Source: a virus. From it: a stretch of DNA of 25,879 nucleotides. Numbering within the stretch: the stretch's first letter is position 1; each line of letters starts with the position of its first letter. Position numbers and translations under genes: made by a program. Of this stretch, positions 1 through 25,879 are shown one piece after another. Where the stretch lies: positions 1-25,879 of IMG/VR virus record IMGVR_UViG_3300037493_003036, one strand, 5' to 3'. Below the pieces are notes generated by a model that was given only the letters and a program-made list of their open reading frames with translations, made no database searches and had not been told where the DNA came from.

Positions 1-597
1 CAGAACGAGTGCGCCGATGGCTGTTGACGCCGCAAGTCCGTTTGGGTTCGTGGCGCTATGCAGGATCGCGAGCTTTCCGGCTGGGGCCGCCGTGCCGATG
101 CCGACGTTGCCGCCCGCGGGCTGCAGCGAAATCGGATACGACACGTTGTTCGTTTGCGCGTACATGCCGAACGATGCGTCTGAAAAAGAGCCGACAAACA
201 GCTTGTTGGTGGCGGACCCCTCGATCCTGAGAATGCCGGCGCTGGCTGTTGTTGTCGCCGCAACGGTCGTCGATGTCCCCAAGGCGTGCAGCGGCGCTGT
301 TGGGCTCGCTGTGCCGATGCCGACGTTCTGCGACGCGTCGACCGCAATCGCGAGCGATCCCGATGTCGCAATTCGGACTTGATTCGCGGCTGGAAAATAT
401 ACGCCCGTGTCCGCGTCGGATCCCGTAAACGCGGGCGCGGTCGCGCTTGTGCCCGTCGCGCGGATCGGGCCGCTCGACGAGATCGCCGTTCCCGAGTCGG
501 TCAAGATCGAGTCGCCGATCGTCGTAGGGCTGGACCATTTCGCGACGGTCCCCGTCGTTCCGCGGCCGCCGAGCGGGTTCGTTAGCTGGTTTGACAT
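1..597 (-). CDS. Tail fibre protein, 3' end cut by window edge
   Basis: The frame is open from an ATG at 597 to base 1, giving 199 residues with no stop. A GAGG ribosome-binding site lies 7 bases before the ATG, directly after the upstream stop. Residues about 60-80 read SDADTGVYFPAANQVRIATS, a motif typical of phage fibre shafts, followed by two NVGIGTA(S/A)P repeats. That pattern is common in beta-rich fibres which often end in an S74 chaperone-of-endosialidase domain. Whether that domain exists here lies outside the window. It is the last visible gene of the leftward tail operon, where receptor-binding proteins normally sit. Its role in host attachment is inferred from motif and position. 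The receptor cannot be read. Confidence 0.85.
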   Translation of the reverse strand, partial: MSNQLTNPLGGRGTTGTVAKWSSPTTIGDSILTDSGTAISSSGPIRATGTSATAPAFTGSDADTGVYFPAANQVRIATSGSLAIAVDASQNVGIGTASPTAPLHALGTSTTVAATTTASAGILRIEGSATNKLFVGSFSDASFGMYAQTNNVSYPISLQPAGGNVGIGTAAPAGKLAILHSATNPNGLAASTAIGALVL

Positions 598-605
598 GAT
601 GATCC

Positions 606-1025
606 TCAGTAGAACGCAATCGAGATTTTTTGACCGGCGGTCGCAGCAAACCCGAAGAGGGTCGTGACGTCGACGGCGTTCGCGACCATGTCGACGAGGT
701 ACGCTTGACCCGGCGCGAGCTGGATTCCGCGCGTCGCCGACGCGGTCGAGCCGCCGAGCCGGATCGTTTCGGTGTTGAGCGGCGCCGCCTGGATCGTGAG
801 TGCTCGATCGATCGTGTCGACGGGAGCCGTCGCAAAGAGCGCCGTCGCGACGCCGGTCGAAAGCGTCACGTCGACGGCGTCGCGCATTGTTGCGGTCGAC
901 GGCGTCGGCGTCGCGCTCTCGACGATGACCCGAAGACGGCCGCGGTTGTCGAGCTGAACGGCGTCGGAGACGTTGTCCGTGAGCGTCGGGAGCGTGGAGG
1001 AATAGGTTCCAAGGATCAAGGACAT
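606..1025 (-). CDS. Small tail-tip structural protein, unknown family
   Basis: This is a 139-residue protein without recognisable enzyme motifs. It is rich in Thr, Ala and Val with alternating hydrophobic residues, consistent with a beta-rich virion protein. Near the N-terminus it carries AVQLDNRGRLRVIVES, which resembles AVELQSTNQGALRVHVEN in the next gene upstream (1042-1542). The two may share an N-terminal virion-docking module. A GAGG site lies 8 bases before the ATG at 1025, which fixes the start. It sits between a fibre gene and its relative, so a baseplate, fibre or decoration role is likely but inferred from context only. Confidence 0.7.
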   Translation of the reverse strand: MSLILGTYSSTLPTLTDNVSDAVQLDNRGRLRVIVESATPTPSTATMRDAVDVTLSTGVATALFATAPVDTIDRALTIQAAPLNTETIRLGGSTASATRGIQLAPGQAYLVDMVANAVDVTTLFGFAATAGQKISIAFY

Positions 1026-1041
1026 GCAAAAACCTCTTCGA

Positions 1042-1542
1042 TCAGCGATAGGATGCGGCGACGGCGATCGCCTTTGTGTTGTCGTACGTTAGGGTCGCGT
1101 CTGTCGAGGAGCACGCGACAAACACGCCAAGAGAAAAGCCGATCCCGTTTCCCGAGTCGCGGAAAACCTTTGAAAGATTTGCCGGGCCGGTCGCCGCAAA
1201 CGCGCGGAGCTTCGGCGCTGTGCCGTTGACCGGAAGCGTCACCGCGTCAAAGACCATGATCGTCGTCGAGCCTGTGCCGATGTAAAAATCGAGCGCCCCA
1301 AGGTTTGCGGCGCCGCTTACAAGAAGCCCGGACGCAATCAGCGTTCCGCCGGTGTTTGGGTTGAAAACCCAGGATCCCGCGTTGCCATAGGCGACCGCGG
1401 TCGTGTTCTCGACGTGGACGCGAAGCGCGCCCTGGTTCGTCGACTGGAGCTCGACGGCTTGACCGTTTGCGGCGCTCGGGAGAACGGCGTTATACCGGGC
1501 AAGCCCGAGCCAATTGAAGATCGTTTGCGAAAAATTGCTCAT
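1042..1542 (-). CDS. Tail-tip structural protein, related to its downstream neighbour
   Basis: This is a 166-residue beta-rich protein of unrecognised family. Residues about 20-46 (LPSAANGQAVEL, then GALRVHVEN) match the same region of the 139-residue downstream protein in arrangement and partly in sequence. The remainder, with GSWVFNPNTGGTLIASGLL and an FSLGVFVACSS segment, looks like a compact beta-sandwich, but no fold can be named by eye. The ribosome-binding site before the ATG at 1542 is weak, and a gap of 9 bases separates it from the upstream fibre-like gene. It is probably part of the tail tip. Confidence 0.7.
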   Translation of the reverse strand: MSNFSQTIFNWLGLARYNAVLPSAANGQAVELQSTNQGALRVHVENTTAVAYGNAGSWVFNPNTGGTLIASGLLVSGAANLGALDFYIGTGSTTIMVFDAVTLPVNGTAPKLRAFAATGPANLSKVFRDSGNGIGFSLGVFVACSSTDATLTYDNTKAIAVAASYR

Positions 1543-1551
1543 GTCTCGATC

Positions 1552-2451
1552 CTAGAGGTGGAAGAGGTTGCGCCATCCCTCGGCGACCAGCGTCGAATTT
1601 CCTACAATGTCGCACGTGTGCGCGCTTCGCTTGGCGATAACCTCGACGCAAGGATTCGCGATTCCCCAAGCAAGATCGACGAGCCCGCTCCATTCGACAT
1701 GGATTTGACCGTAAGCCGTCGAAGCCGTGATCAGGACGGCGCGTTCGGATAGAATGTAGTTTGTCGACGGGGTAAAATAATCGTAAGCGCGGAGTGCGAC
1801 CGTGATCACCGGGTTATTTGTCGGAACGCATTCCATCGACGCGCGAACGGTGAACCCGTAGGAAATTTGCGGGCCGCCGCCGAGCGCGTTTGACGTGTTC
1901 CAGAGGTTCTCTTGCTTGTAATCGATGCCGCCGCAATTTACGCGAGCGTAAACCGTTCCCAACGTTGACACGCCGGCGCCGGCGATGAGCCGCGATTGCT
2001 GGACCATGGTCCGGCGCTCGGTGTAGGCTTTTGCCGACCAAAGATCAAAGTCGGGCCGAATCCATCGGCCGGGGTCGCCGATGAGGAGCGCCGCCGGCCG
2101 GTAAAGAGCGCCTTCGATGTCCTCAGAGCCGGCGCCGAGAGCCGGCGCCCACCGATATTCGCCGATCATAACGTTGCCCGCCTCGACCACGCCGACGATG
2201 TCGCCCGCGCCGACGCTTCCCGGCGTGATCGCGAGGAGCGTCCCGATCCCGGCGACGGTCTTGCGCCGCGCGAAGCCCGCGCCCGACCATGCGCCGATCG
2301 CAAGCGCGTTCAATCCGTCGTTGAGGTATTTCGTTCGGTTTGCGAGTGCTTGCGGCGCAAGAGCAAAGCTCGATGCGTCGCCGATGTCCCCGTTTGAAAC
2401 GGTTTGGACGGGCGAGGTGAACGCGGCTGATTCGATGAGGTTTTGCGGCAT
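1552..2451 (-). CDS. Tail fibre-like protein
   Basis: This 299-residue protein has an N-terminus (about residues 1-50) typical of phage fibre baseplate-attachment segments: a Pro/Ser-rich start, a FALAPQALANRTKYLNDG segment (the NRTKYLN element recurs in fibre proteins), then a linker. The middle (about 60-105) has GTLLAITPGSVGAGDIVGVV, resembling a beta-roll. The C-terminal half carries Cys and aromatic residues and may be a folded receptor-facing domain. No enzymatic signature is visible. It follows the gp48-position gene, where Mu-like phages place fibre genes. The fibre assignment is moderate, and receptor specificity is unknown. Confidence 0.7.
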   Translation of the reverse strand: MPQNLIESAAFTSPVQTVSNGDIGDASSFALAPQALANRTKYLNDGLNALAIGAWSGAGFARRKTVAGIGTLLAITPGSVGAGDIVGVVEAGNVMIGEYRWAPALGAGSEDIEGALYRPAALLIGDPGRWIRPDFDLWSAKAYTERRTMVQQSRLIAGAGVSTLGTVYARVNCGGIDYKQENLWNTSNALGGGPQISYGFTVRASMECVPTNNPVITVALRAYDYFTPSTNYILSERAVLITASTAYGQIHVEWSGLVDLAWGIANPCVEVIAKRSAHTCDIVGNSTLVAEGWRNLFHL

Positions 2452-2460
2452 GTTCTCGGC

Positions 2461-3060
2461 TCAAATCGGGGTGATCGTGATCGAGGTCGTCGGATAGGTG
2501 ATCCAATAGACAAGCGAGATCGTTGAATGGGCGGCTTTCACTTTTTGGATCATCCGCACGAGCCGCCGAAGGTACGCGCCGACGGCGCCAAACCCGATCA
2601 CAAGATCGGGACCGACGGTCGCGCCGAGACCGACGGTCCATGACGTGAACGGAGGCACGTCCGGGCCGAACGGCGCCGCAACGGAGACGATCACGGTCGG
2701 CCAGCTTAGCGGGACGGCCGGAAATTCCAAGATCGTGTAGTTTGGAAACCCGCAGAGAGGGACGACGACGTCGAGTGCGGCGACCGTTCCGGCTTTTCCC
2801 CAGATCTCCATCGCCCGAGCCGAAACCGTTTCCGCAAACGCGAGCTCGGCGGCGTTAATCGGGCCGTCGAGGAACGCGTCGGCGCACGTCGCGAGCACGG
2901 CGTCGGGTGCCGCGTCGAGGCTCCACGCCGTCGCGGCGTCGCGGGCGCCTTGCGCCATCGCGTCGCGAAAGAGCCCGAACGACTCGAGGAGCGCGGAGCC
3001 CTGCCCGCGTTGCATCCACGCGGGAGCTCGATCGCGTTCGTAATCGACGAAGTCTGTCAC
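2461..3060 (-). CDS. Baseplate/tail protein in the gp48 (DUF2313-like) position
   Basis: This is a 199-residue protein whose GTG start (3060) overlaps the stop of the gpJ-like gene as GTGA, so translation is probably coupled. The helical N-terminal part contains DYERDRAPAWMQRGQGSAL and FRDAMAQGARDAATAW. A RAMEIWGKAGTVAAL element sits at about residues 87-101, and the C-terminal end is beta-rich. Mu gp48 and related P2 gpI-type proteins lie directly downstream of gpJ/gp47 and connect the wedge to the fibres. That synteny, more than sequence, supports this call. Confidence 0.65.
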   Translation of the reverse strand: MTDFVDYERDRAPAWMQRGQGSALLESFGLFRDAMAQGARDAATAWSLDAAPDAVLATCADAFLDGPINAAELAFAETVSARAMEIWGKAGTVAALDVVVPLCGFPNYTILEFPAVPLSWPTVIVSVAAPFGPDVPPFTSWTVGLGATVGPDLVIGFGAVGAYLRRLVRMIQKVKAAHSTISLVYWITYPTTSITITPI

Positions 3061-4163
3061 AGTGACACCGCGCTGACCGTGAGAGCAAAGCCGACGATCG
3101 ACGTCGCCGACGGTGCCACGTAGTCGCCGAAGCCCGAAGTGATTATCGCGTTCGCGGCCGCGGCCGGCGACATGAGCGCCTCGAGGACGGCGGCGCCGTA
3201 GACCGTTCCGCCGATCGGCGCCGCGTTGACGACGGCGGCGACGGCCGATTGCGCTTCGCTTGCGAGCGACGCGAGCGGGGTCGAGTCGCCGGCGGCTCGA
3301 TAGACGGTCGCGGTGACGGTGAAGAACGCCTGCGATGCCGCAATGGTCACGATCGACGTCCCCATCGCTCGGGCCGCTTGTAGGTACGCGTCCACGGCCG
3401 CAACGGTGCCCGCCGTCGCTCCGCTCGTCGCCGTCGCGAGCACGACGCGGATTTGACCGTTTCCGAGATTGTCAACGCGCACGCGCGCGACCTCGGCGGC
3501 CGCGTCGAAAGACCACGCCCTGATTTGGCTTTCCGTCTGATTGCCGCGCTTCGACCATTGAAGATTGCACCTAGTCCGCAAACGCTCGTCGGTTTCGGCG
3601 TCCGTTCCGGCGCTCGTGATCCATGTCGAGCTGATCGGCGGATTCGCGACCGTGAGCGACGGCTGACCCGAGGCGATCAGCGTGATCGCGTTGTTCGCGA
3701 CGTTGAAGCCGGCGCCCGTTTGCGCCGCGATGACCTCGACGCTGAGAGTCTGCGACGCGAGGAGCGACACGGCCGCGCGGTTTGTAAATCTTTTGGCGCC
3801 GTCCGCCGTCGCGACGACGAGCGCGCCGGCCGCGAAGCTCCGCGGGCTTGCGCTGGTATCCGAGAGGTTGACAAAGCCGATCGTCGCCGTGCCGTCGAGG
3901 CGCGCGAGCCCGAAATGGGACGTCGCGAGCATGTCGAGCCAGTCGGCGGCCGCGGTCGATAGGTGTGTGCCCCGAGCGACGTCGGAGATCAGTCCGTAAA
4001 GCTCGGCGTTCAGCCCCGCATTTGACTCGAAGAGCGTGCGCGCGACGCTTCCGCTCTGCCACGAAGCGACGGGCATTCCCGCGATTCGCGCGACGGCGAT
4101 CGATTGGTCGAGGAGCTCCGACGAGGTCGGCACGGTGATTAGGTCGTCGAGCGAAGCGGCCAT
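3057..4163 (-). CDS. Baseplate assembly protein J-like (Mu gp47-like)
   Basis: This 368-residue protein has the layout of the baseplate_J family: a helical N-terminus with the SELLDQSIAVARIAGMPVASW region, then GGNAxL-like FESNAGLNAELYGLISDVARG, a beta-rich middle, and TDAETDERLRTRCNLQWSKRG at about 190-210, which is the family's recognisable T-DERLR stretch. These proteins form the baseplate wedge of contractile tails, joining the gp25-like protein to the periphery. The ATG at 4163 overlaps the previous stop (TAATG). The order gp25-like, gpJ-like, gp48-position is standard for P2/Mu-type baseplates. Confidence 0.9.
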   Translation of the reverse strand: MAASLDDLITVPTSSELLDQSIAVARIAGMPVASWQSGSVARTLFESNAGLNAELYGLISDVARGTHLSTAAADWLDMLATSHFGLARLDGTATIGFVNLSDTSASPRSFAAGALVVATADGAKRFTNRAAVSLLASQTLSVEVIAAQTGAGFNVANNAITLIASGQPSLTVANPPISSTWITSAGTDAETDERLRTRCNLQWSKRGNQTESQIRAWSFDAAAEVARVRVDNLGNGQIRVVLATATSGATAGTVAAVDAYLQAARAMGTSIVTIAASQAFFTVTATVYRAAGDSTPLASLASEAQSAVAAVVNAAPIGGTVYGAAVLEALMSPAAAANAIITSGFGDYVAPSATSIVGFALTVSAVSL

Positions 4164-4573
4164 TAGGACACCGAAGCGGCGAGGAGGTCGGCGGAAACGT
4201 TGTCGATCGCGAGCGTCATCGCGAACGGCACGCCGTCGATTGGTAGCACAATCAAGCGCAACGCGAGCCGATAGGAAAGGCCGGCCGCCTCGATCGACGA
4301 GCTCTCGACCTCGACGTCGGCGACGCGCTCGTCTTTCGCGAGCTCCGCGGCAACGAGCGCCGAAATCGCGGGAAGGCTTCGCGCGTTGAACCCGTCGCCG
4401 AGGAGCGCGCGCACGTCGTAACCATATTCAGGATCGTACGGAAGCCCGCCGGAAGGCGTTTCGAGGCGCCGCGCGAGAGCTTGCCCGAGCATCGCGACGC
4501 TCGAGGCTTGCCACGCGAAAGAGACGTCAAGCCCGTCTGGGTGCGTCGACACGTCGAGACCAAAATCGCTCAT
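4163..4573 (-). CDS. Baseplate wedge protein, gpW/gp25 family (Mu gp46-like)
   Basis: This 136-residue protein matches the gp25/gpW lysozyme-like wedge family. LGQALARRLETPSGGLPYDP followed by EYGYDVRALLGDG, at about residues 29-62, corresponds to the conserved R-L-TP-G-L-DPEYG region around the EPR-type core that contacts sheath and wedge. The C-terminal part is the usual mixed alpha/beta tail with RVADVEVESSSIE and a final LAIDNV. Length is normal for the family. The ATG overlaps the stop of the hub gene (ATGA), and its own stop overlaps the gpJ-like start. It acts in the virion baseplate and nucleates sheath assembly in known relatives. Confidence 0.9.
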   Translation of the reverse strand: MSDFGLDVSTHPDGLDVSFAWQASSVAMLGQALARRLETPSGGLPYDPEYGYDVRALLGDGFNARSLPAISALVAAELAKDERVADVEVESSSIEAAGLSYRLALRLIVLPIDGVPFAMTLAIDNVSADLLAASVS

Positions 4574-5754
4574 GCGAGCACCTTAAGATTTCCGGCGCCG
4601 ATAAGCGCGGCCGGGTTGACGTCGGACACACGGAGGACCGGCGACGGAGGAAAGCCCGGCGCGAGCTCGATCGTCGTCGATGCGTCGATCACGACCGAAG
4701 CCGCCGAGACGTTGATCGTCGTCGTCGCCGAGATCGAAAGGCTCGTCGCGCTCGCATTGGTGAGGATCGCAAACGGTGTCCCCATGTCGCGCGCGAATCC
4801 TAGCAGAGCTCGAGAGCCCGGCGACGGCGTCGCCGTCACGCCCGCGATTGGCTGAACAAGCGGCACGGACGCGAGCCCCGCGATCCGTTCGTCATCGGGC
4901 TCGAGGTCGACCGTCGAGCTCGTCGAGCTCGTCACGGTGCAAGGGTAGAGCGTCACGGTTTCCGAGTTGTTCCATCGCATCGCCGATCCGACGGCTCGCA
5001 CGAAGTCGCGCTTCATCGTGTCGAGGTCGTCGAGCGGCGCCGACGGTGAAAGCGCGTCGCAATCGATGACCGCGCGGCACGCTTCCGCCGTTAGCTCGTA
5101 AGCGACGCGCCCAATGATGAGCTCGTCGAGGTACTGACCCGGACGCGGCAACGGGAGCTCGGCGACGACGACGGAGCGGGAGTCGATCGGCACGCGGTCA
5201 ACGACGACGAACGCGCCCGAAACGCGCCGCGCGTTGCGGCTCTTGGCTTCGGGCGAATCGACTTCATCGCCGATCCATAGCTCGCCGGCTTCGGTGTATC
5301 GCCACGCGGCGCCGACCTCGAGCGCGAAGAGGTCGAGCGCCGTCGAGCTGCTCACGGCCGGGATTGAGTAGCGTTCAAAGACTTGCACGAGCACGCGCGC
5401 GCTCGTGTAGCTCGACACGATGACGTCCATCGTCGAGGCGATCGCCTGCAAGATCGACGCGCCCGAAGAGCGCCGAAACGAGCGCGGCGACATCATGTTG
5501 TCCCCGTTGCCAAGCCCGCCGATCAAGAGCACGTGAAGCCGATCCCGGAACGCGTCGGCGCTTGCGACTCGAGCCGCAAGCGAGGTCGACTGATCCGTCG
5601 TCGCGTCGGTTCCGACGAGCCGGACAAAGTCCGGGAGATTGTCTTCGACGCCTTCAAGATCAACATCGGCGTGCCACTGTCCACGGCGCACAAGGTGGAT
5701 CGACGCCTCGACGACGGCGCGGCCGTTGATCGACCAGGAGATCGCGCCGCTCAT
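4570..5754 (-). CDS. Baseplate hub protein with probable fused spike domain
   Basis: This 394-residue protein starts like gp27/gpD/Mu gp44-type hubs, with a beta-rich N-terminal domain (about 1-50: INGRAVVEASIHLVRRGQW) and further mixed domains to about 260. Residues 265-332 look like an OB-fold spike segment: YPCTVTSSTSSTVDL, then PLVQPIAGVTATPSPGSRAL and DMGTPFAIL. Residues 336-366 are short alternating Ser/Thr/Val strands (SISATTTINVSAASVVIDAS) like the beta-helix of gpV/gp45 spikes. No separate spike gene exists between this gene and the gp25-like gene, so hub and spike appear joined. The ATG overlaps the upstream stop. The hub and spike roles are inferred from position and domain style. 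Confidence 0.75.
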   Translation of the reverse strand: MSGAISWSINGRAVVEASIHLVRRGQWHADVDLEGVEDNLPDFVRLVGTDATTDQSTSLAARVASADAFRDRLHVLLIGGLGNGDNMMSPRSFRRSSGASILQAIASTMDVIVSSYTSARVLVQVFERYSIPAVSSSTALDLFALEVGAAWRYTEAGELWIGDEVDSPEAKSRNARRVSGAFVVVDRVPIDSRSVVVAELPLPRPGQYLDELIIGRVAYELTAEACRAVIDCDALSPSAPLDDLDTMKRDFVRAVGSAMRWNNSETVTLYPCTVTSSTSSTVDLEPDDERIAGLASVPLVQPIAGVTATPSPGSRALLGFARDMGTPFAILTNASATSLSISATTTINVSAASVVIDASTTIELAPGFPPSPVLRVSDVNPAALIGAGNLKVLA

Positions 5755-6344
5755 GGTTTGTTGCCCGTTGCGCGCGGCGACGTCGGCGACGCTGCCTTCG
5801 GTTGCGTACCGGCGCCGGGCGCGGCGACGGCGGCGGCCGCTTTGCGTTTTGCGTTCAGAGCGTTAACGGCGTCGAGGACGTTCGTCGCCGGCGCGACCTT
5901 TTTCGCGGACGGCTTCGGCTTTTTGAAATTCTCGACGAGCTTCGCGGTCGCGCTCCAAATGCGCCTTCCGTCCGCTTTTGGGATCTCCAGGCTCTCGATC
6001 ACGAATTCGCGAAGCCCATGCATTTGCAAGAGCGGGTGCAGGACGATGACCGGCGCCGGCCGTTGCTTGCCCGGCTTCGGCATGATCGTGCGCGTCAATC
6101 GGTCGTACGCGGCAAAGTGATCGGCGTTCCAGAGCTTCCAGGAGATCGAGATTTTTGCAGGCGAGTAGCCTTGATACGACACTTTCGCGCCGTCCGTTCC
6201 GGGCGCCTCGGCGACGTCCCACTTTGATCCGACGGTGCCGCCGATCTCGACCGCGGTCGCGGAGAAGTCGACCTGCGTTTGACCGGCGACAAACGACAAC
6301 GCGTCCCAATCGGGCGTGACGGCGGAGGTGGGGAAAAACGTCAT
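5751..6344 (-). CDS. Tail protein between tape measure and hub (gp43 position)
   Basis: This 197-residue protein has two parts. Residues about 1-130 are a folded beta-rich domain with GSKWDVAEAPGTDGAKVSYQ and KISISWKLWNADHFAAYDRL, reminiscent of small tail proteins that cap the tube at the baseplate. Residues about 130-197 are a low-complexity Lys/Ala/Pro tail (KKPKPSAKKVAP onward). Mu gp43 and LysM-bearing adaptors occupy this position, but no LysM motif is visible. The ATG at 6344 overlaps the stop of the tape-measure gene (TAATG). It is probably a tube-to-hub connector. The family is not firmly recognised. Confidence 0.7.
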   Translation of the reverse strand: MTFFPTSAVTPDWDALSFVAGQTQVDFSATAVEIGGTVGSKWDVAEAPGTDGAKVSYQGYSPAKISISWKLWNADHFAAYDRLTRTIMPKPGKQRPAPVIVLHPLLQMHGLREFVIESLEIPKADGRRIWSATAKLVENFKKPKPSAKKVAPATNVLDAVNALNAKRKAAAAVAAPGAGTQPKAASPTSPRATGNKP

Positions 6345-8035
6345 TAGGAAATCTCGATCGCGAGTTGTCGGAAGAGTGTTGCGACCTCTTCGGCCGTGAC
6401 GCGGCGGATCTCTTCGGCGATTTGTCCCGCGTCGCCGCCGGCGCCGTCGACATTGATCGTGATCGACGGCGCAAACGTCGTCGAGCCGCGGCCGCTTGCG
6501 GCGCTCGTCGTCGGCGTCGCGACCATCGCGCCGATCGCGGCTTGAGGCGCGCCGCTGTCAAGCCCTTGCTCAAATCCCGCGGTGACGTTCTCGCCGAGCG
6601 CGGCGAAGACGGTCGACGGCGAGTGAATGCCGAGAACGGTTTTGACGCCTTCGGGGAGCATTGCGACGAGCGTTTGAAAGCCCGAAAGGAGCGTCGCCCA
6701 TCCCGACGTGATCCCGCTCCAAAGCCCGGCGACGAGGTCGGATCCGATCGTCTTGAAGAGCGCAAACGCGCTCGACACGGCGGCGCCAAATTCGCCGAAG
6801 CCGCCGACGACGGAGTACACAAAATCGCCGATCGCGCTTCCGGCTTGAGCCGACCACACGAGGACCGTTTGATACGCGGTCACGACAAGCGAGATCGCGC
6901 CGGCGACGACGCCGAGAGCGGTCGCGGTGAGGATCAAAATCGTCTTGAACGACTCAAACATTTTTTTGGTTCCGTCGCCGTCGGCGGCGGTCTTCCCGAA
7001 GAGGCTCGAGATCGTGCCGAACGTCTCCGAAAAAACGCCTTTGAGTTCGGGCAAGAACGAAACGAAATCGAGGACGAGCGGCTCCATGCGCTTCGCGAAT
7101 TCGCCAAACGAATTCCCGATCCCTTCAAGCATTGCGACGATCGGTCTTCCCGTTTCGCTTGCGGGATCGAGCACGCCGGAAAGCGCCGCGACGAAGTGCT
7201 TAACGTTGTCGAGCGCCGGGCCGGTTTGCACGGCGTTGAAAAGCTCAAAGGGCCGCGACGTAAGCGACGACACGAGCCCGCCGAGCGACGTCGAGAGCTT
7301 GTCCATCATGCCGCCGAGCTCGCCGCCGCTGACGGTTTCTTGAAGGGCTTGAAGCGTCGCCGCGATCCCGGCCGTCGCGTCGATCTTTCCTTCGCTTTGC
7401 AGCTTTTTCGCGGCGTCCGCGGTGATCCCGAGCTGCGTTCCGAGAACTTCGTATACGCGCTTAAGCGGGATCCCGGCGCTTGCAAGCGAGTCCATGGACT
7501 CGCCGGTTAGTTTGCCTTGCGCCTTGATCTTGCCGAACGCTTCCGTCACTCGGTCCATGACCTCGGTCGACATGCCTTTGAGCGCGGCGAGGTCGCCGAC
7601 GCCTTTCATAACGATGTCGAGCTCCATCGGCTTGAAGCCGGCCGTGAGGAGTTTTTGGTACGTCTCGATGACTTGCGGCGTCTCGAAAGGCGTCTTTCCC
7701 GCAAATTCGACCGCCTGCTTATAGAGCTGATCCGCCTCTTGCTTCGATCCGACGAGCGTCTCGAGCGCGACCATCGTGTTTTCTTTGAAGACCGCGGAGT
7801 CGTAAGCGAATTTCGCCGTTGCTTTTGCGGCGTCGAACGCGACGCTTGCGACCTTTGCGAGAGCTTGCGCCGCAAGCGTGCCGACTGCGACGGCGGCGGC
7901 GCCGAATCCGCCGACGTTCTTTTGTGCGCCCGCGCCCGCGCTCGAGGTTCGGTCGAGCGCGTCGGCCGCCTTGTTCGCGGGTCCGCTTACCTGATCGGAG
8001 AGCGAGACAACAAATTCAAACGCGTTGCCCGCCAT
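6344..8035 (-). CDS. Tail tape measure protein
   Basis: This 563-residue protein is the longest tail gene. An Ala-rich N-terminus is followed by a phage tape-measure core (about 80-195) containing FKENTMVALETLVGSKQEAD, FAGKTPFETPQVIETYQKLL and LTGESMDSLASAGIPLKRVY, which are typical of this superfamily. A hydrophobic stretch lies at about 366-395. The C-terminal LGIHSPSTVFAALGENVTAG (468-487) is a motif seen at the end of many tape measures. The protein sets tail length and fills the tube lumen. At roughly 1.5 angstrom per residue the tail would be about 80-85 nm, an estimate. It starts 10 bases after the frameshifted chaperone stop, in the classic order. Confidence 0.92.
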   Translation of the reverse strand: MAGNAFEFVVSLSDQVSGPANKAADALDRTSSAGAGAQKNVGGFGAAAVAVGTLAAQALAKVASVAFDAAKATAKFAYDSAVFKENTMVALETLVGSKQEADQLYKQAVEFAGKTPFETPQVIETYQKLLTAGFKPMELDIVMKGVGDLAALKGMSTEVMDRVTEAFGKIKAQGKLTGESMDSLASAGIPLKRVYEVLGTQLGITADAAKKLQSEGKIDATAGIAATLQALQETVSGGELGGMMDKLSTSLGGLVSSLTSRPFELFNAVQTGPALDNVKHFVAALSGVLDPASETGRPIVAMLEGIGNSFGEFAKRMEPLVLDFVSFLPELKGVFSETFGTISSLFGKTAADGDGTKKMFESFKTILILTATALGVVAGAISLVVTAYQTVLVWSAQAGSAIGDFVYSVVGGFGEFGAAVSSAFALFKTIGSDLVAGLWSGITSGWATLLSGFQTLVAMLPEGVKTVLGIHSPSTVFAALGENVTAGFEQGLDSGAPQAAIGAMVATPTTSAASGRGSTTFAPSITINVDGAGGDAGQIAEEIRRVTAEEVATLFRQLAIEIS

Positions 8036-8044
8036 GGTCGGTCG

Positions 8045-8736
8045 TTAGCCTTTTGGTTTCGCCGTGAGGAATTCCCGGATCAGGTAGCACGTTTCGGCGA
8101 TGAGCATCCCGCCGACCTCCGCCTCGATCTCGTCGCTGCCTTGCGCGAGAGCGTGGATGCATCGCCCGGCTTGCACGACGTCGCGCCGGGTTGCGAGCCA
8201 CGCTCTTTCTATTTTTTTGCGCGGATCTCTTCGCCGAGCCGGAGCCCCTCGACAATTTTCGACGCGATTAGATCGGCCGCCGCGGGAATCGCCTCGAGCG
8301 CGTCTCGGAGAGCCGGGCCGGCCGGCTCAACGATGCAATCGATTGCGAGTTGCTCGGCCGCGGCCGCTTGTTTTTTAGGATCCGTCGCCGCGGCACGGAA
8401 TGCCCGATAGACGGGCCGCGAAGGTGCGCGAGCGACGAAGGTCGCCGAAGAGCTTGAAGACGTCACCACGAAGCGCCGAAGCCCGTCGGCGCCCGCCTCT
8501 TCGGTGATCTCTGCGGTTGCGAGCTCTTGCTCGAGGACGGCGCCGAACGCGTCGGCGAGGACGGGATCGCCGTCACACGCCGTCGACGCCGCCGCTTTGT
8601 CCTCGACGAGCTCAAAGAAGAGTGCTTCGCGCGCGTCCGCTCGACGATCGCCGAGGAGCCGCGCGCGGTGCGCCTGATAGTCCGCGCGGGTTCCCGCGCG
8701 AAAAGTGAAAGAGTGTCCCCGCCCTTCAAATTCCAT
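8045..8736 (-). CDS. Tail assembly chaperone, -1 frameshift fusion product
   Basis: The zero frame from ATG 8736 encodes 175 residues and ends at a TAG (8209-8211). Just before the stop the codons GCA AAA AAA form a perfect A AAA AAA slippery heptamer (8212-8218). A -1 slip continues for 55 codons to a TAA at 8045, giving a 230-residue fusion whose extension begins IERAWLATRRDVVQ and ends REFLTAKPKG. The extension frame has no plausible start of its own. Known contractile and siphovirus tails make a short and a long chaperone this way immediately upstream of the tape measure. They coat the tape measure during assembly and are absent from virions. The slippage rate cannot be read from sequence. 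Confidence 0.85.
8209..8736 (-). CDS. Tail assembly chaperone, short (zero-frame) product
   Basis: This is the 175-residue product made when ribosomes do not shift at the slippery site. The N-terminus (FEGRGHSFTFRAGTRADYQA) is beta-rich. The C-terminal part (about 100-175) is helical with YRAFRAAATDPKKQAAAAEQ and ends GEEIRAKK at the A-run. It lies between the tube gene and the tape measure, as gpG-type proteins do. An AAAAGGG ribosome-binding site about 10 bases before the ATG supports the start at 8736. Sequence similarity alone would not identify it. The frameshift site and gene order do. Confidence 0.85.
   Translation of the reverse strand: MEFEGRGHSFTFRAGTRADYQAHRARLLGDRRADAREALFFELVEDKAAASTACDGDPVLADAFGAVLEQELATAEITEEAGADGLRRFVVTSSSSSATFVARAPSRPVYRAFRAAATDPKKQAAAAEQLAIDCIVEPAGPALRDALEAIPAAADLIASKIVEGLRLGEEIRAKK
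8212..8218 (-). other. Slippery heptamer A AAA AAA for -1 frameshift
   Basis: In the minus-strand mRNA the zero-frame codons are GCA AAA AAA TAG. The seven A residues match the X XXY YYZ rule, and the stop codon directly follows, which usually helps slippage. No strong downstream stem was worked out. Confidence 0.85.
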
Positions 8737-8760
8737 GATTTTAGCCCTTTTCTTGCTGCG

Positions 8761-9240
8761 TTAGAGACCGAACGGGAGAACGCCGCCCGACTGAGGAGCG
8801 GCGAGCGGTGCGACCGCTTGAAGGCCGCCGCGCTCGATCAGCATGATGTGAAGGTCGCACGACACGGAGATCGCGTCGCTGCCTTGTTTCGGCGAGTCCT
8901 GAACGTTCGTGATTCGGCATCCGCGGAGGACGTCGGTCGTGAGCGGTGATCCCGTGTCGCGATAGCTGACGGTCACGTCAAACGCCGCTTCCATGTAACC
9001 CTGCCCGAGCGCCGCGATCAGCTCACTAAATTCTTGCTTGTAGAGCGTCATCGCTCCCGACTCTTCAAGCTGACCGCGCGTGCGTCCGAGGATTTGCGCG
9101 CCGGTGCCGAAAACAGTTCCGGGCTCGAGCGCGCTCGTGTAGCTGCATTCGGAGATCCCAAGAACGCGCGAGCCGTTAAGCGTGATTTCCACGCTGGAAT
9201 AATCGTAGCGATTGCCGTTGATTAGTGGATACGTTGCCAT
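8761..9240 (-). CDS. Tail tube protein
   Basis: This 159-residue protein directly follows the sheath gene, the fixed position of the major tube protein in contractile phages. NGSRVLGISECSYTSALEPG at about residues 22-41 fits the start of the tube beta-barrel, with a variable loop and then helix GAMTLYKQEFSELIAALGQG (62-81). The second half is beta-strand rich (SDAISVSCDLHIMLIERGG). A GAG-rich ribosome-binding site lies close before the ATG at 9240. Tube subunits stack as hexamers inside the sheath and conduct DNA. Identification rests on synteny plus a compatible pattern, as families of this type diverge strongly. Confidence 0.85.
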   Translation of the reverse strand: MATYPLINGNRYDYSSVEITLNGSRVLGISECSYTSALEPGTVFGTGAQILGRTRGQLEESGAMTLYKQEFSELIAALGQGYMEAAFDVTVSYRDTGSPLTTDVLRGCRITNVQDSPKQGSDAISVSCDLHIMLIERGGLQAVAPLAAPQSGGVLPFGL

Positions 9241-9255
9241 TTTCTCAAGCTCCTA

Positions 9256-10680
9256 TCAGGCGACCGCGACGGCCGGATTTTGGAAGGCGATTTCCGCCTC
9301 GATCGTTTTGAGGTAGCCGCGCGGCGTCACGCGCACGCGCACGACGATTTTTGACGTCGTCACGACGTTGGTTGTTCGGTCGATCGTCGCCGTCGCCGCC
9401 GTCGCATCGCCGGGACCGACGAGCGCGTCGCGTAGCGTCGTCGTGACGTCGCTTTCGATGTTGCGCGCGTCGACTTCGTCGATCGTTCCGTTCGCGTTCA
9501 CGCGCACGGAGGAGTTCAGGTAGCGCAAGAGTCGCGATCGCGTCGTCGCGCACGCTTTGTCGATCACGCGCCGCGCTTGCACGTATCGGAAATCCGATCC
9601 GGTCGCGGACATAAGGAGCCCTTGCGTGATGTAGGTTCCGGAAAGCCCGATGTGCGTTCGGAGCGTTGCAAATCGCGCCGTATCGGCCGCGGGGTCGACG
9701 CGCGCGTCGTCCGTGCTCGAGAGGCTCGCGACCTCGACACACGGGCCGGACGCGACGCGCCCGAGGTCTTCGCCGACCGGCGCGCGGGTGCAGCGCGCGG
9801 CGATGGTCCACGCGGCCGAACGAAGAGCGAGTCGCCCGTCGGTTGCGCTCGTGATCCGAGGGGTGCCGAACGCGACCAGGATGCGCGAATCGACGTAGCT
9901 CGGGCCGTAAGCGGTCGACGCCGTGAGGTTTGCGATCGCGACGTTCGGCGCATCGATGACGGCGAACGTGTAGCGAAACGAGCTCGTCGACATCGCCGCG
10001 AGCTTCGCGCCGGTCGCGGCCGCGATGACCTTCGACGCATCCGCCTTGTTCTGTGCGGTCGCGCCTTGCGCGGCGCCGACAATGTGCATGGATCCGACGG
10101 TGAGCGTCGACGCCGTGAGCGCGTCAATCGCCGTGTTGAGGTCGCCGGAGCCGAAGTAAGGCTCTTGTGCCGTTGCGCTGTAAACTTCGGCGGCGACGTA
10201 GGTTCCGGCCGCAAAGTTGAGCACCGTTCCGGTGCCGACAAGAGCGACCGTCGCCGCGGTGACGATGCCGCTCTGATAGACGCTTCCGCCGTCGAGGCTG
10301 ACGCGGACGATCGCGGTTCCGACGGCGCCGCCGGTCGTGACCTCGACGCGGAGCTCGTAGGAATCAAACGGGGTTCCCGTGAGCGTGACCGCCGGGCCGC
10401 CGCCGCTTGGCGCGACCGCGCTCCACACGCCCGCGACTGAGCCTGTCACGCGCGAGAACACGATCGGGCCGCCGCCGATCTGGAGAGCGAGCGCCGCGGC
10501 TTCGACCGCGGGGCCGTAACCGAACGTCGTTCGCAGCGTCGAAACGTTGGTGATGAGCGTCGGCGTTGCCGCCGTGCCGCTCGAGCAAACGCCGAAGACG
10601 GCTTGAACGAGGTCTTCGGTCGCCGGGGTGAGCCCGAGCGCGTAATCTTGGATCGAAATGGTAACTTCTGGGATCGCCAT
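9256..10680 (-). CDS. Contractile tail sheath protein
   Basis: This 474-residue protein has the sheath layout: N-terminal strand and handshake arm (PEVTISIQDYALGLTPATED), variable outer domains in the middle, and a conserved C-terminal domain. The last contains RVIDKACATTRSRLLRYLNS, a central helix, then VRVRVTPRGYLKTIEAEIAF as the final strands. These are hallmarks of the sheath C-terminal subtilisin-like and handshake parts that mesh between subunits. Presence of a sheath makes this a myovirus-type tail. An AAAGGA ribosome-binding site lies 9 bases before the ATG. Length is typical of Mu gpL-like sheaths. Confidence 0.93.
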   Translation of the reverse strand: MAIPEVTISIQDYALGLTPATEDLVQAVFGVCSSGTAATPTLITNVSTLRTTFGYGPAVEAAALALQIGGGPIVFSRVTGSVAGVWSAVAPSGGGPAVTLTGTPFDSYELRVEVTTGGAVGTAIVRVSLDGGSVYQSGIVTAATVALVGTGTVLNFAAGTYVAAEVYSATAQEPYFGSGDLNTAIDALTASTLTVGSMHIVGAAQGATAQNKADASKVIAAATGAKLAAMSTSSFRYTFAVIDAPNVAIANLTASTAYGPSYVDSRILVAFGTPRITSATDGRLALRSAAWTIAARCTRAPVGEDLGRVASGPCVEVASLSSTDDARVDPAADTARFATLRTHIGLSGTYITQGLLMSATGSDFRYVQARRVIDKACATTRSRLLRYLNSSVRVNANGTIDEVDARNIESDVTTTLRDALVGPGDATAATATIDRTTNVVTTSKIVVRVRVTPRGYLKTIEAEIAFQNPAVAVA

Positions 10681-10693
10681 GAGGAAGAGTCCT

Positions 10694-11209
10694 TTAGGTT
10701 TCTAGGCCGTCGAGAATGCCGTCGCCGAAAACGGCGAAAGGGTCGATCTCTGCTGTGAGCACTACCACGACTTGAGCCGTCGCGTCGGCGTCCGTCGCGA
10801 GGTTGCGGAGCCGTTGCGGCGCGCGGATTGAGACGGTCACGACGATGCATGCGCCGTGATCAATCCACGTCGGCTCGATCCACCGTGACGATCCGACGGT
10901 GAAGCCCGCCGGGCGAACGACGGAGCGAAGCGAAGTGATCAGGTTGAGCCGCATCGCTTCCGCGGCGTCGTAATCGACCGCCCATGAATGCACGTCGAAT
11001 TCGTGCAAGTCCTCGCCGATCGCCTTCGGGTTCCCGCCGCTTGCGAATTCGAATCCGCTGCCGTCGTCGGCTTGCGTGATCGTCGTGCGTTCCCAAACGT
11101 AACGCTTCGGCGCGTCGAGCTGGTCGACGTAGCGAAGCCCTTCGACGGTTTGCGCGCCGGTCGGCGCGAGCTCGGCGGCGATCGCCGCGATGATCGTGGA
11201 TAGTGCCAT
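10694..11209 (-). CDS. Tail terminator/completion protein in the gp37 position
   Basis: This 171-residue protein is placed between the gpG-like morphogenesis gene and the sheath, where Mu-type phages carry gp37 and others carry the tail terminator. It shows helix (IIAAIAAELAP) then strands, KRYVWERTTITQADDG, a LHEFDVHSWAVDYDAAEAMR segment, and a final strand pair in RIAxxV style (VVVVLTAEIDPF). Terminator proteins use a similar alpha/beta fold, capping the tube and joining it to the head. Family membership cannot be proven by eye. Synteny gives moderate support. Confidence 0.7.
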   Translation of the reverse strand: MALSTIIAAIAAELAPTGAQTVEGLRYVDQLDAPKRYVWERTTITQADDGSGFEFASGGNPKAIGEDLHEFDVHSWAVDYDAAEAMRLNLITSLRSVVRPAGFTVGSSRWIEPTWIDHGACIVVTVSIRAPQRLRNLATDADATAQVVVVLTAEIDPFAVFGDGILDGLET

Positions 11210-11211
11210 GT

Positions 11212-11679
11212 TTAGAGCTTGAAGGCGAAGGCGAACGCTTGTTTTGCCGCTGCTACCATGCGCCGGAAATACTTCGGCGGCCAGCCCTTCGCGGGAAGAA
11301 ACGGACGCGCCGGGATCGAGCCGGATCCCTCTTGGTGGACCGCCGCGTATTTGAGCGGCGAGCCGACCGCGAAACGTCGAGCGCCGAGGATCCGAGAGTT
11401 GATCGAGTTGCGTAGCGCACCCGTGTTGACCAGGATTTGCGCTCCCTTGCTTGCGGCGCCTTTGCGCGTGCCGCTGCGTCGTGCCGCGATCGTCGACGCC
11501 TTAAGCGGCTTCCACGACGCGCCGTAGGGGTCGCGCTGCAAGCGAAAACAAAGCACGGTTTCGGCGAGCATCGACTCGGCCGCGATGCGCACGAAAGCGT
11601 CCTCGAATTCGGCGCCGCGTCGAAGCCTCTTCGCCGCCGCCGCAAGCTTGGCGATGTCGCCGCCTTTCGGCGTTACCAT
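11212..11679 (-). CDS. Phage virion morphogenesis protein (Mu gpG-like)
   Basis: The real start is the ATG at 11679 (MVTPKGGDIAKLAAAAKRL), which overlaps the end of the gp36-like gene by 7 bases and gives 155 residues. An open extension further upstream is an accident of GC-rich DNA. Recognisable elements are RDPYGASWKPLKASTIAARR (about 49-68), ILVNTGALRNSINSRI (82-97), and KYAAVHQEGSGSIPARPFLP (110-129). These are the W-PL, L-TG-L--SI and HQ-G---IPARPF signatures of the phage_tail_S/morphogenesis family. It probably acts at tail completion or head-tail joining, which matches its place. Confidence 0.9.
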   Translation of the reverse strand: MVTPKGGDIAKLAAAAKRLRRGAEFEDAFVRIAAESMLAETVLCFRLQRDPYGASWKPLKASTIAARRSGTRKGAASKGAQILVNTGALRNSINSRILGARRFAVGSPLKYAAVHQEGSGSIPARPFLPAKGWPPKYFRRMVAAAKQAFAFAFKL

Positions 11680-12071
11680 CCCGCGGGCTCGTCGGAGTAT
11701 GCGGCGAGATCGTGCTCCACGACGGAAGGGGTTGCGTCGACGGCGCCGACGAGCCCGAGGTTTCCGTCGCGGACTTGCACGAGCCACTTGATCGCGTCGT
11801 CGTAACGTTTGCGGATCGGGTCGTTTTCGCTTTCCGGGTTGTAGCCTCGAGCGGCCGCGAGCAAGTCCCAAGCGGCGATCGCGCTCGTTGCTCGTTTGAG
11901 GTCGGTTCCCCATACGGTGAGCGGGAGCGAGTAGCGCGGCTCGAGGTAGCTGTCGCAAGCGCGCGACGCGCCCTCGAGGATCAGATCCTGATCGCCCGTC
12001 GAGATCCCGACGAGCGCGGCCGCCTTGATTCCGAAAAGATAGAGCTCGGCGCGCGTTGCGTAGACTGCCAT
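11673..12071 (-). CDS. gp36-like protein (DUF1320), head-tail connector
   Basis: This 132-residue, largely helical protein corresponds to Mu gp36. It has YATRAELYLFGIKAAALVGI at the N-terminus, ASRACDSYLEPRYSLPLTVW (about 35-54), and NDPIRKRYDDAIKWLVQVRD (83-102), all typical of DUF1320 adaptors. Such proteins sit at the head-tail joint. It is the first gene after the terminator-like hairpin that follows the capsid gene. Its AAGGTG ribosome-binding site is 6 bases before the ATG at 12071. Its end overlaps the morphogenesis gene. Function is drawn from the family and position. Confidence 0.9.
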   Translation of the reverse strand: MAVYATRAELYLFGIKAAALVGISTGDQDLILEGASRACDSYLEPRYSLPLTVWGTDLKRATSAIAAWDLLAAARGYNPESENDPIRKRYDDAIKWLVQVRDGNLGLVGAVDATPSVVEHDLAAYSDEPAGW

Positions 12072-12082
12072 TGTTGCACCTT

Positions 12083-12123
12083 ACAACAACAAAGCGGCGG
12101 CGCGCCGTGAGACGTGCCGCCGC
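12083..12123 (-). terminator. Intrinsic terminator-like hairpin after capsid gene
   Basis: Minus-strand RNA would form an 11-bp GC-rich stem, including one G-U pair, between 12113-12123 and 12094-12104, with an 8-base loop. The tract TTTGTTGTTGT (12083-12093) follows. It lies 15 bases after the major capsid stop and ends 12 bases before the next ATG. It probably terminates a fraction of transcripts or protects capsid mRNA ends. Genes downstream must still be reached by read-through. Confidence 0.75.
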
Positions 12124-12137
12124 GATTGGTCAATCGA

Positions 12138-13061
12138 TTAGGCGACAGCTTTCGCCGCGAGCCACCACAACGAGACGCCTGCATTCATGCGGCCGTCCAC
12201 GCCGTACACCACCTGATTGTTGAAGAACATCTCGTCGTCGTTCGGCGAGGTCTTTTGCACGAAGTTGATCGCGCGGCGCGTTTGAAAAACGAACGGCTTG
12301 ATCGCGCGGCTGACGTCGAGGAGGTACCACGTCGTCGCGTCGGCGACGAGCTCGGGAACGACGAGGACTTCGGCGCTGCCCTTAAGAACGTTGGTCGTTC
12401 CGGCGGCGTTCGTTGAAGCGGTCGACTCGAAAATCACGTCGCTTTGCACGATGCGGCGCGCCGCGAGCTCGAGCTGAGGAGGGACGATCAGCAATCCCGG
12501 CATAACGCCAAGGGGGAGACCGTCTTCGCCGAGAAAGCCCATCATCGAAGCGCGGACCTCGGCGTAGTTTGCGGCCGTGAGAGCCTTGCCGGTGCTCCAG
12601 TAGTTCTGCTGTGAACCGCTCGACGCGATCGGGTCGACGTAGTGATTGGCCGCAAAGAAGTTGCGACCATCAAAGCCGGTCGTCGACTGGCCGTTGCGGA
12701 GCAAATCCGCGATCAGAAGGTCCGGCTTTTTGCCGGCGGCGCGGCCGGTTTCCTGAACGATCGGGCGATAGACGCCGACGTTGTCGTCTTCGATGTCTTC
12801 GCGCGGGATCGCGACGGTAAGCTCAAAGGTTTTGTTTTGGATTTGATAGCCGTAAGCCGCCACGTTTTGGATGACGCGGTCGCCGAGCCATTCGCGCATT
12901 TGCGGAAGGCGCGACATCCAACCATAAGTGTTTGACTTGCTCGAGCTCGGAACAACGGTTGCGACCTTGTCGTAAAACGTTGGGGAGCCGGCGTAGCCCT
13001 CTTGGAAAACGGCCGAAAAGGTCGTCCAAAGAGCGCGGATATTTGCTGGGGTAATGTCCAT
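12138..13061 (-). CDS. Major capsid protein (Mu gpT-like)
   Basis: This 307-residue protein is close to Mu gpT in length and pattern. It begins MDITPANIRALWTTFSAVFQ, continues with the helix-linker-strand region YGWMSRLPQMREWLGDR (about 47-63), and has FELTVAIPREDIEDDNVGVY (79-98), then GRNFFAANHYVD. These belong to the Mu-like_prophage major head subunit family, which has an HK97-type fold and forms the icosahedral shell. A GAGGA ribosome-binding site stands 7-8 bases before the ATG. It follows the decoration and protease genes, and a hairpin terminator follows it, fitting high expression. Confidence 0.93.
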   Translation of the reverse strand: MDITPANIRALWTTFSAVFQEGYAGSPTFYDKVATVVPSSSKSNTYGWMSRLPQMREWLGDRVIQNVAAYGYQIQNKTFELTVAIPREDIEDDNVGVYRPIVQETGRAAGKKPDLLIADLLRNGQSTTGFDGRNFFAANHYVDPIASSGSQQNYWSTGKALTAANYAEVRASMMGFLGEDGLPLGVMPGLLIVPPQLELAARRIVQSDVIFESTASTNAAGTTNVLKGSAEVLVVPELVADATTWYLLDVSRAIKPFVFQTRRAINFVQKTSPNDDEMFFNNQVVYGVDGRMNAGVSLWWLAAKAVA

Positions 13062-13072
13062 TTTTTAAGTCC

Positions 13073-13495
13073 TCAGTTAAAGCCGGGGAAGGTGAGGACG
13101 AAAACGCCGTCGCTCTCGACGGCGAGAACGCGACCGGCCGCGCTCTTGCCCGCTGACGTGATCATAACCGTCTGATCGTCGACGACATAGCAAAGCGCGC
13201 CGACGTGCGCGTCGGTCACGGCGTCGCCGCCGCCGCTGTTCGCCCACTTGAACGCGCCGAACGTCACGAGGATCGAATCGGCGCCGTCGGCGCCTGCGTT
13301 CGTCCTCGTTTCTTCCGCGCGGCCGAAGGCGACGAGAGCCGTCGCCGTGACGCCCGGTTTTGCGTAACCACCGTCGAGGACGACTAGCCCGCCTTGAAAG
13401 ATCGTCGTCGAGCCCTTCATTTTAACGTTGATCTGATACGGGACGGTGTCCCAGGAATATTTGCGCGTCGCGCGCGCCGAGGTCAGAGCCGCCAT
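13073..13495 (-). CDS. Probable capsid decoration/stabilisation protein
   Basis: This 140-residue, Gly/Ala/Val-rich beta protein lies between the protease/scaffold and the major capsid genes, where DUF2190-type or gpD-like decoration proteins occur. Visible elements are YQINVKMKGSTTIFQGGLVV (about 19-38), a Gly-rich turn region, and DAHVGALCYVVDDQTVMITS (94-113), then GRVLAVESDGVFVLTFPG. The small barrel style agrees with decoration proteins, but the exact family is not certain. An AAGGACG site precedes the ATG at 13495 at good spacing. It probably binds the outer capsid lattice after expansion. Confidence 0.75.
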   Translation of the reverse strand: MAALTSARATRKYSWDTVPYQINVKMKGSTTIFQGGLVVLDGGYAKPGVTATALVAFGRAEETRTNAGADGADSILVTFGAFKWANSGGGDAVTDAHVGALCYVVDDQTVMITSAGKSAAGRVLAVESDGVFVLTFPGFN

Positions 13496-13497
13496 TT

Positions 13498-14616
13498 TTA
13501 ATCGTCCTTGTTTGCGTTTTGAGCCGCCGCGGCGCGCGCATAGGCTTCGGGGGAGACTTCTACCAGTCGCAGAATCTTCGCGACGTGCGGATCGAGCGTC
13601 GTCGTCGCGACGAGCCCGGCCGGCGGCGTCTTCGGCGACATCGCGACGAGCTCGACGCGGGTCGCGAGGTACTTCGCAAACGCGGCCGGCGTCGCGGTGC
13701 CGAGCTCGATCGCGAAATCGCGCTCGGCTGGCGCGACACGACGAGCGCGGATCGCTTCGTCGACTTGTGCGGTCACGTCGGCGACGACGCGCGCGCTCTC
13801 GAGCTCGGCGAGCTGTGCCGCGAGCTGGACGACGCGCCTTGCGTCATCGCGCGCGACCTTGGCAAGAGCGACCGCGTCGGCGGCTTTCTCGACGCCGAAC
13901 GCTTCGCAGAGCTCGACGATCGTGCGGTTCGCGTCGTCGAGGCGCACGCGCTCGGCGGCGAGGGTCACGGCGTCGGCGCCGCCCTTCGGCTGTTCAAGAG
14001 TGATCCGTGTTGCCATCAAAGGTTCCATCCGTTTGGTTGCGGGAAGGTTGGTCAGAGCGAGGTTGATCAGCTCGACGATCTCGCCGTTGTCGTCGACGAG
14101 GAACGTCGGCGAGAAATAGCGATACTCTCGAGCGCAAAGCAGAGCGGCCGCGCGTTCGGTCCAGCGGACGCCGACGGCGTCGAGCCCTTCGTCGGTCGCG
14201 GCAAGACTGAACCATCCCGCGGCCGGCGAGGGGCCGCCGTTCGGCATGCCGATCGCCGCGTGTTCGTAATCGATCGAGTATTCGTTTCCCCAATCGGCCG
14301 CGGCCGCCATGATCGACGCGAGCCCGTTCGGTGTGCAACGGAAGACGCCCTTTGTCGTTTCGATGTCGCCGTGCGCGAAGATCGTAAACGACGACGGCGG
14401 CGACGACATCGCGGGCGCCTCTTCGGGAAGCTCGGGTGCATCTTCGGGAAGCTCGGGAGCATTTTCGGGAAGCTCGAGCATCGCGTCGCCTGCGACGCTC
14501 TCGGGCTCGTCATCGTGCTCGACGACGACGACGACCGACGTCGACGCGGCAATCGGAAACGATGCGGTGATCGTGCGGAACTTGCGCCGCTTCGTCGTCG
14601 TGTTCGGTTTTGCCAT
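13498..14616 (-). CDS. Prohead protease/scaffold (Mu gpI-like)
   Basis: The call is a 372-residue protein starting at ATG 14616. A GTG at 14667, just after the upstream stop, could add 17 residues. A basic N-terminus precedes an acidic Pro/Glu/Leu repeat (about 47-70). The protease domain follows, with EYSIDYEHA (112-120, the family's DYEH element) and RWTERAAALLCAREYRYFSP (151-170, typical of Mu protein I). Residues 215-290 are helical and scaffold-like. RRVAPAERDFAIEL (292-305) is the usual C-terminal element. Mu makes the scaffold Z from an internal start of gene I. Here ATG 14016 (M201) could serve, weakly supported. It matures the prohead by cleavage. Confidence 0.88.
   Translation of the reverse strand: MAKPNTTTKRRKFRTITASFPIAASTSVVVVVEHDDEPESVAGDAMLELPENAPELPEDAPELPEEAPAMSSPPSSFTIFAHGDIETTKGVFRCTPNGLASIMAAAADWGNEYSIDYEHAAIGMPNGGPSPAAGWFSLAATDEGLDAVGVRWTERAAALLCAREYRYFSPTFLVDDNGEIVELINLALTNLPATKRMEPLMATRITLEQPKGGADAVTLAAERVRLDDANRTIVELCEAFGVEKAADAVALAKVARDDARRVVQLAAQLAELESARVVADVTAQVDEAIRARRVAPAERDFAIELGTATPAAFAKYLATRVELVAMSPKTPPAGLVATTTLDPHVAKILRLVEVSPEAYARAAAAQNANKDD
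14422..14476. repeat. Three direct repeats of 21 bp inside the gpI-like gene
   Basis: The core ttcgggaagctcg recurs at 14422, 14443 and 14464, exactly 21 bases apart. It encodes the acidic LPENAPE / LPEDAPE / LPEEAPA series. The period is in frame, so copy number can vary without breaking the gene. Confidence 0.9.
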
Positions 14617-14670
14617 AGTGGGATCCCGCGTCACTTTACTCTGATCGCGCTGGAGCGCAACGGTCACGAA

Positions 14671-15408
14671 TCAAAGCCCGGCGGCGCGCTGCTTTCGTTC
14701 CGCGGCGGCGATGAGCTGGTCGACGCCGACGTCGGCGACGCTTGCGCCGCGGTATTTTTTGACCGCGTCGGCGAAGGTGTAGTTTGTGAGCGCCGGCGGT
14801 TGCGCGAATCCCTCTTGCGCCGGGATCGGCGTGCCGCTGAATTTGTAGCGGCCGGTCTTTGTGAGCTCGTCGAGGTCTTCGCGGTCGAGCGTCACGACGT
14901 CGGAGCGGCAATTAAAATGCAGCGGCGGCCGATGACCTCGCCACCACGGATCGCCCGCGGGGAGGATCGTCCCGTCGCAGAATTCGCAAACTTGAGATTG
15001 CCGACCGTCGATCGTCGCGTCAAAGAGCCAGTACGGGCGCGCGGCGAGGATCTCGGGTTGCGTCTGTTGCTCGAGGCGCCCGGCGGCGAAGGCGTTTTGA
15101 AGGTTCGTTCGGTAAATCGTCTCGAGCCGCCACGGAGGATTCGCGACGGTGCCGCTCCACGCCGTCTTGAGCGCGTCGCCGATCCTGGCTCGCCATTCGT
15201 CGAGGCTCTGTCCTTCGTGGATCGCGTCGGCGAGGCTCTCGAGCGTTTGCGCGATGAGGTCCATTTGAGACACGTTCGCGACCGTAAACGCGCGATGCCG
15301 AGCACGCGCGGAAAGCTCCTCAAAGGCGCCTTTTTCCATCGGCTTTTTTTTGAGAAGCGCGTCGCGCGCCGCGTCGAATTTTGAGATTGCCGAAGAGATC
15401 GCCCACAT
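14671..15408 (-). CDS. Minor head protein (Mu gpF-like, SPP1 gp7 family)
   Basis: This 245-residue protein has the head-morphogenesis signature at about 125-175: YWLFDATIDGRQSQVCEFCD followed by GDPWWRGHRPPLHFNCRSD. C141, C144, H159, H164 and C167 form the set of Cys/His residues conserved in the gpF family and probably bind a metal ion. The N-terminal half is helical (QMDLIAQTLESLADAIHEG, then ETIYRTNLQNAFAAGR). These proteins are few per capsid and attach near the portal. The start at 15408 lies just after the portal stop. Coupling to the protease gene downstream is close. Identification is solid. Confidence 0.93.
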   Translation of the reverse strand: MWAISSAISKFDAARDALLKKKPMEKGAFEELSARARHRAFTVANVSQMDLIAQTLESLADAIHEGQSLDEWRARIGDALKTAWSGTVANPPWRLETIYRTNLQNAFAAGRLEQQTQPEILAARPYWLFDATIDGRQSQVCEFCDGTILPAGDPWWRGHRPPLHFNCRSDVVTLDREDLDELTKTGRYKFSGTPIPAQEGFAQPPALTNYTFADAVKKYRGASVADVGVDQLIAAAERKQRAAGL

Positions 15409-15411
15409 CGA

Positions 15412-16980
15412 TCAGGCTTTCGGCTCGACGGTCGCGCGGCCGGCGAGCTCGCCGAGCGTCATCGCTTTTTCAAGATCGCCGGCGAGCGTCATCGGGTCGA
15501 GCTTCTCGAAGAGGTCGACGAGGTTCGCGCGGATCTCGTCGTACGTGTTGCCGCTCTCGAGCGCCGCCGCGACGCGCTCGAGGTCGCGAGCGAAGACGGC
15601 GCGAGCTCGTCGTCGAGCGTCGTCGGCGACGGCGTCGGCGTAGACTTGCCCGTCGTTTCGGTCGCGGAGCTGCTGACGGAGCCGAGGGAGCGGAGCAGGT
15701 AGCGCCGGCGCGCCTGCGAGCGCAACGCGCGACGCTTCGACCGGGACCAGCGGCGACATGCCTCCCGGCGTCATCGCATCAAATCCGAGGAGCTGGCGCG
15801 CCTCTTGAGGTGTAATGATCGAGGCGCCGACGAGCGACACGGCGGCCGTCGTGTTGCGGGCGAAGACCTCCGATTTTCGCGCGACGTCTTCCGGCTGCGC
15901 GCAATCGAAAAACATCTTCGGAACCGCGACGCGGTCGCCGTAGTTAAATCGCACGAACGCGGCCGCGACGTGCGAGCGGAGCTGATCCGCGAACGGGATC
16001 AAGTCGCCTTCGATAATGTCGCCGCGGACGCGATCGTGAACGTCGGCGGCGGCGTAGCTCCCGCCGCTGACTTCGGTCGTGAGGTTTTGGCCGAGAAGAC
16101 GGATCGCGATCGTCGAGTCGAGCCGCTCGAGGAAAAGGCGAAACGCGTCGTAAGACAACGTCGTCGGCTCGAGGAATTGCGCCTTAAAGCCTTGCCCGTT
16201 TGCGTCTTGCGGCATGCGAAGCACGGCTTCGCGCCCGAGGGTCCGAACTTTGCTGTAAAACGCGAGCTTTGAGTCGTTCTCCGCGAACGCCGGCTCGTCA
16301 ATCGCGATGATCGGGAGCCCATGCCGTTCGCAGTACCGGACCCAATCGCGATAGGTGCTCGATCGCATGAGGTACGGGAGCCCGAGCGCGCGCACGGCGC
16401 CGCCGAGAAACGAGTATTCGCCGCCCGGACGGAAGACGAACCAGTTGGGATCTTCGGGCTCGATCGTCACGAGCCCCTGCATCGTCGTGACTTGCCATCG
16501 ACGAAATCCGGGATTGTAAAGCGCGTACGCCATATCCCACGGCTCAAGCCTTGGGCGCCATCCGTCGGCGTCGTTGCTCCAGCAAACTTGGCAAACGGAC
16601 GCGCCGACCATGATCGCGTCGCTCAAGATCCGCGTTTGAACGTCTTCCGGGAGTGCGGCTCGCATGACCCGACGTAGCTCGTCGCATAGCTCGATCTCGG
16701 CCGTTGTTGTGCCCGTGGGTTCAAAGCAAAGCGGCATTTTCGCCGCCGTTTTGACGCGCGTATCGAGGACGGCCGTGATCCTTTCGTCGCGGCCCATCGC
16801 GCGCACAAGGAGCGACGAAGTGTAAAGATCGCCGAGCTCGTGAGCGTCGAGCGCCGAGCGAATGCCGTCGACCGTCCACCGACTGAACGCCTCGATCGGA
16901 AGTTGCTGGTGCCGCGCTTCGCTTGGCGCGGTCACGGTAGGGCCGGGCGCGGTCGGATAGGTCGGGATTAGAGCTGCCAT
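15412..16980 (-). CDS. Portal protein (Mu gp29-like, DUF935)
   Basis: This 522-residue protein corresponds to the Mu gp29 portal family. Features in order are HELGDLYTSSLLVRAMGRDE (about 46-65), a stem/crown region with DAIMVGASVCQVCWSN and GWRPRLEPWDMAYALYNPG, WVRYCERHGLPIIAIDEPA (218-236, the family's typical R-CE-HG-P element), and a long C-terminal helical region ending DPMTLAGDLEKAMTLGELAG. Portals form the dodecameric DNA gate at one capsid vertex and bind terminase. The ATG at 16980 follows the terminase stop by 3 bases. The order of terminase, portal and gpF matches Mu-like heads. Confidence 0.93.
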   Translation of the reverse strand: MAALIPTYPTAPGPTVTAPSEARHQQLPIEAFSRWTVDGIRSALDAHELGDLYTSSLLVRAMGRDERITAVLDTRVKTAAKMPLCFEPTGTTTAEIELCDELRRVMRAALPEDVQTRILSDAIMVGASVCQVCWSNDADGWRPRLEPWDMAYALYNPGFRRWQVTTMQGLVTIEPEDPNWFVFRPGGEYSFLGGAVRALGLPYLMRSSTYRDWVRYCERHGLPIIAIDEPAFAENDSKLAFYSKVRTLGREAVLRMPQDANGQGFKAQFLEPTTLSYDAFRLFLERLDSTIAIRLLGQNLTTEVSGGSYAAADVHDRVRGDIIEGDLIPFADQLRSHVAAAFVRFNYGDRVAVPKMFFDCAQPEDVARKSEVFARNTTAAVSLVGASIITPQEARQLLGFDAMTPGGMSPLVPVEASRVALAGAPALPAPLPRLRQQLRDRNDGQVYADAVADDARRRARAVFARDLERVAAALESGNTYDEIRANLVDLFEKLDPMTLAGDLEKAMTLGELAGRATVEPKA

Positions 16981-16983
16981 TTG

Positions 16984-18345
16984 TTACCATTCCACCGAAG
17001 GCAAGAGATCGTCGAACGTCGGATCGTAGCGCGCCGAGCTGCGCGTTGCGAGTGCATCCCATGCCGCGACGAGCGCGTCGACTTGGTCGTCGTGAAGGTC
17101 GCGCGCGCCGGTGAAGCTCGCGAGCTCCCGCGCGAAGAGGTCGAGCCACGGGGCTCGGCGCACGGTGATTCTGCCGGCGTTCCATGCGGCCGCGGTCGCT
17201 TGCGCGCGGACAAATTTATCCGCGAGAGCCGGGCGCGTCTCGATCCGGACGCCTTGCGACGCGAGGAGATCCGCGACGCCCTTCTCGGTGCCGCCGGCGT
17301 ACCAGTGAAGCCCGGCGCCGGGGTAGCGGCTCGAGAGCTCCGCAAGCCGGACGCCGAACGCGGGCGCGTCGCATTGCATGCGCACGACCTCGACGACGCA
17401 AGCGGCCGGCGGTCGCGCGTGAGCGTCGAGCGCGACGACGACGGCGGTCGAGTAGTCCGCTTTTGTTTTTGACGAGTAGGCAAGATCGACGCCGATCGCG
17501 TAACGCGCGGCGGCGGCCGGCTCGCCGATCGCGAGCCCCGAAAACACGGTCGCGCCTCGAGGCTTCGGGCGCCCGAGATAGAGCGACTCGAATTCATACG
17601 CGCCGAGGTCGCGCCGTTGCTCCTCAAGAAATTCGATCGGCCGCTTCGACGGCCAAAGCGCGGCGCCATCGGGCCGGACTGCGGAGAGGTTGACGACGTC
17701 GTAGGTTCCCTCCCGCTCGAGGCGCCCGATGAGGTCGTCGGGGTGCCAGCGCGTATGAACGACGAGCGCCGACGCGCCGGGGTGAAGGCGCGAAAGCGCG
17801 GTCGATCTAAACCACGCGTCGACGCCTTCGCGCACGGTCGCGCTTTCTGCTTCCTGTCGATTTTTGAAGGGGTCGTCGACGACGAGGAGTTGGACGCCGT
17901 AACCCGTGAGCGTGCCGCCGACGCCGGTCGCGAGGAGCCCGCCGCCGGCTCGCGTGCGCCATTCGGCCATCGCTTGATCGCCGTCGCGAAATTCGAGCCC
18001 GGCGCGCTTGCCAAGCTCGATCGCTTGGCGGCTTCGCCCAAACGCGTAATGCTGATTATACGTCGCGAACGCGGCGAGGATCTCGGGCTTGCGCAAGAGG
18101 AGCCAAATCAGCCCGTGGAGCGTTGTCTCGGTCTTCCCGTGTTGCGGCGGGAGCGACACGAGCGCGCGGACTTGCGCGCCGGCGGCGATGCGCTCAAAGA
18201 GCTCGACGAGCGGCGCAAGGTGCGTCGGCGCCTCCCATCGCGGCGAGAGCCACGGAACGAAGTCCATAAGCGGGCCGGCTCGTCGACGGTTGCGGATCTC
18301 GAGCTCCGCGGCCGCGCGCATCGCGAGCGACGGCGGCGCCGTCAC
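16984..18345 (-). CDS. terL: Terminase large subunit
   Basis: The 453-residue call starts at GTG 18345, which overlaps the small-subunit stop as GTGA. AAAGGG sits 7 bases before it, so longer upstream extensions are unlikely. The ATPase domain shows Walker A LPPQHGKTE (65-73) and Walker B LLVVDD (153-158). TALSRLHPGASALVVHTRWH lies in the coupling region. The nuclease domain begins at YAIGVDLAYSSKTKADYSTA (D287 and D297 are candidate metal ligands) and ends with LHDDQVDAL (418-426). The enzyme pumps DNA into the prohead and cuts concatemers. It resembles terminase_6-type subunits. The packaging mode (pac, cos or Mu-like headful) cannot be read here. Confidence 0.95.
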   Translation of the reverse strand: MTAPPSLAMRAAAELEIRNRRRAGPLMDFVPWLSPRWEAPTHLAPLVELFERIAAGAQVRALVSLPPQHGKTETTLHGLIWLLLRKPEILAAFATYNQHYAFGRSRQAIELGKRAGLEFRDGDQAMAEWRTRAGGGLLATGVGGTLTGYGVQLLVVDDPFKNRQEAESATVREGVDAWFRSTALSRLHPGASALVVHTRWHPDDLIGRLEREGTYDVVNLSAVRPDGAALWPSKRPIEFLEEQRRDLGAYEFESLYLGRPKPRGATVFSGLAIGEPAAAARYAIGVDLAYSSKTKADYSTAVVVALDAHARPPAACVVEVVRMQCDAPAFGVRLAELSSRYPGAGLHWYAGGTEKGVADLLASQGVRIETRPALADKFVRAQATAAAWNAGRITVRRAPWLDLFARELASFTGARDLHDDQVDALVAAWDALATRSSARYDPTFDDLLPSVEW

Positions 18346-18875
18346 GTCGAGCCCTTTGCAAGTCGCACGAGCTCGGCGTCGGTGAGGTGCGAGAGATCGA
18401 CGGCGACGGCGATCGGTTGCGCCGCGTTCCCGACAACCTCGACGCGCTCGCCGTAGCTCTTCGGCGCGAGCTTTGAGAGGAGCCATTTCCGCGCGTCGAT
18501 CTGGAGCTTTTGTTTTGCGACGGCGGCGGCGTCGAGGCTTCCGCGGTCGGTCGTCGGGATCGGCTCGTCGGCGAGGTCTTCGATCTCTTCGGCGAGCCGT
18601 CGGATGTGCCCTTCCCGCGCGCGCGTGTAGGCGTCGGCGAGGTCGCCGGCGCTCCCGATCCACGCGCTGAACGTCACGAACGGCACGCCCTCGAGCTTGC
18701 ACGAGCGAAACGCGCTCGACCCGGCTTCCATTCGCTCGAGGACGGCGGCGGTGATTCGAGCCCGGTCGGCGTCGGAGTAGGCCCGAGAACGCGCGATTGG
18801 CGGCGAGAGCGGCACTAGGGCCGGCGGCGCTTGCGGCGGCGGCGGTGAGGCGGCGAGGGGCTTGCGTTTGCTCAT
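18342..18875 (-). CDS. terS: Terminase small subunit
   Basis: This 177-residue protein starts at ATG 18875, within the conserved AAAAGAGCCATG leader. A Pro-rich N-terminus (about 7-27) leads to an HTH-like domain (SDADRARITAAVLERMEAG, then EGVPFVTFSAWI). A helix then reads LADAYTRAREGHIRRLAEEI. QKLQIDARKWLLSKLAPKSY (122-141) is characteristic of small terminases adjacent to Mu-like heads. It recognises phage DNA and loads TerL. Its stop overlaps the terL start. A perfect inverted repeat can hide its ribosome-binding site and start codon in a stem, suggesting control of late translation. Confidence 0.88.
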   Translation of the reverse strand: MSKRKPLAASPPPPQAPPALVPLSPPIARSRAYSDADRARITAAVLERMEAGSSAFRSCKLEGVPFVTFSAWIGSAGDLADAYTRAREGHIRRLAEEIEDLADEPIPTTDRGSLDAAAVAKQKLQIDARKWLLSKLAPKSYGERVEVVGNAAQPIAVAVDLSHLTDAELVRLAKGST

Positions 18876-18884
18876 GGCTCTTTT
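18873..18884 (-). promoter_or_regulatory. Conserved leader AAAAGAGCCATG before terS
   Basis: This is the late-strand copy of the start leader repeated through the early operon. It fixes the terS start at 18875 and forms the 3' arm of the leader hairpin. Confidence 0.75.
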
Positions 18885-18915
18885 AGCGCCGGGCGCGCCG
18901 CGCGCAAAGAGCCAT
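18874..18915 (-). promoter_or_regulatory. Perfect inverted repeat folding the terS start region
   Basis: On the minus-strand RNA, ATGGCTCTTT (18915-18906) is an exact complement of AAAGAGCCAT (18883-18874), with 22 bases between. Inner GCGC/GCGC pairing would lengthen the stem. The 3' arm contains the GAG-type site and most of the start codon, so the folded leader should block initiation until opened. A trigger is not visible. Confidence 0.7.
18883..18915 (-). CDS. Possible 10-codon leader peptide upstream of terS
   Basis: An ATG at 18915 opens a tiny frame, MALCARRARR, ending in TAA at 18883, eight bases before the terS ATG. It starts in the 5' arm of the hairpin, so ribosomes on it would melt the stem and could couple to terS. 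It has no good ribosome-binding site of its own, and it may be a by-product of the inverted repeat. Confidence 0.25.
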   Translation of the reverse strand: MALCARRARR

Positions 18916-18943
18916 CCAAACGCGCGGCGAGCCGACCTTGTTT

Positions 18944-18972
18944 TGTGTAGCGCGCTTGCCATGCGGCCGCAA
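18944..18972 (-). promoter_or_regulatory. Leftward sigma70-like promoter for the late operon
   Basis: On the minus strand, TTGCGG (18972-18967) and TACACA (18949-18944) are separated by 17 bases, optimal for a sigma70-type promoter. Transcription would begin near 18937 and include the whole terS hairpin. The match is moderate and unproven. Confidence 0.5.
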
Positions 18973-18980
18973 GCGTGCGA

Positions 18981-19020
18981 AAAAAACAAAGCCCGCGAAA
19001 CGTTGCAAGCGTCCGCGGGC
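18981..19020 (-). terminator. Leftward intrinsic terminator-like hairpin upstream of the late promoter
   Basis: On the minus strand a 7-bp perfect stem (19020-19014 with 18997-18991), plus an inner 3-bp ACG/CGT step, is followed by TTTGTTTTTTC (18990-18980). It would stop leftward transcripts arriving from the early side just before the late promoter. Confidence 0.6.
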
Positions 19021-19097
19021 GAAAAACCAATGCGCACGAAAAACGTTAGCCCGTCCGGGGTGACGCGTCAACGTGCGACCGCGCGCACGGTGGACGA

Positions 19098-19805
19098 ATG
19101 TCGAGGAAATCAGTTGGAAAAATAGAGCTTTCGCGAAAGCACGTCGAGGCGGCGGCCAAGTTGTCGCCCGAAGCGGCTTCGTGGTTTTTGCAGTTTCTCG
19201 CGGCTTCGGTCGCGACGGTTACGGCGAAGCACGCCGGGTTAGCCTCAAGGGTGCCGCCGCTGATCCGCCGAGAGCTCGATCGCGCTTGGATTCTTGACGG
19301 CGGCGGCTGGTTTTTGCCGGCGGTCGCATGGTGCCGCGACATCGAAAAGACGCGCCTTGAATGGAGACGCGAAAAGGCCGTTCAGCGTAGACAAATGTCC
19401 GGGCCGGACTCCGGCCAAGACGTCCGGACCGGACACGCTCGATCGTGTCCGGACCGGACATTGAAAAGCGAAACGATTCCCGAGCCTTGCGAAAATGTCC
19501 GGGCCGGACAATCGCCTTATAGGATTGGATCACGCGCGCCGGGCTCTGATTTGTCTTCGGTTGCGTACGCGTTCCCCGACCTCGACGACACGACGACGAC
19601 GACGACGGATCCTAGTTTTGACGATTTGAACAAAGCGCCGTCGTCGTCGAGGGTCGAGCCTTCGGCGGTTCCGGATCCTAACGACGCGGCCGCGATGCTC
19701 GCCGCGCTCGAGGCGGCTCGGCGGCGGCTTTCGTCTGAGGATCGGCGCGCGATCGAAAAATTCGACACGACATCGCATGTTTCTACTTGCCTTCGGCTCG
19801 CCTAA
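19098..19805 (+). CDS. First early gene; unknown protein carrying an iteron-like array
   Basis: The 235-residue protein starts at ATG 19098 with GGTGGA just upstream. Residues 1-100 are helical and basic toward the end (EKTRLEWRREKAVQRR). Residues about 100-138 are a low-complexity linker encoded by the four palindromic repeats. Then comes an acidic part with a Thr run and a C-terminal helix AAAMLAALEAARRRLSSEDR. No known replication or repressor domain is recognised. It is the promoter-proximal gene of the rightward operon, opposite to the late promoter. Phage initiator genes such as lambda O hold the origin inside their own sequence, which makes an initiator role tempting, but that is inference. 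Confidence 0.7.
   Translation: MSRKSVGKIELSRKHVEAAAKLSPEAASWFLQFLAASVATVTAKHAGLASRVPPLIRRELDRAWILDGGGWFLPAVAWCRDIEKTRLEWRREKAVQRRQMSGPDSGQDVRTGHARSCPDRTLKSETIPEPCENVRAGQSPYRIGSRAPGSDLSSVAYAFPDLDDTTTTTTDPSFDDLNKAPSSSRVEPSAVPDPNDAAAMLAALEAARRRLSSEDRRAIEKFDTTSHVSTCLRLA
19396..19510. repeat. Four 15-bp palindromes at 25/25/50-bp spacing (iteron- or operator-like)
   Basis: Copies with consensus TGTCCGG-N-CCGGACA begin at 19396, 19421, 19446 and 19496. Two are perfect and two have one end mismatch. Copies 1 and 4 have G at the centre; 2 and 3 have A. They fall in all three codon phases of the host gene, so DNA rather than protein sequence is being kept. The 50-bp step equals one missing unit. Confidence 0.9.
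19590..19607. repeat. (ACG)6 tract encoding a Thr run
   Basis: Six uninterrupted ACG triplets encode Thr near the C-terminal third of the first early gene. A similar tract, (ACG)5 plus ACC at 19865-19882, opens the next gene. Confidence 0.8.
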
Positions 19806-19818
19806 CGTCTAGAGATAG
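19787..19818 (+). promoter_or_regulatory. Early promoter copy 1
   Basis: TTGCCT (19787-19792) and TAGAGA (19810-19815) are 17 bases apart. The block AACGTCTAGAGATAG (19804-19818) recurs at 23814-23828 with the same ACTTGC at the same distance upstream. It overlaps the end of the first early gene and lies 41 bases before the next ATG. Confidence 0.65.
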
Positions 19819-19843
19819 AAACACGAAGGCGACGGAAATCGCC

Positions 19844-19861
19844 AAGGAAAAAAGAGCCATG
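19844..19861 (+). promoter_or_regulatory. Conserved start leader, copy at 19844
   Basis: AAGGAAAAAAGAGCCATG fixes the start at 19859 rather than an in-frame upstream ATG at 19787 that lies inside the preceding gene and promoter. Confidence 0.75.
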
Positions 19862-20140
19862 AACACGACGACGACGACGACCGAATTTTCGACCTACGCC
19901 CAATCGCTTGCCGACGCGCGACCCGGAGACGTCGCCGTCGATGTCGATGGCTCGAGCTGGGAGCTAATTGACGCAAGCGGCGCCGCCGTCGGCTTTGCGA
20001 CGTGGGAGCAGCTCGAGGAATCGCTTTGCGCCGGCGAGGAGGGGTGGATCGAGGGACCGGACGGGCTCGACATTTACGCCGACGGGAACGTCGATCGCAT
20101 GCGCTCCGCACTGAAGGCGTTTTCGGCGGTGTCGCTGTGA
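19859..20140 (+). CDS. Small acidic protein of unknown function
   Basis: This is a 93-residue protein starting after the conserved leader. It opens with MNTTTTTTEF, whose Thr run comes from an ACG tract, then continues with PGDVAVDVDGSSWELIDASG, ATWEQLEESLCAGEEGW and GPDGLDIYADGNVD, ending in a short helix. It is strongly acidic with few basic residues. Charge and size recall phage proteins that mimic DNA or inhibit host enzymes, but no motif supports a particular target. It is the first gene after promoter copy 1, so early expression is likely. Its stop overlaps the next GTG. Confidence 0.75.
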   Translation: MNTTTTTTEFSTYAQSLADARPGDVAVDVDGSSWELIDASGAAVGFATWEQLEESLCAGEEGWIEGPDGLDIYADGNVDRMRSALKAFSAVSL

Positions 20141-20307
20141 GCGGCCGCGCGATGGTTGCGCGTGAGCGGCTTGCGGCCGTCCGCGCGGTTGACGCTGCGC
20201 GTCGCGCGGCCGCAATCGATTCTTGGCTTGAGCTCGCGACGCCGGGCGAAGTCCGGCGCGCTTGGCGCGCCTGGATGGGTGCGCTTCCGCCTTGGGCTCG
20301 ACCGTGA
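20137..20307 (+). CDS. Small Arg/Ala-rich protein, unknown
   Basis: GTG 20137 overlaps the previous stop (GTGA) and opens a frame of 56 residues, with ATG 20152 as an alternative. The product is helical and basic (RERLAAVRAVDAARRAAAID) and then has Trp-rich EVRRAWRAWMGALPPWARP. No family is recognised. It is supported by overlapping stops and starts on both sides and by codon use like its neighbours. A short frame in GC-rich DNA remains possible. Confidence 0.5.
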   Translation: MSGRAMVARERLAAVRAVDAARRAAAIDSWLELATPGEVRRAWRAWMGALPPWARP

Positions 20308-20852
20308 TCGGAGAGCTCCCGAAGACGATCCGATGGATCGAGGTCCGCGAAGAGCCGTGCTACTCGGCGGAGCTCCGCGCGAGCTTCGGCGCTTGGCGGC
20401 TCGCCGAGGTCCCCGGCGGCGACGTCGAAGCGTTTGTCGAGGCTCGCGGGTTTGCCCGTGAGCTCGCGACGACGATCGCGGCCGGGTGCGCCTCGAAAGT
20501 CGTTCGACGTTACCATTTCTGCGACCTTTGCGTCCGGGAGCATATGCGAGCCGCCCGAGCCGCCCGAAGCGTCGCGAAGGCGGCGCCGGGCGCGACGGAC
20601 GCGGAGTTGTTCGCCGAAGGCGGAAACCCGCCGATCCGATACACGCCGCGCGAATGGACCGACGCCGGCCGCGGTGAGCTTTTGCGCTTGCCAATGAGCC
20701 TGCAAGCTCCCGACGCGCTCGAGTGCTATGCAGCGGCGCAAACGATGAGCGCGCGGCGCAATCGCGCGAAGCGCGAAGAGCCTTTCGCGGCCGAGGACGA
20801 TCGGCACGCTCGACTGGCTCGAGGGTGGGCGCGACACCTTCGATCGAAGTGA
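20304..20852 (+). CDS. Unknown early protein with a Cys/His cluster
   Basis: GTG 20304 overlaps the preceding stop as GTGA, giving 182 residues. The first 50 residues (IGELPKTIRWIEVREEPCYS, FGAWRLAEVPGGDVEAFVEA) look like a mixed alpha/beta domain. RYHFCDLCVREHMRAARAAR at about 78-97 holds a C-x2-C followed by His, a possible partial metal site. The C-terminal third is helical and Arg-rich. No known family is recognised by eye. Position among early genes suggests a role in host takeover or DNA metabolism, without direct evidence. Confidence 0.65.
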   Translation: MIGELPKTIRWIEVREEPCYSAELRASFGAWRLAEVPGGDVEAFVEARGFARELATTIAAGCASKVVRRYHFCDLCVREHMRAARAARSVAKAAPGATDAELFAEGGNPPIRYTPREWTDAGRGELLRLPMSLQAPDALECYAAAQTMSARRNRAKREEPFAAEDDRHARLARGWARHLRSK

Positions 20853-20861
20853 CCACGGAAC

Positions 20862-20878
20862 AAAGGAAAAGAGCCATG
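20862..20878 (+). promoter_or_regulatory. Conserved start leader, copy at 20862
   Basis: AAAGGAAAAGAGCCATG sets the start at 20876 and matches the consensus exactly. Confidence 0.8.
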
Positions 20879-21286
20879 AAAAACGAAAACGAAGAGCGCG
20901 CCGCGATGATTATTTCATCGTTGAGGCTGACGAACGAAGGTCTCGTCGGCATGCACACGCGCGCCGTCGAGGCTGCCGACTTGGCAAACGCCGAGAGCGC
21001 GTCCGCGCGAAAGCTCGCCGCGACGCTCGCTGACGAGCTCGCGAACGTTCGCGCCGAGCTTGCCGAAGCTCAAACGGAGATCCAAGGGGCGCACGTCGAG
21101 CGTTACAATATGCGAAATAGGCTCGACAAGGTGATCGAGGAGCAAACCGCAAACGCGCGAAACCTTGAAGAGAAGCTCCACGACGAGAAGACTCGGCGCG
21201 CCGCGATCGAGGGTGCATGGACCGACGCGTTCCGGGTGCTCGCGAGCGTGCTCGTTTCGACGACGACGGATCGGGGGTTAAAATGA
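20876..21286 (+). CDS. Coiled-coil protein, unknown function
   Basis: This 136-residue protein starts within the conserved leader. Residues about 30-115 are a nearly continuous heptad-rich helix (AARKLAATLADELANVRAEL, AEAQTEIQGAHVER, NLEEKLHDEKTRRAAIEG), so it probably dimerises or trimerises as a coiled coil. Both ends are shorter helices. No DNA-binding or catalytic motif is visible. It could be a structural partner of other early proteins. The stop overlaps the next ATG by the ATGA arrangement. Confidence 0.75.
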   Translation: MKNENEERAAMIISSLRLTNEGLVGMHTRAVEAADLANAESASARKLAATLADELANVRAELAEAQTEIQGAHVERYNMRNRLDKVIEEQTANARNLEEKLHDEKTRRAAIEGAWTDAFRVLASVLVSTTTDRGLK

Positions 21287-21495
21287 CTGCCGATGACTTG
21301 CGCGAGCTGGTGCGCGAGCGCGACGAGCTCGCCGCCGCTCTTGCGTTCGTGCGCCTCGGCGTCGACACGATCCACATGACCGAGGACGCGATTGCGATGC
21401 GCGGGCGCCTTGCGCTCGTCGACGGGCTTCGCGCGTTGCTCGACGAAGCGAACGCGGAGATCGTAACGCTGCGCGCGATGAGCTCGGCGAGATGA
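21283..21495 (+). CDS. Small helical protein, unknown
   Basis: The frame encodes 70 residues from an ATG that overlaps the previous stop, with GGGGG at good spacing. It begins MTADDLRELVRERDELAAAL, followed by HMTEDAIAMRGRLALVDGLR, an all-helical pattern that could pair with the coiled-coil protein just upstream. No family is recognised. The ATGA overlap with the next gene places it in a tightly coupled run. Confidence 0.65.
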   Translation: MTADDLRELVRERDELAAALAFVRLGVDTIHMTEDAIAMRGRLALVDGLRALLDEANAEIVTLRAMSSAR

Positions 21496-21683
21496 GCTCC
21501 GATCACGTCGTCTTGCGCGGCTTCGGCCGCGATCTCGTCCTCGCCTGCATGCGTTGCGACGCGTCGCAATCGGTGCGCCTCCCGCGCTCGACCTCGAGCG
21601 TTTGCGCGCTCTCAAGCGCGTTCGTTTTGCTCCATGTGGATTGCACAAAGAAAGAAAAGAGCCATGTCGCGGCGGATTTTTGA
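21492..21683 (+). CDS. Small Cys-containing protein, unknown
   Basis: A 63-residue frame begins at an ATG overlapping the previous stop. MSSDHVVLRGFGRDLVLACM then C-x2-C (ACMRCD) at about residues 18-22, and a later HVDC, could form a small zinc site. Its last 20 bases overlap the next gene and its conserved leader. The protein may be real, as starts and stops interlock, but nothing else identifies it. Confidence 0.5.
   Translation: MSSDHVVLRGFGRDLVLACMRCDASQSVRLPRSTSSVCALSSAFVLLHVDCTKKEKSHVAADF
21647..21666 (+). promoter_or_regulatory. Conserved start leader, copy at 21647
   Basis: AAAGAAAGAAAAGAGCCATG sets the start at 21664, inside the end of the previous frame. Confidence 0.75.
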
Positions 21684-21894
21684 ACGTGGAGAGCGCGTCG
21701 GATGGTTGACGCTCGTGCGCGAGAGCACGGCCGAAGACCCGACGCGCGGATCGAGCGGCCGCTTTTGGGCGTGTCGCTGCAAGTGTGACGCGCTTCATCG
21801 CGTGTCGCGCGAGTCGCTCATTTCGGGCCGCGTCGCATCGTGCCGACCGTGTTCAAAGGCGTTTCGCGCCGAAGAGCGCGAGCTGTCTTCGTGA
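21664..21894 (+). CDS. Cys-rich mini-protein upstream of methyltransferase
   Basis: The 76-residue protein has GERVGWLTLVRE near the start, then FWACRCKCDALHRVSRESLI, and SGRVASCRPCSK. The C-x-C and C-x2-C pairs make a zinc-ribbon-like frame. This W-C-C-C ... S-L ... S-C-C pattern is known from small phage proteins, often close to HNH or DNA-modifying genes, with unknown function. A related protein lies immediately after the methyltransferase (23033-23287). The start is fixed by the conserved leader. It could bind DNA or RNA, but no evidence separates these. Confidence 0.8.
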   Translation: MSRRIFERGERVGWLTLVRESTAEDPTRGSSGRFWACRCKCDALHRVSRESLISGRVASCRPCSKAFRAEERELSS

Positions 21895-23036
21895 GAGCGC
21901 GAATCATGGTCGGCGATTGCGCCGAGCGGCTGCGTGAGCTCGAGCCCGAGAGCGTCGACGCCGTCGTAACGGATCCGCCGTACGGGCTTGGATTTATGGG
22001 AAAAGCCTGGGATCACGCGGTCCCGTCCGCGGAAGTCTGGTGCGAAGTGCTCCGCGTTCTCAAACCCGGCGGACACATGGTCGCTTTCTTCGGCTCGAGG
22101 ACTTACCACCGCGGCGCCGTTGCGATCGAGGACGCGGGATTTGAGATCCGCGATCAGCTCATGTGGATTTACGGGAGCGGCTTCCCGAAGTCGCTGAACG
22201 TCGCGATCGCGATCGATAAGCAAGCGGGCGCGATGGCTCATCGGTCGACGCGCCTCGACGTCGTCGGGAACCGCGCGCAAGGTGAAGACGTTTTGCGCGC
22301 GGTCGGCATGCCCGCGCACGAAGCGATCACGGACGAGGCGAAAACCTGGAGCGGCTGGGGAACCGCTCTTAAGCCCGCGCACGAGCCGATCGTGCTTGCG
22401 CGCAAGCCGTTCCGCGGCACGGTCGCCGCGAACGTGATTAAGCACGGCGCGGGCGCGATCAACGTCGAGGCGTGTCGGGTCGGAGCCGAAGAGCTTCCGG
22501 AAATGGTCGCCGGTCAAGCGCGCGTCGGAACGTTTGAACGGAGCGAGATGATAACGCCCGCACGGATCGGCCGTTGGCCCGCAAACGTCACGCACGACGG
22601 GTCCGACGAGGTGCTCGAGCACTTCCCGCGGAGCGATTCGACGCCCTACCGCGAGAACGTCGCGGCCGGCGACGTGCTTCCGCTCTCGACGAGAACGGCC
22701 GGCGGTTTCTCCGACTCGGGAAGCGCGGCGCGCTTTTTCTACACGGCGAAAGCGAGCGCCGACGATCGAAACGACGGGATCCCGGCGCGCATGAAAAACC
22801 GTCATCCGACGGTCAAGCCGGTCGACCTCATGCGCTGGCTTGTGCGCTTAATTGCGCCGCCCGGCGGCGTCGTTCTTGATCCATTCATGGGCTCGGGATC
22901 GACTGGAAAAGCGGCGATGCTCGAGGGTTTTGATTTCGTCGGGTGCGAGCTCGACCCGGTCCACGCTGAGATCGCCGAGCTCCGAATCGTCGGCGCCGGC
23001 GGCTTGTTTTGCGAAATGGAAAGCGATCGAAAATGA
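21891..23036 (+). CDS. DNA methyltransferase, beta class (N6-adenine or N4-cytosine)
   Basis: The frame opens with GTG 21891, overlapping the preceding stop (GTGA); ATG 21906 (MVGDC) is an alternative. In 381 residues the catalytic motif IV TDPPYGLGF lies near the N-terminus (DPPY at 28-31), and the SAM-binding motif DPFMGSGSTG lies near the C-terminus (330-339), after HPTVKPVDLM (305-314). That order defines the beta class, and DPPY favours N6-adenine. The target-recognition region is the middle part. No restriction gene is adjacent, so it is likely an orphan enzyme protecting or regulating phage DNA. Target sequence cannot be read. Confidence 0.93.
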   Translation: MRARIMVGDCAERLRELEPESVDAVVTDPPYGLGFMGKAWDHAVPSAEVWCEVLRVLKPGGHMVAFFGSRTYHRGAVAIEDAGFEIRDQLMWIYGSGFPKSLNVAIAIDKQAGAMAHRSTRLDVVGNRAQGEDVLRAVGMPAHEAITDEAKTWSGWGTALKPAHEPIVLARKPFRGTVAANVIKHGAGAINVEACRVGAEELPEMVAGQARVGTFERSEMITPARIGRWPANVTHDGSDEVLEHFPRSDSTPYRENVAAGDVLPLSTRTAGGFSDSGSAARFFYTAKASADDRNDGIPARMKNRHPTVKPVDLMRWLVRLIAPPGGVVLDPFMGSGSTGKAAMLEGFDFVGCELDPVHAEIAELRIVGAGGLFCEMESDRK

Positions 23037-23287
23037 ACACGAGGAACGGAACTCAGAAACCGCGACCGACGAGGATCGAGACGGGCGCGCGCGTCGGCGC
23101 TTGGACCGTCGATCGGATGATCGAGGACTCGCCGAGCGCGTATCTTCGCCGATGGATCATCGTCTGCGAATGCGGCTACATGGCGCGAAAATACGAAAGC
23201 GAGTTGAACGCTTCGGGGTATCGCCTGACGGCTTGCACGACGTGCCGAAGCGGGACGCGCCGCGCAGTTGCCGCGGTGAAGGCATGA
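23033..23287 (+). CDS. Cys-rich mini-protein downstream of methyltransferase
   Basis: The ATG at 23033 overlaps the methyltransferase stop. The 84-residue protein has GARVGAWTVDRM, then WIIVCECGYMARKY, a SELNASGY step and ACTTCRS. Two pairs of Cys residues (C-x-C and C-x2-C) match those of the protein upstream of the methyltransferase in order and spacing, and the GxRVGxxT block is shared. The two are probably old duplicates or repeated acquisitions of one family. Function is unknown. The placement suggests a link to DNA modification or DNA sensing. Confidence 0.8.
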   Translation: MNTRNGTQKPRPTRIETGARVGAWTVDRMIEDSPSAYLRRWIIVCECGYMARKYESELNASGYRLTACTTCRSGTRRAVAAVKA

Positions 23288-23496
23288 GCGCCGAGCCATG
23301 GAGCGCCTTCGACGCGCTCGCGAGGACGACCGCGCGGCTTGAGCTCGCCGGCGTCGTCGTTTGCGGCGAGGAATGGCGACGGCTCTTTCGCGCTGACCGG
23401 GACGGAGCGATCCGCGCGGTGATCGTGCGTCTCGAGGCGGAGCGCCGGATGTGCGCTGCGTTTGATGCGATGACCCTCGAGCGGGCGCCGTCGTGA
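23284..23496 (+). CDS. Small protein, unknown
   Basis: The 70-residue product begins at an ATG that overlaps the previous stop (ATGA). It reads MSAEPWSAFDALARTTARLE, then VVCGEEWRRLFRADRDGAIR and ends with a helix. It looks like a small alpha/beta or helical fold with no recognised motif. Both boundaries are coupled (the next GTG overlaps its stop), which supports its reality. Confidence 0.6.
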   Translation: MSAEPWSAFDALARTTARLELAGVVVCGEEWRRLFRADRDGAIRAVIVRLEAERRMCAAFDAMTLERAPS

Positions 23497-23744
23497 CGCG
23501 TCCGCAATTCGTCGAGAGCGCCGACGCCGCGCTCGCGACGTACCACAAAGAGCAAGCGTCCGCCGACGCGCTCGACGGCATGGTCGACGCGCTCGAGGAG
23601 CTTCACGCCGCCGCAGAGCCCGCGCATCGCGCCGCGACGAAGGCGGCACTCAAAGGCGTGCGAGAGTTGCGCCGGCTCCAAGACGCGGCGGCCGCAAACG
23701 CCTTCGACCGCGCGAAGCGGGCCGCGCTCCGTGAATCGTCGTGA
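23493..23744 (+). CDS. Small helical protein, unknown
   Basis: GTG 23493 overlaps the previous stop. The 83-residue protein is helical throughout, with ALDGMVDALEELHAAAEPAH and ALKGVRELRRLQDAAAANAF, and is Ala-rich. It has neither Cys motifs nor a clear DNA-binding element. It ends the coupled run before promoter copy 2. Confidence 0.6.
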   Translation: MTRPQFVESADAALATYHKEQASADALDGMVDALEELHAAAEPAHRAATKAALKGVRELRRLQDAAAANAFDRAKRAALRESS

Positions 23745-23796
23745 CCGAGCGCGGCGCCGAGGTTGCGGCGCACGTCGTATTTTGTGAGAAGATAAC

Positions 23797-23828
23797 TTGC
23801 GCGAAGCGTGTTCAACGTCTAGAGATAG
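23797..23828 (+). promoter_or_regulatory. Early promoter copy 2
   Basis: TTGCGC (23797-23802) and TAGAGA (23820-23825) stand 17 bases apart, within the same ACTTGC ... AACGTCTAGAGATAG frame as copy 1. It lies in the 119-base gap between 23744 and 23864 and would restart transcription for the recombination genes. Confidence 0.65.
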
Positions 23829-23850
23829 GAAAGGCCGCAAGCGAGCGGCG

Positions 23851-23866
23851 AAAGGAAAGAGCCATG
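23851..23866 (+). promoter_or_regulatory. Conserved start leader, copy at 23851
   Basis: AAAGGAAAGAGCCATG sets the start at 23864, 36 bases after the repeated promoter block. Confidence 0.75.
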
Positions 23867-24019
23867 ATCAGAATCAGAGGAAACGCCGCGACCTTGCGCG
23901 ACATCGCCGGACTTCTTGCGGAGCTCGACGAGCTGAACGCGAAGCACGGCCGCGACGACGATCGCGACGAGATGCGCGACTTGCTTCGGGCTTGTCTACG
24001 CATGAAAGGCGCGCGATGA
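23864..24019 (+). CDS. Small acidic helical protein, unknown
   Basis: The 51-residue protein starts right after the conserved leader. A longer in-frame reading from 23741 crosses the promoter and is rejected. It reads MIRIRGNAATLRDIAGLLAE and ends MRDLLRACLRMKGAR: one short basic strand, then two amphipathic helices. No family is recognised. It is the first gene under promoter copy 2. The stop overlaps the next ATG. Confidence 0.6.
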   Translation: MIRIRGNAATLRDIAGLLAELDELNAKHGRDDDRDEMRDLLRACLRMKGAR

Positions 24020-24141
24020 GGTTCGATCCGCCGCGCGACGGCTTGACCCGCGAAGCGGCTTTCGTCGTCGCGAGTTATGCGATCGCGTTTGTCGCGTTCG
24101 TCGTTCTCGCCGCGTGCGTCGTCGCGATGGTGTTCGGGTGA
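24016..24141 (+). CDS. Single-pass membrane mini-protein
   Basis: This 41-residue protein starts at an ATG overlapping the previous stop. After MRFDPPRDGLTREA comes an uninterrupted hydrophobic stretch (VASYAIAFVAFVVLAACVVA, about 18-37) long enough to cross the membrane once. It is short for a holin but could be one, or an inhibitor of superinfection. No endolysin is adjacent, so lysis is only a possibility. The next GTG overlaps its stop. Confidence 0.6.
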   Translation: MRFDPPRDGLTREAAFVVASYAIAFVAFVVLAACVVAMVFG

Positions 24142-24446
24142 GCTCGGAAGTGCGCCCACGCGTTCCGGTGCACGCGCTTATCCCCGCGGTCCGCGAAGCC
24201 GTAAGGATTGGGAACGAGCAACGCGGAACGATTCAAGCCGCGCTGCAAGCCGCCGGCGTCGCCGTCGGCGATTCCACGCTCTCAAGCGTGCTTCGGCTTG
24301 CGGTTGCGCAAGGGTTTTTAATGCTGACGGGTCGAGGACGATACACGCGATACACGTTGATCCCTTGGAAATCGCGCCGAAGTCGGGAGCTTGAAAAGCA
24401 AGACCCGGCGGCGGTTTCCAAGCCGCCGATTTTCGAAGATTTGTGA
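24138..24446 (+). CDS. Probable winged-helix/HTH DNA-binding protein
   Basis: GTG 24138 overlaps the preceding stop and gives 102 residues. Residues about 14-75 show helices PAVREAVRIGNEQRGTIQAA and ALQAAGVAVGDSTLSSVLRL, and then AQGFLMLTGRGRYTRYTLI, the helix-helix-recognition helix-hairpin shape of a winged helix with a basic wing (GRGRYTRYT). The C-terminal tail is polar. It may regulate the early promoters or bind near an origin. The family is not pinned down. Confidence 0.65.
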   Translation: MSSEVRPRVPVHALIPAVREAVRIGNEQRGTIQAALQAAGVAVGDSTLSSVLRLAVAQGFLMLTGRGRYTRYTLIPWKSRRSRELEKQDPAAVSKPPIFEDL

Positions 24447-24462
24447 AAGGAAAAGAGCCATG
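24446..24462 (+). promoter_or_regulatory. Conserved start leader, copy at 24446
   Basis: AAAGGAAAAGAGCCATG, identical to the copy at 20862, overlaps the end of the previous gene and fixes the start at 24460. Confidence 0.8.
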
Positions 24463-25245
24463 ACGAAGAAAACCAGCATCCAAAAAGCGGCGCCCGAAGG
24501 CGCGCTTTCGTTTTGCGAAGACAACGCGGCCGCCGTGCTCGAGAGAGTGATCGCTTCCGGCGACCTTTCGCGCCTCACGCCCGAGGAGCGAAATTCGCTG
24601 TACGTGCAAACGTGCTCGTCGCTCGGCTTGAACCCGATGACGCGCCCGTTTGAATACGTGACGCTCCAAGGAAAAATGGTCCTGTACGCGCGCAAGGACG
24701 CGACCGACCAGCTTCGCGCGATCCGCGACGTAAGCGTTTCGATTGCATCGCGCGAGAAGGTCGGCGAGCTGCTGATCGTGACCGCACGCGCGACGATCGG
24801 CGGCCGTTCCGACGAGTCGATCGGCGCCGTCGCGCTCGAGGGGCTTCGCGGCTCCGATCTCGCGAACGCTTATATGAAAGCCGAAACGAAAGCGAAGCGC
24901 CGCGTGACGCTCTCAATCTGCGGTCTTGGTTTCCTCGACGAGAGCGAGATCGGCGACGTCGGCGCCGCCCCGATGGCTCGACGACCGGCGATTATGTCCG
25001 CGGCCGGGCCGGTGCTCGGCTCGGCGCCGGTGCTCGAGTCCGTCGGCGAGATCGACACGTCGCGGATCGACACGCTCGCCGACGAGCTCGACGCGTGCTC
25101 GACGCTTGACGATCTCGCGAGAGCTTGGCCGAAGGTGAGCGCCGCGAACAAGCGCGCGCCGATGAGCGACGACGAAAAGGCTCGCCTGCAAGAGATCCGC
25201 GACCGCAAAAAGGCCGAATTTTCGGCGACGGCGGCGGCGAGCTGA
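24460..25245 (+). CDS. Probable RecT/Red-beta-like single-strand annealing protein
   Basis: The 261-residue protein starts within the conserved leader. Residues 40-90 read PEERNSLYVQTCSSLGLNPM, FEYVTLQGKMVLYARKDATD, a layout like annealing proteins (GLNP-T--- then a K-x-x-LYAR-DATDQL core). Residues about 135-165 have LANAYMKAETKAKRRVTLSI and GLGFLDESEIGD, conserved in phage proteins of this group. The C-terminal tail (about 200-261) is charged and variable, as in RecT-like proteins. A nuclease gene follows, forming the usual annealase/exonuclease pair. It probably anneals ssDNA during replication and repair. The family name rests on pattern and context. Confidence 0.7.
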   Translation: MTKKTSIQKAAPEGALSFCEDNAAAVLERVIASGDLSRLTPEERNSLYVQTCSSLGLNPMTRPFEYVTLQGKMVLYARKDATDQLRAIRDVSVSIASREKVGELLIVTARATIGGRSDESIGAVALEGLRGSDLANAYMKAETKAKRRVTLSICGLGFLDESEIGDVGAAPMARRPAIMSAAGPVLGSAPVLESVGEIDTSRIDTLADELDACSTLDDLARAWPKVSAANKRAPMSDDEKARLQEIRDRKKAEFSATAAAS

Positions 25246-25253
25246 TAGTTTAT

Positions 25254-25303
25254 CCCCGCGGCGCGCGCTCGAGCCCGGTCCCCCGCCTTTCCGGGCGCGC
25301 GTC
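25254..25303 (+). other. GC-rich hairpin in the gap before the nuclease gene
   Basis: GCCCGG (25273-25278) pairs with CCGGGC (25291-25296) around a 12-base loop. Flanking CG-rich arms can extend the stem past a TCGA bulge. No T tract follows, so it is more likely an mRNA structure than a terminator. Confidence 0.4.
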
Positions 25304-25312
25304 GCACCTAAC

Positions 25313-25332
25313 CAAGAAAGAGCCAAATCATG
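25313..25332 (+). promoter_or_regulatory. Variant conserved start leader before the nuclease gene
   Basis: CAAGAAAGAGCCAAATCATG keeps AAAGAGCC but inserts five bases (AAATC) before the start, unlike all the other copies. Confidence 0.6.
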
Positions 25333-25879
25333 ATCGCTTCAATGTCCGCGGCATCGCGGTTGATTTCGTGCGCGTATTTCGCGCGACCTGACGTCACGGC
25401 GACCGAGTCGGAAAGCTCCGCGGCCGCAAACCACGGGACCGAGCTTCACGCGATTTTCGCGGCATGGCTTGAGGAGACGCCGTTTCCGCCGCTCGATCTC
25501 GTAAGCGAATCAGAGCGGACCCGATTTGTTGACGCCGTCGTCGCCGGCTTTGAAAAATACATTTTTGCGAGCCTCGACGACGTCCGGGAGCGGATCCGAT
25601 CCGGTGAAGGCGCCGTCGAGCGACCTTGCGCCGTCGACACGAGGACCGGCCGCGCGCGCTGGCTCTCGATCGAGCGCCGAGGATACGCCGACGCCGGGCT
25701 CGACCTCTTCGAGCTGCCTGGAACGTTCGACGCGGTCGCGCTCTCGGGCGATGGTCGGAGCGCGGTCGTGCTTGAGCTGAAAACGGGGCGACAAGACGGG
25801 CTCGACACGAGCCGCGAAAATTCGCAGCTCCGCGCGCAATGCCTTGCGGCTTGCGGGCTCTTCGGCGTCGAGGAAGCCG
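25330..25879 (+). CDS. PD-(D/E)XK exonuclease (RecB/Cas4-like), 3' end cut
   Basis: The frame is open from ATG 25330 to the window edge (183 codons). It begins MIASMSAASRLISCAYFARP; C14 recalls the first Cys of Cas4/AddB-type nucleases. GTELHAIF holds the family's G---H element (G36, H40). GTFDAVAL provides the motif Asp (D134), VVLELKTGRQ the E-x-K pair (E149, K151), and SQLRAQCLAACG the Gln (Q166), with Cys residues C171 and C175 that may belong to an iron-sulphur site if further Cys follow. It probably resects DNA for the annealing protein upstream. The tail of the protein is unseen. Confidence 0.85.
   Translation, partial: MIASMSAASRLISCAYFARPDVTATESESSAAANHGTELHAIFAAWLEETPFPPLDLVSESERTRFVDAVVAGFEKYIFASLDDVRERIRSGEGAVERPCAVDTRTGRARWLSIERRGYADAGLDLFELPGTFDAVALSGDGRSAVVLELKTGRQDGLDTSRENSQLRAQCLAACGLFGVEEA

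Follow-up and report, generated by a model that had tools for sequence, protein, structure and literature searches.

The window, by which we mean the whole stretch of DNA analysed, comprises the complete virus record (25,879 bp) of an uncultured phage with a contractile tail. Its minus strand carries the genes for terminase, portal, protease, capsid, sheath and tape measure, and the early genes, a DNA methylase among them, occupy the plus strand from 19,098 onward. For the early proteins encoded at 24.1, 24.4 and 25.3 kb the family search gave no match. By our own reading of the translations, the gene at ~24.1 kb may encode a small winged-helix-like protein, the one at ~24.4 kb (24461–25245) resembles a RecT-type annealing protein, and an exonuclease appears to start at 25.3 kb. 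The 24461–25245 protein precedes the exonuclease gene, has no significant match in Pfam or PHROG and is 83% conserved in the related phage G003, the exonuclease of which was confirmed by a profile search. Rfam and tRNA searches gave no match. The first early gene (19098) encodes a 235-aa protein, P0001, and contains an array of short palindromes. The features of this region are as follows.

19098–19805, plus strand: P0001, 235-aa early protein, proposed replication initiator; ortholog in G003 with 57% identity
19098–19397, plus strand: predicted winged-helix-like N-terminal domain, codons 1–100 (mean pLDDT 59; 68% identity to G003)
19396–19410, no strand: iteron copy 1, TGTCCGGGCCGGACT, one end mismatch
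19402–19416, no strand: palindrome GGCCGGACTCCGGCC, overlapping copy 1, letter-for-letter the same in G003
19421–19435, no strand: iteron copy 2, CGTCCGGACCGGACA, one end mismatch
19446–19460, no strand: iteron copy 3, TGTCCGGACCGGACA, perfect
19471–19485, no strand: empty 25-bp register between copies 3 and 4, 5/14 motif matches
19496–19510, no strand: iteron copy 4, TGTCCGGGCCGGACA, perfect, identical in G003
19755–19855, no strand: 100 bp with the lowest duplex stability in the window, G003 being weakest at this position as well; candidate unwinding element
19787–19815, plus strand: promoter-like TTGCCT-N17-TAGAGA at the gene end, recurring at 23797 and in G003

The palindrome array and its conservation

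The four copies of TGTCCGG-N-CCGGACA start at 19396, 19421, 19446 and 19496, two of them perfect and two with a single end mismatch, and their spacing of 25, 25 and 50 bp is confirmed, all as described in a sequence-only reading of this DNA. Allowing up to two mismatches, they are the sole matches to the 15-mer in the 25,879-bp record, so that the motif is not scattered elsewhere in the window; with three mismatches one further site appears, at 2658. All three codon phases are used (1, 2, 0 and 2 for copies 1 to 4, copies 2 and 4 being alike), and the peptide is therefore not the repeating thing. When the gene was recoded synonymously, weighted by codon usage, four copies arose in none of 20,000 trials, the maximum being three copies (at most one mismatch).

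A terminase search of viral contigs yielded the relative G003, a 34,789-bp phage contig, most of which is collinear with the window and ~75% identical to it in DNA sequence. As parts of its early operon are found at both ends, the contig is circularly permuted, and it is probably near complete. The order of this operon is methylase, winged-helix protein, annealing protein, exonuclease and RusA resolvase, followed by a protein with an SSB-like tail (DDDIPF) and then by lysis genes. At 7202–7747 of locus L209 of this contig, a 181-aa early protein with the end GFSDDDIPF, an SSB-like acidic tail, has no family match and could, judged by that tail, be a divergent single-strand-binding protein. The break in the early region (loci L209 and L210) lies beside a gene that is present as a pair of similar copies, one at each end (MIDLDEIERRA... 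and MINLDEIERRA...).

A relative might keep the protein and lose the repeats; this possibility, raised by the sequence-only reading, was put to G003, which retains the palindromes as well as the gene, the product of which is 57% identical. The palindromes are confined to the ortholog gene and keep the 25/25/50 spacing of the window, empty register included. Copies 3 and 4 are perfect in G003, copy 1 carries one inserted G and copy 2 has lost its outer bases. The central base of copies 2 and 3 differs between the two phages (A/G drift); in a symmetric site the central base is dispensable. Among codons for the same amino acid, 13 of 14 inside the palindromes are identical in window and G003, compared to 59 of 107 outside (one-sided Fisher p = 0.005); the case for conservation consists of one relative, the sole one found, and a small codon count. 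Taken together, repeated candidate sites are clustered in an early gene and are kept as DNA.

Two details proposed earlier fared less well. The larger inverted repeat made up of copies 2 and 3 exists in the window phage (19422–19440 / 19441–19459, 89%), but the pairing of the spacer is inexact in G003, where CACGCTCGATCGTG of the window is replaced by CATGCCGAAACGTG. Position 19471, suggested to be a lost or degenerate fifth unit, matches the motif at 5 of 14 positions (4 of 14 in G003), which is the chance level, and as the 50-bp gap is common to both phages, no unit was recently lost there.

Repeats in initiator genes of other phages

Among 2.9 million viral contigs the paired 15-mer was found, besides the window, only in G003 and in contig L006, which belongs to an unrelated phage. 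The L006 product matches the 'replication initiation protein' families PHROG 270, 9474 and 2447 and also 225 phage records, and its gene seems, as we read the translation, to lie upstream of a primase/helicase-like gene. The sequence for an N-terminal domain and for a basic helix (RERKRRVRQLARQ) directly precedes its two copies, which are 23 bp apart. The position of the array in the window gene matches that in L006: the N-terminal domain of P0001 ends in a long basic helix, RREKAVQRRQ, and the array follows it.

At the same spot after the basic helix, arrays of TGTCCGGACA are present in L213, which matches PHROG 2509 (E 7e-28) and PHROG 9474 (E 1e-21), and in its 62%-identical homolog L219. 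The repeats are translated in different frames in these two genes (MSGQVSGQ in L213, VRTISGQCPDNVRT in L219), which points to selection at the DNA level. Triple arrays of TGTCCGGACA occur seven times in the viral contigs; a clear initiator gene contains them only in L213, L217 is a satellite and the others have no assignment. With just one of the seven in a clear initiator gene, the motif alone is no proof. No arrays were obtained with a permuted palindrome as a control.

The run TTGCGAAAATGTCCGG is common to the last iteron of the window (19486–19501) and the first iteron of L219 (near 1235–1250), an unrelated initiator gene. A pattern scan of genome contigs gave mostly actinobacterial sites, for which an initiator-profile search had no significant match; most of the genome-contig sites were treated as chance or simple repeats, and the low-complexity contigs L005 and L007 were set aside. 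On a bacterial contig of a Rhodoblastus MAG (L112, 6953–7438), a small gene with TGTCCG repeats in several frames adjoins an AAA_25 helicase-like gene; this is perhaps another prophage origin. The comparison of the gene region with plasmids gave no DNA match.

Repeats inside the gene are frequent in annotated phage initiators: in 11 of 14 they exceed all 60 amino-acid-preserving recodings, whereas only one of six control genes of the window phage exceeds this null, due to a CGT microsatellite. The repeat units lie at 0.36–0.53 of the gene, mostly near its middle. Examples are the 22-bp periodic repeats in the initiator genes of the Arthrobacter phages Cupello and Galaxy and the 11-bp repeats in that of Gordonia phage Vendetta.

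The array as a candidate replication origin

We consider it likely that the array is the replication origin of the phage, located inside its initiator gene as in the lambda O type, with iterons bound by the encoded protein. The sequence-only reading had offered an origin or a repressor or partition site; its first part and the analogy to lambda O are borne out by the conservation, the in-gene position and the initiator genes carrying the same palindrome there, whereas a repressor or partition site fits less well, with no copies in the divergent control region and no repressor or ParAB gene recognised. As the binder it had named the protein of the gene hosting the array or the 24138 protein, and we infer that the former is the better candidate and the latter less so.

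P0001 is modelled with low confidence as helices, a strand pair, the long basic helix, a disordered and little constrained linker and short C-terminal helices. Searches in Pfam, PHROGs and PDB sequences, tblastn against phages and plasmids, profile comparison and a fold search revealed no homology, and P0001 has no sequence match to the family profiles PHROG 270, 2509 and 9474. A 19-column basic-helix profile match, equalled by one in 300 shuffles, was not taken as homology. The FWxxYPKKxGK-type C-terminal domain of the compared initiators is absent from P0001 and from its G003 ortholog. The predicted topology of P0001, in which a winged helix at the N-terminus precedes a basic helix and a linker with the repeats, agrees with these initiators, in a model that is weak (mean pLDDT 59) and with an empty fold search. 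P0001 appears to work like the PHROG 270/2509/9474 initiators, yet is not filed in their protein family. Because it shows neither initiator homology nor the usual C-terminal domain, we infer its role from other grounds: it is probably the binder of the iterons, as a dimer, given the arrangement of gene and sites in cis, which the known cases share, and an N-terminal topology that, as predicted, suits DNA binding.

According to the mechanism that we propose, symmetric dimers of the 235-aa protein would bind the four 15-bp palindromes via the N-terminal domain, and the bound complex would wrap or strain the DNA, whereupon nearby weak duplex would open. Opening might occur in the AT-richer 35 bp between copies 3 and 4, where duplex stability dips mildly, or in the weakest 100 bp just past the gene (19755–19855). 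The latter stretch lies ~245 bp past the array and coincides with the promoter-like site, and since this conserved element is located within it, the weak stretch may serve transcription instead. Directly beside the array there is no strong AT-rich tract. The complex would then recruit the host helicase, which we propose because the phage encodes no recognisable helicase: DnaB was not detected in the window or in G003, and the proteins scanned from both included no loader, primase or polymerase. A point against an origin is the 25-bp spacing, which is a non-integer number of helical turns. GC skew is uninformative and does not switch clearly at the array.

TTGC-N19-TAGAGA occurs at two early positions in each phage (19787–19815 and 23797–23825 in the window, 31689 and 4047 in G003) and is a candidate for a phage-specific early promoter family.

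The main rival is a cluster of operators or silencers, in which a regulator, either P0001 or the small protein encoded at 24138, binds the palindromes and thereby controls early transcription from an intragenic position. Symmetric 15-mers would suit a dimeric regulator, the sites are in the first early gene and a promoter-like element follows ~280 bp downstream. However, the sites begin ~300 bp inside the gene, the divergent intergenic region and the other early promoter-like site are without copies, no repressor gene was recognised and elsewhere the same palindrome marks initiator genes; we therefore regard this explanation as unlikely. Even less probable are hairpins that act in the early mRNA, for attenuation, stability or processing, and of which the DNA palindromes would be a by-product. 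In both phages the 140-nt transcript does fold better than shuffled sequences (z -4.3 and -5.9), but we set this aside because palindromes force folding, as is expected of any such array. In addition, fold partners differ between the two phages, at the paired centres A faces A or G faces G instead of a complement, and the extension of copies 2 and 3 is not preserved in G003.

We also regard a centromere-like partition or incompatibility site of a plasmid prophage as very unlikely: parS arrays are usually intergenic, whereas this one lies in a gene, and general scans of the proteins of window and G003 recognised no ParA/ParB-like gene. The resemblance is that parS-like loci are likewise clusters of short repeats, found beside repA in some mycobacteriophages (PMC7157519). 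A coding accident, in which a GC-rich gene happens to encode a repetitive linker peptide, would be in keeping with the disordered linker under low constraint, but is highly improbable given repeats that encode different residues in three frames, the outcome of the synonymous recodings and the spacing preserved in G003.

The in-gene origin thus gives a candidate origin for a phage group without a recognised replication gene. The 11 of 14 annotated initiators suggest in-gene DNA repeats as a pointer to the initiator where protein homology fails, and the TGTCCGG sites recurring in unrelated initiator genes make DNA recognition directly testable. More speculatively, and with considerable doubt on our part, P0001 and its ortholog might found a new phage initiator family that loads the host helicase without a phage loader, and the TGTCCGG half-site might be a recurring initiator word, common to sequence-unrelated initiators of unrelated phages, whether through a similar mode of DNA recognition by their winged helices or through a host protein that recognises the word.

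Comparison with known systems

In lambda, four 19-bp imperfect inverted repeats are located in the middle of O (PMC7466680). The window array resembles this origin and those of Stx phages (PMC7466680) in having four inverted-repeat iterons, dimeric sites, in the middle of an early initiator gene. It differs from lambda in the length of the sites (15 instead of 19 bp), in its empty register and in the lack of an AT-rich tract right beside the array; furthermore, P0001 has no detected homology to O, and no P-like loader or phage helicase was recognised in the window phage. SPP1 oriL lies inside gene 38 (PMC6316719) and is similar in that origin repeats are found within the gene for the origin-binding protein, gp38; SPP1 differs in that its repeats are direct, in having a second origin and in encoding a loader and a helicase of its own.

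The PHROG 2509, 9474 and 270 initiators (for example L213, L219, L006, Arthrobacter phage Galaxy and Gordonia phage Dardanus) have an N-terminal DNA-binding domain, a basic helix and a repeat-bearing linker, an architecture that is also predicted for P0001. L006 has the same 15-mer as the window, and L213 and L219 have its TGTCC/GGACA half-sites. P0001 has no detectable sequence homology to these initiators and no matching C-terminal domain, and their repeats are spaced by 23, 12, 11 and 22 bp compared to 25 bp in the window. Most likely, the array that the P0001 gene contains is an in-gene origin, a kind already known from lambda.
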